Source: an uncultured Myxococcales bacterium (GTDB lineage: Bacteria > Myxococcota_A > UBA9042 > DTJE01). From it: a DNA stretch of 60,499 nt. The position numbers and the translations under genes were made by a program. Below, in pieces: positions 1-60,499 of this stretch; position 1 is the stretch's first letter, and the number at the start of each line of letters is the position of its first letter. The notes under the pieces are model-generated. The model was given only the letters and a program-made list of their open reading frames with translations. It did no database searches and was not told the origin of the DNA. Where the stretch lies: positions 1 to 60,499 of the forward strand of contig CAINDP010000200.1 in the NCBI GenBank assembly GCA_903847405.1. The letters are read 5' to 3'.

Positions 1-1
1 C

Positions 2-37
2 TGTCCCCATTTTTCCGGCGCTTGTCCCCATTTTTCC
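2..37. repeat. Tandem pair of TGTCCCCATTTTTCC motifs
   Basis: The 15-mer TGTCCCCATTTTTCC occurs at 2-16 and again at 23-37, 21 bp apart in the same orientation. A related motif (TGTCCCCATTTTC) is clustered at the opposite end of the window (60106-60304). The pair lies downstream of prfA in non-coding DNA. It resembles the REP-like intergenic repeats found beside REP-associated transposases, but no transposase is present here. The remaining bases 38-111 show no clear terminator. Confidence 0.6.
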
Positions 38-111
38 TTCTCCCCACTTTCCCCGGCGCATTGTAGTCCATCACCGCGACGTGAAGGGATCGGAACTGCG
101 GGAATTGCGTT

Positions 112-1188
112 TCAGTCGGCCGCGAGGGCCTGGGCGGCGAAGTAGGCCTGGAGCGCGGACAGGAGGTCCTCCATGTCGCCCTCCATGATCGACTCCAGCT
201 TGTACAGCGTCAGGCCGATCCGGTGGTCCGTCAGGCGATTCTGGGGGAAGTTGTAGGTCCGGATGCGCTCGGAACGGTCGCCGGTGCCCACCATGGCGCG
301 CCGGGCGTCCTGCTCCAGTTTCTGGGCCTCCTCGCGGGCAGCCTCGGCCATGCGCGCCCGGAGGACCTTCATGGCCTTCGCGCGGTTCTTCAACTGGGAG
401 CGCTCGTCCTGGCAGGCGACCACGATCCCGGTCGGGATGTGGGTCAGGCGCACGGCCGAGTCGGTCTTGTTGATGTGCTGGCCACCGGCCCCGCTGGCCC
501 GGTACGTGTCGACCCGCAGGTCGCCTTCGTCGATCTTGATGTCCACGTCCTCGACTTCCGGCAGGATCGCCACCGTGACCGCCGACGTGTGGATCCGCCC
601 CTGGGCCTCGGTTTCCGGCACGCGCTGGACCCGGTGGACCCCGCCCTCGAACTTGAGGTGGCTGTAGACGCGCCGCCCGCGGATCTGGGCGATGACTTCC
701 TTCACGCCCTTCAGTTCCGTTTCGGAAATGCTGAGGATTACGACCTCCCACTTCCGGCGCTCGGCGAAGCGGGCGTACATGCGGAACAGGTCCGCGGCGA
801 ACAGGGCCGCCTCGTCGCCCCCCGTCCCGGCCCGGATTTCCAGGAAGATGTCCTTCTTGTCCAGGGGGTCCTCGGGGACCAGCAACTGGATCAGGCGCTT
901 TTCCAGTTCCTCGCGGCGGGGACGCAGGCGCCCCAGTTCGTCCTCGGCCATTTCCCGCAGGCCGGCGTCGCTCTTCGACAGTTCCTCGTTTTCCTGGATG
1001 TCCCGGGCGACGTCCCGGTATTCGCGGTAGGCGTTGACCCGATCTTCCAGGTCCGCGCGCTCCTTCGACACTTCGCGAAGCAGGTCGGGGTTCGAGTAGA
1101 CCTCCGGGCGACCCATGTCGTCCTCGAGGCGCCGGAAGCGGGTTTCGACCTCCTCCAGCCGCCGCAGTGCGCCGACCAGGTCGATCAT
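112..1188 (-). CDS. prfA: Peptide chain release factor 1 (RF1)
   Basis: This class I release factor recognises UAA and UAG in the ribosomal A site and triggers hydrolysis of peptidyl-tRNA in the cytoplasm. The 358-residue length is normal for RF1. The GGQ catalytic loop is at about residues 235-237 within GAGGQH. The codon-reading PxT motif is PET at about 191-193 ([10 protein letters not shown]), where RF2 would have SPF. The start codon overlaps the stop of the DUF1385 gene as ATGA, so the two are translationally coupled in an rpmE-DUF1385-prfA operon. No prmC methyltransferase gene follows before the window edge. Identification is secure. Confidence 0.97.
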
Positions 1189-2228
1189 GACGGTCCCTCC
1201 ACGCCCGCGGGGCAGAGGGCCGCTTCAAACTCGGCGATGGACCCGAAGGTGAGGATCCGCTCGGGCACCCCGGCAACCGCACCCAGGGAGGCCGGAGACA
1301 GGGCGGCCCGCAGGGCGACGATGGCGATTTCCTGCTGGGATGCGTCCGGCCGCTGGGTCGTGATGCCCTGGACCCACACGCCCGGCGCGGCGAGGATCCG
1401 CCCCAGAAGGCTGCCCTCCTTCTTGCCGGCGAACCGGATCAGTTCGTACGACAGGCCCGCCACCGGCAGGATCAGGGGCAGCTTGATCGCGACGAACAAG
1501 GCCTGGTTCAGGATGCGGATGTCCGAAACCTGGGGGATGAACGGGAAGATGGCCGCGAACACGAAGATGCTGACCGCGATGACCGTGACCATGAAGGCCG
1601 TCCCGCAGCGCGCGTGGGCCGTCGGAAAACTGGCCAGGTTCGGGACCGTCAGCGGAAGGCGGTGCTCGAAGGCGTGGACCGCCTGGTGCTCGGCGCCGTG
1701 GTACTCGAACACCCGGCGCATGTCCTTCATCTTGGACATCATGTAGACGAAGCCCAGGAAGATGCTGAACTTCACGACGCCGTCCAGCAGGTGGAACGAC
1801 ATCGCCGTGCCGCCCGAAAGCGCCTCGCTGCCCACGGCCAGGCCGAACGCCCACGTCAGGACGTGCGGGATCACCGCGAACAGGAAGAAGCCGAAGGCCA
1901 TCGAGAAGACGAGGGTCAGGCCCAGCGCCAGGGGCGTGGCCGTCCCGGACGGTCGCTCCTCCTCGGGCAGGGCGTTTTCGGCGGCGAAGGAAAGGGCCGA
2001 CATGCCGTCGTACATGGTTTCGACGAGGACGGCGATGCCCCGCAGCCCGGGCTTCGTCAACAAGGGGTACTGGGCTGCGATGCGATGGGCCAGCCGTACG
2101 CGGACGATGATGGAGCCGTCGGGTTTGCGCACGGCGACGCTGGTGGCGCCGGGAGCGCGCATCATCACGCCCTCGACCACCGCCTGGCCGCCTACCGCAA
2201 CAGGCTGTTCGAGGCCCGCGGGTTTCAC
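1185..2228 (-). CDS. DUF1385 family multipass membrane protein
   Basis: A 347-residue membrane protein of the DUF1385 (YqhQ-like) family. It begins near a [12 protein letters not shown] motif typical of the family N-terminus. Hydrophobic segments follow at roughly 90-125, 140-160, 210-235 and 250-270, with the conserved EYHGAEHQ and HARCGT motifs in between; the His/Cys content suggests metal binding, but the function is unknown. The GTG start at 2228 overlaps the rpmE stop as GTGA. The open frame upstream is rpmE read in another frame, which rules out a longer protein. The stop overlaps the prfA start. A gene of this family beside rpmE and prfA is also seen in other phyla, which supports the call. 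Confidence 0.85.
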
Positions 2229-2452
2229 GGGACGACGTTCGTCTTGATGAGCGTGCGGCCCGCGTACTTGCGGTTGAACCGATCGACGCGGCCCTCGGTG
2301 TCGATGATCTTCTGGCGACCCGTGAAGAACGGGTGGCACGAAGAGCAGATTTCCACCGGGTAGTCGCCGCGCGTGGAATGCGTCTCGATGACGCTCCCGC
2401 AGGCGCAGCTGATCTTCGTAGGCTTGTTGGCGGGATGGATTCCCTTTTTCAT
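2225..2452 (-). CDS. rpmE: 50S ribosomal protein L31, zinc-binding type
   Basis: A 75-residue L31 protein of the large ribosomal subunit. It has the zinc-binding cysteines of the C+ type (CAC near residues 16-18 and CSSC about 20 residues later) followed by the family hallmark HPFFTGRQK and [10 protein letters not shown]. The ATG at 2452 gives the standard MKKGIHP start and follows an AGGAGG ribosome binding site; an upstream in-frame ATG would add 20 residues that no L31 has. It is the first gene of the operon and has a good sigma70-like promoter at 2500-2528. Zinc-type L31 is often exchanged for a zinc-free paralogue during zinc limitation, but no such paralogue is visible here. Confidence 0.96.
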
Positions 2453-2499
2453 GATCGGCCTCCTGGCGTACTCGGTCGGCAATTCGACCGGGGCGCGGA

Positions 2500-2528
2500 A
2501 TGATATGCACATTCCAGCCCAAGGTCAA
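2500..2528 (-). promoter_or_regulatory. sigma70-like promoter of rpmE operon
   Basis: On the minus strand a -35 box TTGACC (2523-2528) and a -10 box TATCAT (2500-2505) are separated by 17 bp. Transcription would begin about 2493, some 40 bases before the rpmE ATG. Confidence 0.6.
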
Positions 2529-2588
2529 TGGGGGCGTGGACAGCGAAACCGCCTTCCCGGTGCCGGCTCAAGCCCCCACGCCGCCGGT

Positions 2589-2618
2589 TTGACCGGGAGC
2601 AGCCGTCGCGCCTAGAAT
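2589..2618 (+). promoter_or_regulatory. sigma70-like promoter of Ser/Thr kinase gene
   Basis: A -35 box TTGACC (2589-2594) and a -10 box TAGAAT (2613-2618) are 18 bp apart. Transcription would start near 2625, leaving a leader of only about 20 bases before the ATG at 2646, which has no clear Shine-Dalgarno sequence. Confidence 0.5.
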
Positions 2619-2645
2619 CTACGCGGCCTACGGGGTTCTGCGCCC

Positions 2646-4529
2646 ATGGTGACCGACGGCAACGGCGTCTGCCCGCACTGCGAAGCCTACACCGGGCCCG
2701 TGGGCACGCCGTGCATCCGCCCCGAATGCGTCAAGAAGAACTACCTCTGCATCCCGATCCGCTGGTACGACGCCGCCAAGGCGTACTCGGCCCGCAAGAA
2801 CAAGCCGATCGACCCGCTGGTCGGGCGCATGATCGAACGCTACCTGCTGGCCGCGAACATCGGCGAAGGCGGCATGGGCTCGGTCTACGTCGCCATCCAG
2901 AAACCGCTGTTCCGCGAGGTGGCGCTGAAACTGATCAGCGACCTGGACCTGAACCGCCACTCGGTCGGACGGTTCGAGCGCGAGGCGCGGGCGATTTCGC
3001 TGCTGGACCATCCGAACATCGTCAAGATCCACGACTACGGCGTCGGCGACCTGGACAAGAAGGTCCCGTACATGGCGCTGGAGTTCCTGCGCCACGGCCG
3101 CACCCTGCGCAAGGCGTTCGCGGCTGCGGCAGGGACCGGGAAGGTCGAAGGCGCGCTGGTCCTGACGATCTTCCGGCAGGTCCTGAACGCCCTGGGGGCC
3201 GCCCACGCCGTCGGCATCGTCCACCGCGACGTCAAGCCCGAAAACGTGATGGTCGTGCCGGTCCACGGCGACCCGAACCTGGTGAAGGTCCTGGATTTCG
3301 GCCTGGCGCGCCTGGATTCGGACGATTCGACCTTCGAGGGGGACGCCATCGCATCGGGGCGGCTGGCTGGCACCCCCTACTACATGGCCCCCGAGCAGAT
3401 CCCGCGGAAGGGGGCGTCCGGGGACATCGACGGCCGGGCGGACCTGTACGCTGTGACCGTGATGCTGTTCGAGATCCTGACGGGCGTCCGGCCCTTCGAC
3501 GGGGATTCGCCCCTGGCCGTCCTGGCCCGGAAGCTGGACCCGTCGTTCGACCCGATGAACCAGCCCGAGGCCAAGGCCCTGTCCAAGGGGATCCGCACGT
3601 TCCTGGCGAAGGGTCTTTCGCGCGTGCCCGCGGACCGTTTCGCGTCGGCGTCCCAGATGCTGGAAGCGCTGGAATCGGTCCTGGAGACCCGGGCCTCCGC
3701 GGTGGGACTGGTCGTGCTGGAGGCCCCGTCGTCGTCGGATCGAATCGAGGTCCCCAGCGACCAGGCGTCCGCGTCGACGCCCCTGGCACCCCTGCTGCCT
3801 CCGGACGAACCGGACCCGCCGGCCCCGGCAGGCGGAGCGGCGTCCCAGGTTCCACAATCGCCGTTCTTCAAGGAAAGCCGGTTCAAGAAGCATTCGGGGG
3901 GGCTGGAACTGGACATGCCCGAGGTGATCGGGGCGGCGGTCCCCGCGTCGTCCACCGCGATGGCGGCGGCCGGAACGGCCCATCCGAAGGGCCCTGCGAC
4001 AGCGGGCGGCTCCGAGCAGCCCTCGGGATCCGCGACGCCGGCGGGACTGCCGACCGGGAAGAGTGGCCCGCACACGCCGGTCAGGACCCCGACGGCCCGC
4101 ATTTCCACCCCGAAGGGGCTGTCGGACGCCGCGATGCGGACGATCGCCTGGGCGCTGGCGGGAGTGGTCGTGCTGGCCATCCTGCTGTCCCTGGCGCCCT
4201 GGGTGATCGTCCAGACCCGGGTGGCGGCCGCCGAGGAGGCCATGTCGGCCCTGCGGATCCGGCTGGTCCAGGGGGGACGGTTCATCGGCTTCGAAAGCGG
4301 CGCCCTGCGACCGACCGGGGGAGCCGACTACCTGGTCCTGGGCGCCACGGGAACCTCCGAGGCGGGCGGCCCCCTGAACGATCCCTGGGGCAACCCCTAC
4401 CGGGTGCGCTACCTGCTGGACAAGAGGTCCTACCTGCTGCGATCCGACGGGCCCGACGGGGAGGAAGGTCCCTGCAGGGGCGACGAACCCCAGGCGGACG
4501 ACCTCTGCGTGCTGCTCGCCGGACGCTGA
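2646..4529 (+). CDS. Hanks-type Ser/Thr kinase with C-terminal pseudopilin-like domain
   Basis: A 627-residue membrane kinase. The N-terminus holds five cysteines (9, 12, 23, 28, 35) that could form a small zinc knuckle. The kinase domain follows with G-loop GEGGMG (73-78), Lys95, HRDVKPEN (Asp195), DFG (217-219) and an APEQ motif, so it should be active. After a Pro/Ala-rich linker there is one transmembrane helix (about 498-522), then an extracytoplasmic segment whose NDPWGNPY (from about 578) and SDGPDG motifs match the C-terminal half of type II secretion major pseudopilins (GspG). The membrane helix runs into an amphipathic helix as in pseudopilins. Kinase function is certain; the role of the pseudopilin-like sensor domain is inference. 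The 3' end overlaps the convergent amidase gene by 100 bp. Confidence 0.88.
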   Translation: MVTDGNGVCPHCEAYTGPVGTPCIRPECVKKNYLCIPIRWYDAAKAYSARKNKPIDPLVGRMIERYLLAANIGEGGMGSVYVAIQKPLFREVALKLISDLDLNRHSVGRFEREARAISLLDHPNIVKIHDYGVGDLDKKVPYMALEFLRHGRTLRKAFAAAAGTGKVEGALVLTIFRQVLNALGAAHAVGIVHRDVKPENVMVVPVHGDPNLVKVLDFGLARLDSDDSTFEGDAIASGRLAGTPYYMAPEQIPRKGASGDIDGRADLYAVTVMLFEILTGVRPFDGDSPLAVLARKLDPSFDPMNQPEAKALSKGIRTFLAKGLSRVPADRFASASQMLEALESVLETRASAVGLVVLEAPSSSDRIEVPSDQASASTPLAPLLPPDEPDPPAPAGGAASQVPQSPFFKESRFKKHSGGLELDMPEVIGAAVPASSTAMAAAGTAHPKGPATAGGSEQPSGSATPAGLPTGKSGPHTPVRTPTARISTPKGLSDAAMRTIAWALAGVVVLAILLSLAPWVIVQTRVAAAEEAMSALRIRLVQGGRFIGFESGALRPTGGADYLVLGATGTSEAGGPLNDPWGNPYRVRYLLDKRSYLLRSDGPDGEEGPCRGDEPQADDLCVLLAGR

Positions 4530-7147
4530 CCTCGCCGGAACCCAAGAGCCAGGGCCAGGCCCGCCAGCACCAGGCATGCCGGTCCTGCGGCCGTGCCTCG
4601 ACCGCCGGCACACCCGCCGCCCGCCCGCCCCACGGATTCCGGCAGGGCCCCGTCCCCGGCCGGGACGTCGGAGGCGCAGGCATCGTCGGCACCCGGAACC
4701 GTCGCGTCCCGCGCGTCCGCCCCTGCATCCGGGACGTCCGGGTCGGCCTGCAGGTCCGCGGGAACCGCAAGGTCCGGGCCCGCGTCGTCGGACGACGGCC
4801 CCTCGTCCAGGATCGCGATGTCCCCCACCGTCGCCGCGTCATCGTCCCCGTCGCCGACGGAGGCCCCGGGCGGCGTCGGGGTCCCGCAGAAGGCCAGCAT
4901 CCGCTCCATCAGCAGGCCGGCCGCCCCCCGATCGACCACGGTTTCGAAGGGGAACCCCAGCAGGATCGACCGGCCCGCGCCCTGGTCCCGGGACACGCCG
5001 GCCACCGCCCCGCCGGCGTAGTGCAGGATGGAACGGGCCCCCGCCGCCGGCGCCAGGACATCGGGGTACTTCGCGTCGTACGTGCCCCCGGTCCCGTCGT
5101 CGAAGGCGAAGGCCGGAACCCCTTGCAAGGGACCGTCCGCAGCGGCGTCCACCTGACGGGTCCCGGCGTCATCGTCCACGAACGCGGCGCCCAGGCGATC
5201 GCCCAGGAAGGCCCGGTCGGAATCCGCCCCCAGGGCGCCCAGGTCCCAGGCCACCTCGGTCCCCGACGCCAGCAGGCATCCGCCCCGGTCCAGGAAGGCG
5301 GCCGCCCGGGCCTGCTCGGCATCCGACAGCGCCTCCGATTCCGACGACTCCCGACCCAGGATCCAGTCCACGACCCGGTAGGGTTCCAGGGAAACGTCCC
5401 CGTCCACGATCGCCTCGTTCGAGGCGCCGTCGAAGGCCCACCCGCCGGCCGCCGCCCCCGCGATCGCGCGCCCGTGGTCCACCGCGTAGTCGTGGTGGTT
5501 CGCATCCTCGCGGACCCACGCGTCCACCCGGTCGAACCCGTTGACCAACAGGACGTCGGCGGGCCCCCCATCGACCCGCCGGCGCGCCCCGACGGCCTCG
5601 GAGGCCGGCGATTCGCCGCCCTCGTTCAGGGACGACACCCGGACGAACACCGGCGTACCGTCCCCGGACGGGGGCAGCCCCAGCGAGGTTCCCTGGACCA
5701 CGGTGCCCCCGTCGAAGCCCCGCCCGCCCAGGGCCACGTACACCCGGTATCCGCGGGCCGTCGGCACCGGGCGCCACGACGCCAGCAGGCTGCCCGCACC
5801 GTCGTTGCGCAGGGCCAGGTGCGTCGGAGGCTCGGGCGGAAACGGCGTGCCGGGCGCCAGGACGTCCTGGATCGCGCGCGCCACGCCCCGGGCCAGCAGG
5901 TGGCGGAACCGCGGGTCGTGGAGGCTGCGGTTGTCGGGGTATCGATGCCCCGGGGCAGCCGCCACGCCGTCGAAGAACGCGGCCTCCACCAGGAACCCCG
6001 GAATGCCGTCCAGGGGCCGCAGCTCCCCGAAGTTGGCCACCAGGTCGCCGCCGTCGTTCCAGGCCGGATCCCACTCTGCCCGCAGGTCCTGGACGATCCT
6101 GTCCTGGACGGACGACTGCAGGGCGGCGCTGCCCGGGGGCTGGTCGCAGGCCGCGGGGTCCAGCGGCTGCCAGCGGACGCCCGTCCCGCAGTTGTAGCGG
6201 TAAGTGGACGTGCCGCTGGAGGTCGTGGCGCCCCCGGCGTTGGCGTGCAGCGAAACGAACAGGTCGGCGCCGATCCCGTTGGCCCAGACAGGCCGCACGG
6301 TCACGTCGCCCTGGCCCTCGATGCCCGCGGCCCCTGCGAACGGCAGCCAGTGGACCGCCCCCATCTGCCACCGCGGCAGGCCCGTGGCGCCGTCGACCCC
6401 GCCTCCCAGGCGCACCGCGTCGGCGATGACGTAGCAGTCCCCCTGGGCGGGCGCCTCGACGACCACCGATGCCGGCCCCGCCTCGAACCACAACCGCGCC
6501 AGGTAGACCCACGTGGACCCGTCGCGCCGCTGGTCCACCTCGAAGTCGCTGCGGCCCCCGGCGTGGACGACGCCGAACCGCGCGTCCGGGCAGCGGTTCG
6601 GTCCCGCCGCATACCGCACCTGCACCCAGTAGTCGCCGGCAGCCGGGACCTCCACCGACCACACGGCAGCGCCGCCCGCAGGCGCGTGCAGCGCACGGTA
6701 CGTTCCACCGTATCCCAGGCCCGCCGTGGCGCCGGCCTGCCACGGACCCTGCTCGGCATATCCCGCGTCACCGTCGTCCAGCACGACCTCGTGCGCCTGC
6801 CGGTCCAGTTCCCGCGCCACGTGGACCTTCGCTCCCGCCTGCCGCAGCAGGGGCACCAGATGGTCCGCGCACGTTTCAGCGTTCAGCAGATCCTCGACGA
6901 TCGCGTCGCACCCGCCGCAGAAGTCCCACCGCCAGGGGTCGCGCTGGAAGGCGCCGTCGGCGATCAGCCATCCGTGGCCGGGACTGACGGCGATGTGGAC
7001 GCCCTGCAGCGCCGAGCCCCAGGGGAAGGCCAGGGCCCGGGGGCTCCAGCCCGAAGCCGGCGGCTGGAACTCCTGCGCCGTCGCGACGGGACCGACCGCG
7101 ACGACGGCAAGGACGATCGCGATGAACACGGCGCTCCGGCCTGCCAC
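4430..7147 (-). CDS. Secreted N-acetylmuramoyl-L-alanine amidase with golvesin-like insert and MYXO-CTERM-like tail
   Basis: A 905-residue exported protein with a signal peptide ending near AQEF (residue 25). An Amidase_3-type zinc hydrolase fold starts at SPGHG (about residues 55-60) and resumes at SLHANA (about 300) and FLVEAAF (about 385). The gap holds a golvesin/xly-like beta domain (about 130-255, starting GYGGTYR). A fibronectin type III domain (about 445-525) and a domain of unknown fold follow, then an Asp-rich linker and a Gly/Cys motif, hydrophobic stretch and RRGQR (about 845-880), which resembles the MYXO-CTERM sorting signal. About 30 residues extend past that signal into the kinase 3' end. 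It likely cleaves murein amide bonds at the cell surface. The distal ligand assignments are by eye. Confidence 0.8.
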   Translation of the reverse strand: MAGRSAVFIAIVLAVVAVGPVATAQEFQPPASGWSPRALAFPWGSALQGVHIAVSPGHGWLIADGAFQRDPWRWDFCGGCDAIVEDLLNAETCADHLVPLLRQAGAKVHVARELDRQAHEVVLDDGDAGYAEQGPWQAGATAGLGYGGTYRALHAPAGGAAVWSVEVPAAGDYWVQVRYAAGPNRCPDARFGVVHAGGRSDFEVDQRRDGSTWVYLARLWFEAGPASVVVEAPAQGDCYVIADAVRLGGGVDGATGLPRWQMGAVHWLPFAGAAGIEGQGDVTVRPVWANGIGADLFVSLHANAGGATTSSGTSTYRYNCGTGVRWQPLDPAACDQPPGSAALQSSVQDRIVQDLRAEWDPAWNDGGDLVANFGELRPLDGIPGFLVEAAFFDGVAAAPGHRYPDNRSLHDPRFRHLLARGVARAIQDVLAPGTPFPPEPPTHLALRNDGAGSLLASWRPVPTARGYRVYVALGGRGFDGGTVVQGTSLGLPPSGDGTPVFVRVSSLNEGGESPASEAVGARRRVDGGPADVLLVNGFDRVDAWVREDANHHDYAVDHGRAIAGAAAGGWAFDGASNEAIVDGDVSLEPYRVVDWILGRESSESEALSDAEQARAAAFLDRGGCLLASGTEVAWDLGALGADSDRAFLGDRLGAAFVDDDAGTRQVDAAADGPLQGVPAFAFDDGTGGTYDAKYPDVLAPAAGARSILHYAGGAVAGVSRDQGAGRSILLGFPFETVVDRGAAGLLMERMLAFCGTPTPPGASVGDGDDDAATVGDIAILDEGPSSDDAGPDLAVPADLQADPDVPDAGADARDATVPGADDACASDVPAGDGALPESVGRAGGGCAGGRGTAAGPACLVLAGLALALGFRRGQRPASSTQRSSAWGSSPLQGPSSPSGPSDRSR

Positions 7148-7286
7148 GGGATCCTCCGGTAGGGTGAGGGAAGTGTAGCGCGATCGCGTCGGTACCGGAC
7201 CGCGGAAACGCCGTCCCCCCCTCGGCCATCCGTCCGCTCCGTGCTAGGATCACTCGACTTCGAAGCCGGACGGGCACCAGCCAGCG
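7148..7286. promoter_or_regulatory. Divergent intergenic region, amidase / cardiolipin synthase
   Basis: This 139-bp region separates two divergent genes. A TAGGAT -10-like box at 7245-7250 could serve cls, but no good -35 lies 17 bp upstream. A TACACT box on the minus strand near 7176 could serve the amidase. Neither promoter is strong enough to assign firmly. Confidence 0.25.
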
Positions 7287-8693
7287 ATGACGATCGCCCT
7301 CGCCACGACCCTGGTTCTGCTGGGGTTCCATGTCGTGCTGGCGCCGATGGCCTGCGTCCACGTCCTGCTGAACAAGCGCCAGCCCTACGCGGCCGCCCTG
7401 TGGTTCGTGATCGTGTCGGCCGTGCCCTTCTTCGGCCCGATGTTCTACTGGTTCTTCGGGATCAACCGCATCGCTCGGAAGGCCCGCCGGCGGATCAAGC
7501 CCGGGGCCCTGAAGGACGTAGGCCACATCCGGGTTCCCCCGGACCTGGAACCGCTGCGACGCGTCGGCGACACCGTGGCGCGGTATCCCCTGGTCAACGG
7601 GAACCGGATCGACCTGCTGGTGAACGGCGACGAAGCGTACCCGGCCATGCTGGCCGCCATCGAATCGGCGCGGCACAGCCTGGGCATCGTGTCGTACATC
7701 TTCGACGAGGACGACGTCGCGGAACGGTTCGCGACGGCACTGCGGGACGCCGCCAGCCGGGGCGTGGCCGTGCGGCTGCTGGTGGACGGCATGGGCGCCT
7801 GGGGCATGGGCCCGCGCCTGCGCCGCAGCCTGATGTCCACCGGGGGACGCGTGGCCGCCTTCTGGCCCCAGGGACGGTTCCTGAAGCACCCCAGCCTGAA
7901 CCTGCGCAACCACCGCAAGATCCTGATCGCCGACGGCCGCCTGGGCTTCACGGGCGGGCTCAACGTCAGCGCCCGGCACGTGACGCAGGACGGCGACGCG
8001 TTCCCGAAATCCAGCGACGTGCATTTCCGCCTGGAGGGGCCCGTCGTCGAGCACCTGGCATCGACCTTCGCCGACGACTGGGAACTGGCCACCGGCGAGG
8101 TGCTCAAGGGCCCCGCATGGTTCCCGGACCTCGTGCCCACCGGGGACGTGGTTGCGCGCGGGATCGCGTCGGGCCCGGACCGCACGATGGGACGCCTCCA
8201 CTCCCTGCTGCTGGGCGCGCTGCGGACCGCGCGCACGCGGGTGGACCTGATGTCGCCCTACTTCATCCCGGACCAGGCGATTCTGGAAGCCATGCGCACG
8301 GCCAGCCGCTCCGGGGTCCGCGTGCGGTTGATGCTGCCCCGGCGGGCCGACCACCGTTTCATGAACTGGGCCGCCCGGGCCTATCTGTGGGAGGTCGTCG
8401 AGGCCGGCGTGGAGGTCTACGAGGTCCTGCCCGAGTTCGTGCACGGCAAGCTGGCGGTGGTGGACGGCCAGTGGGTGATGTTCGGCTCGTCGAACCTGGA
8501 CGCCCGCTCGTTCCGCCTGAACTTCGAGTTCAACGTCGAGGCCTACTCGGAAACCCTGGCCCAGCGCGTGCACGAATACCTGAACCACTACCGGGCGAGG
8601 GCCGAGCGCGTCACGATCCGCAGCCTGAAGGCCGAACCCGTGGGAGTGCGCCTGCGGAACGCCTTCGTCAAGCTGTTCTCGCCGTACCTGTGA
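7287..8693 (+). CDS. cls: Cardiolipin synthase, phospholipase D superfamily
   Basis: This 468-residue membrane enzyme condenses phosphatidylglycerol (or related donors) into cardiolipin. Two N-terminal transmembrane segments (about 3-25 and 35-58) precede two PLD domains. Both HKD signatures are complete: HRKILIADGRLGFTGGLN near residue 210 and HGKLAVVDGQWVMFGSSNLD near 388. The fold, length and two membrane anchors match the ClsA-type family, so activity is expected. It is monocistronic, divergent from the amidase gene and convergent with the glycosyltransferase gene 24 bp beyond its stop. With pssA (50573-51379) it forms the phospholipid enzyme set of the window. The substrate could instead be phosphatidylethanolamine, as in ClsC, which sequence alone does not settle. 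Confidence 0.93.
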   Translation: MTIALATTLVLLGFHVVLAPMACVHVLLNKRQPYAAALWFVIVSAVPFFGPMFYWFFGINRIARKARRRIKPGALKDVGHIRVPPDLEPLRRVGDTVARYPLVNGNRIDLLVNGDEAYPAMLAAIESARHSLGIVSYIFDEDDVAERFATALRDAASRGVAVRLLVDGMGAWGMGPRLRRSLMSTGGRVAAFWPQGRFLKHPSLNLRNHRKILIADGRLGFTGGLNVSARHVTQDGDAFPKSSDVHFRLEGPVVEHLASTFADDWELATGEVLKGPAWFPDLVPTGDVVARGIASGPDRTMGRLHSLLLGALRTARTRVDLMSPYFIPDQAILEAMRTASRSGVRVRLMLPRRADHRFMNWAARAYLWEVVEAGVEVYEVLPEFVHGKLAVVDGQWVMFGSSNLDARSFRLNFEFNVEAYSETLAQRVHEYLNHYRARAERVTIRSLKAEPVGVRLRNAFVKLFSPYL

Positions 8694-8717
8694 AGCGGGT
8701 GCGCGGACCGGGCAGCC

Positions 8718-10202
8718 CTACTCGTAGTAGAACATCCCCATCCGATCGAACGTGATGGCGCCCAGGGCGTTCATGAGGATCGACACCGCGACGGCGACCA
8801 GGAACCAGCGTCCCATCTTCCGCCCGCCCACCGCCAGCATCACCAGCAGGTAGGGCAGGAAGTCCAGGCCGAAGCGGTAGCCGAACTGGGCCCAGCCCGT
8901 GTTCTGGTAGAACAGGTCGGGAATCGCCACGATCGCGGCCGTGATCGCCAGGTTGCGGGCGAAGGCGCCCCACGTCCTGGGCCACAGCAGGAACAGCAGG
9001 GCCGGCGTGGTCCAGGGCAGGCCCAGGCCGTGGCGCGTGATGTGGATGAACGGCACGTTCCCGTCGAATACCGGCGGGTTGGTGAAGGCCGCGGCCAGGT
9101 TCGCCTTCAGGAACCAGAACGAAAACAGCCCGTGGTCCCGGATGGACGCCCGCGTGCCGTTGGCCAGGAAGGTGTGGCCGAACTCCCCGAACGATTCGAA
9201 CCGGGCGTCGTTGTAGGCCATCAGCGCGAACCCGACGGCCAGGATCGGGATCGAGAACACGATCCCCTTGCGGAGGATCGGCCCCCACCCCGGCCACCGC
9301 AGCCGGTCGCCGTCCCGCAGCATTTCCAGGGCGAAGAACGCCGCCGCGAAGGCGATCGGGGTCCGCGTGGCCAGGCCCAGGCCCAGCATCAGGCCGGCCC
9401 AGAACGGGTACCGCGCCTCGACGCTCAGCAGGATGTACGCCAGGTGCAGCGTCACGCCCACGATCAGCGCGCTGAACCAGACCTCGCCCCGGATGGACGA
9501 AAACAGGTTCACGGTCCCGAAGGTGAACAGGATCGCCAGCAGGACGTTTTCGCGCGTGGTGCGCGTCGATAGGCCCCGCGACCGCAGGTACTCCAGCAGC
9601 AGCAGGATCAGCATGGCGTTCAGGGCCGCGTTCAGGACCGTGAACAGCACGTCGTTGACGTCGTATCCCCAGATCAGGAAGGCGGGCATCATCGCGATGG
9701 CCGGGAACGGCGGGAACGACATGAAGTACTGCGTTTCGTCGCACTTTCGGGGCGGCGAACCGCAGTTCTTCGCGATGTCCAGTTCGGGGTCGATGATGCG
9801 CATCGTCCCGTCCAGTTCGCGGAAGCGGTGCTTCTGATCGCCCTGCTGGTCCCCCCACGGGAACACACCCTTGACCTGGGTGCCGTCCGTCAGCGTGATG
9901 ATCCGCAGGGCGGCCCAGTCGTTCCAGCCCACGGCCTTCCCGCCCCCGTCCGTCAGGTGGCGGTCCACGGCGGCCTGCAGCCCCTGGGCGTCGTCGGGCC
10001 GCGACTGCTGGCCCCGGAAGCGCTTCGGCGTTTCAGTGTCGACGCGACCGTGCAGGAAGCTGTTGGCCAGGTCCAGGAAGTGGAAGTGGGGCGAGGGAGC
10101 CAGGATCTTGTCCCAGGAGAACAGCGCCAGGACGGCGGCGCTGCACGCGAACACCAGCAACGGCACGCGGACGCGCCGAACGAACGCCACCAGCCTCTCC
10201 AC
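8718..10202 (-). CDS. GT39/ArnT-like integral membrane glycosyltransferase
   Basis: A 494-residue polytopic membrane protein with about ten hydrophobic helices. After the first helix comes a soluble loop of about 130 residues, with Cys pair CGSPPRKC, then a helix bundle resembling the dolichyl-phosphate-mannose or lipid-linked sugar transferases (GT39/PMT/ArnT). Such enzymes move a sugar from a polyprenyl carrier to protein or lipid on the outer face of the membrane. The start is taken as GTG 10202 with GGAGG five bases upstream; GTG 10214 is an alternative that adds four residues. An extended -10 element lies at 10244-10252. The acceptor cannot be predicted, and no glycan locus is adjacent. 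Confidence 0.6.
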   Translation of the reverse strand: MERLVAFVRRVRVPLLVFACSAAVLALFSWDKILAPSPHFHFLDLANSFLHGRVDTETPKRFRGQQSRPDDAQGLQAAVDRHLTDGGGKAVGWNDWAALRIITLTDGTQVKGVFPWGDQQGDQKHRFRELDGTMRIIDPELDIAKNCGSPPRKCDETQYFMSFPPFPAIAMMPAFLIWGYDVNDVLFTVLNAALNAMLILLLLEYLRSRGLSTRTTRENVLLAILFTFGTVNLFSSIRGEVWFSALIVGVTLHLAYILLSVEARYPFWAGLMLGLGLATRTPIAFAAAFFALEMLRDGDRLRWPGWGPILRKGIVFSIPILAVGFALMAYNDARFESFGEFGHTFLANGTRASIRDHGLFSFWFLKANLAAAFTNPPVFDGNVPFIHITRHGLGLPWTTPALLFLLWPRTWGAFARNLAITAAIVAIPDLFYQNTGWAQFGYRFGLDFLPYLLVMLAVGGRKMGRWFLVAVAVSILMNALGAITFDRMGMFYYE

Positions 10203-10243
10203 TGGGTCCTCCACGGCGGTCAAACCCCCCAAAAAGCGGCGGG

Positions 10244-10252
10244 AATATACCA
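10244..10252 (-). promoter_or_regulatory. Extended -10 promoter of glycosyltransferase gene
   Basis: On the minus strand TGGTATATT fits the extended -10 form TGnTATAAT with one mismatch. No -35 box is evident. It lies 30-40 bases upstream of the candidate GTG starts. Confidence 0.4.
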
Positions 10253-10334
10253 GATGCCCGGGGCTTCTGCTATCCTTCGCCGGGTTGTTGGAACCCACTC
10301 GAACCGGCTTCGTCTCCGAGGAGGCACCTCCCCG

Positions 10335-11027
<693 letters not shown>

Positions 11028-11030
11028 TCG

Positions 11031-11945
11031 ATGGCCGGCAACGGTCCGAACGCCCTGCGGCAGGGGCTCCACCTCCTGGGCCAGGGATTCAAGGGCCTCA
11101 CGGTGTCGCCGGGCCAGACGGTGGCCTGCGTGCTGTCGCTGGCGGTGGCCGGGTGCCTCGTGGTCCTGTCCGCCTCCTTCGGTTCCCTGACCGTGGACGT
11201 GCTGGACCGGGCGGGCCGCAGCGCGAAGGTCCTGGTGTACCTGAAGGACGAGGTTCCGGCCGAGCGCGTCCAGGACCTGATGACGCGGGTGGGCGCCCGC
11301 AGCGACGTCGAGGCGGTCGAGTACCTGACCCGCGAGCAGGACCGGGCGCACAACGCCGACCTGCTGCCGCGGGACGTCATGGCGACGCTCCCCGCGGAGG
11401 CGGTCCCGGGCCAGCACGGCCTGGAGGTCACGTTCCGGGCAGGGGCCGGCGGGACGGCGGGAATCGGGGCGCTGGCCTCGTTCCTGAAGGCACTGGAGGG
11501 CGTGGACGTGGTGGCCGAACCGCCGGTCGGATCGGGACGCCTGCGCGCCCTGGCCGCCGCGGTGGGCTTCCTGCGGACCGTGCTGATGATGCTGGCGGCC
11601 CTGCTGCTGGTGGGCACGCTGTTCTTCGTGGTCGGGACCCTGACGCGGACGATGGAGCGCCGGAAGGACGAAATGAACATCCTGCGCCTGCTGGGGGCGA
11701 CGGACGCCTTCGTCCGGGCGCCCATCGTCATCCAGGGCGTCCTGCAGGGCGTCGCCGGCCTGGCCCTGGGCTCCATCGCCGCGATCCTGGTGTCCGGGGC
11801 GGTCAACGCGTGGCTTTCGGTGGAATTCGACGTCGCGGTGCGCCTGCCGGCCTGGCCGGGACGCGTGCTGCCCCTGGCCGTGGCCGGCGGGCTCCTGCTG
11901 GGGGTCGCCGGCGCCTTCATCGCCACGGCACGGCGGGAGGCGTAG
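11031..11945 (+). CDS. ftsX: Cell division protein FtsX
   Basis: A 304-residue membrane partner of FtsE. A first transmembrane helix (about 27-50) is followed by an extracytoplasmic domain of about 130 residues with the family pattern VYLKDEVPAERVQDL, then three more helices in the last third separated by the conserved MERRKDEMNILRLLGAT loop that contacts FtsE. This is the standard four-helix FtsX topology. The extracytoplasmic domain is the part that binds the EnvC-type activator, whose gene begins three bases after the ftsX stop, so the complex is encoded contiguously. Confidence 0.95.
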   Translation: MAGNGPNALRQGLHLLGQGFKGLTVSPGQTVACVLSLAVAGCLVVLSASFGSLTVDVLDRAGRSAKVLVYLKDEVPAERVQDLMTRVGARSDVEAVEYLTREQDRAHNADLLPRDVMATLPAEAVPGQHGLEVTFRAGAGGTAGIGALASFLKALEGVDVVAEPPVGSGRLRALAAAVGFLRTVLMMLAALLLVGTLFFVVGTLTRTMERRKDEMNILRLLGATDAFVRAPIVIQGVLQGVAGLALGSIAAILVSGAVNAWLSVEFDVAVRLPAWPGRVLPLAVAGGLLLGVAGAFIATARREA

Positions 11946-11948
11946 GGC

Positions 11949-13085
11949 GTGAGGCGTGCGAATCGGATGCGCCCCGGGCGGCTGCCGGCCTTCGCAATCG
12001 CGTCCCTCTGGATTCTCGGCACCGTCCCGTCGATCGCCGCCCAGCCCCCCTCCCCCCTTCCCTCCGGTCCGCGCAGCCTGCCGGACCTGCTGAAGGCGGA
12101 GGCGTCCATCCTGGACACGCTGGACACCGCCGTGTTCGAGGCCCGTCGGGCCGAGTCCCAGATGAAGGCCGCGGAAACCGACCGGAAGGCCGCGGAAGCA
12201 CGCATGGCGACGGCAGAATCCGCCCTGCGGTCGGCCCGGGGGCGGGAAGGCGAGGCACGGGCCCGGCTGCAGGCCACCCTGCGCCTGCACCGGACGGCCG
12301 AGCCCTTCGGATCGGCCGTGGTCCAGGTTCTGCTGGGTGACGACGAGGATCTGTCCCGGCGGGCGGCGCTGCTGGCCCGACTGTCGGCGCGGCAGGCCGC
12401 CGAGGTCGCCGCGATCACCGAGTCCGTGGCCGTCGCCGAATCCGCCGAGTTCCGGGCGGGCATCGAGCGGGCGGCAGCCTGGGCCCTGGCGCGGACCGGC
12501 CGGGACGCCCGGACGCGCCTGGACGAGGAAGTCGGCCTGCACCGGGCCCTCCTGGACGCCCTGGAACGGGACCGGTCCCTGCAGACCCGGCGCGCCGCCG
12601 AAATGACGGAGTCCGTTCGGCAGTTGGCGCGGACGATCGCCGAGCGACGCAGCGACCGGCCGGGGCCCGTCGATTTCGATCGCCTGAAGGGCCGCGTGAA
12701 GGTTCCCCTGGCCGGCGCCCGGGTCGCCGTCGCGTTCGGCGACGTGATCCACCCCGTGTTCAAGACCCGGACGCCCCACCCCGGCCTGACGATGGAGTTC
12801 CCCGGCGCCCAGTCCCGCAACATCCGGGTCGCGGCGTTCGGCCGTGTTGCCTGGGTCGGGCGGATGCGGGGCCTGGGGTCCACGGTCCTGGTCGACCACG
12901 CCTCGGGCTGGTTTTCGGTCTATGGCGGGCTGTCCGAGGTGAACCTGCCGGCAGGGACGGTCGTCCGGGAAGGCGACATCCTGGGCCGGGTGGCGCCGGG
13001 GCCCGGCGAGGCGGCGGTCCGCCTGTACTTCGAATTGCGCAAGGATGCCGAGGCGGTGGATCCGCGGCCCTACCTGGCGAAGTGA
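11949..13085 (+). CDS. envC: EnvC-like murein hydrolase activator with degenerate LytM domain
   Basis: A 378-residue periplasmic protein: signal peptide (about 1-31), a long Ala/Arg/Glu-rich coiled coil (about 40-225) and a C-terminal LytM/M23 fold. The C-terminal pattern VRLYFELRKDAEAVDPRPYL matches EnvC. The zinc ligands of active M23 peptidases are lost: HxGxD reads HPGLTM and the final HxH reads LYFE. Such degenerate LytM proteins activate amidases rather than cut murein themselves. The GTG start at 11949 follows ftsX by three bases. The FtsEX-EnvC pairing strongly supports a role in activating cell-separation amidases; the two amidases encoded in this window are candidate clients, by inference. 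Confidence 0.87.
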   Translation: MRRANRMRPGRLPAFAIASLWILGTVPSIAAQPPSPLPSGPRSLPDLLKAEASILDTLDTAVFEARRAESQMKAAETDRKAAEARMATAESALRSARGREGEARARLQATLRLHRTAEPFGSAVVQVLLGDDEDLSRRAALLARLSARQAAEVAAITESVAVAESAEFRAGIERAAAWALARTGRDARTRLDEEVGLHRALLDALERDRSLQTRRAAEMTESVRQLARTIAERRSDRPGPVDFDRLKGRVKVPLAGARVAVAFGDVIHPVFKTRTPHPGLTMEFPGAQSRNIRVAAFGRVAWVGRMRGLGSTVLVDHASGWFSVYGGLSEVNLPAGTVVREGDILGRVAPGPGEAAVRLYFELRKDAEAVDPRPYLAK

Positions 13086-13951
13086 GGGTCGGCGTGGACC
13101 GCAGCGGCGCACTGGCGATCTGCGTGATCCTGGCCGCCGGATGCGCCACCGCGCCCGGGACCCGGACGATCCTGGACATCGAGGGCGCCGCCCCCCGGCC
13201 TCCCCAGGGCGAAGGCGCGTTCCCGACACCGACCCCGGACCGCCCCTGGGTCGCCATCGTCATCGACGACCTGGGCGACTCCCCGTCGGAACTCCGGCCG
13301 TTCCTGGACGTGCCCCTGCCCCTGTCCTTCGCGGTCCTGCCCACCGCGGCCCAGGCGCGGCAGGTCGCCCGCGGACTGGCGGACCTGGGCCGGGACGTCC
13401 TGGCCCACATTCCCATGGAACCCGCCGAACCGGGATTCGTCCTGCCCCGCGGAACGCTCCTCACGTCGATGGATCCGGCCGCGATCCGCACCGCCTCGGA
13501 CCTGGCCCTGTCCCGCGTCCCCGGAGCGATCGGGGCCAACAACCACATGGGCTCCGCGTTCACCCGGTCCGCGGACGCCCTGCGCCCCTTCGTCGGGGCG
13601 TTGAAGGACCGGGGCCTGTTCTTCCTGGACAGCCGGACCGACCCGGCCACCGTCGCGGAGGACGTCGCGACGGCGGCCGGCGTGCCGGCCATCCGACGCG
13701 CGGTGTTCCTGGACAACGTGGACACCCCCGCGGCCATCGACGCCATGCTGGTCGCCCTGGAAACGATCGCCCTCACCCGGGGCTGCGCCGTCGCGATCGG
13801 CCATGGCCGCCCCGGGACCGCTGTTGCGCTGAAGCGCTACGCGACGAACCCCACCCGTGCCGTCGAGGTCGTGCCGGTATCCAGGCTGGTCGGTCGGGCG
13901 TGTGCGACGGGAGCGGTATTGCCCGGTGCAACGGCACCGGAGGAGCGGTAG
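13082..13951 (+). CDS. yibQ: YibQ-type divergent polysaccharide deacetylase family lipoprotein
   Basis: A 289-residue protein with a lipoprotein signal (LAAGC, Cys near residue 22) and a domain of the divergent polysaccharide deacetylase family: AIVIDDLGDSPSE near 58-70, HIPMEP near 104-109, NNHMGS near 152-157 and a late GHGRP motif. These are the metal-site motifs of the YibQ family. The GTG start overlaps the envC stop as GTGA. A yibQ gene directly after envC is a well-known arrangement in proteobacteria, which supports membership of the murein-remodelling operon. Substrate and activity are not established for the family. Confidence 0.86.
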   Translation: MRVGVDRSGALAICVILAAGCATAPGTRTILDIEGAAPRPPQGEGAFPTPTPDRPWVAIVIDDLGDSPSELRPFLDVPLPLSFAVLPTAAQARQVARGLADLGRDVLAHIPMEPAEPGFVLPRGTLLTSMDPAAIRTASDLALSRVPGAIGANNHMGSAFTRSADALRPFVGALKDRGLFFLDSRTDPATVAEDVATAAGVPAIRRAVFLDNVDTPAAIDAMLVALETIALTRGCAVAIGHGRPGTAVALKRYATNPTRAVEVVPVSRLVGRACATGAVLPGATAPEER

Positions 13952-13960
13952 CCCCGGGGG

Positions 13961-14794
13961 TCAGCGCCGACCGCCGAACCCTTCGGGGATGATCAGCAGG
14001 CACCGGAACGACCCCTCGCCTTCGCTGCGGGTCTGAAGGCCCGGGACCTCCTTCAACGCCATGTGGACCAGGCGCCGATCCTGGGCCGTCATCGAACTCA
14101 ACCGGACGACCTTGCGCGTGGCCAGCGCCTTTTCGCCCAGCCTCCGCGCCAGTTCCCCCAGGACCTCTTCGCGCTTGTCGCGGAAGCCCTCGGCGTCCAG
14201 CACGATCAGCTTCCGGCCTTCGGGGAAGCGGTTGACGATCTTGTTGACCAGGAACTGCAGGGCGGACAGCAGCTCGCCGTCACGGCCCACCAGGTCCTCG
14301 CCCTCGGTGGAGCGGATGTTCAGCAGGATTTCCTCGTCGGTTTCCTTGACCACGATCTCGGCCGGCATCTCCAGGCGGTCCAGCAGGCCCATCAGGACCT
14401 CCTTCGCCCGGGGGCCCTTCATCTCGGCCGGCTCCACGGGTCCGCGCGGCGCCTCGGACTGCGGCGCCGCTTCCCCGGACTCGGACCGGTAGGCAGCCAC
14501 GCGTGCCGCCGCCGCGTCGGAGTTCGTCGGCGCCTCGTCCGCGCCCGGGCCGCCCATGGTCCGCCGCAGGCCCGTGTCCCCGGGACCCGGGACGAATTCC
14601 TTGCGGTAGACCAGCTGCGCCGCGTTTTCCGGAACGCGCACGCGGATCCGGACCATCTTCCCGAACAGCCCGAAGATGCCCGTTTCGTGGGCCATGACCT
14701 CCCAGGTCATCTCCGCGATGTTGACGCCCAGTTCCTGCGAGGCCTTCAGCAAGGCCTCCTCTTCCGACCGGCCCTCGAATTCCGCTTCCTTCAT
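13961..14794 (-). CDS. jag: KhpB/Jag RNA-binding protein
   Basis: A 277-residue cytoplasmic protein with the three Jag parts: an N-terminal Jag-N domain (1-53, MKEAEFEGRSEEEALLKA), a low-complexity linker (about 55-120), then KH (about 125-200, with EGEDLVGRDGELLSALQ) and R3H (about 200-265) RNA-binding domains. Jag/KhpB acts with KhpA in post-transcriptional control of cell elongation genes in Gram-positive bacteria. Here it is the last gene of the rpmH-rnpA-yidD-yidC-jag cluster, 31 bp after yidC, its usual place. It converges on the yibQ-like gene with nine bases between stops and no visible terminator. Confidence 0.93.
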   Translation of the reverse strand: MKEAEFEGRSEEEALLKASQELGVNIAEMTWEVMAHETGIFGLFGKMVRIRVRVPENAAQLVYRKEFVPGPGDTGLRRTMGGPGADEAPTNSDAAAARVAAYRSESGEAAPQSEAPRGPVEPAEMKGPRAKEVLMGLLDRLEMPAEIVVKETDEEILLNIRSTEGEDLVGRDGELLSALQFLVNKIVNRFPEGRKLIVLDAEGFRDKREEVLGELARRLGEKALATRKVVRLSSMTAQDRRLVHMALKEVPGLQTRSEGEGSFRCLLIIPEGFGGRR

Positions 14795-14825
14795 GACTCC
14801 CCTCCGGCTGGTCCCCCTGCCTCGC

Positions 14826-16676
14826 CTACTTCGCCGGGACCGGCATCGTTCGCCGGTTCATCCACAACTGGTGCGCGAGCGACAGCACGGTGTTGACCAG
14901 GATGTAGAACACCAGCCCGGACGGCAGGAACAGCATGAACGTCGTGAACATGATGGGCATCATCCACAACATCACCTTGGCCTGGGCGGGATCGCCCGCC
15001 GTCGGGGTCATCTTCTGCTGCAGGAACGTCAGTCCGCCCAGCAGCAGCGGCAAAACGAAGTAGGGATCATGGGCCGACAGATCGCGGATCCACAGGAACA
15101 GCGGCGCCTGGTACAGGTCCACGGCCCCGTAGATCGTGCGGTACAGGGCGATCCAGACCGGCATCTGCAGCAGCATCGGCAGGCAGCCGCCCATCGGGTT
15201 GACCTTTTCCCGCTTGTACAGGTCCATCGTGGCCGTGTTCAGGCCCGCCTTGTCGTCCTTGAACTTCTCCTTCAGGGCGTCGATCTTGGGCTTCAGGTCC
15301 GCCATGCGCCGCATCTGGACCATGCTCTTCTGGGTCCAGTACAGCGTCAGGGCCTTGACCAGCAGCGTCAGAAAGATGATGGCCAGGCCCCACGACGGCA
15401 CGATGCTGTAGGACAGGCGCAGGATCCACAGCATGGGCTTGGCCAGGATGCCCAGCACCCAGAAGTCGATGGTATCGTCGAAGCCCGGGCCCGCCGCCTT
15501 CAGGGCGTCCAGATCCTTGGGCCCCACGAACGCCGTGAACTGGAACGTCCGGGCGCGCCGGGACAGCAGCGCCTTCTTGGCCGCCGCCGCCTCGTCGCCC
15601 TTGCCCTCCACCGACACCTTGTCGATGGCGATGATGTCCTCGCCGCCCGCCAGGCCCAGCAGCGCTTCGGCCCGGCTGCAGGGAATGCGGCCCGCAAAGG
15701 CCCCCGTCGGCATCAGCCAGTCCGGCAGGCACGCCTCGGGTCCGGCCTTCAGGGTGAAGGGCTTGCCCTCGGTATCCCCCCACTGCAGCATCGTGTTCAG
15801 GACGCCGGACCGGTCACCGGCCGCCAGGCACTGGGACGGAAGGTCCGCGGCCGGCTGCACGGCCATCAGGAAGTACCGCGAGTTGATGCCGGCGAACCCG
15901 ACGGCGCCGGTGCCCTCGAAGTTGGATTGCTCCATCAACTTCTCGCGGGGCTTTTTTTCCAGCTTGCCGCCGGCGTAGCAGACGGCCTCCTTGAGGTCCG
16001 GAGGCGCCGAAAACATCGACTGGCCGCACTGGCCGCCGGACGCCGTCGGCGGTTCCCAGGCCGGGATCATGACGCGCATCCGCCCGGTGACGACGCCGTC
16101 GCCCACGTTGACGATCCGCACCGAGGATTCGATGAGGTAGTCGTCCACCAGGCGATACTTGCGCTCGATGAAGACCGTGCTGGTATCCGTGGCCGGATCC
16201 GGCCACACCAGGGTCACGGCGCCGACCGTCCGCGACACCACCGTGAACACCGGGTCCCGGGCGAAGGTCGTCCAGAGGTCGCCGGTCACGGAGGGGTGAG
16301 TGGGGTCCTTCTTGAGGATGCGGGTGACCTGGGGCCCCCTCAGTTCCTCGAAGTTCAGGGACAGCGGGTAGAACTGGGGATCCCAGGTGGACACCATGTC
16401 CAGCGGTCCGGCCAGACGCTTTTCGGCCGGGGGCTGGATGGAACCGACCACGGGCCCCTTGTCGATCTGGGCGAACTGTTCGTCCAGCAGCAGGAACGAC
16501 CGCAGGGCGCCCTGCCACGTCGAGATCTCGGCGATCGAGCGACCGGCGGCCGACAGCTTGACGACCTCCTCGCCGTCGAACAGCCTGACGGGCTGGTCGG
16601 CCCGGGCGGCCGGTGCCATCGCGAACAGCGCCACCAGCGCCAGAACGTGCATCACGAGCCGGGAAGGCGTCCTCAT
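14826..16676 (-). CDS. yidC: Membrane protein insertase YidC
   Basis: A 616-residue inner-membrane insertase of the Oxa1/YidC family. It has an N-terminal signal-anchor helix, a large periplasmic beta domain (about 30-345) as in Gram-negative YidC, and the C-terminal five-helix core including KPMLWILR, an LTLYWTQKSMVQMRRM coiled-coil loop, NPMGGCLPMLLQMP and a final Met-rich helix. The start is taken at ATG 16676, preceded by GAGGTGA; an ATG 18 bases upstream would overlap yidD more deeply. The large periplasmic domain indicates a diderm host. Its genomic neighbours are canonical. Confidence 0.96.
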   Translation of the reverse strand: MRTPSRLVMHVLALVALFAMAPAARADQPVRLFDGEEVVKLSAAGRSIAEISTWQGALRSFLLLDEQFAQIDKGPVVGSIQPPAEKRLAGPLDMVSTWDPQFYPLSLNFEELRGPQVTRILKKDPTHPSVTGDLWTTFARDPVFTVVSRTVGAVTLVWPDPATDTSTVFIERKYRLVDDYLIESSVRIVNVGDGVVTGRMRVMIPAWEPPTASGGQCGQSMFSAPPDLKEAVCYAGGKLEKKPREKLMEQSNFEGTGAVGFAGINSRYFLMAVQPAADLPSQCLAAGDRSGVLNTMLQWGDTEGKPFTLKAGPEACLPDWLMPTGAFAGRIPCSRAEALLGLAGGEDIIAIDKVSVEGKGDEAAAAKKALLSRRARTFQFTAFVGPKDLDALKAAGPGFDDTIDFWVLGILAKPMLWILRLSYSIVPSWGLAIIFLTLLVKALTLYWTQKSMVQMRRMADLKPKIDALKEKFKDDKAGLNTATMDLYKREKVNPMGGCLPMLLQMPVWIALYRTIYGAVDLYQAPLFLWIRDLSAHDPYFVLPLLLGGLTFLQQKMTPTAGDPAQAKVMLWMMPIMFTTFMLFLPSGLVFYILVNTVLSLAHQLWMNRRTMPVPAK

Positions 16677-16683
16677 CGTACGT

Positions 16684-16956
16684 TCACCTCTCATGGGACC
16701 CGGGCACCGGATCCCAGCCCCCCGGATTTCCGGGGTGGCATCGCATCAGCCTGCGAACACCGAGGTACAGGCCGCGGAACAGGCCATGGGTCCGCAGGGC
16801 CGTCTGCATGTAGTCGGAACACGTCGGTTGGAAGCGGCATGCCGGCGGGAGGAACGGGGACACGAAGGCCCGGTACAGGCCGACGAGCAACGCCAACGCC
16901 TCAGCGGGGAGCCGAACCGCCCGGTCCATCCAGCGCTTCGAGGCGGAGGAGGGCAT
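16684..16956 (-). CDS. yidD: Membrane protein insertion efficiency factor YidD
   Basis: A 90-residue YidD protein with an amphipathic N-terminal helix and the family core CRFQPTCSDYM, GLYLGVRRLMRCHP and GGWDPVP. YidD is thought to aid YidC-dependent insertion. Its 5' end overlaps rnpA by 56 bases, an overlap common in this operon across bacteria, and its 3' end lies seven bases before the yidC start. Confidence 0.94.
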   Translation of the reverse strand: MPSSASKRWMDRAVRLPAEALALLVGLYRAFVSPFLPPACRFQPTCSDYMQTALRTHGLFRGLYLGVRRLMRCHPGNPGGWDPVPGSHER

Positions 16957-17332
16957 CGCGCAACTCCCGTTCGACGGCGGCCAGTCCCGGGGCGATCCGA
17001 CGGGTCCGGTCCACTTGCGGCCGCCCAGCGCCTTGGCTGCGGGGCGCGCCCTCGGGAACCGGGGCCGACTTGACCACCACGACCAGATCCACCGGGCGCA
17101 ACCGATCCTTCAGCGACAGGCGGAACGCTGCGCGCAACAGGCGTTTCCACCGGTTGCGACAGACGGCCACGCCCACCTTGCGACTGACCGCCAGGCCGAG
17201 CCGCGGGCCTTCGCCCTCGCCTTTCGCCAGAAAGAGGATGAGGTTGCGGCTGTGGACCCGGCGCCCCTGCCGCATGACGCGGTCGAAGTCCCGGCTCACA
17301 AGGATCCGGCTTTCCCTTCCGAATGCCGGCAC
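16901..17332 (-). CDS. rnpA: Ribonuclease P protein component
   Basis: A 143-residue basic protein subunit of RNase P, which matures tRNA 5' ends. The signature FDRVMRQGRRVHSRNL and the RNR-type motif VAVCRNRWKRLLRAAFR are present and give the RNA-binding site. The C-terminal 30 residues beyond the usual fold overlap yidD in another frame. It lies 30 bp downstream of rpmH. Confidence 0.95.
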   Translation of the reverse strand: MPAFGRESRILVSRDFDRVMRQGRRVHSRNLILFLAKGEGEGPRLGLAVSRKVGVAVCRNRWKRLLRAAFRLSLKDRLRPVDLVVVVKSAPVPEGAPRSQGAGRPQVDRTRRIAPGLAAVERELRDALLRLEALDGPGGSAPR

Positions 17333-17362
17333 CCACTCATCCCCCGGTCGAAAGACGTGACG

Positions 17363-17512
17363 TCACTTCCCGGGAATCGTGGGAATCAGCACCTTGCGAC
17401 CCTTCGCCCGACGGTTGGCCAGGATCTTGCGACCGCTCCGGGTGGCCATGCGCGCCCGGAACCCGTGCGTGCGCAGCCGCTTGATCCTGCTGGGCTGGTA
17501 CGTTCTCTTCAT
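17363..17512 (-). CDS. rpmH: 50S ribosomal protein L34
   Basis: A 49-residue, highly basic ribosomal protein. It begins [19 protein letters not shown] and continues [19 protein letters not shown], the near-invariant L34 sequence. The last residues IPTIPGK are slightly longer than the common 44-46 residue form. It is the promoter-proximal gene of the cluster, with a strong promoter at 17601-17628. No dnaA gene or DnaA-box cluster lies upstream, so this is not the rpmH-dnaA origin arrangement. Confidence 0.97.
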
Positions 17513-17600
17513 CGTCGTTCCCTGGTAATGCGGGGCCCCGATTGGCCCCGACGCGTTGATCGGTTTCCCCGGGGCAAGCCTATGCCCGCGGCGGGCGATG

Positions 17601-17628
17601 ATTGTAGGATGGTTCCCTTGGAAGTCAA
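17601..17628 (-). promoter_or_regulatory. sigma70-like promoter of rpmH operon
   Basis: On the minus strand TTGACT (17623-17628) and TACAAT (17601-17606) are 16 bp apart, giving a leader of about 80 bases before rpmH. The promoter lies just upstream of the FGE-like gene's stop codon, so that gene must end or be read through here. Confidence 0.65.
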
Positions 17629-17635
17629 TGGGGAA

Positions 17636-20506
17636 TCACAGTGCCTTGACGCACCGCCCCCCGATACCCGCGTACCGTCCCGCCGGATCCTGGCTGCTGC
17701 GCGCCGAGGCGCGGAGGAAGGTGCTGGCCGAGTAGAAGGCGCCGCCCCGGACCACCCGCCAGGTGCCGGCAGGAGCGATCCAGGCGCTGCCGTCGGACGG
17801 CGCCCCGGTGTACTGGTCGTGATACCAGTCGCCGCACCACTCCCAGACGTTCCCGCCCATGTCCAGGCTCCCCGACCACGACGCGCCGGACACCCGCGAG
17901 CCTACCGGCGACGTCCCGCTGCACCCGAAGGTCGCGCAGGGATTGCACGCCCAGGGCCTGGCCAGGTCTCCCTGCTCGTCGAACACCGCCGCGTCGTTCG
18001 CGCACAACGGTTCCGGGGCGGCCCCCCACGGATACTTCCGGTGCGTCGGGCCCGTCGCCGCGAACTCCCATTCCGCCTCGGTCGGCAGCCGTCCCCCCAG
18101 CCAGGCGCAGACGGCGCCGGCCTGGTCCCAGGTCAGGCCGTTTTGCGGGTGCGCGCCCATGTCGTAGGCAGACAGGTTCACGGCCCAGCCGGCCGCGTCC
18201 CAGTCCGCCGCGGACGGGGGCGTACACGTCGCGGGCGACGCCGCCTGGCAGGCTTCGTACGTCAGCACCGGCACCTCGGTCTTCCCGATCAGGTACCCGG
18301 CCGCGAACGTCACGGTGCGGTTCGGCTCCTCGTCGGCCAGGTGCCCCGCCTCGCCCGCAGGGGACCCCATGATGAACGCGCCCGCGGGCACGAGGATCCA
18401 GACGTCCCACTGCCTCCAACCCGTCGTATCCAGGTTCGCGTACTCGCAGCGCCCCTGGGCGTTCACCGAGGCGCCATAGCCGGCCAGGACCGGGCAGCCG
18501 TCCACCACGGGGCTCCAGGCCGTCGGGCGCAGGGAGGCCAGGCAGATTTCGTTCGCGTCGGCCGGGTTCGACTGCCCGTCGCCCCAGCAGGCACCGTCGA
18601 TCCGGCAGTAGCCTGCCTGGAGGGAGTTCAGGCACCCTGCGCTGCCCCCGCAGGAGTCCGTCGTGCAAGCCAGGCCGTCGTTGCAGGAGACGCCTTCGTC
18701 CGACGTCCCGTCGCAGTTGTCGTCCAGGCCGTTGCAGGTTTCCGCCGAAGGCTGCGCGTTCTGCACGCACGTCACGCCGCCGCCCTGGCAGGCCGTCGTC
18801 CCCGCCGCGCAGGCGCCCAGCAGCCCCGTGCTGCAGGCGATGCCCCCGCCCGGGTTGCCGTTGTCCACCGCACCGTTGCAGTCGTCGTCCACGCCGTTGC
18901 AGGCTTCGTTCGAAGGTTGCACGTCCTGCACGCACGCCACCGCGCCGGCCAGGCACGCCGTCGTCCCCGCCGCACAGGCGCCCTGGAGTCCCGTGTCGCA
19001 TCCCACGCCGCCGCCGGGGTTGCCGTTGTCCACGGCACCATCGCAGTCGTCGTCCACGCCGTTGCAGGTTTCCACCGATGGCAGCGCGTTCTGCACGCAC
19101 GCCACGCCGCCGCCCTGGCAGGCCGTCGTCCCCGCCGCGCAGGCGCCCTGAAGCCCCGTGTCGCACCCCACGCCGCCGCCGGGGTTGCCGTTGTCCACCG
19201 CGCTGTTGCAGTCGTCGTCCACGCCGTTGCAGGCCTCCACCGATGGCTGCACGTTCTGCACGCACGCCACGTCGCCGCCCTGGCAGGCCGTCGTCCCCGC
19301 CGCGCAGGCCCCCTGGAGCCCCGTGTCGCACCCCACGCCCCCGCCGGGGTTGCTGTTGTCCACCGCGCCGTCGCAGTCGTCGTCCACGCCGTCGCAGGTT
19401 TCCATCGAAGGCTGCACGTTCTGCGCGCACCTCACGGTGCCGCCCTGGCAGACCGTCGTCCCCACCGCGCAGGCGCCCTGAAGCCCCGTGTCGCACCCCA
19501 CGCCGCCGCCGGGATCGCCGTTGTCCGTTCCCCCGGTGCAGTCGTCGTCCACGCCGTTGCAGGTTTCCGCCGATGGCAGCACGTTCTGCACGCACGCCAC
19601 GCCGCCGCCCTGGCAGGCCGTCGTCCCCGCCGCGCAGGCGCCCTGAAGCCCCGTGTCGCACCCCACGCCGCCGCCGGGGTCGCCTTCGTCCGCGCCCCCG
19701 GCGCAGTCGTCGTCGATCCCGTTGCAGGACTCGACGGCAGGCTCCCTCGCGCTGCACTCCGCGACGCACGTCCGCGTCCCCGTGCAGGTCCCCGCCACGT
19801 TCACCCGCGCGCAGGGCATCACGACGTCCTGGAACTCCGGAAGGCAGGGACATTCCGCGCCCCCCGAGGGCCTGCACTGCCGCGTTCCGTCCCCCGGGTC
19901 CACGCACTCGGTCCCATCCGGGCACCCGGCCCCGTCCAGGCACGCCACGCCGCAGTACCGTCCCAGCGCGCCCCGGTCCACGCATCGCTGGCCGCTTCCG
20001 GCCAGGCCCGCGGGTACGCAGTCCCCGTCCACCGAGCACGGGCGGCACAACAGCGCGAAGGGATCCGGCCCCGCGTCGGCATCCGGCACGACGTCGGCCT
20101 CCACGTCCGCATCCGGCGCACCGGGGTCCGCCCCTTCGTCCCCGTCGGGATCTCCCGGATCCCCCGCCTCCGCTCCCGGATCGCCCCCACCCGCCTCGTC
20201 GACACCGCCCGCCTCGTCGACGCCGGTTTCGTCCAGTCCCGTCGGGTCATCCGTCCCGTCGTCGACCGCTTCCGCCTCCGTCAGGTCTGCCGCATCCCCC
20301 CCGTCCCCCGGGTCCGCCCCGGGATCCTGTTCGGCGACATCCTTTCCCGGGTCCCAGCCCTCGTCGGCAGGCACATCGGCCAGCAGATCTTCGGGAAACA
20401 CGACCTCTGCCGGTCCCGGATCGGGATCCGAGGTCCCCGACGTCCCCTCGCACCCCACGGCAACGCCTACTCCCGCCAGCAGCACGAACGTCACGAAGCG
20501 ACGCAT
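17636..20506 (-). CDS. Secreted lipoprotein with MopE-type repeats and formylglycine-generating-enzyme-like domain
   Basis: A 956-residue exported protein. The signal sequence ends at AVGC (Cys near 19), so a lipid anchor is likely. An Asp/Glu/Pro-rich low-complexity region (20-130) and a Cys-rich region (about 140-255) precede six full 55-residue repeats and part of a seventh, each with CNGVDDDCDG and CDTGLQGAC motifs as in copper-associated MopE proteins. The C-terminal 230 residues are an FGE-sulfatase/SUMF1 fold: AGAFIMGSP, GRLPTEAEWEFAA, GNVWEWCGDW and VVRGGAF. In true FGEs this fold oxidises a Cys to formylglycine; most bacterial relatives are of unknown activity. The ATG at 20506 follows GGGAGG. 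Function is not assigned. Confidence 0.85.
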   Translation of the reverse strand: MRRFVTFVLLAGVGVAVGCEGTSGTSDPDPGPAEVVFPEDLLADVPADEGWDPGKDVAEQDPGADPGDGGDAADLTEAEAVDDGTDDPTGLDETGVDEAGGVDEAGGGDPGAEAGDPGDPDGDEGADPGAPDADVEADVVPDADAGPDPFALLCRPCSVDGDCVPAGLAGSGQRCVDRGALGRYCGVACLDGAGCPDGTECVDPGDGTRQCRPSGGAECPCLPEFQDVVMPCARVNVAGTCTGTRTCVAECSAREPAVESCNGIDDDCAGGADEGDPGGGVGCDTGLQGACAAGTTACQGGGVACVQNVLPSAETCNGVDDDCTGGTDNGDPGGGVGCDTGLQGACAVGTTVCQGGTVRCAQNVQPSMETCDGVDDDCDGAVDNSNPGGGVGCDTGLQGACAAGTTACQGGDVACVQNVQPSVEACNGVDDDCNSAVDNGNPGGGVGCDTGLQGACAAGTTACQGGGVACVQNALPSVETCNGVDDDCDGAVDNGNPGGGVGCDTGLQGACAAGTTACLAGAVACVQDVQPSNEACNGVDDDCNGAVDNGNPGGGIACSTGLLGACAAGTTACQGGGVTCVQNAQPSAETCNGLDDNCDGTSDEGVSCNDGLACTTDSCGGSAGCLNSLQAGYCRIDGACWGDGQSNPADANEICLASLRPTAWSPVVDGCPVLAGYGASVNAQGRCEYANLDTTGWRQWDVWILVPAGAFIMGSPAGEAGHLADEEPNRTVTFAAGYLIGKTEVPVLTYEACQAASPATCTPPSAADWDAAGWAVNLSAYDMGAHPQNGLTWDQAGAVCAWLGGRLPTEAEWEFAATGPTHRKYPWGAAPEPLCANDAAVFDEQGDLARPWACNPCATFGCSGTSPVGSRVSGASWSGSLDMGGNVWEWCGDWYHDQYTGAPSDGSAWIAPAGTWRVVRGGAFYSASTFLRASARSSQDPAGRYAGIGGRCVKAL
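18731..19728 (-). repeat. 165-bp tandem coding repeats (MopE-type)
   Basis: The same 8-bp anchor (GTTGCAGG or near variants) recurs at 18731, 18896, 19061, 19226, 19391, 19556 and 19721, an exact period of 165 bp, encoding 55 residues per unit. The units are nearly identical at DNA level in the CDTGLQGAC part, which suggests recent duplication or gene conversion. Outer units diverge most. Confidence 0.9.
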
Positions 20507-20769
20507 GATCGCCTCCCTTGGAACGCGCACGAGGCGGCCCAGGCTCGGGCGCCTGCACGCTCGGGCGAACCCCTCTAGCCAGCCAAACACGGACTGATGA
20601 CGTCCTCAGGATAGATCAAACGCATCCGAAAACTCCCATCCCCGAGGCCGGAAACCGCGCCCGGCGGGCACCCCTCGATGCGCTCGCCGGACAGACGGTT
20701 TTCCCCCGGGGTGGGCAGGAAGCGGACGCAGGGTGCGGACACGGATTCGCGGGCACAGGGTCCCGCAGG
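20507..20769. other. Intergenic region with no recognised gene
   Basis: These 263 bp lie between two minus-strand genes. A TATCCT -10-like box occurs on the minus strand near 20612, upstream of the MopE/FGE gene, without a convincing -35. No RNA gene or terminator with a T-run is visible. Confidence 0.3.
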
Positions 20770-21396
20770 TCAGTCGCAGTGGCAGCAGTCGTCCCCGCGC
20801 AGTCCTTCCACGCCCTCCTTGATCAGCCAGGGCACCATCAACAGACCGGCCACCGGGTCGGCCCACCACCAGCCTGCCAGCGCGTTGGCGCCCAGGCCCA
20901 GCAGCAGCGCGAACGAAAGGTACGCGCACGCCAGTGTTTCCCGGGCTTCGGCCCGCAGCGACGCGCTCCCGATGGCCGCCGCCGCCCGCAACTTGCCCCA
21001 GGCGATGACCGGCATGATCACCAGCGACGCGATCGCTAGCGCGATCCCCACGACGCTCTCGTCCGGATGCTCGCCTCCCCAGAGGGCGTGGCCGGCCTCG
21101 ATCACGACGTAGATTGCCAGCGCGACGAACGTCGCCCCGATGAATCGCCGCACCTTTCGTTCCGAACTCTCCACCGTTCGACAGTCGGCCCCCCGGGCCT
21201 CGACGCCCAGGCGCCACAGCAGCGCCCCGGCCGCCGCGCACTCGATCACGCTGTCCAGGCCGAAGCCCACCAGCGCGATGCTGCCCGCGGCCACCCCCGC
21301 CGAAACCGCGACCGCCGCTTCCACAACGTTGTAGGCCATCGTCCCGACGACCAGGCGCCGGGCGATCCGGCGCCACCGTTCCCGCTGCAGATCCAT
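20770..21396 (-). CDS. Cation diffusion facilitator-like membrane transporter
   Basis: A 208-residue membrane protein of the CDF fold: about five or six hydrophobic helices, with the metal-site pattern GLDSVIE in the second helix and ADPVAG in the penultimate one. It lacks the usual cytoplasmic C-terminal dimer domain. Instead it ends in DDCCHCD, a short Cys/His tail that could bind a soft metal. The ATG at 21396 follows GAGGAGG with five bases between, so it is preferred to an ATG 33 bases upstream. It is 42 bp downstream of the UPF0045 gene and probably co-transcribed. Likely substrates are Zn, Co, Cd or Ni; which one is unknown. Confidence 0.75.
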   Translation of the reverse strand: MDLQRERWRRIARRLVVGTMAYNVVEAAVAVSAGVAAGSIALVGFGLDSVIECAAAGALLWRLGVEARGADCRTVESSERKVRRFIGATFVALAIYVVIEAGHALWGGEHPDESVVGIALAIASLVIMPVIAWGKLRAAAAIGSASLRAEARETLACAYLSFALLLGLGANALAGWWWADPVAGLLMVPWLIKEGVEGLRGDDCCHCD

Positions 21397-21438
21397 CCCG
21401 TCCTCCTCTACCCCGACACTCGCCAGCATCCCTTCAAC

Positions 21439-21741
21439 CTACCGCCCCAGCCTGGACTCCACGCTGGCGATCTTGTCCGCCATGTGCTGCGGACGGTCCG
21501 TGCGCGTCCCCGCCTGCAGCACCGTGTGGACCCGGGGCACGCCCATCCCGTGGAGGGTTTCGTGGCAGGTCCGGATCGCCTCCATCACCTCGTCCCAGTC
21601 GCCCTCGATGCCCGTGCCGTTGGCATGCAGCGCGTAGGTCAACCCGGTTCGCTCCAGCACCCTCTCCACTTCCGCGATGTAGGGCGACAGCGAGATCCCT
21701 GTCCCCAGGGGCACGATCGTGAAATCGACGATGACATGCAT
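21439..21741 (-). CDS. MTH1187/UPF0045 family thiamine-binding protein
   Basis: A 100-residue small protein with a ferredoxin-like fold. The N-terminal VIVDFTIVPLG and central ALHANGTGIEGDWDEVM and CHETLHGMG match the MTH1187/YkoF-related family, members of which bind thiamine or HMP. The ATG at 21741 follows GGAGGAG. It is followed by the CDF gene, and a shared transcript is likely. No thiamine genes are nearby, so the ligand in this host is uncertain. Confidence 0.82.
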   Translation of the reverse strand: MHVIVDFTIVPLGTGISLSPYIAEVERVLERTGLTYALHANGTGIEGDWDEVMEAIRTCHETLHGMGVPRVHTVLQAGTRTDRPQHMADKIASVESRLGR

Positions 21742-21830
21742 GGGTTGTCTCCTCCCCGATGTCCCCAGCATACCCCACCGCCCCACGCACCGGGCCGCAG
21801 CGCGCGACAACATGCCGACGGCACCGGCGA

Positions 21831-22031
21831 ATGGAAGGATCCCTGGCTGTCTACCGTCTGCTGCAGCGGGTGCTGCAGTCGGGCGAACCCATGATCATCG
21901 AGCGAAAAGGGCACCGCCTGCGCATCGTGCCGGAGGCCCCGCCGTCCCGCCTCGCCAGGCTCACGCCGCACCCCGACTTCATTCGGGGCGACCCGGACGA
22001 CCTGATCCACATGGACTGGTCGAGGGGCTGA
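21831..22031 (+). CDS. Orphan Phd/YefM-like antitoxin, possibly N-terminally degraded
   Basis: A 66-residue frame whose central and C-terminal parts resemble small type II antitoxins: VYRLLQRVLQSGEPMIIERKG followed by RIVPEAPPS and the distinctive PDFIRGDPDDLIHMDWS ending. The usual N-terminal beta strand with a TVSEAR-like motif is missing; the frame opens with MEGSLA and lacks a ribosome binding site. An ATG at 21810 is in another frame, which is consistent with an old frameshift. No toxin gene follows: the next 360 bp are non-coding. It is probably a solitary or decaying antitoxin. Confidence 0.5.
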   Translation: MEGSLAVYRLLQRVLQSGEPMIIERKGHRLRIVPEAPPSRLARLTPHPDFIRGDPDDLIHMDWSRG

Positions 22032-22049
22032 AGCCTCTTTCCCGGGTAT

Positions 22050-22126
22050 ATCTGGAAGGCCCCAACCCCGCCCCACATCCCTCGCCCCATCCCCCTCCCA
22101 ACCCCCGCCAACCCGCCATCCCCCGG
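22050..22126. repeat. C-rich tract, G-quadruplex-capable on minus strand
   Basis: The plus strand is an almost uninterrupted polypyrimidine tract of C3-C5 runs separated by one to three bases, so the minus strand carries many G-runs able to form quadruplexes. It lies between the antitoxin-like ORF and the inverted-repeat element, downstream of proS. Confidence 0.55.
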
Positions 22127-22329
22127 CCGGTCCCGCGGGGGGGGCTGCGGAGGGCACTTTGGAGGACCACCGGGACCCGACGGGAGGCCGCCGACCCGTT
22201 CGCCCGCAGGGCGGCGCGGCCCACTGTTTGAGGCTCCGCAGGAGCCGAGTCTGGGCCGCGAGGGACGGCGGCCCCCAGTCGGGTGGGGGGGCACCGGATG
22301 GGCCCGCAGCGGCCCCCCCGCGGGACCGG
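22127..22329. mobile_element. 203-bp MITE-like non-coding element with terminal inverted repeats
   Basis: The left end CCGGTCCCGCGGGGGGG (from 22127) and the right end CCCCCCCGCGGGACCGG (ending 22329) are inverted copies of about 17 bp, followed on the inside by a CTGC/GCAG pair. The centre holds a strong imperfect palindrome: outer stem GCGGCCCA (22216-22223) with TGGGCCGC (22252-22259), inner stem GGCTCC/GGAGCC (22232-22246) and a three-base loop. No ORF of note is inside. This is what a MITE or structured intergenic repeat would look like. Target-site duplications are not evident. Confidence 0.45.
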
Positions 22330-22394
22330 CACACGACAATCGTTCCTGCCTGGCCTTGGAATCTACAGAAGTCGAACGGCGGGCGGGCGGGCGG

Positions 22395-23906
22395 TCAGTA
22401 CGAAATCCCGAACACGACCTGCGTATCGGTCGGCTGCCCGGTGAACATGCACGTCCCCATGACCTTGTCCTGGGCAAACGGGATGCACCGCACGGTCGCC
22501 TTCGTCTCGGTCTTGATCTGCGCCTCGACGTCCTTGTTCGGGATGAAGTGGCACCGCAGGAAGCCCTTGTCGCCCTTCTCGAAGAAGGCCTTCAGTTCGG
22601 CGTAGGTGGCGACCGTCGTGATGTTGGCGTCCCGGAACGCCAGCGCCCGGGCGAACAGCGCCTTCTGCATCGCGTCCAGCTTCGCGTCCAGCCACGCCCG
22701 CGTCAGGTCCCCCACCGCGACGAATTCCTTGGTCCCGTCCAGCCGCGACTTCACGACCACCTGGCCCGCGTCGCAGTCCCGGGGACCCACTTCGATGCGC
22801 AACGGCGCGCCGCGCTGCTCCCAGAAGTAGTGCTTTTCGCCCGGCCGCATCTGGTCGCGCTTGTCCACCACGATGGCCTGGGCCGTCCGTTCGTTATAGA
22901 AGTACTGCGCCACCTGCCCGCTGCCCAGGCGCTGGTCCGACGCCGCGACTTCCTCCGCGCCCAGCAGGCCCGTCAGTGCCTGGCCGATGAACGCCAGCAC
23001 CTTCGCCTTTTCGTCCTCGTTCCGGAAGATCGGGATGATCGCGGCCAGCGTCGGCGCCACGCGCGGCGGCAGCACCAGGCCCTCGTCGTCGCTGTGCGCC
23101 ATGATCATCGCGCCGATCAGCCGCGTGCTGACGCCCCACGACGTCGTCCACACGTTCTGGATCTTCTGGTCGCGCCCCTCGAAACGGATCTCGAAGGCCT
23201 TGCTGAAGTTCTGCCCCAGGTTGTGGGACGTGCCCATCTGCAGCGCCTTCCCGTCCTGCATCATGCCCTCGATGCAGTAGGTCCGGACCGCGCCCGCGAA
23301 CTTCTCGCTGTCGGTCTTCTGGCCCAGCAGCACCGGCACCGCCAGCACGTCCTCGGCGAACTGCCGGTAGCACTCCAGCATCCGCATCGTTTCTTCTTCC
23401 GCTTCCTCGGCGGTTTCGTGGGCCGTGTGGCCTTCCTGCCACAGGAACTCCATCGTCCGCAGGAACAGGCGCGTCCGGCGCTCCCAGCGGACCACGTTGG
23501 CCCACTGGTTGATCAGCACCGGCAGGTCGCGCCACGAGTGGATCCACTGGCTGTACATGTGCCCGATGATCGTTTCCGACGTCGGGCGGATGACCAGGGG
23601 CTCCTCCAGTTTCTCGCCGCCGCCGTGGGTCACCACCGCGCACTCCGGCGCGAAGCCCTCCACGTGCTCGGCTTCCTTCCGCATGAAGGATTCCGGGATC
23701 AGCAGCGGGAAGTAGGCGTTCACGTGCCCCAGGGCCTTGAAGCGACGGTCCAGTTCACGCTGGAAGCCCTCCCACAGGGCGTAGCCCAGCGGCCGGATGA
23801 CCATGCACCCGCGGACGGGGGCGTAGTCGGCCAGTTCCGCCGCGGCGATGACGTCCAGGTACCACTGCGAGTAGTCCTTCTCGCGGGTCGTGATGTTCTT
23901 GGCCAT
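22395..23906 (-). CDS. proS: Prolyl-tRNA synthetase, archaeal/eukaryotic type
   Basis: This 503-residue class II synthetase charges tRNA(Pro). Motif 2 lies around NQWANVVRWERRTRLFLRTMEFLWQEGHTAH and motif 3 near GVSTRLIGAMIMAHSDDEG. It lacks the editing insertion of the bacterial type and instead carries the C-terminal extension of the archaeal/eukaryotic (ProS type 3) form, ending in the terminal tyrosine of ISY that in Thermus folds back to the active site. The ATG at 23906 gives MAKNITTREKDYSQWYLDV. It follows ahcY by 47 bp and is likely in the same transcript. Confidence 0.95.
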   Translation of the reverse strand: MAKNITTREKDYSQWYLDVIAAAELADYAPVRGCMVIRPLGYALWEGFQRELDRRFKALGHVNAYFPLLIPESFMRKEAEHVEGFAPECAVVTHGGGEKLEEPLVIRPTSETIIGHMYSQWIHSWRDLPVLINQWANVVRWERRTRLFLRTMEFLWQEGHTAHETAEEAEEETMRMLECYRQFAEDVLAVPVLLGQKTDSEKFAGAVRTYCIEGMMQDGKALQMGTSHNLGQNFSKAFEIRFEGRDQKIQNVWTTSWGVSTRLIGAMIMAHSDDEGLVLPPRVAPTLAAIIPIFRNEDEKAKVLAFIGQALTGLLGAEEVAASDQRLGSGQVAQYFYNERTAQAIVVDKRDQMRPGEKHYFWEQRGAPLRIEVGPRDCDAGQVVVKSRLDGTKEFVAVGDLTRAWLDAKLDAMQKALFARALAFRDANITTVATYAELKAFFEKGDKGFLRCHFIPNKDVEAQIKTETKATVRCIPFAQDKVMGTCMFTGQPTDTQVVFGISY

Positions 23907-23953
23907 GGGGGTGTCCTCCAGGTGAAGGGAAGGATGCGGGCGACGCAGGGCGA

Positions 23954-25222
23954 TCAGGTTCCGGCCGAGTACTCGTCGCGGTAGCGGATCTGCTCGGCCG
24001 TCAGCACGTCCAGTTCGATGCCCATCGTCCCCAGCTTCAGGCCGGCGATTTCCTGGTCCTGGCTTTCCGGGATGTCGTAGACCATCGGGGTCATCGTCTT
24101 CCCTTCGTTGGCCAGGCGGATCATCGACAGGAACTGGTTCGCGAAGGACATGTCCATGACTTCCGACGGGTGGCCCTCGGCCGCGGCCAGGTTCACCAGG
24201 CGCCCCTGGGCCAGGATGAAGATCTTCCGGCCGTCGGGAGTGACGTATTCCTCGTTGTTCGCGCGGATTTCCCGCTTGCTGACCTTGTAGCCTTCCAGCT
24301 GCTCGATGTTGATCTCGCAGTCGTAGTGGCCGGTGTTGCAGACGATCGCGCCGTCCTTCATCGACTGGAAGTGGCGGTCCACGATGACGTCCTTCATCCC
24401 CGTCGCGGTGATGAAGATGTCGCCCATGCGCGCGGCCTGGTCCATCCGGGCGACTTCGAAGCCGTCCAGATTCGCCTTCAGGGCGGCGATGGCGTCCACT
24501 TCCGTGACGATCACGCGCGCGCCCAGCCCGCGGGCCCGCATCGCGCAGCCCTTGCCGCAGTGGCCGTAGCCGGCGACGACGAAGACCTTGCCGGCCAGCA
24601 GCACGGCGGTCGAGCGCAGGATGCCGTCGATCGACGACTGGCCCGTGCCGTACACGTTGTCGAAGTCCCACTTCGTTTCCGCGTCGTTGACCGCGATGAC
24701 CGGGTACTTCAGCGCGCCCGCCGCGGCCATGGCCCGCAGGCGGTGCACGCCGGTGGTCGTTTCTTCCGTGCCGCCGGTGATCCGGTGGCAGCGGTCGGCG
24801 TATTCCTTGTGGAACGTGAAGATCAGGTCCGCGCCGTCATCCAGCGTCAGGTCCGGATCCAGTTCGATGGTCTTGCGGATGCACCAGTAGAACTCCTCGC
24901 GGTCCAGGCCGCGCCACGCGAACATCGGCACGCCCTCGGCGGCCAACTGGGCGGCGACGTCGTCCTGCGTGGACAGCGGGTTGCAGCCGGACCACGCCAG
25001 GTCGGCGCCGGCGGCGATCAGGGTGCGGATGAGGACCGCGGTTTCCTTCGTCACGTGCAGGCAGCCCGCGATCCGGTGGCCCTTCAAGGGCTGCGTCGCC
25101 GCGAACTTCTTGCGCAAGGCCATCATGACCGGCATGCGGGATTCGGCCCATTCGATCTTCCGGAGACCTTCGGGGGCCAGGGAAATATCACGAACCTTGT
25201 GGGTGGCGCCTTCGGACTGCAT
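23954..25222 (-). CDS. ahcY: S-adenosylhomocysteine hydrolase
   Basis: This 422-residue cytoplasmic NAD-dependent enzyme splits S-adenosylhomocysteine into adenosine and homocysteine, sustaining SAM-dependent methylation. The substrate domain shows HVTKETAVL and GCNPLSTQDD; the NAD Rossmann motif is GYGHCGKG (near 210-217); and VIVTEVDAI, TGHYDCEI and the late LAQGRLVNL motif are all present. The length and the short QIRYRDEYSAGT-type C-terminus match the shorter bacterial/archaeal subgroup. A strong promoter is at 25293-25321. No SAH riboswitch was recognised in the leader of about 65 bases. Confidence 0.97.
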   Translation of the reverse strand: MQSEGATHKVRDISLAPEGLRKIEWAESRMPVMMALRKKFAATQPLKGHRIAGCLHVTKETAVLIRTLIAAGADLAWSGCNPLSTQDDVAAQLAAEGVPMFAWRGLDREEFYWCIRKTIELDPDLTLDDGADLIFTFHKEYADRCHRITGGTEETTTGVHRLRAMAAAGALKYPVIAVNDAETKWDFDNVYGTGQSSIDGILRSTAVLLAGKVFVVAGYGHCGKGCAMRARGLGARVIVTEVDAIAALKANLDGFEVARMDQAARMGDIFITATGMKDVIVDRHFQSMKDGAIVCNTGHYDCEINIEQLEGYKVSKREIRANNEEYVTPDGRKIFILAQGRLVNLAAAEGHPSEVMDMSFANQFLSMIRLANEGKTMTPMVYDIPESQDQEIAGLKLGTMGIELDVLTAEQIRYRDEYSAGT

Positions 25223-25292
25223 CGGGTTCCTCCCTGGTTGACGGCGGGACAGCGAACGGCTAGGTTCGTCGCGGCCCGCTCAAGGCGGCGGA

Positions 25293-25321
25293 ATCGTAAG
25301 CGATGGCCCGGGACCTGTCAA
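25293..25321 (-). promoter_or_regulatory. Consensus sigma70 promoter of ahcY-proS
   Basis: On the minus strand a perfect TTGACA (25316-25321) and TACGAT (25293-25298) are exactly 17 bp apart. It overlaps the most upstream possible start of folK (ATG 25303), which argues that folK starts further downstream. Confidence 0.7.
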
Positions 25322-25347
25322 ACGCGCGGACGTGTCCGGAACAGGGT

Positions 25348-25857
25348 GTCACGGTACTCCTTGCCCTGGGCTCCAACCTCGGGGATCGGCGCGCGCTGCT
25401 GCGGGAGGGAACGCGACGGCTGTCGGCCGGCGGCGACCTGATCGTGGAAGCCGCATCGGCCCTGTACGCCAGCGCACCCGTGGACGCCGACGGCGGGGAG
25501 TTCCTGAACGCGGTGATTCGCGTTCGGACCTCGCTGGCGCCGGCCGAGGTCCTGCGGCGCGCCAAGGCCATCGAGCGGGACCTGGGCCGCACCGGTCAGC
25601 AGGGGGACGCCCGGCCGCTGGACGTGGACGTGCTGTACTTCGGCGACGGCGCGACGACCGCGCCCGACCTGGTCGTGCCCCACCCCCGGCGCCTGGACCG
25701 CCCCTTCGTGCTGGTCCCGCTGCTGGAGGTCTGCGGCACGATGCCCGAGCCGGGGACGAACCGTACCATCGCCGATTCCGTCGCGGACCTCGCGGCGGCC
25801 GGACGCGGAACCCTGCGCCGGGTCGAAGGACCGTCGTGGCTGGACGGGATGGAATAG
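25348..25857 (+). CDS. folK: 7,8-dihydro-6-hydroxymethylpterin pyrophosphokinase
   Basis: A 169-residue HPPK of folate synthesis that transfers pyrophosphate from ATP to hydroxymethyl-dihydropterin. It shows the N-terminal LLALGSNLGDR, a central EFLNAVIRV, and the catalytic metal and substrate loops LGRTGQQGDARPLDVDVL and VVPHPRRLDRPFVLVPL. The GTG at 25348 puts the protein start where other HPPKs begin; the ATG at 25303 lies inside the divergent ahcY promoter and adds 15 non-homologous residues. The next gene begins 29 bp downstream. Confidence 0.92.
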   Translation, partial: VTVLLALGSNLGDRRALLREGTRRLSAGGDLIVEAASALYASAPVDADGGEFLNAVIRVRTSLAPAEVLRRAKAIERDLGRTGQQGDARPLDVDVLYFGDGATTAPDLVVPHPRRLDRPFVLVPLLEVCGTMPEPGTNRTIADSVADLAAAGRGTLRRVEGPSWLDGME

Positions 25858-25886
25858 GAACCCTCAACAACCGGGAGGTCGCAAAG

Positions 25887-26561
25887 GTGGCAGACAGGAT
25901 CGCGGTCCGGTGGGGTTTTGTGGTTTCGGCGTGCCTGATCCTGGCGGGGTGCGGCCGTGAGCGGGAGATCGTGCCGCTGCCCGAGGCCCCCGGACCGGCG
26001 TCCAAGGTCGCGCTGTCGCCCCTGGAACTGAAGGATGTCGAGGCCTTCGACCGCCTGGACCGACGGATCCTGGCCTCGGGCGGCCCCGCGGAACTGGTGA
26101 AGGTGTATGACGACCTGGCCCGGGTGGCCGGGAACGACCCCCGGGTCCTGGTGCGCGGGGCCCTGGCCGCCCTGGCCGCCGACCCCAAGGAACAGGGACC
26201 GCTGGTCGTCGAAGGCGTGCTGACGCGCCTGGCGACCGAGGCGCCGGGGAACGCCGACGCCGCCTGGCTGGCCCTCCGGATGGCCCGTCTGCGCCTGGCC
26301 CCCGGGGGCACGCCGCTGAAGGCCACCTCCGATTCGGGGGCCGACGCCCTCAGGACCCTGGCCACGAACGCCACGGCCTTCGCCGCCGCAAATCCCGCCT
26401 GGAAGGGGCCCTTCGGCGCCGGGGCCGCCGATGCGACCCGCACCGCCGCGGACGCGGACGCCGCCGTTGTCGCCTGGGAGGCCGCGAAGGCCGCCGCCCC
26501 GGCGACCGACGCAGCGACGACGCCTGCCGCCGAGGGGGGCGCCCGTGGTCCCGCCAACTGA
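25887..26561 (+). CDS. Hypothetical lipoprotein, helical
   Basis: A 224-residue protein with a textbook lipoprotein signal (LILAGC, Cys near 22). The mature part is Ala/Leu-rich and predicted helical, with TPR-like spacing around residues 50-150 but no repeat clear enough to call. The C-terminal 60 residues are Ala/Thr-rich. The GTG at 25887 is supported by GGGAGG eight bases upstream. Its 3' end overlaps the UPF0104 gene by 17 bases, so the two are translationally coupled within the folK operon. No family was recognised. Confidence 0.72.
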   Translation: MADRIAVRWGFVVSACLILAGCGREREIVPLPEAPGPASKVALSPLELKDVEAFDRLDRRILASGGPAELVKVYDDLARVAGNDPRVLVRGALAALAADPKEQGPLVVEGVLTRLATEAPGNADAAWLALRMARLRLAPGGTPLKATSDSGADALRTLATNATAFAAANPAWKGPFGAGAADATRTAADADAAVVAWEAAKAAAPATDAATTPAAEGGARGPAN

Positions 26562-27543
26562 CTTGAAGCCCACCACCGGCCCCTCGTGGGTTCCGCGGCT
26601 GGCCCTGGGCCTGGCACTGGGGCTCCTGACGTTCCTGGCCTTCGGGCTGTGGGCGGACCTGGGCCGCCTGGGCGACGCCGCGTCGCGCTTCGCCTGGGCC
26701 TGGATGCTGCCGGTCCTGGCCCTTTCCCTGGCGAACTACGGTCTGCGCTTCCTGCGCTGGCAGATCTACCTGCGCGCCGCGCGAATCGACGTACCGACGG
26801 GGTTTTCGGCCGGCGTGTTCGCCTCGGGCCTCGCCATGTCCATCACGCCCGGGAAGCTGGGCGAAATCCTCAAGACCGCACTGCTGAAGGACGGCGCCGG
26901 GGTCTCGGCCGCGCGATCCTTCCCGGTGGTCGTGACCGAGCGCCTGTCCGACCTGGTGGCGGTCCTGGCCCTGACCTGCGTGGGCCTGGCCGCGGGCCTG
27001 GGCAACACCGGGGTTCTGCTGGCGGGCGCGGGCCTGACCGTCGCGATGTTCCTGGTGCTGGCCACGGGACCGGGGACGCGCCTGACCTTCCGGGCGTTCG
27101 CGATCCTGGCCCGGCGCAAACTGCCCGAGGAGGCCTTCGCCGAGGCCCGGGAAACCCAGCGGCGCCTGTGGGCCCCCGTGCCCCTGATCGCCGGCATGCT
27201 CCTGGGAACCCTGGCGTGGTTCGCCGAGGCCGCCGGCCTGTACGTCGTGGTTTCGGCTTTCCCGGAAGGGGCACTGGGCCTTGCTCCGGCCGTTTTCATC
27301 TATGCCCTGGGGACGCTGGCCGGGGCCCTGTCGTTCCTGCCGGGGGGCCTGGTGGCCACGGAAGCGACCCTGGCGGTCCTGCTGGCGGCCCAGGGGTTCC
27401 CGGGCGTGGACCCGGCGACCGCCGACGCCCTCGCCGTGGCATCGACCCTCCTCATCCGCCTGGCGACCCTGTGGTTCGCCGTGGGACTGGGCGGCTTGGG
27501 CCTGATCTGGCTGGGAGCCCGGCGGAAGGCGTCACGCTCCTGA
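26545..27543 (+). CDS. UPF0104 / LPG-synthase-TM family membrane protein
   Basis: A 332-residue polytopic protein with about eight hydrophobic helices. The conserved SITPGKLGEILKTALLK and VVVTERLSDLVAVLAL motifs mark the UPF0104 family, which is the transmembrane flippase-like portion of lysylphosphatidylglycerol synthases, here without the soluble aminoacyltransferase domain. Such stand-alone members are proposed lipid or glycolipid translocases. The start is GTG 26545 after a GGGGGG tract, inside the 3' end of the lipoprotein gene. Transcription of the next gene restarts from its own promoter. Confidence 0.82.
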   Translation: MVPPTDLKPTTGPSWVPRLALGLALGLLTFLAFGLWADLGRLGDAASRFAWAWMLPVLALSLANYGLRFLRWQIYLRAARIDVPTGFSAGVFASGLAMSITPGKLGEILKTALLKDGAGVSAARSFPVVVTERLSDLVAVLALTCVGLAAGLGNTGVLLAGAGLTVAMFLVLATGPGTRLTFRAFAILARRKLPEEAFAEARETQRRLWAPVPLIAGMLLGTLAWFAEAAGLYVVVSAFPEGALGLAPAVFIYALGTLAGALSFLPGGLVATEATLAVLLAAQGFPGVDPATADALAVASTLLIRLATLWFAVGLGGLGLIWLGARRKASRS

Positions 27544-27571
27544 CGGCATGCCGCAGGAACGGAAAAACCGT

Positions 27572-27600
27572 TTGCCCCATCCGGGGGTTCCCGGTATGAT
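27572..27600 (+). promoter_or_regulatory. sigma70-like promoter of outer-membrane protein gene
   Basis: TTGCCC (27572-27577) and TATGAT (27595-27600) are 17 bp apart, and the start codon at 27639 lies about 32 bases after the expected transcription start. Confidence 0.55.
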
Positions 27601-27638
27601 CCGCCGGATTTTGCCCGTTGCAAGGGATGAGGTCAGCG

Positions 27639-28766
27639 ATGATCAAAGCGTCGAAAACGATTGCCGCACTCGTGATCAGTTGCTTCGCGTCCGTCGCGAT
27701 TGCCCAGGAACCGGCCCCCGCCGTTGACCCTGGCGCAGCGCCGGCGGCCGCCACCGAGCCGGCTCCCGCAAAGGGCGACGCCGCGAAAGCCAGCGAGGCC
27801 TCCAAGAACGGGAACGGGGACGAAATCCCCGAAGCCGTCCTGGCCCTCACCGGCGGCGCCTCGACGGCGAAGCGCAAGACCCCGTTCGGCGTGAACGTCC
27901 TGCTGGAGCAGTCCCTGGGCATCGGCACGTTCGTGGCGGACAAGTACGGCCGGAATCCCTACTACGGCTACACCCTGCAGATCCGCCCCCGGTACTACTT
28001 CACGAACCACTTCTTCGCCGAACTGGCCTTCGCGCTGACCGGCGAACTGACGACGTCCTACACGACCTCCACGACCAGCAAGCGCCAGGTCATGCCCACG
28101 GACCTGACGCTGCTGCTCAAGTACAGCAACGCCTACAAGATCCCGGTCCTGGGCATCAACATCTCCCCGTTCGTCCGCCTGGGCGCGCCCACGTCCTACG
28201 AAAGCCGCTACCGCAACCTGTACCTGTCCACGGCGGCCGGCTTCAACCTGACGCGGATGTTCGGGCAGCACGTGCTGGTGGACTACCTCTTCCGTTTCAA
28301 CAAGAACTGGAACAAGACCGCCCAGCCGACCATCAGCGGCGGCCAGATCGCCCTGTCCCGTCGGCGCGGCGCCGAGGATCTGGGCGGCGGCGAGGTGATC
28401 AACGGCCTCGACAACAACACCTCCTTCTCGGTCTACAACGCCCTCACCGGCTCGTTCATCATCAACGACCAGTGGTCGATCACCCTCCAGTTGGCCCTGC
28501 AGAGTTCGTGGACGTACCTGAGCATCCCGAAGGACCAGTTCTCGGCCCCGGACGCCAAGGCCGGTCGCGGCCAGCGGGACAAGACCTTCGGCGTGTTGGA
28601 CCTGACGTACCAGCCCTGGGAGAACTTCGGATTCTCGCTGGGCCTGTCGTCGGCCCAGCCGGCCAAGACCGCGGACAACAAGAGCTTCCGTTTCCCCTTC
28701 TTCGATTTCTCGTCGGAAGGGAACAACTACACGACCGTCTACTTCGACATCTTCGCGAACTACTAG
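27639..28766 (+). CDS. Outer-membrane beta-barrel protein
   Basis: A 375-residue secreted protein: signal peptide cleaved near VAIAQEP (about residue 22), a Pro/Ala-rich spacer, then a region of alternating amphipathic strands rich in Tyr, Phe, Asn and Ser and ending with an aromatic C-terminus (FDIFANY), the recognition signal for the BAM machinery. Blocks such as YFTNHFFAELAFAL and VDYLFRFNKNW are typical barrel strands. The ATG at 27639 follows GAGG. Base composition is less GC-extreme than the neighbours because of the Asn/Tyr/Lys content. Channel function or ligand is unknown. Confidence 0.78.
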   Translation: MIKASKTIAALVISCFASVAIAQEPAPAVDPGAAPAAATEPAPAKGDAAKASEASKNGNGDEIPEAVLALTGGASTAKRKTPFGVNVLLEQSLGIGTFVADKYGRNPYYGYTLQIRPRYYFTNHFFAELAFALTGELTTSYTTSTTSKRQVMPTDLTLLLKYSNAYKIPVLGINISPFVRLGAPTSYESRYRNLYLSTAAGFNLTRMFGQHVLVDYLFRFNKNWNKTAQPTISGGQIALSRRRGAEDLGGGEVINGLDNNTSFSVYNALTGSFIINDQWSITLQLALQSSWTYLSIPKDQFSAPDAKAGRGQRDKTFGVLDLTYQPWENFGFSLGLSSAQPAKTADNKSFRFPFFDFSSEGNNYTTVYFDIFANY

Positions 28767-28916
28767 TCGGGACCGACGCGTAGCGCGGTCCCGACAGGCT
28801 CGCATGGTGCGGACGGGCTTCGCCCGCCTCACACGCTCACCCGGCCTCCCCTTTCGACATCGTGGTCTGCAATGTACGGCGCGGGGGAGTTCGCGGACAG
28901 GCTTTGCCTGCCGCGA
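28766..28916. repeat. Three consecutive hairpin-forming palindromes
   Basis: Hairpin 1: GTCGGGACCG (28766-28775) with CGGTCCCGAC (28786-28795), plus an inner CGC/GCG. Hairpin 2: CGGGC-TTC-GCCCG (28814-28826). Hairpin 3: TCGCGG-A-CAGGC-TTT-GCCTG-CCGCGA (28891-28916), an 11-bp stem with one bulged A. They lie downstream of the barrel gene and of convergent rocD. The first could end transcription despite lacking a T-run. The GGCTTYGCC loops of the other two suggest a family of intergenic repeats. Confidence 0.6.
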
Positions 28917-28972
28917 AAGGGGTCGGGTTTGTTGGGGTGCTGGGATGGAGTTTGCCGGGGAAGGAAGAGTCG

Positions 28973-30175
28973 CTACATCGTCGTCATGATCTCGGCCACC
29001 TGACCCACCGCCCAGTCCACCTGGTCTTTCGTGATGGTCAGCGGCGGGGCGAAGCGGATCACGTCGTCGTGGGTTTCCTTGCACAGCAGGCCGCGCTGCA
29101 TCAGGGCCTCGCAGAAGCGGCGGGCGCCCCCGGCCGACTTGTGCAGCACCATCCCGATGAACAGGCCGCGGCCGCGGACCTCCTGGATGTGCGGCGACCG
29201 GATTTCCCCCAGGCGCTCCAGCAGGTACGCGCCCAGTTCGGCGGACCGCTCGACCAGCTTCTCCTCGTCCAGCACCCGCAGGGCCTCCCGGGCGATGGCA
29301 CAGGCCAGGGGATTCCCGCCGAACGTCGAGCCGTGCTCGCCGGGCAGGAAGAGGCCCAGGACCTCGGGACTGCCCACCACCGCGGACACCGGGTAGATGC
29401 CGCCGCCCAGGGCCTTGCCCAGGGTCATCATGTCGGGCTGGACGTCCTCGTGCTGGCACGCGAACCGGGTTCCCGTGCGGCCGAAGCCCGTCTGGATCTC
29501 GTCGGCGATCAGCAGGACGTTCGCCTTCGTACAGATGTCGCGAACGGCCCGGAGGTAGCCGGCCGGCGGCAGGATCACGCCCGCCTCGCCCTGGATCGGC
29601 TCGACCAGGAAGGCGGCCGTGTTGGGCGTGATCGCCGCCTGCAGGGCCGCGACGTCGCCGAACGGGATGATCCGGAACCCGGGCGTGAACGGCCCGAAGT
29701 CGTCGCGGTACAGCGGCTCGGTCGAAAACGACACGCACGACACGGTACGGCCGTGGAAGTTGTCGCGGCACACGATGATTTCGGCGTCGTGCCGGGGAAT
29801 CCGCTTCACCTGGTAGGCCCACTTCCGCGCAGCCTTCAGGGCGGTTTCCACGGCCTCGGCGCCGCTGTTCATCGGCAGCGCCATGCCCATGCCGGTATAG
29901 GCGCACAGTTCCTGCAGGAACGGGCCCAGTTCCGTGTTGTGGAAGGCCCGGGATGTGACGGTCACCTTGTCCATCTGCTCGTGGGCCGCCCGAATCAGCC
30001 GCGGATGGCGGTGACCGTGGCTGAGGGCCGAGTAGCACGACAGGAAATCCAGGTATCGACGCCCCTCGCAGTCCCACATGAACACGCCTTCCGCATGCTC
30101 GATGACCACGGGCAGTGGCTTGTAGTTGTGCGCGCCGTAGGTGTTCGCCAGATCCATCAACGTGTTGGAATCCAT
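28973..30175 (-). CDS. rocD: Ornithine aminotransferase (class III PLP)
   Basis: This 400-residue PLP enzyme converts ornithine and a 2-oxo acid to glutamate semialdehyde and an amino acid, linking arginine and proline metabolism. It shows the N-terminal [13 protein letters not shown] typical of Roc[19 protein letters not shown] for phosphate binding, the FHGRT motif, [23 protein letters not shown] and the PLP lysine in TLGKALGGG. The start is taken at ATG 30175, ten bases after GGAG; ATG 30187 is an alternative but too close to that site. Promoter at 30210-30238. Acetylornithine aminotransferase is less likely given the YGAHNY start. Confidence 0.93.
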
Positions 30176-30209
30176 GATCGTAGGCATGCTCCGGATATTT
30201 GACCCTGAC

Positions 30210-30238
30210 TCCATATCGCACCGGCGTGCGGCGGTCAA
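30210..30238 (-). promoter_or_regulatory. sigma70-like promoter of rocD
   Basis: On the minus strand TTGACC (30233-30238) and TATGGA (30210-30215) are 17 bp apart. It gives a short leader before either candidate rocD start. Confidence 0.45.
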
Positions 30239-30317
30239 CGAAACAGCATCCGTTCCACCGTCAGACACCCTCCCTCAGGCCAATGGAATTCCTGGGGTTT
30301 CCGGACCACGCCCGTCC

Positions 30318-30346
30318 TTGACTTGCCCGGGCGGCCGCAATAGGGT
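30318..30346 (+). promoter_or_regulatory. Putative promoter of membrane protein gene at 30393
   Basis: TTGACT (30318-30323) is 17 bp from a weak TAGGGT (30341-30346); the start codon is 47 bases further on. Confidence 0.4.
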
Positions 30347-30392
30347 CGGTCCCGGCAGGGAAAACCGATCCCAATCCATTCCGGGAGGCTCC

Positions 30393-31157
30393 ATGCACGA
30401 TGTGGCCGGTTTCGCCGTCCTCGTCATCGGCGTGATCGTCAGCCTGTACCTGGTGGTGGACCTTGCCCTGCCCTTCATCGGGACCTGGTTCCTGGGCTTC
30501 GTCGCCTTCTTCGGGCTGGCCGTCCTGATCCTCCGCCGCGGCCGCCGGCACCCGGACCACCTGCCCCACCTCCTGAAGCCCGGCGTGGCGCCCCTGCTGA
30601 CCTTCCTGGCCTTCGCCCTCCCGGGCCTGCACGGCCTGGCGCTGGCATTGACCGAGCGCACCACCTGGTGGCCCTGGGTGATGGGCGCCAACCTCCTGCT
30701 CCCGGTGGCCTGGACCAGTCGCAGCCTGGTGCGCCATGCCCGCGAAAAGCGGCGATTCCTACGGGAAGGCCACGACATCGAGGAAATCCTGCACGGCGTC
30801 CTGGCCCGGAACCGGGCGCTGGGCGTCGATGCGGACCGCCTGGAAATGGTGTCGGGACAGCATCGGGAACCGGAGCCCTGGGAACTTGTCGCCGGCGAGG
30901 CTTCGGGGACCACGGTGGTCCCGCCCGCCGATCTGGACGCCCTGCTGGAGCGGATTGCGACCCTTCGCCCCGCCTACCAGGAGGTCGCGGCAACCCTGTC
31001 CGCCGCCCTGGAGGAGAAGCGCACCGGGCGGCACGACAACCGCCCCCATCCGGCCCTCGCCGGGGTTCGGGCACGCCTTTCGACCCTGGAGGCCCAGGCG
31101 GCCGAAGCCTCCCAGCAGACGGCGGAAGTGCTGTGGGATCGGGAACCGGGGATGTAG
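30393..31157 (+). CDS. Uncharacterised four-helix membrane protein with coiled-coil tail
   Basis: A 254-residue protein not recognised as a known family. Four hydrophobic helices occupy about 5-27, 29-46, 66-88 and 91-112, after which the chain is soluble and strongly charged, with heptad-like helices around 175-250 (LDALLERIATLRP, ARLSTLEAQAAEASQQTAEVL). This suggests a membrane anchor with a cytoplasmic coiled-coil. The ATG at 30393 is well supported by GGGAGG. The gene is monocistronic and converges on the LysM lipoprotein gene with 19 bp between stops. No partner is suggested by context. Confidence 0.75.
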   Translation: MHDVAGFAVLVIGVIVSLYLVVDLALPFIGTWFLGFVAFFGLAVLILRRGRRHPDHLPHLLKPGVAPLLTFLAFALPGLHGLALALTERTTWWPWVMGANLLLPVAWTSRSLVRHAREKRRFLREGHDIEEILHGVLARNRALGVDADRLEMVSGQHREPEPWELVAGEASGTTVVPPADLDALLERIATLRPAYQEVAATLSAALEEKRTGRHDNRPHPALAGVRARLSTLEAQAAEASQQTAEVLWDREPGM

Positions 31158-31176
31158 TGGCGCGGGGGAAGGGCGG

Positions 31177-31833
31177 CTACTGCGCCGGCGCGATGATGAG
31201 GCCCTCGGCCAGGATCGGCACCTTGACCAGGGTACCCGGTCGCAGCGTGCCCAGGCGGACCGCGCCGTTCGCGCCAATCAGCAGGTCCTCGGTCGTGCGG
31301 TACTTGATCAGCAGGTCCGCGACGCCTTCGCCCTCGACGATCAGGTGATCCTGGGTCCGGACGGGTTCGGAAACCCCCGCCTCGCGCTGCATCTGCCAAC
31401 GCGCCACGGCCACCTTCCGCAGGCCGTGGAACTTCCGGAACTCGCCCTGGGTCAGGTTCAGGGTCAGCGCGTCGCCGTCGACCAGCGTCTTGAAGCGCAG
31501 CGAGGGGTTCTTGCGCAGGAACTCGTCGACGGACAATCCGGCCCAGGAAGCCAACGCCGGCAGCGTGTCGGCCCCCGTCAGCGTGATCGACTGGGGATCG
31601 CTGGGTCCCTTGTCGGTCGCCTTCACGATCATGTCCGCACTGACGGTCTTCGAGGACAGGGCGCCGTCGCCCACCGAGCCCAGTTCGGTCCCCTTCGCGG
31701 CGGACTTCTTCTGGGACAGGTTCAGCATGGCGTGGTCCTGCTGGCGACCCTGGCCGACCTTGAAGTCGCGGCACCCGCCGAGGATCAGGGCCGCGGTGAC
31801 CAGGAGCGCCGGTACGAGGATGATGCGGCCCAT
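31177..31833 (-). CDS. Lipoprotein with LysM-like domains
   Basis: A 218-residue lipoprotein (signal with ILGGC, Cys near residue 21). Two segments look like LysM folds: about 82-128 (TLPALASWAGLSVDEFLRKNPSL) and about 160-210 (GVADLLIKYRTTEDLLIGANG). LysM domains bind N-acetylglucosamine-containing polymers, so a murein-associated periplasmic role is likely. The first is supported by the ASWAGLS...N spacing; the second is weaker. It has a divergent promoter shared with the DnaJ-TPR gene region. Confidence 0.68.
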   Translation of the reverse strand: MGRIILVPALLVTAALILGGCRDFKVGQGRQQDHAMLNLSQKKSAAKGTELGSVGDGALSSKTVSADMIVKATDKGPSDPQSITLTGADTLPALASWAGLSVDEFLRKNPSLRFKTLVDGDALTLNLTQGEFRKFHGLRKVAVARWQMQREAGVSEPVRTQDHLIVEGEGVADLLIKYRTTEDLLIGANGAVRLGTLRPGTLVKVPILAEGLIIAPAQ

Positions 31834-31854
31834 GGTGCCTCCCTGTCGGGCCGA

Positions 31855-31884
31855 ATTCTAGCGCGCGCGCCCTGGGGCAGGCAA
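31855..31884 (-). promoter_or_regulatory. sigma70-like promoter of LysM lipoprotein gene
   Basis: On the minus strand TTGCCT (31879-31884) and TAGAAT (31855-31860) are 18 bp apart, with the ATG about 20 bases past the expected start of transcription. Confidence 0.5.
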
Positions 31885-31942
31885 GGAAACTGCCCGGAAG
31901 ATGCAGGTCCCCCAGCGGCGACGGGAACCTGCGCAGGGGCTA

Positions 31943-31971
31943 TTGCGAACGCGCGTCCCCGGCAGCATAAT
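31943..31971 (+). promoter_or_regulatory. sigma70-like promoter of DnaJ-TPR gene
   Basis: TTGCGA (31943-31948) and CATAAT (31966-31971) are 17 bp apart. The expected start near 31978 leaves a leader of about 16 bases before the ATG at 31994. Confidence 0.5.
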
Positions 31972-31993
31972 CTTGCGCGGTGGAAGGGTGGGA

Positions 31994-32788
31994 ATGACCG
32001 ACACAGCCCCCGAGTCCGAGCGGCCGATCGCCGACCTGGTTCGTGAAAAGCATGCCCAACTGGCAGGCGGCGACTACTTCGCCCTCCTGGGGGTGTCGCG
32101 TGACGCCGATCCGACGGCCATCAAGGCCGCCTACTTCGGACTGGCCAAGCTGCTGCACCCGGACATGATCGCGCGGCTGAACCTGGCCGAGCTGGAAAAG
32201 CCCGCCGTAGAGGTCTTCAAGGGCCTGTCCGAGGCCTACGCCACGCTGATCGACCGCAGGCGCCGCGTCGAATACATGGCCCGCACGGCCGACGGCAAGG
32301 CCCTGCCGACCGCCCAGGAAAAGGTCCAGCGGGATGCCGCCAGCGAGGCGCGCATCTATTTCCACAAGGGAACCCTGATGCTGCAGCGCCGGGTCCACGC
32401 CGAGGCCGAGGCGTGCTTCCGGAAGGCCGTGGAACTGGATCCCAAGAACTCCAAGTTCATGGTGAACCTGGGCTGGGCGATCATGAACAACGACGCGAAG
32501 CCCCTGGAGCCGCGCCTGGAGGAGTCCCGCCAGTGGATCGAGCGGGCCCTCGAAAGCCCGAACCAGGACGCCTCGGGCGACCCCTACTACTACATGGCCC
32601 TGTACTACAAGGCCCGGGGCGACGCCGTCCGGCAGCGCTCGTTCCTGCAGGATTGCCTGAGCATCAACAACCGGCACGTGGACGCCCTGCGCGAACAGCG
32701 CCTGCTGGCCATGCGCGCACGCAAGCGGCCCGAATCCCCGCTGATGAAGCAGATCCAGGCCTTCATCGACAAGTACAAGAAGAAGTAG
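31994..32788 (+). CDS. DnaJ-domain protein with TPR-like C-terminus
   Basis: A 264-residue cytoplasmic protein. The J domain (about 25-95) has DYFALLGVSRDADPTAIKAAYFGLAKLLHPD with the HPD tripeptide that stimulates DnaK, but no Gly/Phe-rich or zinc region, so it is not a canonical DnaJ. The rest (about 115-255) reads as TPR-like helices (YFHKGTLMLQRRVHAEAEACFRKAVELDP). J-TPR proteins are common in Myxococcota and often sit next to kinases or motility genes; here the gene is alone. It probably recruits Hsp70 to a specific client. The Lys-rich end IDKYKKK is basic. Confidence 0.85.
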   Translation: MTDTAPESERPIADLVREKHAQLAGGDYFALLGVSRDADPTAIKAAYFGLAKLLHPDMIARLNLAELEKPAVEVFKGLSEAYATLIDRRRRVEYMARTADGKALPTAQEKVQRDAASEARIYFHKGTLMLQRRVHAEAEACFRKAVELDPKNSKFMVNLGWAIMNNDAKPLEPRLEESRQWIERALESPNQDASGDPYYYMALYYKARGDAVRQRSFLQDCLSINNRHVDALREQRLLAMRARKRPESPLMKQIQAFIDKYKKK

Positions 32789-32858
32789 GGTTTCCGGGGG
32801 ACGGCGAGGGGAGGACGACGGGGAGCGATGCCCTCCGTCTGGAACCTGGGACCGCGCC

Positions 32859-35549
32859 CTACTGGCCGCAGCCGTACGTCTGCGCCCCCAGGCCGGACTG
32901 GCCGGCATACCCGGCGGACTGCCCGCCTTCGCCGGCCATGCCCAGGGAGAAACTGACCGTATCGAGGCCGGCGAAGCCGTTCGCGCACAGGATGCCCACC
33001 GAGGGCCCGCCGCCGCCGCCGCCGCCGTGGCCGCCGTTGCCGCCCTTGCCGCCCTTGCCGCCGGCCGCGCCGGCCGCGGAATCCGTATCGCCGGGACCCG
33101 CCGAGCCGCCCGTGCCGCCCAGGCCGCCCGTGGCGCCGTAGCCCCCGGGTCCGCCCGACCCGCCGTTGCCGGTCTTGACGATGGTCCGGGACACCTGGAT
33201 GCCCGCGCCGTACACGTAGATCCCGACGGACGCGCCGCCACCGCCGCCGCCCACGCCGCCACCGCCGCCGCACCCGGCGCCGCCGCCGCCGCCGCCCGCG
33301 CCGCCGAAACTCCTGCACTGGCAGAAGCCCGGGCTGTCGCCACCGCCGGAACCGCCGCCGCCGCCGCCGCTGCCGTTGGTCCCGTTCTTGCCGTTCAGCC
33401 CGTCGCCGACGACGTAGCCTTCCGGCCCGATCACGCCCACCAGCGGACCGCCGGTCCCGGGCTGCCCGTTGCTGCCGCTGGAGCCGCCGCCGCCGGGGTA
33501 ACCCGGACTGGCGACCACGCCGCCGGTGCCCGCGTAGCCCCCGCCGGTGCCGGTCCCGGCCGCGCCCGAGGCGCCGTTGCCGTCACTGTCGCCGCCGTTG
33601 CCGCCCCCGCCGCCCGGATTCCCGCAGGGGCTGATGCCGCCACCGCCCCCGCTGGGACGGCTGCACTTGTTGCACACGCTGAAGGGGTCAATGCAGACTG
33701 CATCGTATTCGCAGCCCTGCAGCCCGCGTTCGCCGGCGCCGCCGTTCAGGCCCAGGGCACCCATGGTCCCCATGATGCCCTGGGAGCCGCTGCCCGCCTG
33801 GATGGTGTTCGCGATGAGGATCAGGCCGGGGCTGTTCCGGGCCATGACGCCGTAGGACGACCCGCCCGCCTCGGTGGCCGATTCGCTGAGGATCGAGAAC
33901 CCGTGGAGGCCGGTGGAAGCCGTCAGGTTGTCGGCGTACACGGCGACCCGTCCGCCCCGGATCTGGGTGATGTTTTCGGGCTTGCGCTGCCAGCCGGAGG
34001 CGCGGTCGTACTGGCCATAGACGCCGACGCCGTTCTTCAGGCTGACCGTTTCGCTGTAGGTCCCCAGCGACACGATGACGATGGGCTTGGCCTCGGCGGC
34101 CGCCGTGTCGATCCCCGCCTGGATGGTCCGCTTGGGCAGGTCCACGGTCCCCGGGTTGAAGTCCTTGCCGGAGGTGATGTCCACGAACACCGACCGCAGG
34201 ATGTCGCCGTCGATGCCGTCGCAGTTGGTGTCCAGGTAGTCCGGGTCGGGCAGGTCGTCGGCCAGGGCGCCCTCCAGCGGGTTGCAGGACTGGGGGAACC
34301 CGCCCAGGCAGTTCGGGACGCTGTGCAGGCACACGCCCACGCCGCACGTGGTCTGGCCCAGATCCTCGGCCTCGTCGGTGCTGCCGTCGCAGTCGTCGTC
34401 GATGCTGTTGCAGACTTCCGCGTGGTTCACGTCGTCCGATTCGCAGACCAGGGACTGGCCGTCGTCCGCACAGCCCCACAGACCGTTCGTGCACTTGTCC
34501 GCATCGGGACCGTCGCAGGGCGTCGCCCGGTCCGGCCACAGTTCGTCCGTCAGCCCATCGCAGTCGTCGTCCAGGTTGTTGCAGGTTTCGACCGTCTGGC
34601 CCTGGTACTTGTCGCAGTCGCCGGGGCGGCCGTCCAGGCAGCCGGGAACGATGTGGGCGCAGACGCCCAGGCCGCAGATCGAGTCGCCCAGGCCCTCGTC
34701 GGTCTTGCCGTCGCAGTTGTCGTCGATGTCGTTGCAGGTTTCCGGGGCGGGGACCGGCGCGGTGCAGGCCTCCCACGCGAACGCCAGGCCGATCTGGGCG
34801 CATTTCCGGGCGCCGTCGCACGTGCCGTCCGGGTTCGATTCGAAGCACGGCGTGGACAACCCGGCGAATCCCTGCAGGCAGGGGCAGTCGCCGCTGTCCG
34901 CGACGCACAGTTTCACGGTGTCCGCGCCGATGGTGGTGTCGGTGCAGGTGTATCCGCGGGAGCAGGGAACGGTGGTGCAGTCGGTCGCGCAGAAGCGGCC
35001 GATCTTGTCGTAGCCCAGGCACCGGGCCACTTCGCCTTCCACCAGCGTGCAGTCGGAATCCCCGGTGCAGGGCCGGCACAGCGACGTTTCCGGAGGCATG
35101 CAGACGTAGGCGCTGTCCTGTCCGGGCGGCGACATCAGTTTGCACGAGTAGCCCTCGGGGCAGTTTTCCACGCAGATCAGCGTGCAGAAACTGCCCGCTA
35201 CCGACGGGACGCAGAAGCCCGACACGCACTGGTCGTTGGTGTCGCACGGGGCGCCGAACTCGCCGTCCTTCGGCACGTCGGTTTCGGCGATGTCCAGCGG
35301 CGAAACATCCGCATCGTCGACGGTCCCGACATCGGTGTCCGCGGTGATCCCGTCGCGGTTGGCATCGGAATCGACGGACAGGTCGGCGCCCTCGTCCGAC
35401 CCGGTGTCGAACTGGACCCCGTCGATGCAGGAACCGTCGGGGCAGCCGCCCGGGTCCACGGTCCCATCGCCGCCCCCGCCCCCGCAGGACAGGGCCGGGA
35501 ACACCAGGCCCAACGCCAGCAAGGTCGCCACAACCACGGTACGCCGCAT
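32859..35549 (-). CDS. MopE-like Cys-rich lipoprotein with beta-helix and PGRS-like Gly-rich C-terminus
   Basis: An 896-residue exported protein with a lipoprotein signal (PALSCGGGG, Cys near 22). Residues 20-110 are Asp-rich; 80-230 are Cys-rich with EGF/MopE-like spacing; about 260-440 contain four MopE-type CNxxDDxCDGxxDE repeats. A DUF1565/right-handed beta-helix-like stretch (about 470-600, RTIQAGIDTAAAEAKPIVIVSLGTY, then VYADN, ILSES and ANTIQAGSG) is followed by about 250 residues of GGx/GGNGG low complexity interrupted by rare Cys pairs. It ends in TYGCGQ. It is likely displayed on the cell surface. The ATG at 35549 follows GGAGG. No enzymatic activity can be inferred. Confidence 0.8.
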   Translation of the reverse strand: MRRTVVVATLLALGLVFPALSCGGGGGDGTVDPGGCPDGSCIDGVQFDTGSDEGADLSVDSDANRDGITADTDVGTVDDADVSPLDIAETDVPKDGEFGAPCDTNDQCVSGFCVPSVAGSFCTLICVENCPEGYSCKLMSPPGQDSAYVCMPPETSLCRPCTGDSDCTLVEGEVARCLGYDKIGRFCATDCTTVPCSRGYTCTDTTIGADTVKLCVADSGDCPCLQGFAGLSTPCFESNPDGTCDGARKCAQIGLAFAWEACTAPVPAPETCNDIDDNCDGKTDEGLGDSICGLGVCAHIVPGCLDGRPGDCDKYQGQTVETCNNLDDDCDGLTDELWPDRATPCDGPDADKCTNGLWGCADDGQSLVCESDDVNHAEVCNSIDDDCDGSTDEAEDLGQTTCGVGVCLHSVPNCLGGFPQSCNPLEGALADDLPDPDYLDTNCDGIDGDILRSVFVDITSGKDFNPGTVDLPKRTIQAGIDTAAAEAKPIVIVSLGTYSETVSLKNGVGVYGQYDRASGWQRKPENITQIRGGRVAVYADNLTASTGLHGFSILSESATEAGGSSYGVMARNSPGLILIANTIQAGSGSQGIMGTMGALGLNGGAGERGLQGCEYDAVCIDPFSVCNKCSRPSGGGGGISPCGNPGGGGGNGGDSDGNGASGAAGTGTGGGYAGTGGVVASPGYPGGGGSSGSNGQPGTGGPLVGVIGPEGYVVGDGLNGKNGTNGSGGGGGGSGGGDSPGFCQCRSFGGAGGGGGGAGCGGGGGVGGGGGGASVGIYVYGAGIQVSRTIVKTGNGGSGGPGGYGATGGLGGTGGSAGPGDTDSAAGAAGGKGGKGGNGGHGGGGGGGPSVGILCANGFAGLDTVSFSLGMAGEGGQSAGYAGQSGLGAQTYGCGQ
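33005..33665 (-). repeat. GCC/GGC triplet-rich low-complexity coding region
   Basis: Runs of CCGCCGCCG on the plus strand encode the Gly-rich tail of the surface protein. Such tracts are prone to slippage and length variation. Confidence 0.8.
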
Positions 35550-35673
35550 CGGAGCCTCCAGGGACGGTCGCCGGAATTCTATGGGAAAGCGGCGGAAGAC
35601 GCCATGACTTCCGGATGTCACGAGGGCCGGGGATCTGCTAGTCTTCCCTGGGTTCTGGGAAGCATGAGGAACG

Positions 35674-36480
35674 ATGAAGGCACGTCATTCCGGGACGGTC
35701 GGGCTGGCACTCGCATGGATCGCCGCGCTGGCGGCATGCGCGGCACCTCCTCCCCTCCCCGCCCCGAACGCGGCACAGCCCCAGGCGCCGGACCTGCCGC
35801 CCGCCGAGTCGTCGTCGCGACGCCTGGCCCTGGCGATGTCGGTGGAGGACGCGACGAAGGCCGAGGCCGAACTGCTGGGATTCCTGCAGGGGAACGGCGG
35901 CCTGATCACGGCCCGGGATGCCCCCGTCCTGACCGGAGGCGGTCCCCGGTCCATCCTCCTGGCGGTCACCATCGACGCCCGCCAGGCCGATGGCGTGCTG
36001 GCGAAGATCCGGACCCTCGGGACGGTCGACGGGGAACGGGCTCAGGCCGACGATACGATCCCCGCGATGATCGAACTGAACGCGAAGCTGGCGGGACTGC
36101 GGGACGTGGAAGCGCGCCTGCGGGACTGGATGGACGGACCCCAGCGCGACTGCGCGGGGTTCGCAGGGGCGGTGGACAAGCGGGCCGGCGTCGTGGATGA
36201 AATCGCGGCCCTGGTCGCCCGCCAGCGTCTGCAGGCACAGCGGACCCAGAACACCACGCTGGCCCTGCGGCTGTCGGAAAAGGCGCCTCCCGTGCCGCCG
36301 CCGGCCACGTTCGGGGAGGACGTCCGTCGGGCATCGGCGCGGATCCTCGCGGATCCCTGCGGCGCCACGCGGGACGGCGCGGTCACGCTGTTGGCCTGGC
36401 TTCCGGCGATCGTGCTGGTGGCGCTGGTGCTGGGACTGGTCGTCAGGCGTCGTCGTCGGGGACCGGCTCCCCACCGATAG
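35674..36480 (+). CDS. DUF4349-like lipoprotein with C-terminal membrane helix
   Basis: A 268-residue protein with a lipoprotein signal (ALAACAAP), a Pro-rich spacer, a ferredoxin-like segment with SRRLALAMSVEDATKAEAELLGFLQGNGGLIT (about 48-80), a coiled-coil segment (about 125-200), and a final hydrophobic helix followed by RRRRRG (about 235-262). This order matches DUF4349 proteins. The 3' end overlaps the convergent rsmI gene by 38 bp. Role unknown; members are envelope proteins. Confidence 0.7.
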   Translation: MKARHSGTVGLALAWIAALAACAAPPPLPAPNAAQPQAPDLPPAESSSRRLALAMSVEDATKAEAELLGFLQGNGGLITARDAPVLTGGGPRSILLAVTIDARQADGVLAKIRTLGTVDGERAQADDTIPAMIELNAKLAGLRDVEARLRDWMDGPQRDCAGFAGAVDKRAGVVDEIAALVARQRLQAQRTQNTTLALRLSEKAPPVPPPATFGEDVRRASARILADPCGATRDGAVTLLAWLPAIVLVALVLGLVVRRRRRGPAPHR

Positions 36481-37276
36481 GCGGGGCCGCCAGCATCGTG
36501 ACCTCCCCCTTCAGCGTCCGTCCGACCAGGGCCGCCTGGACCTCGGCGGGCGTCCCGGCGATGAACTCCTCGAACATCTTGGTCAATTCGCGGCAGATCA
36601 CCACGCGCCACGTCGGGCACGCGCCTTCCAGGTCCAGCAGGAATTTCGGCACCTGCCGGGCGGGAACGTAGAAGATGCACGTGCCGTGCTGGTCGTCCAG
36701 GGACTGTGCCAGCCGCTCCCGACGACCGGACTTCGCCGGCGGGAACCCATAGAACGTGAAGCGGTCGGTGGGCAGGCCCGACGATGCCAGGGCCGCCACG
36801 GCCGCACAGGGCCCGGGGACCGACACCACCGGGAGGCCCGCTTCCCGGGCGATCGACACGACGCGGTACCCCGGGTCCGACACCAGGGGCGTGCCGGCAT
36901 CGGACACCAGCGCGACGTCGGTCCCGCCCTTCAGGATGTCCACCAGCAGGTGGCAGGCCCGCCGCTCGTTCACGTCGTGGTAGGCGACCATGCGGCGATC
37001 CCCGCGCTCGATCCCGAGGTGCTGCAGCAGCATCCCGGTAGTCCGCGTGTCCTCGCAGGCGATGACGGGGGCCTCCCGCAGGATGCGCAGCGCCCGCACC
37101 GTGATGTCCTCGAGGTTGCCGATGGGCGTGGCGACGACGTACAGCGTGCCCGGGCCGGCCGGGGGCGCCGGCGGTTCGTCGGCGCGGGCGTGCGAGCCCG
37201 GTTCCGGGGACGGCCGCCCCTGGTCCTTCCGGGGGGGCCGATCGTTCCGGGGGCGCTGGCGAAAGGGTTTTGCCAT
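36443..37276 (-). CDS. rsmI: 16S rRNA (cytidine-1402-2'-O)-methyltransferase RsmI
   Basis: A 277-residue SAM-dependent methyltransferase of the tetrapyrrole-methylase fold that modifies C1402 in the ribosomal P site. After a basic, Pro-rich N-terminal extension of about 45 residues come LYVVATPIGNLEDITVRA, ACEDTRTTGMLL, DVALVSDAGTPLVSDPG and VPGPCAAVAALASSGLPTDRFTFYGF, all diagnostic of RsmI. The N-terminal extension is unusual and not needed by the family, so a later start is possible, but MAKPF at 37276 is the best in-frame ATG. The gene begins five bases after the ilvE stop. Confidence 0.95.
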   Translation of the reverse strand: MAKPFRQRPRNDRPPRKDQGRPSPEPGSHARADEPPAPPAGPGTLYVVATPIGNLEDITVRALRILREAPVIACEDTRTTGMLLQHLGIERGDRRMVAYHDVNERRACHLLVDILKGGTDVALVSDAGTPLVSDPGYRVVSIAREAGLPVVSVPGPCAAVAALASSGLPTDRFTFYGFPPAKSGRRERLAQSLDDQHGTCIFYVPARQVPKFLLDLEGACPTWRVVICRELTKMFEEFIAGTPAEVQAALVGRTLKGEVTMLAAPPIGGEPVPDDDA

Positions 37277-37281
37277 CGACG

Positions 37282-38241
37282 TCAGGCGTGGGCCGCAGGG
37301 GTGGGGAGGGCCTCGGGCTTGTAGACCGTCAGCCACTTTTCGTACCGGGAGTCGCGACCGGTCAGCACCTCGAAGAACGCCTTCTGCAGGGTGCGCGTCA
37401 CCGGGCCGCACACGCCCTTGCCCACCACGCGGCGATCGATTTCGCGAATCGGGGTGACCTCGGCCGCCGTGCCCGTAAAGAACACCTCGTCGGCCAGGTA
37501 CAGGTCGCTGCGGGTCAAACGGGTTTCGCGGACCGTCAGGCCCAGATCCCGCGCCACCTGCAGGACCGCGTCGCGCGTGATGCCGGCCAGGATGGACGCA
37601 TCCAGGCCCGGCGTCAGGATTTCGCCGTCCCGGACCAGGAACAGGTTCTCGCCGGAACCTTCCGCGACGTAGCCGCAGTGGTCCAGCAGGATGCCTTCGT
37701 CGTAGCCCTCGCGCTTGGCTTCCATCTTCGCCAGCACCGAGTTCACGTAGTGCCCGCAGATCTTCCCCTTCAGCAGGGCGGCGTTGACGTTCTGCTTGGA
37801 ATAGGACGAAACCTTCACCCGGATGCCCTGCTCCAGGGCGTCCGCGCCCAGGTAGGCGCCCCATCGCCACGCGATGATCGCCAGGCGCACGTCGGGGCAG
37901 TCGCCCGGATAGACGCCGACCTCGCGGTCGCCCAGGTACACCAGCGGGCGGAGGTAGCCCTCCTCCATGCCGTTGACGGCGAGGGTGCGGACGCAAGCGG
38001 CGCAGGCCTCCTCGCGGGTGTAGGGCACCTGCAGCTCCAGCAGGGTCGAGGACTGGAACAGTCGATCGATGTGCTCGGCCAGACGGAAGACGGCGGACCG
38101 GCCGTCGCCCAGGCGATAGGCGCGGATGCCCTCGAACGCCCCATATCCATAATGGAGCGTGTGGGACAGGATGTGGACGTTCGCCTGGTCCCAGGGGACC
38201 ATCTTTCCGTCCATCCAGATCCACGCTTCCTGCTTGATCAT
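37282..38241 (-). CDS. ilvE: Branched-chain amino acid aminotransferase
   Basis: A 319-residue fold-type IV PLP aminotransferase performing the last step of Leu, Ile and Val synthesis. It shows WMDGKMVPWDQANVHILSHTLHYGYGAFEGIRAY, the PLP lysine within LLKGKICGHYVNS, EGSGENLFLV, GITRDAVLQVA and EVFFTGTAAEVTPI. The ATG at 38241 follows AGGAGG. The promoter at 38291-38319 drives ilvE and probably rsmI. Confidence 0.96.
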   Translation of the reverse strand: MIKQEAWIWMDGKMVPWDQANVHILSHTLHYGYGAFEGIRAYRLGDGRSAVFRLAEHIDRLFQSSTLLELQVPYTREEACAACVRTLAVNGMEEGYLRPLVYLGDREVGVYPGDCPDVRLAIIAWRWGAYLGADALEQGIRVKVSSYSKQNVNAALLKGKICGHYVNSVLAKMEAKREGYDEGILLDHCGYVAEGSGENLFLVRDGEILTPGLDASILAGITRDAVLQVARDLGLTVRETRLTRSDLYLADEVFFTGTAAEVTPIREIDRRVVGKGVCGPVTRTLQKAFFEVLTGRDSRYEKWLTVYKPEALPTPAAHA

Positions 38242-38290
38242 GGCCGCCTCCTGCTGTCCCCGTCCGCACCGCGGGGTCGGACACTGCGGA

Positions 38291-38319
38291 ATCCTAGACG
38301 CTTCGGATCGGAAGGGCAA
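38291..38319 (-). promoter_or_regulatory. sigma70-like promoter of ilvE-rsmI
   Basis: On the minus strand TTGCCC (38314-38319) and TAGGAT (38291-38296) are 17 bp apart, about 40 bases upstream of the ilvE ATG. Confidence 0.5.
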
Positions 38320-38350
38320 CCCTCGTCGAGCGGGACACCCCCCCCGGGCG

Positions 38351-38905
38351 TCACCCCTCCAGCGGGAACCGATCGAGGATCGTGTGGACCGCTCCGGAGG
38401 GCTGCAGGACGCTTTGGACCAGGGCCACGTCGTCCACGTGGAAGGGGGGCGGACCGACCGAGGCGCCCTCCTCCAGGACCCCCACCAGGGCAGGCTCGGG
38501 AGGACCCAGGCGGGCGAGGGTCAGGTGCGCCCGGAAGGGACGGTCCTCGATGGGGATCCCGCGCTGGCGCAGCCCCCGCCCAATGGCCTCGTGCAGGCCG
38601 GCCAGCCCCGCCATCCCCGTGCGCACCCCGATCCACAGGACCCTGGGACGGCGGGGATCCGGGAACACGCCCAGGCCCGCCAGCGCAACATCGAAGGCCG
38701 GCGTGACGGCACAGCCCTCGCGGGCGGCGGCACGGACCAGGTCGGCCTGGTCGGGGGACAGGTCCGCGAAGAAGTGCAGCGTCAGGTGCAGCACGTCCGT
38801 CGACACGAACCGCGCGGCGGGGAGCCGGGGGTGCAGCCGCCGCAGCAGGCCCTCGATGTCGTGGCGGACGGGTTCCGGGACGGGGACGGCGAGGAAGCAT
38901 CGCAT
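38351..38905 (-). CDS. thpR: RNA 2',3'-cyclic phosphodiesterase
   Basis: A 184-residue 2H phosphoesterase. It begins MRCFLAVPVPE, and both catalytic HxTx motifs are intact: HLTL near residue 40 (HLTLHFFADL) and HLTL near 126 (RAHLTLARLG). The family opens 2',3'-cyclic phosphate RNA ends and was first described as a 2'-5' RNA ligase. It follows the PEGA kinase gene by 18 bp, so the two may be co-transcribed. Confidence 0.93.
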   Translation of the reverse strand: MRCFLAVPVPEPVRHDIEGLLRRLHPRLPAARFVSTDVLHLTLHFFADLSPDQADLVRAAAREGCAVTPAFDVALAGLGVFPDPRRPRVLWIGVRTGMAGLAGLHEAIGRGLRQRGIPIEDRPFRAHLTLARLGPPEPALVGVLEEGASVGPPPFHVDDVALVQSVLQPSGAVHTILDRFPLEG

Positions 38906-38923
38906 GCGAAAGATCCTAGCACG

Positions 38924-40627
38924 TCAGAACACCTTCAGGTCCTTCACCTTCCCCATTCCGTCCTCCTTCTTCGGCGTCGGCGCGGGTGCCGGCGGCGCGC
39001 CCGGGGTCGGTGCGGAGGGGACGGCCGGGGCGGGGGCCACGCCCGGAGGCAGGGGCTTCCCGACGCCCGACGACAGGGCCATCTTCTTCAGCGACGTGGA
39101 CAGGGCGCCGTCCCGATCCGGGATGGCCTCGACCGTCGCGTCCCGATAGCCGCCCTTCCGGAAGGTGAACGTTTCCGCCGCCACGCCGTATGGGACGTCC
39201 ACGGTCAGCGGCGTGTTGCCCAGGGTCCGGCCCCGCTGGACCACCTCGGCGCCGTCGGGGTCCGAACTGAAGCGCATGGACACCGTGGACGGTCGCGACG
39301 GCACGGCCGCCGGGGGGACCGCCGACACCGCCGTCGCCACCGGTGCGGCCACCGGCAAGGGCGCGTCGGTCGCCGGTCCGAGGATGCCCGTCGCCCACAG
39401 GCTGATCCCGAGGCCCGAGAACATCACCAGCAGCACCGCGGCGACCCAGGCCCCCTTGCGGCGGCGTGTCGCGGCCACCGGGACGCCGGCGACGGTCGCG
39501 GCCTCCAGCGGGGACCGCGGAACCGGGGTCGGCCGGGGCCCCTGGACGTACACGACGCGCTCGAACCGCCCCAGCAGCTTCGCCTCGACCTCGTTGATGG
39601 CGGCCACGAGGTCCGAGGCGTGGTGGAATCGCATCTCGGGCGATTTTTCCAGGCACTTCATGACCAGGGCCTCGACCTCCTCCGGCACCTCGATGTCCGG
39701 CCGGACCTCGGCCAGCGGCCTGGGCTGCTCCTGGACGTGCTGGATCAGGATGGCCAGCGGGTTTTCCGCGTCGAAGGGCGCGTTGCCGACCAGCATTTCG
39801 TAGGCGATGACGCCCAGGGCATAGAGGTCCGCCCGGTGGTCCACCGCCATCGATCGGCACTGCTCGGGCGCCATGTAACGGGGCGTGCCGAAGATCGTGC
39901 CGGCCTGCGTCACGGTGCCCTGGCGCTTGTCGGCCTCCCGCAGCTTGGCCACGCCGAAGTCCAGCACCTTCACGAAGTCCGGATCGTCGCCCACCTTGGT
40001 CAGGTATACGTTGTCGGGCTTGAGGTCCCGGTGGACGATGCCCTTCTCGTGGGCCTCGACCAGCGACGCGGCGATCTGCTTGAGGACGTGCATGGTGCGC
40101 CGGGCCGAAAACGTCTGGTCCCGCCGCAGGGCCTCCTCGAGGCTGCTGCCTTCCAGGAATTCCATGGCGAAGTAGAGGGTCGCGTCCTCGGCCTGGCCGA
40201 AGTCGAAGATTCGGATGGTGTTCGGATGGTTCAGGCGGCTGACCGCCAGCGCCTCGATCTTGAAGCGCTTGACGACCTTCTCGTCGCCGGCCAGTTCCCG
40301 CAGCAGCATCTTGACCGCGACGGTGCGGTCGATGCCGATCTGCCGGGCCCGGTAGACGATGCCCATCCCGCCGGCGCCGATGCGCGACAGGATTTCGAAC
40401 CGGCCGCTGATCGTGCGTCCCAGCATCGGATCGACGCCGGACGAAGGCGACGGCCCCGTTTCGGTCGCCGCGACGGCGGCCTCCACCCGGGCCCGGGTTT
40501 CCAGGTGATCCAGGGCCGTGGCCCGCTGGTCCGAGGGCACGTCGTGGGCCGGTTCCGGGCGGGTGGGAGATTCGGGCCGCTGGCCCTCCCCTTCCACGTC
40601 CCACCCCAGCGTCCGATCGTCCGCCAC
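38924..40627 (-). CDS. Hanks-type Ser/Thr kinase with C-terminal PEGA domain
   Basis: A 567-residue kinase. After an acidic N-terminal tail come the G-loop GAGGMG (84-89), Lys106, HRDLKPDN (Asp201), DFG (223-225) and MAPEQ. A single transmembrane helix (about 370-390) leads to an extracytoplasmic segment with a PEGA domain (about 425-490, SSDPDGAEVVQRGRTLGNTPL) and a Pro/Ala-rich tail. PEGA domains are thought to bind surface components. The start is set at GTG 40627: an ATG at 40696 would lie upstream of the extended -10 element at 40657-40665. The tail ends GKVKDLKVF. Confidence 0.88.
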   Translation of the reverse strand: MADDRTLGWDVEGEGQRPESPTRPEPAHDVPSDQRATALDHLETRARVEAAVAATETGPSPSSGVDPMLGRTISGRFEILSRIGAGGMGIVYRARQIGIDRTVAVKMLLRELAGDEKVVKRFKIEALAVSRLNHPNTIRIFDFGQAEDATLYFAMEFLEGSSLEEALRRDQTFSARRTMHVLKQIAASLVEAHEKGIVHRDLKPDNVYLTKVGDDPDFVKVLDFGVAKLREADKRQGTVTQAGTIFGTPRYMAPEQCRSMAVDHRADLYALGVIAYEMLVGNAPFDAENPLAILIQHVQEQPRPLAEVRPDIEVPEEVEALVMKCLEKSPEMRFHHASDLVAAINEVEAKLLGRFERVVYVQGPRPTPVPRSPLEAATVAGVPVAATRRRKGAWVAAVLLVMFSGLGISLWATGILGPATDAPLPVAAPVATAVSAVPPAAVPSRPSTVSMRFSSDPDGAEVVQRGRTLGNTPLTVDVPYGVAAETFTFRKGGYRDATVEAIPDRDGALSTSLKKMALSSGVGKPLPPGVAPAPAVPSAPTPGAPPAPAPTPKKEDGMGKVKDLKVF

Positions 40628-40656
40628 GTGTCCAACCCGGTGCGCAACCGGTCGGG

Positions 40657-40665
40657 AATGTACCA
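40657..40665 (-). promoter_or_regulatory. Extended -10 element of PEGA-kinase gene
   Basis: On the minus strand TGGTACATT fits TGnTAnAnT. The expected start near 40650 falls between the ATG at 40696 and the GTG at 40627, favouring the GTG. Confidence 0.4.
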
Positions 40666-40729
40666 CAATCTCAGAAACCGCGCGGCATTGCGGCATTCCG
40701 GACCTTCGGTCCCGGCGTCACGGAGGCCT

Positions 40730-40758
40730 TTGACGGACACCGCCACCTCCTATACACT
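40730..40758 (+). promoter_or_regulatory. sigma70-like promoter of DUF2194-like gene
   Basis: TTGACG (40730-40735) is 17 bp from TACACT (40753-40758), or 15 bp from the overlapping TATACA. Transcription would start near 40765. Confidence 0.5.
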
Positions 40759-40790
40759 AGCGCCCGACCGTCGGACCTGTGGGAACTCGA

Positions 40791-42953
40791 ATGAACCAAG
40801 CCCCCCTGGCTCGCTCGATTGCCCTGTCTGTCGCCGTGGCCTTCGCGGGCATGGTGACGGCCGCCGTCGCGACCGCGACGCCGCTGTCGATCCCCCGCAT
40901 GGCACCGGGACTTTCGTTCGTCACCCCCCCCGTCCGCGTCCTCCTGGAGTGCCCGGGCACCCGTCCGTCGCAGCCGTGGCTGGCCACCCTGGGCGGCGCC
41001 CTGGACGATCGGGGTTTCCTTCTGACCGATCGCGCAGGACCGACGACCGAGGGCCTGGTCGCGGTGGTCCGATGCGTGGAGCGTCCCCTGGACGTGGCGC
41101 CTGCCACCCCCCCGGACGCCGCGAAGGCCTCGAAGGTCCTGCCGGCTCCGACCACCCCCGCACCGGCGCCGTCCCCCCCGGTCGTCGAGGTGGTTGCCCC
41201 CCTGTCCGAAAAGGGCGCCCTGGCCGTGGCGGACCGGATCGCCGCCCTGGCGGCCGGGAAGGCCGGATTCCCCCGGCCGGTCCGCGTCCTGTTCTTCGTC
41301 GAGGCGTCCACGGATTCGGGTCGGGAACTGCTGGTCCAGTCCTCGTGGGTTGCGACCTATGCGCGCCTCGCGGCCGATTTCGCGGATCTTGCAGGCATCG
41401 ACCGCCTGCCGGACGGGTGGCTGGATTCGTATGACGCCGTGATCCTCGCGGCGGATCGCCTCCCCCGGGCAGGGCTCGCCCGCCTGCCGGGCGCGCTGCG
41501 GCGCTACGTGGAACGCGGCGGCGCCCTGGCGGCCGTGGGCGGCATCGAGGACGAGGAACTGTTCCCGCTGTTCGGCATCGAAAAGATGGTCGACGAAGCG
41601 AGGGTCGAAGCCTATGCCTGCGAACCGACCTTCCTGGCCGGCTCCGCGGGCCTGGATCCGGTCCTGAGCCCCGACGGCGTGGACACCGTGCCGCGCTACC
41701 GCCTGGCGAAAAACGTCCGCGTCCTGTGCCGCGGCGGCGCGGGCACTGCCCGGGATGTGCCCCTGGCCTTCACGGCGCGCCGCGGCAAGGGGGCCGTCAT
41801 CGCCTGGGCCGGCGCCCGCCTGGCCGACAAGTCCTCCCGGGGCCTCATCCTCCTGTCGATCCTGGAGGTTTCGCCCATCCCCGCGGCGGTCCTGGGCGCC
41901 CTGGTCTTCTACGCCGACGACTGTCCGCTGCCCATGACCAACACGCGGCGCGCCCCGGCGGATCGGCTGTACGACCTCACGGATTCCGACTTCTACCGCA
42001 CGATGTGGTGGCCCCGGATGCGCGCCCTGTGGGAAAAGCACCTGGTGCGGCCCACGATGGGCTTCATCCTGACCTATGACGACCGGATGCCGGGCGACGC
42101 GCTTCCCGAGGGCTACGTCGAACCCGAGGGCGCGCCGTCGCTGGAACTGGCCCGGTCGATCCGCGACGCCGGCTACGAAATCGGGCTCCACGGCTACAAC
42201 CACCAGTCGCTCAGCGTGGGCCGGAACGAGTGGACCGTGGGCTGGGCCGGCCGCGCTCTGATGGAGGAAGCCCTCCGCCTGCTGCGCTCCGAGTTCCACC
42301 GGATCTTCGGTGCGGACGCCGAACCGCCGGTCTACATCGCCCCCAGCAACTTCATCCAGAAGATGGGCAAGGAGTCCCTGCGGGCGATCTTCCCGTCGAT
42401 CACCGGCGTCGCGTCGCAGTACCTGGACGAAGGGCCGATCCTGGGCCAGGAATTCGGGCCGGACCCGGACGTTCCCGGGCTGGTGGACCTCCCGCGCATC
42501 TCGTCCGAGCACTTCCTGGACGGCGGCAACAGCCAGGAAACGCTGGACGCCCTGGTCCTGCCCGGCATCTTCAGCCACTTCGTGCACCCCGATGACTTCT
42601 TCGACCCCGAGCGCTCGCGCAACGTGGATTTCGACCAGATGGTCCAGCGCCTGGACGACATGCTGACCATGGTCGATCAGGCCTACCCGTTCCTGAAGCG
42701 CATGACCGGTTCCGAACTGGCCCGGTACATCCCCGTTTGGCGGAAGGCCGGGCTGACGGTCCTGCGGAACTCGTCCGGCCTGCAACTGCGCGCGATCGAC
42801 CCGCCCGCGGATGGGCTGACCGTCCTGGTCCGCGCACCCCGCGGCACGACGGTCCGCAGCCAGGGACCGTGCGAGGAGGTCTTCCGGGCGAACACGGAGT
42901 CCCGGTACTACTACCGGGTGGGTAGCGAAGCATGCACGATCACGTGGCAATGA
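40791..42953 (+). CDS. DUF2194-like secreted polysaccharide deacetylase homologue
   Basis: A 720-residue exported protein with a signal peptide (about 1-30) and a Pro-rich linker near 115-135. The middle (about 150-370) resembles the flavodoxin-like or GATase-like region of DUF2194 proteins, with LFFVEASTDSGRELL, YDAVILAADRLP and RYVERGGALAAVGG. The C-terminal part is a carbohydrate esterase 4-type barrel: FYADDCP (Asp376/377), LTYDDRMP and the metal-binding HGYNH (His467, His471). It likely deacetylates an extracellular polysaccharide. ATG 40791 follows GTGGGA. It overlaps the TPR-barrel gene by 22 bases, so their functions are probably linked. Confidence 0.7.
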   Translation: MNQAPLARSIALSVAVAFAGMVTAAVATATPLSIPRMAPGLSFVTPPVRVLLECPGTRPSQPWLATLGGALDDRGFLLTDRAGPTTEGLVAVVRCVERPLDVAPATPPDAAKASKVLPAPTTPAPAPSPPVVEVVAPLSEKGALAVADRIAALAAGKAGFPRPVRVLFFVEASTDSGRELLVQSSWVATYARLAADFADLAGIDRLPDGWLDSYDAVILAADRLPRAGLARLPGALRRYVERGGALAAVGGIEDEELFPLFGIEKMVDEARVEAYACEPTFLAGSAGLDPVLSPDGVDTVPRYRLAKNVRVLCRGGAGTARDVPLAFTARRGKGAVIAWAGARLADKSSRGLILLSILEVSPIPAAVLGALVFYADDCPLPMTNTRRAPADRLYDLTDSDFYRTMWWPRMRALWEKHLVRPTMGFILTYDDRMPGDALPEGYVEPEGAPSLELARSIRDAGYEIGLHGYNHQSLSVGRNEWTVGWAGRALMEEALRLLRSEFHRIFGADAEPPVYIAPSNFIQKMGKESLRAIFPSITGVASQYLDEGPILGQEFGPDPDVPGLVDLPRISSEHFLDGGNSQETLDALVLPGIFSHFVHPDDFFDPERSRNVDFDQMVQRLDDMLTMVDQAYPFLKRMTGSELARYIPVWRKAGLTVLRNSSGLQLRAIDPPADGLTVLVRAPRGTTVRSQGPCEEVFRANTESRYYYRVGSEACTITWQ

Positions 42954-44884
42954 CGGCCCGGGCGGCCCTGGCCCTGGCGCTGGTCCTGCTGGTCGCCGGT
43001 CCCGGCCGCGCGGCTCCGCAGGAACCGGCGCCGACAATCGACGGGATGTCCACCGCTCCGCGTCCCGTGGCCCCCCGCCCCAGGCCGGTCCGCAAGGCGA
43101 CGCCCGTCGTGGCGGAAGCCTCGGAACCCGCCCTTCCCCCGGCCGCCCAGTCCATCACCCAGGCACGCACGCTGCGGGACGCCGGGCAGCCGGCCCAGGC
43201 CGAGGCGCTGCTGCGGCCGTACCTTGCGATCACGCCGGTGGACGCCGACATCCACGCCGAACTGGCCGAGGCCCTGTCGGACCAGTCCCGGGACGCCGAA
43301 GCCGTCGCCCAGTGGGAGGAAGTCGTGCGGGTCCGCCCCGAGGACGCCGCCGCGCGCCTGCGCCTGGCCGACCTCTACGTGGGCATGGACCAGGCGGATT
43401 CCGCCCTGGAGCACTACCAGGCGGTCCTCCAGAGGCGTCCGGACGATCCGGCGCTGCGCCGTCGCGTGGGCCTTCTGCTGATGGACATGGACCGGGGCGC
43501 CGAGGCGATCCCGCACCTGGAAGCCTACGCGGCGCTGGTCCCTGCCGACGACGAGGTCCAGCGGGCCCTGGAAAAGCTGTACACGTGGAACGACCGCCCC
43601 GACGACGCCCGCAGGGTCCTGGAAGGCCGCGTGCGGCTGCATCCGGACGACGTGGACGCGACCCGGGAACTGGCCGAGCGCTACGTGGACAAGGGCGACG
43701 AGGCGAAGGCCATGACGCTGTACGAGCGCGTGGTCAAGGCCCGACCCGACGACCTGGCGGCCCGCCGGGCCCTGGGCGAACTGTACGAATGGAACAACGC
43801 GCCGCGGAAGGCGCTGGAACAGTACGAAACCTGCCTGGCCGCACAGCCGTACGACGCCGAAATCCGCGCGCGGGCGCTGTCCCTGTCCACCGACCTGGGC
43901 CTCGGGCCCCGGGCCCGCGTGCACGGCTATCTTCTTCGGTCCAGCGACAGCCGCTTCCGGGACCTGGCGCGGGAATCGGTCCTGGCGGACACGGGCTTCG
44001 GCTCGTGGGCGGGTGTCCAGTACACCTTCTTCCAGGAAAAGGGCCGTCTGGAGTTCCATGGCGTGGGCCCCCGGGCGGCCTACGAGGCGAAGGACTGGGC
44101 GACGGTGGGAGCCTGGTACCAGTTCCGGCACCTCAGCGGGCCGACCAGCGACGCCGACACCACCCGGCGCACCGCGATGGGGCACGCATTCGGCGTCTTC
44201 GCGAACCTGGCCCTGCCCAGGGAAGTCCAGTTGTCGATCGGGGGTTCCTTCGCCCACTACGACACGGGATTCGATTCGGGGAACGGCTACCTGACCCTGT
44301 CCCGCGATTTCGGGCCGCTGGCGGTGACCTTCCAGGCCGAGCGCGCCGACCTGATGACCTCGGTCGGCGACGTCCGCAGCAAGGCCGTCGCGAACACGTT
44401 CACGCTGGGTTTCGACTCCGAGCCGGTGACGCGCCTGCTGCTGCACGCCTCGGGCAGTTTCGGCATCTACTCGGACTGGAACCAGCGCCTGGCCTCGTCC
44501 CTGGGCGCCGGCGTCCGGGTGCTAGACCTGCCGCGAATCGAGTTGTGGTACGAGTATGACTACGAGCACTTCCGGTATCCGTCCGCGAAGTACCCGCGCG
44601 TCACCTACTTCGCGCCCGACAGCTACCACATGCACGGACCGCTGGCCACGCTGACGCACCCGGTCGCGACCTGGTTCGCCTATGGCCTCAGCCTGCACCT
44701 GTGGCACGTCTATGGGACGGGGGACAACGCCCTGATGCTGCAGTACGGCGCCAACGTCACGTTCCGCCCGGGGCTGCACCACATGATCCAGGCGTCCTAC
44801 CAGCGGGGCGACGAGGTCTGGGGTTCGGTCGCGGCGCGCTACCAGGACAACCTGCTGCTGTTCACCTACGCCTACGAATTCTGA
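42932..44884 (+). CDS. TPR protein with C-terminal outer-membrane barrel
   Basis: A 650-residue exported protein: signal peptide (about 1-28), Pro-rich spacer, then about eight TPR helices-pairs between 70 and 310 (for example AEALLRPYLAITPVDADIHAELAEALSDQ), and about 300 residues of alternating beta strands ending in a C-terminal Phe (FTYAYEF). The TPR-plus-porin plan matches secretins of synthase-dependent exopolysaccharide systems such as PgaA and PelB/AlgK-AlgE. No polysaccharide synthase lies in the window. Coupled to the upstream deacetylase, it may modify and export a surface glycan. The last 13 bases overlap the convergent DUF4395 gene. Confidence 0.75.
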   Translation: MHDHVAMTARAALALALVLLVAGPGRAAPQEPAPTIDGMSTAPRPVAPRPRPVRKATPVVAEASEPALPPAAQSITQARTLRDAGQPAQAEALLRPYLAITPVDADIHAELAEALSDQSRDAEAVAQWEEVVRVRPEDAAARLRLADLYVGMDQADSALEHYQAVLQRRPDDPALRRRVGLLLMDMDRGAEAIPHLEAYAALVPADDEVQRALEKLYTWNDRPDDARRVLEGRVRLHPDDVDATRELAERYVDKGDEAKAMTLYERVVKARPDDLAARRALGELYEWNNAPRKALEQYETCLAAQPYDAEIRARALSLSTDLGLGPRARVHGYLLRSSDSRFRDLARESVLADTGFGSWAGVQYTFFQEKGRLEFHGVGPRAAYEAKDWATVGAWYQFRHLSGPTSDADTTRRTAMGHAFGVFANLALPREVQLSIGGSFAHYDTGFDSGNGYLTLSRDFGPLAVTFQAERADLMTSVGDVRSKAVANTFTLGFDSEPVTRLLLHASGSFGIYSDWNQRLASSLGAGVRVLDLPRIELWYEYDYEHFRYPSAKYPRVTYFAPDSYHMHGPLATLTHPVATWFAYGLSLHLWHVYGTGDNALMLQYGANVTFRPGLHHMIQASYQRGDEVWGSVAARYQDNLLLFTYAYEF

Positions 44885-45384
44885 ACACGCGGGGACTGGC
44901 GGGGTTCGTGGACCGAAGCGGCGGGGCCGCAGGACACGCAGGCCGGAGCCCGCAGCAAGCCGAAGCGGACCAGCACCGCGTGGATGTGGCACCCGACGCA
45001 GACCCCCGCGAACGCCTCCAGCGACGCCAGGACGATCACCATTCCCGCCAGGGCGCGCCCCGCGAACTCCAGGTCCGGGACCAGGTGCAGGACCAGCGCG
45101 GACGTGAAGAACACAAACCCCAGGGTCGCGGCAAAGCGCTTCGGGGAGTACAGGATCGGACGCCCGGCGCCGCCGGGAAGCCGCCGGGCGATGTTCCGGG
45201 CGACCAGGACCAGCACGCTGTAGCGCGGCGACACCAGGGCGCGGATGGCGAAGTCCACCGCCAGGAACGCGATCGGCCACGCGGAGTGGGTGACCGGCGC
45301 CAGCAACCCCAGGATGACGACCTGCAGCGCCACCAGTCGCGGCACCCGCTCCGGAACTTCCATCGGGAAACGACGATTCGCCAT
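44872..45384 (-). CDS. DUF4395 membrane protein
   Basis: A 170-residue membrane protein with four hydrophobic helices (about 17-33, 37-52, 83-104, 112-132). The family mark is a Cys motif at the end of the last helix, here CVGCHIHAVLVRFGL; further Cys residues (ACVSCG) follow. DUF4395 proteins often accompany rhodanese or thioredoxin genes and may act in sulfur or redox handling; no such gene is adjacent. A palindrome at 45405-45432 between its start and promoter suggests repression by a TetR- or similar dimeric regulator. Confidence 0.8.
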   Translation of the reverse strand: MANRRFPMEVPERVPRLVALQVVILGLLAPVTHSAWPIAFLAVDFAIRALVSPRYSVLVLVARNIARRLPGGAGRPILYSPKRFAATLGFVFFTSALVLHLVPDLEFAGRALAGMVIVLASLEAFAGVCVGCHIHAVLVRFGLLRAPACVSCGPAASVHEPRQSPRVQNS

Positions 45385-45404
45385 CTGCAGCCCTCGTTCG
45401 TAAA

Positions 45405-45432
45405 GTTGAGCGAGTCAATCAACTCACTCAAC
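45405..45432. promoter_or_regulatory. Palindromic operator upstream of DUF4395 gene
   Basis: GTTGAGcGAGT (45405-45415) and ACTCaCTCAAC (45422-45432) are inverted 11-mers with one mismatch and a six-base spacer. The site is 20 bp upstream of the DUF4395 ATG and just downstream of its putative -10, where a bound repressor would block initiation. Confidence 0.6.
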
Positions 45433-45436
45433 CTCT

Positions 45437-45465
45437 AATCTGGAGTTCTTCGCTCCGATTGTCAA
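45437..45465 (-). promoter_or_regulatory. Putative promoter of DUF4395 gene
   Basis: On the minus strand a perfect TTGACA (45460-45465) is 17 bp from a weak CAGATT (45437-45442). A weak -10 is consistent with a regulated promoter. Confidence 0.35.
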
Positions 45466-45515
45466 CCCATCCCGCGCGAAAGGTCAATTGGATCGTCCCG
45501 GGCGCGCTTCCCGGA

Positions 45516-45544
45516 TTGACACGGAACATCTGTTCAGGTACGTT
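45516..45544 (+). promoter_or_regulatory. lexA promoter with embedded SOS box
   Basis: A -35 TTGACA (45516-45521) is followed at 17 bp by TACGTT (45539-45544). Within the spacer lies GAAC-ATCT-GTTC (45524-45535), a perfect inverted GAAC/GTTC as in the Gram-positive-type LexA box. Bound LexA would occlude the promoter, so lexA should be autoregulated. Confidence 0.7.
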
Positions 45545-45567
45545 TCGTGACACCGCAGGAGGTCCGA

Positions 45568-46185
45568 ATGGCGCGCGGAAACGGGGGTCCGACGGACAGG
45601 CAGTTGAAGGTCCTGGACTTCATCCAGCGCCACTCCCGCACCACCGGCGCGCCGCCCACGGTCCGGGAAATCGCGTCGGCCCTGGGGTTCGCCTCGACCA
45701 ACGCGGTGGCCTGCCACGTCGACGCCCTGGAGCGTCACGGACTGTTGCAGCGGCGTCCCCATTCGTCCCGCGGCCTGCGCGCCAGCGAGGGCGCCCGGGG
45801 CGGCGTGCCGATCCTGGGCCGCATCGCCGCAGGCCAGCCCATCACGGCAGTTGAAAACCTGGAAGGCTACCTGAACGCCGACCCGTTCCTGGTGGGTTCG
45901 GCGGACGGCACCTTCGTCCTGCGGGTCCAGGGGGACAGCATGACCGGCGACGGCATCCTGCCCGGCGACTATCTGATCGTACACAGCCAACCGGTCGCGG
46001 AGCGGGGGCGAATCGTCGTGGCCATGGTGGACGACGAGGCGACCGTCAAGCACTGGCAGGCCGACGCGGACGCCGTGCGCCTGGTGGCGTCCAACCCGGC
46101 GTACCCGCCCATCGAAATCCGGCCCGGCGACGGGAAGAAGGTCGAGGTGCTGGGGGTCGTGACCGGCGTGTTCCGGAAGGTGTAG
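45568..46185 (+). CDS. lexA: SOS transcriptional repressor LexA
   Basis: A 205-residue repressor of DNA-damage genes. The N-terminal winged helix (TDRQLKVLDFIQ, GAPPTVREIASALGFASTNAVACHVDALERHG) binds the operator. The self-cleavage bond is Ala88-Gly89 (IAAGQP), with catalytic Ser124 (GDSM) and Lys161 (ATVKHW). After RecA-stimulated cleavage the repressor is inactivated. The ATG at 45568 follows GGAGG. Its own promoter contains an SOS box (45524-45535). It converges on the murein amidase gene 16 bp away; no recA or polymerase gene is linked. Confidence 0.97.
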   Translation: MARGNGGPTDRQLKVLDFIQRHSRTTGAPPTVREIASALGFASTNAVACHVDALERHGLLQRRPHSSRGLRASEGARGGVPILGRIAAGQPITAVENLEGYLNADPFLVGSADGTFVLRVQGDSMTGDGILPGDYLIVHSQPVAERGRIVVAMVDDEATVKHWQADADAVRLVASNPAYPPIEIRPGDGKKVEVLGVVTGVFRKV

Positions 46186-46200
46186 TCCGCAGTCGCCCCG

Positions 46201-48483
46201 CTACGGGTGCTCCCACTCGCCCTGGCCCGGCATGTCCAGGAAGTCGCCCAGGACGCCCGGCACGCCGTCGTTGACCGAAGCCTTCCGGCCCTTCAGGCAC
46301 CGCAGGATTTCCTCCAGCGACTTGCCCCGGACCGCGGATCGCAGGAACAGCCACCACAGCAGGAAGTTCACCGGGTGGAAGGTCGTGACCACCCCCTCCT
46401 GCCCGGGCGCGAACGCCAAGCCCGCGTGGCGCGCGACGTCGTCGGTCAGCCAGGTGAAGCGCAGCCAGGCCGCCACGTCGCCCTCGAACCAGCGCCGCTC
46501 GGCCCCTTCCTCCCGCAGCAGTTCCCGCCACTCCTGGTTGTCCAGCAGGATCCGGGCCCACTCGACCCGGTCGGACCACTCGGACACGTGGCGGACGATC
46601 AGGCGTCGCAGGGCCGTCCGCTCGCCTTCCCCGGCGTCCGTAAAGAACGCCCGGATGTCGTCGGGGTTCAGGACCTTCGCGGTGCCGGGCCCCTTCCCGC
46701 GACGGTCGGCCGCCGCAGCGCCCTTCCGGGGACGGGATTCCCAGCCCAGTTGTTCCAGCAGCGGACGCGAGCGCACCACCAGGTCGCGCCCCGGATCGTC
46801 TTCGGCGGGGACCAGGTACCGGCCGTAGAGGGCCAGATCCATCGCCTGGGCGTACCGATCGTCGGCGAAGACCTGGACATGCACCACGCGGCGGTCGCCG
46901 GTCCGGTCGCCGAATTCGCCCGCCAACCCCAGGACGTCCGAGGTGTCCAGCACGATGGCCGCGTCGGGGACGTCGGCGGGCGAGAACAGGCCCACGTAGC
47001 CCGCCCGCAGCGCGGCGACCTGATCCGGCTGGTCCTTCGGGGACAGGGACTCCAGGCCCGGGCCGGTGGGTGGGCGGGGAGGCGGCAGATCCTTGCGGAC
47101 CGCGGGCAGTTTCCGCAGCAGGCCGGCGGCCGGCGGGCTGCTCCAGTCCACCGCGTCCAGGTGCATGTACAGCGAGAACACCACGAGGTCGTTGCGCAAC
47201 TGCTCCTGGACCTCGTCCGGGGCGGCGCCTGCGCCCTCCCCTTCCGGGGCGCACCCCGCCGTCGCGGACCGCAGGCGGACCGGCAGCGAAATCCGGTGCC
47301 GCAGCAGGACGAAGTTGTTGCTGCCCAGGCCCCGGGGGAAACCGTCGGCCGGACCCAGGTGGGCCGCCACCAGTTCGCCCTTCAGCAGGGGGACCACGGG
47401 AGTGCCCGCAACGCAGGGCACGTGGATGCCGTCATGCCAGGTCTGGTTGACCCCGACCGGGTAGTAGCCCCCGCCCGACTGGCGTTCCACCGCCCGCGCC
47501 AGGAAGCGCAGGAACCGGACGGCCTCGGCCTCGTTGGCCAGGGCCCCGTCCAGGGACTTCCGGGTCGCCTCGGGCGTGGCGAAGGCGCCCGCGGCCACCA
47601 GGGCCTGGTCGGCGGCGTCCAGGGCCAGGCCGGACGGATCCGACACGGACGGGATCACCGGGAACGTCGCGTCTTCCTTCCGCAGGGCCGCCAGGATCCG
47701 TGCCCAGTCCAGGCCCGGACCCGGATCCCACTTCTGTTCGTCCGAGTGCCAGTGGCACTGGATGCCGCCGAACTGCTCGGGCGGCGGATCGGCCAGGACG
47801 GTCCGCAGGATGCCGCCGTCCTGGTCCATCGGGAACACGGGCTGCAGGCCCACGTCGTCCACCAGGACGCGCAGGACCGCCGTCAGGGCACGGTACTGCG
47901 GGTCCGAGTAGGTCCAGGAAACGAAGGGCGACCCGTTGATCACCACCTGGGGGGACGGCACCCCGCCCAGGGGCGGCGCGACGTCGGGCGTCCGCAGCAG
48001 GTTCGTCGCCGACGAGTTCAGGTCGATCCCGACCCCCACGGCGTTCATCCCCTGGGCGTGCCAGGCCATGTCGGCCACGTCGGTGACCTGGTACACCGTC
48101 CCGTCGCGATCGATCATGAAGTGCGTGGACAGCGCCCGGGCCAGGAGGGTGTCGAAGCAGGACTTGCTGGAGGGCGAACCGTCGTGGTGCAGGACCACGG
48201 CGTGGATCACGCGGCGCAGCGCGGCGAAGGGTCCGGCGGGGTCCAGTTTCTCCCACCCGGCCCCCTGCAGCCCCAGCACGACGGGCGGCGCACCGGCAGG
48301 CCGCGGCCGCGGTCGGACCAGGGCCAACTGGTCGCCGGTGTCCGCCTCGATCCCGACGACGGCCTCGACGTTCGGCGGGCTGCCCCGGTAGAACGAATAG
48401 CCGCCCGGGTCCAGGAACGTCACGACCTTGACCGACGGATCGGGCAGCGGCCTGCGCTGACCCGCGATGATGATGTCGCCCAT
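46201..48483 (-). CDS. Amidase_2 (PGRP-type) protein with M23-like region
   Basis: A 760-residue protein. The Amidase_2 domain (about 90-260) has the zinc ligands of AmpD-type N-acetylmuramoyl-L-alanine amidases: HH in VVLHHDGS, His in QCHWHSD and Asp in KWDPGPGLDW, with the substrate loop MAWHAQGMNAVGVGID. The middle (about 345-455) follows the M23 order HDGIHVP, GTPVVPL, NNFVLLRH and FSLYMHL, but the ligand Asp is His and the final HxH is absent, so this part is probably inactive. The C-terminal 300 residues are unassigned. No signal peptide is seen, so export may be non-classical. It is the last gene of the train, 32 bp after the VWA-like gene. Confidence 0.75.
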   Translation of the reverse strand: MGDIIIAGQRRPLPDPSVKVVTFLDPGGYSFYRGSPPNVEAVVGIEADTGDQLALVRPRPRPAGAPPVVLGLQGAGWEKLDPAGPFAALRRVIHAVVLHHDGSPSSKSCFDTLLARALSTHFMIDRDGTVYQVTDVADMAWHAQGMNAVGVGIDLNSSATNLLRTPDVAPPLGGVPSPQVVINGSPFVSWTYSDPQYRALTAVLRVLVDDVGLQPVFPMDQDGGILRTVLADPPPEQFGGIQCHWHSDEQKWDPGPGLDWARILAALRKEDATFPVIPSVSDPSGLALDAADQALVAAGAFATPEATRKSLDGALANEAEAVRFLRFLARAVERQSGGGYYPVGVNQTWHDGIHVPCVAGTPVVPLLKGELVAAHLGPADGFPRGLGSNNFVLLRHRISLPVRLRSATAGCAPEGEGAGAAPDEVQEQLRNDLVVFSLYMHLDAVDWSSPPAAGLLRKLPAVRKDLPPPRPPTGPGLESLSPKDQPDQVAALRAGYVGLFSPADVPDAAIVLDTSDVLGLAGEFGDRTGDRRVVHVQVFADDRYAQAMDLALYGRYLVPAEDDPGRDLVVRSRPLLEQLGWESRPRKGAAAADRRGKGPGTAKVLNPDDIRAFFTDAGEGERTALRRLIVRHVSEWSDRVEWARILLDNQEWRELLREEGAERRWFEGDVAAWLRFTWLTDDVARHAGLAFAPGQEGVVTTFHPVNFLLWWLFLRSAVRGKSLEEILRCLKGRKASVNDGVPGVLGDFLDMPGQGEWEHP

Positions 48484-48515
48484 CGGTTCCCCCGCGGTCC
48501 ATCCCCGGTCCGGAG

Positions 48516-50165
48516 TCAGGTCCCCGGCCGCTTCACGGTCGGCATCTTCGGCGTCGCCGGGCGCTTCGGCCTGGCCGGCGCCCCGATCTTGCCCACCAGC
48601 GCCTTCACGCCCTTGCCCAGGGCCAGGGCCAGGCCCAGGACGGCCAGGGCCGCCAGGATCGCGACGATCCACAGGACCGGCGGGCCCCAGCCATGGCCCA
48701 ATTTCGCGATGGCCGTCGCCCGGGCCCGGGACCACGCGCCGGCGCCCGGCACCGATCCCCCGCCCGCGACGAAGCGGAACGGCGGCGACTTCAGATCGCC
48801 TGCCGTCACCACCACCGCATACTCCCGACCCGACTCCAGGGAGGTTCCCGGGCGGATCACGGCCTCCCGCTGGAACTCGGCGGCGACGGCCCCCGCCGCG
48901 GCCTTCAACTGGTTCGTGGCCAGGGCCGGCCGGTACGTGCCCCCCGTCCGGACCGCCAGGGACTGCAGGCGCGCCGCACCGACGTCGTCGGTTCCGGGCA
49001 GGGCCACTGTGGTGATGCGCACGCCGGCCGCCCGGGCCAGCCGCACCAGATCGACCAGCACGTCCCTGACCGCCGCCTCCCGCCGGGCCAGGGCCTCGGA
49101 CACCCGGGGGATCGAGCACTCCAGGACCGCCCGGGAGCAGGCCTTCGACGCCCCCTCGGGGTCGTACGCCGAACCGCCTTCGCCGGTCGTGCCGCCGGCC
49201 TTTCCGGCGCACTCGGCCGCCTCGGACCGACACCGCCCCGCCGCCTTGTCGCCCGCCGCGTCCGCGAACCGCAGGTACCCGTCCCGTCCGTCCGAAAACA
49301 GCACGATGGACCGCAGGGAGGAGGCGGGCGAGCCGGACACCAGCAGGCGCAGGGCCGCCTCGATCGCGCCGACGGCATACCGATCGCGGACGTAGGCCTC
49401 GTCGGCCCGGTCGATCCGCGTATGCCCCCGGGCCTCGGCCCACGACAGGGCGTCGCCACCCTCCTCGATTCCCAGCAGGCGCGGAAACAGGCCCTGCGGC
49501 GCCGGCAGGCCCGTCTTGGCCAGGGCCGCCAGGGACGCGGGCGCCGGGAACAGCCGGCCGCAGCGCACGGGCGCCCCCGGCGGGTCGGGCCGATCGGCCG
49601 TCGCCCGAAGGTCCCCCAGGCAATCCTGGAAATCGTTCACGTCGGTGAAGGACGGCGCGTCGCCCCCGGGGTTCCAGGCCGTCAGGACCGCGTCGTCGTA
49701 AACGATCAGCGCAGCCCGTGCGTCCGGGCGCAGGCCCGCGAACGCCTCGGCCAGCGCGCCGGGGAGCGCGGCCGCGGCTTCCCGGGGGATTTCGGCGTGC
49801 GCCGCCACCACGAACACGGTCGCCTGGGTGACGTCGGCCTTCCCGACCTCCTTCAGGGCGCCGCCGAATCCCTTCACGGCCAGGCCGTCGGTCCCGAAGC
49901 GGGCGACGGGATCCGTGCCGGTCGTGCGCACCGGCCCCTTGCCCTCGGCCAGGAAGACCTGGACGCCCGACTCCAGGACCTTCATGGGATCGCCGTCGGG
50001 TCCCAGGGCCGACATCAGGATCCGCCAGTCAGACGGCGCTGCGGCATCGACGCGGTCCACCTTGATCTGGGGCGCGGCCGGAAGGCGGGGCTGGGCGACG
50101 GCGCCGCCGGCCGGAATCAGCAGGGCCAGCAGGATCGTCAGCGTGGGCTGCAGGCCGAGGCGCAA
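48516..50165 (-). CDS. Secreted VWA-like protein with C-terminal membrane helix
   Basis: A 549-residue protein translated from TTG at 50165, which is seven bases after GGGAG; no ATG or GTG suits the signal peptide LTILLALLIPAGGAVAQP. A von Willebrand A-like domain covers about 100-400, seen from TQATVFVVAAHAE (strand 1), AALIVYDD and SIVLFSDGRDGYL (strand 4). The metal-site DxSxS of strand 1 is replaced by AHAE, so metal-dependent binding is doubtful. A segment with four Cys (about 310-345) is inserted. After a beta domain, one transmembrane helix (about 505-525) and a Lys/Pro-rich tail end the protein. VWA proteins commonly work with MoxR ATPases, which this operon also encodes. Confidence 0.7.
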   Translation of the reverse strand: MRLGLQPTLTILLALLIPAGGAVAQPRLPAAPQIKVDRVDAAAPSDWRILMSALGPDGDPMKVLESGVQVFLAEGKGPVRTTGTDPVARFGTDGLAVKGFGGALKEVGKADVTQATVFVVAAHAEIPREAAAALPGALAEAFAGLRPDARAALIVYDDAVLTAWNPGGDAPSFTDVNDFQDCLGDLRATADRPDPPGAPVRCGRLFPAPASLAALAKTGLPAPQGLFPRLLGIEEGGDALSWAEARGHTRIDRADEAYVRDRYAVGAIEAALRLLVSGSPASSLRSIVLFSDGRDGYLRFADAAGDKAAGRCRSEAAECAGKAGGTTGEGGSAYDPEGASKACSRAVLECSIPRVSEALARREAAVRDVLVDLVRLARAAGVRITTVALPGTDDVGAARLQSLAVRTGGTYRPALATNQLKAAAGAVAAEFQREAVIRPGTSLESGREYAVVVTAGDLKSPPFRFVAGGGSVPGAGAWSRARATAIAKLGHGWGPPVLWIVAILAALAVLGLALALGKGVKALVGKIGAPARPKRPATPKMPTVKRPGT

Positions 50166-50178
50166 TTGTCGACTCCCG

Positions 50179-50556
50179 CTAGCACCCGAAGGCGAAGGGC
50201 GTGACCCGGAAGCCCCCCAGGTCCACCCGGGTTCCGGCCGCTTCCAGCGTGAATTCGTGAAGCCCGGGCATGAGGCCGCCGGCCGGATCGGCCACCAGGC
50301 GCACCCGGGGGCCGGTCGTCGGCGCAGGCACCGGCGCGACCCCGACGGTCCGGCCATCGACCCGGTGGACGAACCGGACGCGGGCCCGGTCCAGACTACC
50401 CGGCCAGTCCACGTCCACGACATCACCCGGTGCGCGGATCCGATCCGCGACCCGTGGAGCACTGCCGGGCACGGCGAGCACGCGGGCGCCGATCAGCGTG
50501 ACCGACCCGGCGGCCAGGACACCCAGGAACGATCTGCGCCCGATGCGCCCGTCCAC
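50179..50556 (-). CDS. Small Tat-exported hypothetical protein
   Basis: A 125-residue protein starting with a twin-arginine signal (RRSFLGVLAAG, residues 7-17), cleaved near AVPGSA. The remainder is a beta-rich domain with an Ig-like feel and a single Cys at the very end (FAFGC). No family was recognised. It lies between pssA (16 bp upstream) and the VWA-like gene (13 bp downstream) and is probably a periplasmic partner of the latter. Confidence 0.72.
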   Translation of the reverse strand: MDGRIGRRSFLGVLAAGSVTLIGARVLAVPGSAPRVADRIRAPGDVVDVDWPGSLDRARVRFVHRVDGRTVGVAPVPAPTTGPRVRLVADPAGGLMPGLHEFTLEAAGTRVDLGGFRVTPFAFGC

Positions 50557-50572
50557 CTCGTCCTCCCCGGCG

Positions 50573-51379
50573 TCAATCGTTCCAGTCGGCCGTCAGCGCG
50601 TGGACCCGCCGGCGCGTTTCCGTCGAAATGTCGGTCCACCCCAGGAACAGGTAGTAGCACAGCCACATCAGGACCCAGTCAAAGGCCACGTTGCGGGGCA
50701 GCCAATCCAGAAGAACGCCGAACACGACCGAAAAGGCGACGCTGAACCAGACGAAGTTCAGGACGACCTTGAGGTACCAGGACCAGTTGCGCCCGTGGTG
50801 GCTGATGAAGGGGACCAGCGACAGGTTCATGAACCCCAGCAGCACGACCATCGCCACGCCGATCCAGCCCATCCAGGGGGACGCGGCCATCATGTGCGAG
50901 TTGACCAGCGCGACGATCAGCAGGGCCGAGGCCGGGCGCGGGAAGCCGATGAACAGCGCCGGGACGTCCAGGCGCCGGACGTTGAACCGGGCGAACCGGA
51001 TGCAGCCGAACAGGGTCGGGATCAGCGCGACCGTGACCGCGATGGCGAACTGCACGGTGGGCAGGTTCTCCAGGCCCGGCAGCAGGATGTACCGGCGGTA
51101 CGCGAAGTACAGCAGGAACGAGGGCGCCACCGAGTACGCGACCAGGTCGGCCACGTTGTCGAACTCGGCGCCGAACTGGTTCACCTGGTTCAGGGCCCGG
51201 GCGACGACCCCGTCGAAGGCGTCGAAGAAGTAGGCCACCAGGATGCCGAACCCGGACCAGAAGATGTACGACTGCACATCCTCCTTCGGGACCGTCATGC
51301 CCTCCATCGCCACCAGGATGGTCGCGACGCCGCCCGCAATGTTGCCCACGGTCATCAGGTCCTTGGTCTTGAAGAACAT
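50573..51379 (-). CDS. pssA: CDP-diacylglycerol-serine O-phosphatidyltransferase
   Basis: A 268-residue integral membrane CDP-alcohol phosphatidyltransferase. The full signature DGxxAR-x8-GxxxDxxxD is present as DAFDGVVARALNQVNQFGAEFDNVAD (shown over two turns of the second helix). Its chain of about seven hydrophobic helices and the VAYSVAPSFLLYF segment after the signature favour phosphatidylserine synthase over phosphatidylglycerophosphate synthase. The ATG at 51379 overlaps the DUF151 stop as TGATG; a GTG one codon upstream is also possible. The product feeds phosphatidylethanolamine synthesis; psd is not in the window. Confidence 0.88.
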   Translation of the reverse strand: MFFKTKDLMTVGNIAGGVATILVAMEGMTVPKEDVQSYIFWSGFGILVAYFFDAFDGVVARALNQVNQFGAEFDNVADLVAYSVAPSFLLYFAYRRYILLPGLENLPTVQFAIAVTVALIPTLFGCIRFARFNVRRLDVPALFIGFPRPASALLIVALVNSHMMAASPWMGWIGVAMVVLLGFMNLSLVPFISHHGRNWSWYLKVVLNFVWFSVAFSVVFGVLLDWLPRNVAFDWVLMWLCYYLFLGWTDISTETRRRVHALTADWND

Positions 51380-51888
51380 CACTGCACCGTCTTGTCGTCG
51401 GGTTTGTCGTCACGACCCACCGCGGACGGATCCGCGGCGGCCTCCAGGGAATGCAGGAAGGCCAGCCACTGGTGGCGGCTGGCTTCGGCGACGTCCCTCG
51501 GCGCCGCCTTGCGGAAAACCTCTTCGGACACGTAGATCGGCGCCTGGGCCCGCAGGCACAAGGCGATGGAATCGGCAGGCCGCGCCTCGAACCGGAACGT
51601 CCGACGCCCGCGACCGACATACAGCACGCTGAAATAGGTCTCGTCCCGCAGATCGGTCAGTTCCGCCTTGATCACCCGGCCCTCCAGGGCCCCCAGGACG
51701 TTCATGACCAGGTCGTGGGTCAGGGGCCGCGGTAGGTCCACTTCTTCCAGGACGGCGGCGATGGCCCCCGCCTCGGGGAAGCCCAGGCGGATCGGCAACG
51801 TCTCCTCGCCCTCGACCGCCCGCAGCAGCACCAGAGGCGAGCGGGTCTCGTCGTCCACCAGGACGCCGAGGACCTGCACCTCGATCAT
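51379..51888 (-). CDS. Bifunctional nuclease family protein (DUF151)
   Basis: A 169-residue protein of the bifunctional nuclease (DUF151) family. It shows LVLLRAVEGEETLPIRLGFPEAGAIAAVLE, RPLTHDLVMNVLGALEGRV and ARPADSIALCLRAQAPIYVSEEV. Members have reported RNase and DNase activity in some hosts. The ATG at 51888 gives MIEVQVLG. It is 17 bp downstream of miaB, and the same pair occurs in other deltaproteobacterial genomes to my recollection. Its stop overlaps the pssA start. Confidence 0.88.
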   Translation of the reverse strand: MIEVQVLGVLVDDETRSPLVLLRAVEGEETLPIRLGFPEAGAIAAVLEEVDLPRPLTHDLVMNVLGALEGRVIKAELTDLRDETYFSVLYVGRGRRTFRFEARPADSIALCLRAQAPIYVSEEVFRKAAPRDVAEASRHQWLAFLHSLEAAADPSAVGRDDKPDDKTVQ

Positions 51889-51905
51889 GCTGGGGCCCCG
51901 CTGTC

Positions 51906-53315
51906 TCACGCCGCCTCCCACGCCAGCACGGTTCCGCGCAGACTGTGCACCAGGATCTCGTCGATGCGCACGCGCGCCAGTCGCCCTCGGGCCTCCCCGA
52001 TCGGGACGTCCGTGGCGATGTTCACCGTCAGGTTCGTCCGCGTTCGCCCCTGCATCTCCAGGATCGCCTTGCCCCGACCGCCCTGGCGGGTGTCGCGGCT
52101 GGGCCCCTCGATCAGCACTTCCTCTTCGCGCCCCAGGAAGCGGGCCAGACGCTCCCGCGAAATACCGTCCTGCAGCGTCTGCAGGCGGGCCAGGCGCTCG
52201 GCCTTCCGGGCCTCGGGAACGTCGTCGCGGGTCTGCGCCGCCAGCGTGCCGGGCCGCGAGGAGTACTTGAACGAGAACATCGAGTCGAACCGGGCCTCTT
52301 CGACCAACCGCAGCGTCGCCTCGAATTCCTCGTCCGTTTCGCCCGGGAAGCCCACGATGAAATCCGTGGACAGGGCGATGTCGGGGGCTGCGCGCCGGAC
52401 CCGGGCCAGGCGTTCCAGGTACTGGGCGGCAGTGTAGCCCCGCCGCATGCGGGCCAGCACCGAATCGGAGCCGGACTGCACGGGCAGGTGGAGGAATTCG
52501 GCCAGGGCCGGGAGCGTGCCGAACAGATCCAGCAATCGATCGTCGGCGTCGGCGGGGTGCGAGGTGACGAAGCGCACCCGGCGCAGGCCGGGAACGCCCG
52601 CGATGCGCGACAGCAGCGACGGGAAGTCGGTTTCGCCCGGGCGATCCTTGCCGTAGGCGTTGACGTTCTGGCCCAGCAGCGTCACCTCCCGGACCCCGAC
52701 GGCGACCAGGGACGTCACCTCGGCCAGGACGCGATCCGCGGGCTTGCTGACCTGCCGCCCGCGGACGTAGGGCACGATGCAGTAGGCGCAGAAGCGGTCG
52801 CAGCCCTTCATGATGGTCAGGAACGACGTCGCGCCGGTTTCCACGGACGGGTCCACGTCCAGGAACGTGTAGTCCGCCGGGGCGTCCAGCGTGGTCCGGG
52901 ACTGGCGCAGGCCCTTGCCGGTGGACGCCAGGATCGCGGGCAGGTCGGCGATCCGATCCGGCCCGAACACCAGGTCGATGTAAGGCACCTTGTCCAGCAG
53001 GGCGTCGCCGTGCTGCTGGGCCACGCAACCGCACACGCCGAAACGCAGGCCCGGATGGGCTTCCTTCAGGGGCAGCAGGCGGGACAGGGTGCCCAGGATC
53101 TTCTTCTCGGGACGGTCCCGGACGCTGCACGAATTGACCAGGATCAAGTCCGCCATCGCGGGGTCCGCTGTCTCGACCCAGCCCTCGGCGCCCAGCACCT
53201 GCACGATGCGGCGCGAGTCGTAGACATTCATCTGGCAGCCATAGGTGATGACGTGGACGCGACGGTTCGCGGTGGCGCAGGCGTCGTCGATCCGGGACGT
53301 TGCCGGCTCGGTCAT
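51906..53315 (-). CDS. miaB: tRNA-2-methylthio-N6-dimethylallyladenosine synthase
   Basis: A 469-residue radical SAM methylthiotransferase that modifies A37 of tRNAs. The N-terminal domain binds one Fe-S cluster via Cys in YGCQMN, NSCSVR and CGCVAQ. The radical SAM cluster motif is CDRFCAYC (CxxxCxxC). LLGQNVNAYG, FLHLPVQSGSDSVLARMRRGY and DFIVGFPGETDEEF are diagnostic, and a TRAM domain closes the chain. The ATG at 53315 gives MTEPATSRID. The TgpA-like gene stops 32 bp upstream. Confidence 0.96.
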   Translation of the reverse strand: MTEPATSRIDDACATANRRVHVITYGCQMNVYDSRRIVQVLGAEGWVETADPAMADLILVNSCSVRDRPEKKILGTLSRLLPLKEAHPGLRFGVCGCVAQQHGDALLDKVPYIDLVFGPDRIADLPAILASTGKGLRQSRTTLDAPADYTFLDVDPSVETGATSFLTIMKGCDRFCAYCIVPYVRGRQVSKPADRVLAEVTSLVAVGVREVTLLGQNVNAYGKDRPGETDFPSLLSRIAGVPGLRRVRFVTSHPADADDRLLDLFGTLPALAEFLHLPVQSGSDSVLARMRRGYTAAQYLERLARVRRAAPDIALSTDFIVGFPGETDEEFEATLRLVEEARFDSMFSFKYSSRPGTLAAQTRDDVPEARKAERLARLQTLQDGISRERLARFLGREEEVLIEGPSRDTRQGGRGKAILEMQGRTRTNLTVNIATDVPIGEARGRLARVRIDEILVHSLRGTVLAWEAA

Positions 53316-53347
53316 GGGCGGAAGAGTAGCCCCCGGGGGTGGTTCCG

Positions 53348-55549
53348 TCAAGACGGGACGCGATGCTGCGCCAGGGCCCTGACGGCGTCGTCCACGGTGG
53401 CGCCCAGGTTCGCCGGGGGACCGTCCGCGCAGGCCCCGAAGGCCCGTTCCACGTAGGCCAGCGTCACCCGGGTCACGGCGTCGGCGGCGTCCGGACATGC
53501 CGCGCCGACGCGCGCGGCGAATTCCAATTGGGTTTCGCTGCGTTCGCGACGCAGGCCGGCACGGGCCAGGGCGCGCCGCAGCCGGAGGTAGGCCACCAGG
53601 ACCGGGTCGCCGGGCGCCAGCAGCGACATCTGCACGACCCGGCGGCGCCACCGGCGCAGCGCGATGGCAAGGCCGGCGCCCCCGGCCAGGAACCCCAGGA
53701 ATCCCAGGCCCATCCCGGCCCACGGCAGTTCCTTCAACCGATCGCGGATTTCGTGGAAGTCCTGGCGCCCCAGGTTGTCGCTGAAGCCTTCGCCGCCCCG
53801 TCGCACCTGGAACACCTGCGCCAGGAAGGATATCTGCTTTTCCAGGTTGTACTCGACGACCCACCGGTACCAGGTCAGCCGCGCGGCGTCGATCGCGTCG
53901 GTCACGCCCTGCAGCCACGACCGCCCCGAGCGCAGGTCCAGGGCCGACGCGGGGGTGGGGTCGAAGGTGGCCCAGCCTTCCCCGGGGAAGTAGGCCTCGA
54001 CCCACGAGTGGGCGTCGGCGCGCCGCAGGGCCACATAGTCGCCGAACTCGTTCGCGACGCCGCCGTAGAAGCCGTTGACGATGCGGGCCGGGACCCCCGC
54101 CAGGCGCAGCAGGACGACCATGGCCGACGCGAAGTACTCGCAGTGGCCCTCGCGGTGGACCAGCAGGAAGTCGGCCAGCGGATCGGCGTCACCATGGCTG
54201 GACGACAACGAATACGTGTAGTTGTCGCGCAGGTACCACTCGATCTTCCGGGCCGTGTCGTAGGGGTTCGAGGTTTCCTTCGCCAGGTTCGCGGCCAGGT
54301 CCTGGATCGCGGCCTGCTGGGGCGGCAGCGCCAGGTACGTTTCGCGGACCTGGGCCGTGTAGTCGGTGGACGCGGCCCGCATCGCGACGGCGTCCACGGG
54401 CCGCGGGTCCGAGTAGGCGGTGTAGACGATCGCCACCGACGGCGGGCCGGTCAGCGTCACGTCGCCCGCCTCGTCCCCGTGAAAGCGCCACTGCTCGGGC
54501 CGCAGGGCCTCCAGGGCGTTGGAGGGACGCTCGTACGCCGCGACCTGGGGCATGCCGAACAGGACGCGCGTGGCCCCCAGCATGGGCTCCAGGTAGATTT
54601 CCTGGATTTCCACCCCGGGCACGTTCAGGTGGTCGCGCCGTCCGTCCACCCGAAGGCGTCCGTCGATGTCCGGCTCCAGCTGGTGCCGGCGCACCGTGGT
54701 CTTGCGCCAGGTCGTACCGTCGTACTGGTCCAGCGACTGCCCCCGCATGCGCAGCACGACGGCCCGGTCGTTCAGCCCCAGCCCGGTCTTCCGCTTGACC
54801 CGGATCACCACCTCGGGGTCCTCGGCGATGTTCCCGAAGTCGCCCAGCTTCACCTCTTCGGAAAAGCCGCTGACCGCCATGCCGCGCCGGGACTGCTGGG
54901 CAAAGAAGCCCAGGCCCAGGCGCGGAAACAGGAAGAAGAAGACCAGCGACACCAGGAACACGCCCACGGTGATGGCAACCGTGGCACTGACAAAGCCGGG
55001 GCGGACCAGGTCGCGGCGGGACAGGGCGGCCCCCAGCCGGACGGCCTCGGCGGCGGGACCACCGGCGCCCCCGGGGGCGGTTGCCTGGGCCTCGATGCCG
55101 CGCCGGAGGTTCGTCAGCATCAGCGCCAGCGTCAGCAGGATGACGTACGGAAGCATCGCCACGCCGAACGACATCCCGGGGTTCACGACCGCGGCGGCCA
55201 TCAGGTGCAGGAAGGACAGCACGTACATCTGCATGAAGTCGGCCGCCCGGCGCAGGAACAGGATCTTCAGGGCCGACAGGAACAGGGCGTACACGATCGC
55301 GGCGTACAGGTAGTCGGTGGTGGACAGGGCCCACAGCAGGGCGCCGATACCCACGACCAGGGCCAGCCCGCCCGAGGCCGGTCCCATCCAGGGGCGATCC
55401 AGGGGCCGCCACAGGAACGGCCCCGCCACCGACACCGCCAGGACCGGGACGACCACGGCCACCCCGAACTCGCCGGACAGGAAGAGGGCCAGCAATCCCA
55501 TCAGGATCGTGCCGATCGTCGCCAGCCGATGGAGGAGGTCGAACCGCAC
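53348..55549 (-). CDS. TgpA-like transmembrane transglutaminase-like protein
   Basis: A 733-residue membrane protein. Six N-terminal helices (about 10-225, DUF3488 type) are followed by a periplasmic transglutaminase-like domain with catalytic Cys470 (EGHCEYFAS), His514 (DAHSWVE) and Asp530 (FDPTP). A last helix near 620-640 and a cytoplasmic DUF4129-like tail close the chain. TgpA of Pseudomonas is an essential periplasmic transglutaminase-like protein. The GTG at 55549 follows GAGGTGAG. With MoxR and DUF58 upstream this is a well-known cluster. The substrate is not known. Confidence 0.9.
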   Translation of the reverse strand: MRFDLLHRLATIGTILMGLLALFLSGEFGVAVVVPVLAVSVAGPFLWRPLDRPWMGPASGGLALVVGIGALLWALSTTDYLYAAIVYALFLSALKILFLRRAADFMQMYVLSFLHLMAAAVVNPGMSFGVAMLPYVILLTLALMLTNLRRGIEAQATAPGGAGGPAAEAVRLGAALSRRDLVRPGFVSATVAITVGVFLVSLVFFFLFPRLGLGFFAQQSRRGMAVSGFSEEVKLGDFGNIAEDPEVVIRVKRKTGLGLNDRAVVLRMRGQSLDQYDGTTWRKTTVRRHQLEPDIDGRLRVDGRRDHLNVPGVEIQEIYLEPMLGATRVLFGMPQVAAYERPSNALEALRPEQWRFHGDEAGDVTLTGPPSVAIVYTAYSDPRPVDAVAMRAASTDYTAQVRETYLALPPQQAAIQDLAANLAKETSNPYDTARKIEWYLRDNYTYSLSSSHGDADPLADFLLVHREGHCEYFASAMVVLLRLAGVPARIVNGFYGGVANEFGDYVALRRADAHSWVEAYFPGEGWATFDPTPASALDLRSGRSWLQGVTDAIDAARLTWYRWVVEYNLEKQISFLAQVFQVRRGGEGFSDNLGRQDFHEIRDRLKELPWAGMGLGFLGFLAGGAGLAIALRRWRRRVVQMSLLAPGDPVLVAYLRLRRALARAGLRRERSETQLEFAARVGAACPDAADAVTRVTLAYVERAFGACADGPPANLGATVDDAVRALAQHRVPS

Positions 55550-55643
55550 GCACTCACCTCGTTGAAGCGTCCCGAGTCGGCTTCGTCTCCGGCGAGAGTT
55601 TCCTGCGGAAACCCATCGCCTGCGCCTGCGCGCTCGGGAGGAG

Positions 55644-56675
55644 CTACGGTCGCACCCAGGCGACGAAGGCCCGGGAATCCGTGGCCAGGGCCGCCTGGAT
55701 CGGCTCATCGATGCCCGGAGGGTTCATTTCCAGGGACGGCAGGGTCGCCAGGAAGTCCAGGATGCGCCCGCCCTGGGCCGAACCGGACCCGGGCGACACG
55801 GCCCCGCTGACCGTTGCCAGGCCGACGGTCCGGCCGGCGTCCAGCAGATGCACGGCCAGGCTGGCGGATTTCTCGATGGCCCGCTCGACGCGCTCGGCCC
55901 CGCCCTCGCCAGGCGTGGTCGCGTTCACCAGGGCGATCCACACGGCCCGGGAGCCCGCCTGCTCGAACTCGCGCACGACGGGCTCGACGCGCCCGGCCGA
56001 CCGCCGGTGCAGCAGGTGCCGCGGGTTGTCGCCGTCGCGGAATTCCCGGACCCCGAAGAACTCGCTGCCCCGGCCCGCCACCGGGCGGTGCTCCTCCTCG
56101 CCCTCGGAGGCCGGCGGGAGGTCCTCGGCCCGGAGGGGGTGGACCCGCGGGTGGACCAGGATGCGGCCCGTGGCCGGAAGGATCAGGGACTTGATGAAGA
56201 ACGAAAAGGGGAACGACGTGGACAGGACCATCCCGCGCAGCGGGTACACGCCGCGGCGGGCGAACGTCAGCCGGCAGGCGCCTTCCAGGGACTGGCCGGG
56301 GCGCACGTCCAGGAACCGCGCCGGGTCCGACTGGGCGCCTTCCACCATCGGCCAGGCCTCGATCGAAAAGGCCGGAAACCGGGGCCGGCGGCTGGTGACC
56401 GTCAGGGCCGCCGTGGCGGGACGGCCCGCGACCGGCCGGATTTCGGGCAGGGCCGAGCACCGCAGCCCGCGAAGGTTCGATTCGGACAGGACGCCGCTGA
56501 TGACGATCAGGGCCAGGGACAGGCCGAAGACCATGTAGAGGAGGTTGTTGCCGGTGTTCACGGCCGCGATCCCGAGGCCGACCGACACCACGAAGACGAT
56601 CTTGCCTTCCCGGGTGAAGGACAGCTTGCGCGGGAAGAAGTCGGACCGCCAGACGAAGTCGGTCAGACGCCCCAC
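55644..56675 (-). CDS. DUF58 membrane-anchored protein
   Basis: A 343-residue protein of the DUF58 family, which carries a diverged VWA-like fold. Two N-terminal hydrophobic helices (about 26-60) precede a beta domain and the hallmark GSEFFGVREFRDGDNPRHLLHRRSAGRVEPVVREFE. The start lies one base past the moxR stop. DUF58 proteins are presumed partners of the MoxR ATPase and of the transglutaminase-like protein. Confidence 0.9.
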   Translation of the reverse strand: MGRLTDFVWRSDFFPRKLSFTREGKIVFVVSVGLGIAAVNTGNNLLYMVFGLSLALIVISGVLSESNLRGLRCSALPEIRPVAGRPATAALTVTSRRPRFPAFSIEAWPMVEGAQSDPARFLDVRPGQSLEGACRLTFARRGVYPLRGMVLSTSFPFSFFIKSLILPATGRILVHPRVHPLRAEDLPPASEGEEEHRPVAGRGSEFFGVREFRDGDNPRHLLHRRSAGRVEPVVREFEQAGSRAVWIALVNATTPGEGGAERVERAIEKSASLAVHLLDAGRTVGLATVSGAVSPGSGSAQGGRILDFLATLPSLEMNPPGIDEPIQAALATDSRAFVAWVRP

Positions 56676-56676
56676 A

Positions 56677-57648
56677 TCAGTCCCCAGGCACGGGGGTACG
56701 GGCCAGGAGGTCGGTCAGCAGGGCCCGAGCCTCTTCCCGCGCCGCGGCGCCGGCCGTCCCCCGTCCCCGCAGCACCACGCGGTGGGCACAGGTCGGGAGG
56801 AACATTTCCTTCACGTCGTCGGGCAGGCAGTACGTCCGGCCCGCCAGGGCGGCCGCACCACGGCAGGCCGCGATCAGGCTGACCGCGCCGCGGGTCGAAA
56901 TGCCCATCTCCAGGGCTTCCGTGCCGCGCGTCTGACCGACCAGGTCCATCGCGTAGTCCATCACGGCGTCCGGGACGACGACCGCCGAGGTTGCCGCCTG
57001 GGCCGCGACCACCTGCTCGGGCGTCGCCACCGCGTTCACCAGGGTTTCGACCTTGTCCGCGAACCCTTGCATCGCCACGATGCGCCGCTCGGCCTCCCGG
57101 TCGGGGTAGCCGATCGTCAGGCGCACCAGGAAGCGATCCATCTGGGACTCGGGCAGCGGGTAGGTGCCGTGGTGCTCGTGGGGGTTCTGGGTGGCCACGA
57201 CCAGGAACGGCTCGGGCAGCGCCCGCGTCTGGCGGTCCGTCGTCACCTGCCGCTCGCTCATGGCTTCCAGCAGGGCGCTCTGGGTCCGCGGGCTGGCACG
57301 GTTGATTTCGTCCGCCAGCACCACGTTCCCGAAGATGGGGCCGGGGTGGAACCCGAAGGCCTCGGTCCGGGGCGACCAGACGTTGACCCCCGTGATGTCC
57401 GACGGCAGCATGTCCGAGGTGAACTGCACGCGCCGGAACTCGCCGCCGATGGCCCGGGCCAGGGCCCTCGCCAGGACGGTCTTGCCGGCGCCGGGAACGT
57501 CCTCCAGCAGCACGTGGCCGCGGGCCAGCAGGGCGATCACCGCGTGGGACACCACCTGGGGCTTGCCCAGGAAGACGCGCCCGACCTCCGTGAAGACCGC
57601 ACGAGCCAGATGGGCGGCGTCCTCGGGCTTGAACTGCACCGAATTCAC
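56677..57648 (-). CDS. MoxR family AAA+ ATPase
   Basis: A 323-residue AAA+ ATPase of the MoxR family, thought to act as a chaperone on VWA-type proteins. It has Walker A GAGKT (in EDVPGAGKTVLARALA, near 52), Walker B VVLADEINRASP near 112, the sensor QNPHEHHGTYPLPESQMDRF and the MoxR C-terminal STRGAVSLIAAC. The GTG at 57648 follows GGGAG and overlaps the upstream stop as GTGA. Order HEAT-MoxR-DUF58-TgpA supports assignment to the MoxR-proper subfamily. Confidence 0.93.
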   Translation of the reverse strand: MNSVQFKPEDAAHLARAVFTEVGRVFLGKPQVVSHAVIALLARGHVLLEDVPGAGKTVLARALARAIGGEFRRVQFTSDMLPSDITGVNVWSPRTEAFGFHPGPIFGNVVLADEINRASPRTQSALLEAMSERQVTTDRQTRALPEPFLVVATQNPHEHHGTYPLPESQMDRFLVRLTIGYPDREAERRIVAMQGFADKVETLVNAVATPEQVVAAQAATSAVVVPDAVMDYAMDLVGQTRGTEALEMGISTRGAVSLIAACRGAAALAGRTYCLPDDVKEMFLPTCAHRVVLRGRGTAGAAAREEARALLTDLLARTPVPGD

Positions 57649-59978
57649 GGCTTCACTCCCGCGTTCGCGGCCCGCACCAGGCCTTCGATCGCCTTGACCA
57701 CCTTCGACGTGCACGCGACCTCGGGAAGGAACCCGCAGCCCTCGAAGGACTGCAGCGTCACCCGGTCGGACGCCGACGTCGCCAGGGCACCATAGGCATC
57801 GACGGCCGCCTGCGTAAGGCCTGCGGGCACCACGATCAGAAAGCGGGCACGGGATTCGGCCGGGACGAAGCGAACCTCGGGGCGGTCCAGCAGCGCGATC
57901 GCACGATCCTCCCGTGCCGCGTCCCAGGCCAGGCCCAGGGCCTCGGCCGGTTCGGCCTTGCCGGCCATCGCCGGGGCGAACAGGCGCGCCAGGTAGGCGT
58001 TCAGCGCCGCGGGTGCGAACCGGGCACGGGTTTCCAGGATCGACGCCACCAGGCCCTGGAAGGGCGGCTTCAGCGCAACGCGGAGCGCATCGTCCACCTC
58101 CTGGAGGCGACCGGGAAGCGGCGCCATCAGGGCCGCCACGCCCGCGACCGCGTCGGGCAGGGCCGCGGCCAGCGACAGGGCCCAGGTTCCGCCCAGGCCC
58201 CGGGACAACAGGACGACCCGACCGCCGCCCAGCGCCTGCCGCACGCACTCGATCTGCGCGGGCTGCACCAGGCCTGCCGCCGCAGGCGCCCCGTCGACGG
58301 GGACGGGGGACACGAACGCGACGACCGCGTCATCAGCCAGGTCCTCCAGGGACGGCCAGGCCCACGTCAGGTCCATGGCCGGTCCGCCGGGCAGGACCAC
58401 GACCAGGGGCCCCTTCTTGCCGATCACCTTCGTCGAAAGCCCCTCGCAGGCGATCTCCCGCACCTTGCCGGGCGCCTTCCGCTTCGGCGCGGCCAGGTAC
58501 TCCACACCACCCTTGCGGGGCTCGGCCAGGGACAGCACCCAGGCGGCCTCCAGGGCAGCCGCGGCGACTTCGGGTTCCTTGTGGCCCAGCAATTTCGCCA
58601 CGATCGCGGCGTCGTCACGCCCGCCCAGGAACCCCAGGATGCGGATCGCCATGGTCGCGACGACCGGCTCTTCGTAGGTCGCCATGCGCCGCGCCAGGGG
58701 CAGGATCGTCAGGTCGTCCAGCCTCCATGCGACTTCCAGGGCCCTCCGACGCAGCGGGGCCTCCCCGTCCTCCTCCGCGATTTCGCGCAGGTGCTTCAGC
58801 AGGTTGGTCGCCTGGGACGACTCGACCGCGTCCAGACCCGCCCGGCGCATCCGCGCGTCCGGGCTGGACAGCGCCTCCCGGAAGGTCTCCTCGACCTCGA
58901 CCGAGGGGTAGGCGGCCAGCAGCCCCAGCAGGACCTGGCGGTCCACCGAACCGCCCCCGGCCAGGAAGCGCTTCTGCAAGGCATCCCGGGCTTCCGGGGA
59001 CCGGAACTTCTTCAGGAATTCGATGGCGAACGCCCGGATGCGGGCCGACGGGTGGTCCAGCAGCGGCAGCACGCCGGGAATCGCGACGCCTCCCAGCACA
59101 TGCAGGCACGAACGGACGCCTTCGGATCGCGCATCGCCGGTCCGGATGGCGAAGATCAGGCCCTCCAGTGCGGCGGCGCCGCGCCCCTGCAGCAGGGTGC
59201 ACGCCAGGTCGCGGTCGGCCGGCTGCTCCAGCGCCAGGCGCAGGGTCGGCACCGAGTCCAGGCCGGTCAGGACCACCACGCTGTTCAGCAGGTCGGCCCG
59301 GAACGACGCGTCGCCTTCGGGCCGGGACGATTCCTCGGCGTAGGCCTGGACCAGGCACTCGCCGGTTTCCGCGGGGCGCGCGGCCATCATCGTCGCAAGG
59401 GCCTCGTGGCGCAGCCGGTCGCTGCCCGACAGGATGAAGCGGCACGCGGTGCGGGCGGCCGAGGCATCCCGCCAGTTCCGCGCGATTTCCAGAACCCGCA
59501 GGGCGATCCGCTCGGCGGCCGGGTTCTTCAACGGGTCGGGCAGACTGCGCAGCAGGTTCGCCATCGCACCGGACATTGCGGCGCAACGCATCACGTCGGT
59601 CGTCTGGAACAGCATGGCCTCGGTGACGCCCGGACGCGCGATCCCGACCAGGCTCGCCGCATATGCGCACCCTTCCGGACCACGGCCATCCAGGAGCCCC
59701 AGGACGCGGCCCGCGAACTCGGCGTCGGCAGGCGCCTTCCCCAGGGCGTCGGTCAGCAACCGGGCCTGCTTCGTCAGCAGATCGGGCTGCCCTTCCAGCC
59801 AGTTGGTCGCCGCGGCAAGGTCCTCGCCCTGGGCGGTCGCCAGCAGTTTCACCGCCTGGTCGGCCGTGCGAACCTTCACCACCGGCTTCACTGCAGGCTT
59901 CGACAGCGCCGTTCCGGCCACCGCCAGGGGAAGAATCACCACCGCCGCCACGAACCAACGACCGACCGCGCGCACCAT
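57645..59978 (-). CDS. Secreted HEAT-repeat protein with catalytically dead alpha/beta-hydrolase-like domain
   Basis: A 777-residue protein with a signal peptide or anchor (about 8-26). Most of residues 60-480 are HEAT-like helical pairs (LEGLIFAIRTGDARSEGVRSCLHVLGGVAIPG, RIRAFAIEFLKKFRSPEARDAL). Residues about 505-770 fold like an alpha/beta hydrolase: LVVVLPGG (oxyanion strand), then the nucleophile-elbow position VVLLSRGLGGTWAL, where the catalytic Ser of GxSxG is replaced by Gly594 (SRGLGG, 592-597), and a late segment with RFLIVVPAG. It is likely a scaffold, not an enzyme. It is first in the train, and its stop overlaps moxR as GTGA. The ATG at 59978 follows GGAGG. Confidence 0.75.
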   Translation of the reverse strand: MVRAVGRWFVAAVVILPLAVAGTALSKPAVKPVVKVRTADQAVKLLATAQGEDLAAATNWLEGQPDLLTKQARLLTDALGKAPADAEFAGRVLGLLDGRGPEGCAYAASLVGIARPGVTEAMLFQTTDVMRCAAMSGAMANLLRSLPDPLKNPAAERIALRVLEIARNWRDASAARTACRFILSGSDRLRHEALATMMAARPAETGECLVQAYAEESSRPEGDASFRADLLNSVVVLTGLDSVPTLRLALEQPADRDLACTLLQGRGAAALEGLIFAIRTGDARSEGVRSCLHVLGGVAIPGVLPLLDHPSARIRAFAIEFLKKFRSPEARDALQKRFLAGGGSVDRQVLLGLLAAYPSVEVEETFREALSSPDARMRRAGLDAVESSQATNLLKHLREIAEEDGEAPLRRRALEVAWRLDDLTILPLARRMATYEEPVVATMAIRILGFLGGRDDAAIVAKLLGHKEPEVAAAALEAAWVLSLAEPRKGGVEYLAAPKRKAPGKVREIACEGLSTKVIGKKGPLVVVLPGGPAMDLTWAWPSLEDLADDAVVAFVSPVPVDGAPAAAGLVQPAQIECVRQALGGGRVVLLSRGLGGTWALSLAAALPDAVAGVAALMAPLPGRLQEVDDALRVALKPPFQGLVASILETRARFAPAALNAYLARLFAPAMAGKAEPAEALGLAWDAAREDRAIALLDRPEVRFVPAESRARFLIVVPAGLTQAAVDAYGALATSASDRVTLQSFEGCGFLPEVACTSKVVKAIEGLVRAANAGVKP

Positions 59979-60388
59979 CGCCAGGCCTCCATCCGGGAGT
60001 CACGACCCGCCCCGGCGAGGGGGCCGGGCCGCCGGGGCGTAGTGTATCACGGCACCCGCGCCGGACAGCGATCCACGCCGCGGGACGCCCCTGTCATGTG
60101 CGCGGGAAAATGGGGACAGACACCAATTTCCGAAAAGCGGGGAAACACATCACTTTCCGAGCCGCACGGAAGGCAGCCGCCGCAATCGCCGCGCAGGAAG
60201 ATCCGGGCAGATCGGGGACTTGGGAAATCGGTGTCTGTCCCCATTTTCGGAAGCTCATGGCACATCGGGGACTTGGGAAATCGGTGTCTGTCCCCATTTT
60301 CGGACTGTCCCGGATGGGCGACGGGGTGGTCTATGACAAGGAAAGGATTGGGGGTTTAGGGGAGAACCGGGGTGAAGGGGACGTGGGA
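59979..60388. other. Non-coding region upstream of the operon, containing repeat cluster
   Basis: These 410 bp carry no gene. They hold the probable leader and promoter of the HEAT-MoxR operon (a weak TACACT-like box near 60041 on the minus strand, no clear -35) and the TGTCCCCATTTT-type repeat cluster at 60106-60304. The last 80 bases lie 3' of the RNA-binding protein gene and show no T-rich terminator. Confidence 0.5.
60106..60304. repeat. Cluster of REP-like TGTCTGTCCCCATTTTCGGA repeats
   Basis: Two 41-bp copies in the same orientation at 60211-60251 and 60264-60304 share ATCGGGGACTTGGGAAATCGG followed by TGTCTGTCCCCATTTTCGGA. An inverted copy of the core is at 60106-60131 and a degenerate fourth copy at 60137-60160. 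Inverted pairs of this kind resemble REP/REPIN elements that are mobilised by Y1 REP-associated transposases elsewhere in a genome. Confidence 0.75.
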
Positions 60389-60499
60389 CTAGTAGCGGTC
60401 GCGACTGCCGCGCTCGCGGTTCGGGCCGTAGCCGCCGCGCTCGCCGAAGCCCCGATCACGGTCGCCGCCGCCGCCGAAGCCGCCGCGATCGCCGCCGCC
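60389..60499 (-). CDS. RNA-binding protein, C-terminal Gly/Arg-rich tail (partial)
   Basis: The last 36 codons of a gene that enters from the right. The tail is Gly, Arg, Asp and Phe-rich (GGDRGGFGGGGDRDRGFG, ending SRDRY), the pattern at the end of bacterial RRM-type cold-inducible RNA-binding proteins. The RRM itself is outside the window. The identification rests only on composition. Confidence 0.6.
   Translation of the reverse strand, partial: GGGDRGGFGGGGDRDRGFGERGGYGPNRERGSRDRY

Follow-up and report, generated by a model that had tools for sequence, protein, structure and literature searches.

What does a bacterial receptor kinase carry on its outer side when the familiar sensor domains are missing? 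Bacterial receptor kinases use a limited set of known outer domains, and we know of no signal for most of them. The question is raised by a gene in a 60,499-nucleotide stretch of DNA from an uncultured Myxococcales bacterium (contig CAINDP010000200.1 of assembly GCA_903847405.1; here called the window). An earlier note on this DNA described the product as a Ser/Thr kinase fused to a domain like GspG, the major pseudopilin of type II secretion systems (T2SS), and suggested either a link to pseudopilus assembly or secretion or a borrowed calcium-binding fold.

Domain layout of the kinase

The features of the gene, its 627-residue product and its neighbours are collected in Table 1. The catalytic part is that of a Hanks-type Ser/Thr kinase: its PF00069 score is 134 bits against a cut-off of 31.7, and the complete set of catalytic motifs reported in the earlier note could be located, with the P-loop (GEGGMGSV) at residue 73, VAxK (VALKL) at 92, HRDxKxxN (HRDVKPEN) at 193, DFG (DFGLAR) at 217 and APE (GTPYYMAPE) at 242. 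The single membrane helix was likewise recovered as a hydrophobic stretch, within which P518 aligns with P22 of pilins. It is followed by an extracytoplasmic domain of 110 residues with DPWGNPY and GPDG...DD motifs, both of which lie in the C-terminal segment as described (SDGPDG occupies residues 600-605). Two elements had been overlooked: a pair of C-terminal cysteines, considered below, and an N-terminal ribbon of four cysteines (C9, C12, C23 and C28), probably zinc-binding.

This layout resembles that of the PknB/PrkC-type membrane kinases (with PASTA, PEGA, TPR or WD40 domains), which have the same cytoplasmic Hanks-type kinase, juxtamembrane linker, one helix and small outer domain; the present protein differs in that its outer domain is pseudopilin-like. 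No Pfam match to a PASTA or PEGA outer domain was obtained anywhere in the 627 residues. A second Ser/Thr kinase in the window (38927-40696, minus strand) has a PEGA domain, the commoner architecture. We found no earlier description of a kinase with a pseudopilin-like outer domain: pilin domains go unmentioned in the main text of three surveys and reviews of bacterial Ser/Thr kinases (PMC2877116, PMC11032199, PMC6213207), and searches for Pkinase with T2SSG, or for a pseudopilin-like domain with a sensor, gave nothing relevant in the literature, subscription papers and supplements aside.

Table 1. Coordinates in the window of the kinase gene, the parts of its product and the neighbouring genes
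Feature	Position	Strand	Basis
Receptor-type Ser/Thr kinase with pseudopilin-like C-terminal domain, 627 aa	2646..4529	+	Intact ORF, translation
N-terminal four-cysteine ribbon, C9-x2-C12-x10-C23-x4-C28	2670..2729	+	Sequence; conservation among the fusion kinases and in many sister kinases from the order
Protein kinase domain, residues 69-339, complete catalytic motifs	2850..3662	+	PF00069, E 7.6e-39
Low-complexity disordered juxtamembrane linker, proline/alanine-rich, residues 346-490	3681..4115	+	Fast-evolving: 36-55% identity, dN/dS 0.32-0.64
Single membrane helix, about residues 496-521	4131..4208	+	Hydropathy, alignments
Region very probably homologous to GspG: membrane helix and extracytoplasmic domain	4116..4526	+	T2SSG in 7/7 orthologues; hhalign with shuffles; dN/dS
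DPWGNPY motif, residues 579-585	4380..4400	+	D579 and W581 invariant in a 10-sequence alignment
Candidate calcium loop, S600-x-G-P-D604-G ... D618-D619-L-C621	4443..4508	+	S600, G602, D604 and D619 invariant
Divergent DUF1385 gene, approximate start	1188..2300	-	PF07136, E 2.4e-67; same neighbour in G001, G002, G008 and G009
Amidase_3 and Golvesin_C protein, convergent	4430..7147	-	Domain matches; same arrangement in G011
Cardiolipin synthase-type PLD enzyme	7287..8693	+	PF13091, E 5.2e-47
FtsE, FtsX and M23 peptidase genes, further conserved neighbours	10311..13085	+	Near the kinase also in G002, G008 and G009; FtsE in G011

Relationship of the outer domain to GspG

Taken singly, the kinase scores below the family thresholds. 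PF08334 (T2SSG) matched it with E 0.03 for the whole protein and 0.0042 for the C-terminal segment (17.6 bits, cut-off 21), and TIGR01710 (GspG) with E 7e-4 (19.6 bits, curated cut-off 88.9). A search of the order placed orthologous fusions in 7 of the 13 genomes of the host's family, and the C-terminal domains of all seven match PF08334 weakly (best E 1.9e-4), two of them (in G008 and G002) passing the cut-off in the genome search. The motif is thus not confined to one protein; it occurs in seven orthologues that also give T2SSG signal. Weak T2SSG matches in three other large proteins (L058, L060 and L061) were judged to be due to chance.

Profiles gave a stronger relationship. The C-terminal regions of the seven orthologous kinases (profile A1) were compared by hhalign with the GspG proteins of eight members of the order, taken from T2SSG matches above cut-off (profile A2), yielding a score of 60.8 (probability 96.7%), whereas none of 150 column shuffles exceeded 22.3. 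Most of this score is carried by the half from DPWG to DD (51.1 alone; shuffles at most 18.2), and the membrane-helix half is in register and weak (19.1 versus a shuffle maximum of 18.8). The best PDB sequence match of the seven-kinase profile is also a GspG (2kep, E 0.003). We regard homology of the outer domain to GspG as very likely. The proposed fusion is thus confirmed, with the single protein remaining under the T2SSG cut-off.

The domain shares with GspG/PulG/EpsG (PF08334, TIGR01710) its size and order of elements, namely an N-terminal membrane helix with proline 22, DPWGNPY, and the GxD...D calcium residues. It differs in having a kinase in front, no prepilin peptidase site, no Glu5, a longer calcium loop set between two cysteines, and, for this protein, a score below the family cut-off.

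Structure prediction, which the earlier note had proposed as a check, was less informative. An AlphaFold model from three kinase-only rows was poor (pLDDT 55.6) and had no useful PDB match; with GspG rows added to the alignment, the hybrid model reached pLDDT 65.0 and pTM 0.51. For this hybrid, every one of the top ten Foldseek matches was a GspG chain (E 0.2-0.8; no match fell below 0.001), and the top ten VIA-align rows were all pilins or pseudopilins, led by PulG (Z 5.5, not decisive, over 83 residues at 3.8 A). The model is closest to GspG, but this likeness is biased by the GspG rows in its alignment, so it is consistent with a pilin fold in a way that is not independent of the GspG assumption.

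Pseudopilin features lost, and selection on what remains

The prepilin peptidase site (G followed by F/M-T-L-x-E) and Glu5 are absent from 7/7 kinases and present in 8/8 GspG proteins of the order. Since the cleavage motif and Glu5 are missing and a kinase is fused N-terminally, the domain cannot be an ordinary pseudopilin; with no cleavage site and a blocked N-terminus, it is very probably non-polymerising.

Might it then be a decayed or inert anchor, a remnant of a GspG fusion that merely tethers the kinase? The fusion is confined to one taxonomic family among the 379 Myxococcota genomes searched, and other tails, some of them PEGA-like, are found on sister kinases that share the N-terminal ribbon. 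However, the outer domain is under purifying selection as strong as that on the kinase domain (dN/dS 0.13 and 0.12 in two comparisons; the kinase has 0.11, the linker 0.32-0.64), its D, W, G and C positions are invariant across three genera, and its stand-alone relatives, described below, are likewise conserved. An inert anchor is accordingly very unlikely.

The architecture search for kinase-T2SSG fusions that had been suggested was productive within the family and empty elsewhere in the phylum: with the profile of the kinases' outer domain, no fused kinase outside the host family passed the E 0.001 threshold in the 379 genomes, a search that covered Myxococcota alone. The phylum-wide T2SSG survey speaks for the matches listed, and weak-scoring fusions elsewhere could be missed. 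Only two close kinases came back from a scan of 84,980 genomes with a single pattern seeded by the 627-residue kinase; the other matches were a Lentisphaerae kinase that is unrelated, true GspG proteins and a small number of further proteins with DPWGNPY. In the kinase tree the fusions fall into two well-supported groups whose union is unsupported, which leaves either one or two acquisitions.

The candidate calcium loop

Calcium in GspG 3G20 is coordinated by D117, T122 and D125 together with two backbone oxygens, within PGPDGVPNTEDD (PMC3396595). D604 and D619 of the kinase align with the ligands D117 and D125 (PMC3396595), and in one alignment of ten sequences, drawn from kinases, stand-alone proteins and GspG, D579, W581, S600, G602, D604 and D619 are all invariant. 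Since both calcium-site aspartates of GspG are kept, the alternative of a borrowed calcium-binding fold fits the data. Compared with GspG, the loop between the two aspartates has several extra residues, so the calcium geometry may differ; it lies between two invariant cysteines. These cysteines, C610 and C621, are present in 7/7 kinases and form a candidate disulfide; the order's own GspG also has two cysteines, one of them at another position. The first aspartate is replaced by N in many of the stand-alone relatives. We consider calcium binding by the outer domain more likely than not.

The same residues could be read as a convergent calcium loop and nothing else, in which case the C-terminus would hold a GxDG...DD loop of the PERCAL type known from bacterial peroxidases and no pseudopilin domain. 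Such a motif is known outside pseudopilins too (PMC3396595), the GxDG...DD loop is common to PERCAL and the kinase, and the profile score lies mostly in the C-terminal half (51.1 alone, 60.8 for the whole). However, the match takes in DPWG.PY, which is foreign to PERCAL, in the correct order and spacing, and a membrane helix in register with its proline at position 22. Moreover, the kinase loop has a longer GxD-to-DD spacing than the PERCAL motif (PMC3396595), so that the strict PERCAL spacing is not observed, and it has no [GN][TN] pair. Convergence is therefore quite improbable, and we retain descent from GspG.

GspG-type motifs also turned up in other odd carriers. A DPWGNPY...GPD segment is inserted in a Verrucomicrobiales POT-type peptide transporter (L039, 6513-8498), a Planctomycetota membrane protein (L037, 6409-7341) has DPWGNPYRL...GPDGRDELGSGDDI between membrane helices, and a lipoprotein-like protein (L053, G009:C66:6573-6836) ends in a GspG globular domain with no membrane helix (T2SSG E 1.6e-9).

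Stand-alone relatives paired with cNMP-binding proteins

Within the class, the kinase-derived profile also finds small proteins, encoded by open frames of about 165-255 codons and 130-170 residues long after choice of start codon. They consist of an N-terminal hydrophobic helix without a prepilin motif, followed by DxW..PY, S.G[PA][DN] and C...DD[IVL]C. A profile of these stand-alone proteins (A5) scored 80.5 by hhalign against the kinase outer domain and 49.0 against GspG, compared with 60.8 between the kinase domain and GspG and at most 22.3 for shuffles. Searching the 379 Myxococcota genomes with A5 recovered each of the seven kinases, and over 25 further genomes yielded stand-alone members. 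By these profile scores, the closest relatives of the kinase outer domain are stand-alone membrane proteins, not GspG. Some distant members (L186-L188) are without the cysteines, as in DPWGDPYRF...SSGPDG...DDD, and are close to GspG in sequence, forming a bridge between the stand-alone group and GspG.

The stand-alone proteins have the DxW..PY, S.G[PA][DN], C...DD[IVL]C pattern in common with the kinase domain; they differ in being separate genes, in their size, and in their partner, which has two cNMP-binding domains and is not a kinase. A homologue of this partner, a membrane protein, lies upstream in 24 of the 27 stand-alone loci, two PF00027 stretches occur in 6/6 of the partner proteins scanned, and the two genes overlap by 1-4 bases in 6 of 9 loci measured. 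The resulting two-gene unit, with the dual-cNMP-binding membrane protein first and the pseudopilin-like protein second, is found in many Myxococcota (L101-L104, L106-L108; L164-L189). Since the relatives stand beside cNMP-binding proteins, the kinase is a single instance of a domain found repeatedly beside signalling proteins. Text searches for a pairing of cNMP-binding and GspG-like proteins in the literature gave nothing relevant, and the novelty of this paired module may exceed that of the kinase.

Gene neighbourhood and the type II secretion system

Gene starts in the neighbourhood are approximate, having been assigned by a simple ORF caller. On the DUF1385 side of the kinase, prfA is also present in the window and in G002, G008 and G009. 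On the other side, the PLD enzyme gene (cls) is immediately downstream of the kinase in 4 of the 7 fusion genomes; in the window and in G011 the Amidase_3/Golvesin_C gene stands between the two in the opposite direction. The 3' ends of this gene and of the kinase gene share 100 bases (4430-4529), which fall within the codons of the calcium loop, and a similar convergent overlap in G011 measures about 94 bases. In this protein the Golvesin_C domain precedes or splits the Amidase_3 domain, and its C-terminal Cys-hydrophobic-Arg tail resembles a MYXO-CTERM sorting signal. In G004, which is without the fusion, cls and DUF1385 directly adjoin, indicating that the kinase was inserted or lost there. 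From the neighbourhood alone (cardiolipin synthase, amidase, FtsEX/M23), an output on the envelope or on cell separation might be guessed at, although we consider it doubtful.

Around the kinase gene, neither the window nor any fusion genome with examined flanks has a gsp gene. T2SSG was found above cut-off in 339 of the 379 Myxococcota genomes and T2SSF in 14/14 genomes of the order. The host itself has GspF, and its gspG (L074, G000:C6) is cut by a contig end, which explains why its genome gives no T2SSG match above cut-off. With a T2SS nearly universal in the phylum, its co-occurrence with the fusion, another of the proposed checks, is uninformative.

These observations bear on the suggested link to secretion, in which the outer domain would dock to, or be sampled by, the T2SS pseudopilus or inner-membrane platform, and the kinase would report on secretion. 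Genuine homology to the order's own GspG and the T2SS of the host speak for such a reporter. Against it, the flanks that were read contain no gsp gene, T2SSF occurs throughout the family but the fusion in only 7 of its 13 genomes, there is no Glu5 for helix docking and no cleavage site, and the nearest relatives belong to a family linked to signalling, being paired with cNMP-binding proteins and not with gsp genes. A specific link to secretion or pseudopilus assembly is not supported, and we consider a pseudopilus reporter unlikely.

A proposed pilin-derived module in signalling

Together, these results favour a bitopic receptor kinase in which a GspG-derived domain, freed from polymerisation, serves as a calcium-loop sensor or docking module, a reading that we hold to be the likely one. 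The kinase part would lie in the cytoplasm and the GspG-derived domain in the periplasm, joined by the one membrane helix. The domain would have been released from pseudopilus duty by the absence of the cleavage site and Glu5 and by the 490-residue kinase part before the helix. An ion or a partner might bind at the DPWG / GxD...DD face, with the putative C610-C621 disulfide as stabiliser, and binding would alter the dimer state through the membrane helix and so switch the kinase, the output falling perhaps on the envelope or on cell separation. By analogy with other receptor kinases, and given the selection acting on it, the outer domain would more plausibly than not be the input domain of the kinase. 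What the analysis establishes is the gene with its domains, the homology to GspG, the missing prepilin motif, the conserved calcium-site residues, purifying selection and kinship with a stand-alone family tied to cNMP-binding proteins; periplasmic location, calcium binding, the disulfide, sensing, kinase control and an envelope role are what we infer from these features.

More broadly, the domain is probably a GspG-derived module that senses calcium or the envelope and is tied to signalling of the kinase or cNMP type. We tentatively suggest that a pilin-derived periplasmic module may have been recruited in the Myxococcota as a general sensor or partner for cytoplasmic signalling, in one family as a fusion to a Hanks-type kinase and, widely, as a gene of its own in translational coupling with that of a dual-cNMP-binding membrane protein. 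The case lends itself to testing: calcium residues, cysteine pair and the comparison with GspG are all defined, and many Myxococcota have the domain again next to a cNMP-binding protein. If true, the proposal would add a class of signalling ectodomain, so far undescribed, for reading calcium in the periplasm or the state of the envelope, and a secretion pseudopilin domain that kept its calcium site and lost polymerisation would show how parts of a machine are turned into sensors.

Follow-up and report, generated by a model that had tools for sequence, protein, structure and literature searches.

Which synthase would be served by a polysaccharide deacetylase and a TPR/outer-membrane-barrel protein that are encoded as neighbours, with no synthase gene close to them? 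The question is raised by a gene pair on contig C200 of a myxobacterial MAG (G000), found in a window of 60,499 bp, i.e. the whole stretch of DNA that was analysed. Two explanations had been offered in the preliminary description: a two-gene export module for a distant synthase, or a new glycan-remodelling system.

The gene pair and its surroundings

The pair and its neighbours are arranged as follows (f8 is a related family, see below):
38924..40696, minus strand: Ser/Thr kinase with PEGA domain, divergent; borders the conserved insertion site on the left and is not counted among the system's components
40791..42953, plus strand: putative DUF2194/PelADA-type (CE26-like) polysaccharide de-N-acetylase, pair-type copy, 720 aa (PF09960 in the Pfam scan, E 2e-65; PDB 9zau_A, E 9.5e-44)
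42932..42953, plus strand: gene overlap, 22 bp, identical in six of six pair loci
42932..44884, plus strand: predicted TPR/outer-membrane-barrel protein, PelB-like, 650 aa (TPR matches; single copy in the genome; f8 homologues inside pel clusters)
44872..45384, minus strand: DUF4395 protein, convergent with the pair (Pfam and neighbourhood comparison)
45568..46185, plus strand: LexA-like repressor; borders the conserved site on the right and is likewise not counted among the system's components

Inspection of the open reading frames placed the stop of the DUF2194 gene at 42953 and the ATG of the barrel gene at 42932, with both frames and the overlap as initially reported. This ATG is the only start common to all six pair loci examined, always giving exactly the same 22 bp, so that both the start and the coupling look real; an alternative ATG at 42950 is not kept in all six. 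The overlap had been singled out as remarkable and is genuine, yet ordinary, as pelA and pelB overlap by 11-26 bp in three of the five proteobacterial pel loci compared. The pairing is not universal, since in G007 the barrel gene and the pair-type DUF2194 gene are located on separate contigs, both of them contig-interior. Genes at the compared loci were predicted with one caller for high-GC loci and another for the rest.

No match to glycosyltransferase families was found among the 42 of 47 called window genes scanned with Pfam (the remaining five are all under 135 aa), and the claimed absence of a nearby synthase thus holds within the window. The DUF4395 gene adjoins the pair in G001 and G002 and is missing together with it in G004 and G010. 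In the latter two genomes the site is empty, with kinase and lexA adjacent to each other, and both are also devoid of a pel locus.

The putative deacetylase and the predicted barrel

Segments and residues recognised in the two proteins are (all on the plus strand):
41232..41900, plus strand: domain segment of the deacetylase, named after PMC13254593 (profile alignment to the 9zau chain, starting at residue 21; boundaries drawn by eye)
41916..41921, plus strand: D376-D377, corresponding in Bacillus cereus PelADA to D262 (catalytic base) and D263 (metal ligand); identical in 19/19 aligned proteins
42189..42203, plus strand: H467-x3-H471, HxxxH metal motif, corresponding to H350/H354; 19/19 aligned proteins
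42495..42497, plus strand: R569, corresponding to R458; 19/19 aligned proteins
42585..42596, plus strand: H599-P-D601-D602, with H599 as catalytic acid H488 and D601/D602 as D490/D491; 19/19
43127..43891, plus strand: TPR superhelix, residues 66-320 (Pfam TPR matches; AF2 pLDDT mostly about 90)
43892..44881, plus strand: residues 321-650, predicted beta-barrel that carries a YFAPxxY motif and ends in Phe (alternation and alignments; fold not resolved by AF2)

The window deacetylase alone, used as query, retrieved the same PDB entry as a profile of its aligned homologues did. This entry is B. cereus PelADA (CE26), for which a structure (9ZAU) has been solved and Pel de-N-acetylase activity shown (PMC13254593). 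Judged by sequence, DUF2194 is homologous to this enzyme and belongs to the PelADA (CE26) family. All nine active-site residues checked (D262, D263, H350, H354, P405, R458, H488, D490 and D491) are present in the window protein, with P518 standing for P405, and eight of them are identical across all 19 aligned proteins. We infer a CE26-type enzyme, predicted to remove acetyl groups from a polysaccharide. The Pfam scan detected no GH114 domain in it. Pair-type DUF2194 proteins form one clade (support 100/100), kept in all eight PelG-positive genomes of family f1. The early assignment to DUF2194 stands, but the enzyme is not of an unusual nature, the PelADA (CE26) family having both structure and activity on record (PMC13254593). 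The finding suggests a likely role for this unnamed Pfam family in Gram-negative bacteria.

TPR repeats in the second protein exceed several Pfam cut-offs. Its C-terminal 330 residues exhibit a two-residue hydrophobic alternation with a mean of 1.82 against 1.27 +/- 0.12 in shuffles (0/500 as high), whereas the TPR part, taken as control, gave 1.06 against 1.24 in its own shuffles; the C-terminal Phe is invariant in all nine aligned barrel sequences. Strong alternation and a terminal Phe are as expected of an outer-membrane barrel, which we regard as predicted. AF2 models of both proteins, built from two-sequence alignments (mean pLDDT 52 and 34 for the two models), were poor apart from the TPR part, which was resolved while the predicted barrel was not. 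Comparison by hhalign with canonical PelB, BcsC and PgaA gave E 0.009-0.016 over 105-142 columns at a probability under 5% (0.009 and 4.5% for the PelB barrel), a comparison of low power because the known same-fold pair PelB/PgaA itself reaches only 0.077. The unrelated barrels OmpF, FadL and LamB aligned over no more than 26 columns and had poorer scores (E 0.19-0.42). When the PDB sequences were searched with the barrel profile, the sole match was judged to be due to chance. Profile search revealed a single barrel copy in G000, as in each genome that has the barrel; a scan of the genome collection with the barrel protein yielded one relative only.

A pel cluster on another contig

PelF and PelG are encoded in the same genome as the pair, on contig C34. 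The cluster there comprises BcsB-like, second DUF2194, PelD-like, PelE-like, PelF (NF038011, E 1.1e-141) and PelG (PF16933, E 1.6e-126) genes and contains no TPR-barrel; PelF, a GT4 enzyme, is taken as the partner synthase. A second DUF2194 resides inside the pel cluster of every one of the eight PelG-positive f1 genomes, and the window barrel was detected by tblastn in none of their eight pel loci. In f8, a homologous TPR-barrel is located between BcsB and PelD in all three genomes (tblastn E 3e-27 to 1e-8), without an adjoining DUF2194 and in the very slot held by DUF2194 in f1. PelC had no match at E below 0.02 in a profile search of the eight PelG-positive f1 and three f8 genomes, which a very diverged PelC could escape: nothing appeared in G000 at E <= 1, and the best value in f1/f8 was 0.0265 (G007).

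Within the phylum, DUF2194 exceeds the cut-off in 11 of 377 genomes and PelG occurs in 24, all 11 being among these 24 (hypergeometric 5e-15, ignoring kinship). The barrel was found by profile search in the same 11 genomes, out of 137. In f1, pair genes and pel are both present in 8/13 genomes and both absent from 5/13. On the two-gene tree without G012 and G013 this joint state must have changed two times or more, and the tree of all 17 rows, which takes in f8, gives four changes. When just the strongly supported branches are counted, only one change is required without G012 and G013, and the genomes of f1 and f8 are relatives of each other. An unrelated porin together with an unconserved pair had been named at the outset as speaking against a functional unit; as to conservation, the result was the opposite, with the pair loci kept along with PelG.

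Taken with the homology, the conserved active site, the coupled genes, the one barrel per genome, the in-cluster barrel of f8 and the empty site without pel, this co-distribution makes it very probable that the Pel system is split here and that the pair represents its detached half for modification and export, of the PelA-deacetylase/PelB type; we infer the polymer, the contact between deacetylase and barrel, and export itself. PelF on C34 would polymerise GalNAc, and PelD, PelE, PelF and PelG would carry the polymer across the inner membrane. The second protein may use its TPR part to dock the deacetylase and guide the chain, from which the CE26-type enzyme would take off acetyl groups, the barrel finally letting the partly deacetylated chain out. 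For P. aeruginosa, PelB is reported to raise PelA deacetylation and to interact with PelA (PMC12022489). The proposal of an export module for a distant synthase is thus well supported by PelG co-distribution, f8 synteny and the empty site, with PelF as that synthase, and a new glycan-remodelling system is not needed to account for the pair. Counting against the split Pel reading are the DUF2194 already present in the f1 cluster, the failure to find PelC, the poor AF2 models, the weak barrel profile scores, the separated genes of G007, and the kinship of f1 and f8 together with the single change forced by strongly supported branches without G012 and G013. If the reading is correct, the genes for modifying and exporting Pel can become separated from their synthase and still be gained and lost with it, and operon-based searches will overlook the export half.

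Alternative readings and known systems

Because a DUF2194 gene is part of the f1 pel cluster, the copy in the pair is not needed to make up for a missing deacetylase. We tentatively consider a Gram-negative Pel machine in which acetyl groups are removed at two places. One CE26 enzyme, that of the pel cluster, would act at the inner-membrane synthase, and another, whose translation is coupled to that of the pore, would act at the outer membrane; the machine would have a BcsB-like protein in its pel cluster and lack PelC. The acetylation pattern set before export would then differ from that set while export is under way. For Gram-positives, a model in which PelADA-type enzymes dock to PelG has been put forward (PMC13254593); whether such enzymes can also work at an outer-membrane pore is a testable question.

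A rather unlikely reading, which overlaps with the split Pel system, keeps the pair in Pel export and regards its deacetylase as spare, only the barrel being of importance. The in-cluster DUF2194 of all eight PelG-positive f1 genomes and the f8 barrel lacking an adjoining DUF2194 would fit it, but the window copy retains its complete set of checked active-site residues, and its well-supported clade has been kept throughout the PelG-positive f1 genomes. It is improbable that the pair serves another polysaccharide (PNAG-, cellulose- or hyaluronan-like), the product of a GT2 synthase encoded at some other place in the genome. G000 does have 15 GT2-type matches, the best being a 535-aa protein on C138, and a TPR-barrel with a deacetylase is the PNAG layout too (pgaA, pgaB); however, DUF2194 matches PelADA in the PDB and the f8 barrel stands among pel genes. 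The C138 protein, the only one of the 15 tested, was dropped as the pair's synthase, for its distribution does not follow the pair: it is present in the pair-less G003, G009 and G012 and missing from the pair-bearing G001, G002 and G008. Least probable is an unrelated porin in a chance neighbourhood, to which the lack of a significant profile match to known polysaccharide porins, the AF2 failure on the barrel and the arrangement in G007 could be credited, but against which stand the invariant overlap, the strict co-distribution, the homologue within f8 pel clusters and the poorer scores of OmpF, FadL and LamB.

The split Pel system proposed here resembles known machinery in several respects. 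With B. cereus PelADA (CE26/CBM114, PDB 9ZAU; PMC13254593) the window deacetylase shares its catalytic residues and its sequence family, the similarity extending over the alpha/beta/alpha and esterase domains and into the beginning of the C-terminal one; the Gram-positive enzyme, however, is membrane-anchored and encoded inside pelDEADAFG, whereas the myxobacterial copy is coupled to a predicted outer-membrane barrel outside the pel cluster, which contains a further copy. As in Pseudomonas-type PelA-PelB (PDB 9cgy, 9h80; PMC12022489, PMC12141448), deacetylase and TPR-porin genes are neighbours and often overlap. Canonical PelA (CE21), in contrast, is fused to a GH114 hydrolase and encoded in the operon, while the window enzyme is CE26-like, without GH114 and unlinked; no close relation of the window barrel to canonical PelB is recognisable, and PelC was not found. 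Unlike canonical pelABCDEFG, the genes do not form one operon, the pair being on C200 and PelDEFG on C34; the barrel, outside the pel cluster in G000, has its homologue inside the cluster in f8. PelB has N-terminal TPRs followed by a 16-stranded barrel; of these the window protein shows the TPRs, its own barrel being predicted from beta alternation. The TPR-plus-barrel export layout is also that of E. coli PgaA/PgaB and BcsC, and E. coli bcsZ and bcsC overlap by 19 bp, but these systems use GT2 synthases and no DUF2194, and the barrel similarity is weak. The kind of machine is already known; new here are the split loci, two CE26-type deacetylases, the presence of BcsB and a system in which no PelC was found.

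GH114 was discarded as a marker, since its presence in 47/137 genomes does not track the pair; the match in G000 is on C171. The GH114 gene adjoins DUF2194 in two of the three f8 genomes, and in Cetobacterium DUF2194 is located beside pelF/pelG and a GH114 gene.

The overlapping gene pair and its insertion site

We have identified two overlapping genes in the window (contig C200 of genome G000):

40791-42953, + strand: DUF2194 protein, 720 aa (PF09960, E 2e-65)
42932-44884, + strand: TPR/barrel protein, TPR repeats followed by ~330 residues and a C-terminal Phe

The long C-terminal stretch of the latter protein shows strong two-residue hydrophobic alternation. The overlap of 22 bp is identical in all six pair loci (the window, G001, G002, G005, G011 and G008). 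No glycosyltransferase was found among 42 of the 47 called window genes; the remaining five are shorter than 135 aa.

A divergent gene for a Ser/Thr kinase with PEGA domain (38924-40696), with a possible role in control, is found at this site whether or not a genome carries the pair. On the other side, the end of the barrel gene and a convergent DUF4395 gene (44872-45384) share 13 bp. In G004 and G010, genomes lacking both the pair and the pel cluster, the kinase gene and lexA, which flank the pair, are directly adjacent, and the pair is missing together with DUF4395. A barrel fragment adjoins lexA in G006, i.e., at the same site, and contigs end within both pair genes, which are likely adjacent there. 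Altogether, among eight genomes of f1, the family that includes the window's genome (G000), the pair is adjacent in six, likely adjacent in one (G006) and not adjacent in one (G007), where DUF2194 and barrel lie on separate contigs.

The pel cluster and its co-distribution with the pair

The second DUF2194 gene of G000 is located on contig C34, in the order BcsB-like, DUF2194, PelD-like (GAF-GGDEF), PelE-like (TPR), PelF and PelG. The block from DUF2194 to PelG is present in all eight PelG-positive f1 genomes, with BcsB 5' of it in all six whose contig is long enough. Counting the related family f8 (G019, G023 and G026), a BcsB-like gene stands ahead of the pel genes in nine of 11 pel loci, the contig end being reached first in the other two. 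This protein (PF03170, E 6.9e-46; 11978-14107 of L032, the C34 locus) is an unusual partner of PelDEFG. Upstream of it (L032:14356-16645) lie genes for a MYXO-CTERM protein rich in Cys and for a protein of 391 aa with no Pfam match; these recur in three and four f1 pel loci, respectively. Neither f1 nor f8 yielded a PelC, and a homologue of the window barrel was absent from all eight f1 pel blocks. A barrel profile built from nine sequences, representing nine of 11 positive genomes, detected exactly one copy per genome; G006 and G007 were recovered independently.

Among 377 genomes of the phylum, DUF2194 exceeded its cut-off in 11 and PelG was found in 24, which include all 11 (hypergeometric 5e-15, kinship ignored); eight more genomes with partial, sub-threshold DUF2194 matches were left out of the count. 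In the other 13 PelG-positive genomes no DUF2194 exceeded this threshold; PelA types of another kind are presumably used there, e.g., in a locus of family f6 that starts with GH114 and two TPR proteins. Within f1, eight of 13 genomes carry both loci and five carry neither, one of the latter (G012) having a completeness of only 68%. When this joint state was mapped on a tree built from two housekeeping proteins, the number of changes was four for the full set of 17 rows, which includes f8, three if changes in f1 and family f2 alone are counted, and two after removal of G012 and of G013, which has a long branch; strongly supported branches force one of these two.

The f8 pel cluster reads BcsB, TPR-barrel, PelD, PelE, PelF and PelG, and its barrel is homologous to that of the window (tblastn E 3e-27, 8e-16 and 1e-8). 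The slot held by DUF2194 in f1 is held by the TPR-barrel in f8. The f8 DUF2194 genes are on other contigs, adjoined in two of three genomes by a GH114 hydrolase gene (L037:5232-8649 and L040:12-3580), an arrangement resembling a split PelA located outside the pel cluster. The same parts are therefore spread across two loci, in two ways.

Identity of the DUF2194 protein

The DUF2194 family profile (19 rows, one misframed) matched PDB 9zau_A with E 5e-110, and the window protein alone matched the same entry with E 9.5e-44. This structure is Bacillus cereus PelADA, founder of CE26 and CBM114, for which alpha-1,4-GalNAc deacetylation and a requirement for Pel have been shown (PMC13254593); the string 'DUF' does not occur in the main text of that paper. 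Nine PelADA residues named in it were mapped onto the window protein by profile alignment. Of these, eight are identical across the whole alignment (19/19 proteins), and P518 of the window protein, the remaining one, is kept in 18/19. In Cetobacterium somerae, a DUF2194 gene lies amid GH114, GAF, pelF and pelG genes, and a Fusobacterium study reports that a DUF2194 gene and pelF/pelG were jointly lowered in coculture (PMC9848294).

Pair-type and pel-type proteins (eight rows each) form one group each in the DUF2194 tree, both with support 100/100, so the two f1 copies seem to be old and retained side by side. The f8 proteins form a third group (98/99).

Barrel relationship and role of the pair

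Two-sequence AF2 models did not resolve a barrel fold. With hhalign, the window barrel matched those of PelB, BcsC and PgaA at E 0.009-0.016 over 105-142 columns around YFAPxxY, none significant alone; OmpF, FadL and LamB gave 0.19-0.42 over ≤26 columns, and two soluble controls 0.32 and 0.55. The known same-fold pair PelB/PgaA reached only 0.077, so this test has little power; the assignment to PelB is accordingly based on domain architecture and synteny rather than on sequence similarity.

In Pseudomonas aeruginosa, the TPR part of PelB speeds PelA deacetylation (PMC12022489), and PelB itself forms a barrel of 16 strands (PMC12141448). The coupled window pair fits the same work; its deacetylase would touch its own barrel, and the polymer handled would be Pel. 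Since the pel cluster already has its own DUF2194 copy, the enzyme of the pair may be a second deacetylation station, or a spare. The distribution of the best GT2 candidate, considered as a rival partner synthase, does not track that of the pair.

Rearrangements of pelA/pelB and fission of pelB are reported by Bundalovic-Torma et al. (PMC7112194), so relocation of pel genes as such has precedent. A detached pair of CE26 enzyme and porin was not seen described in the partly covered main texts on Pel, PelADA and CE26/CBM114.

Elsewhere in the window, a row comprising an FtsE/FtsX-like ABC pair, an M23 peptidase and a divergent polysaccharide deacetylase (PF04748) at 10335-13951 is probably cell-wall related.
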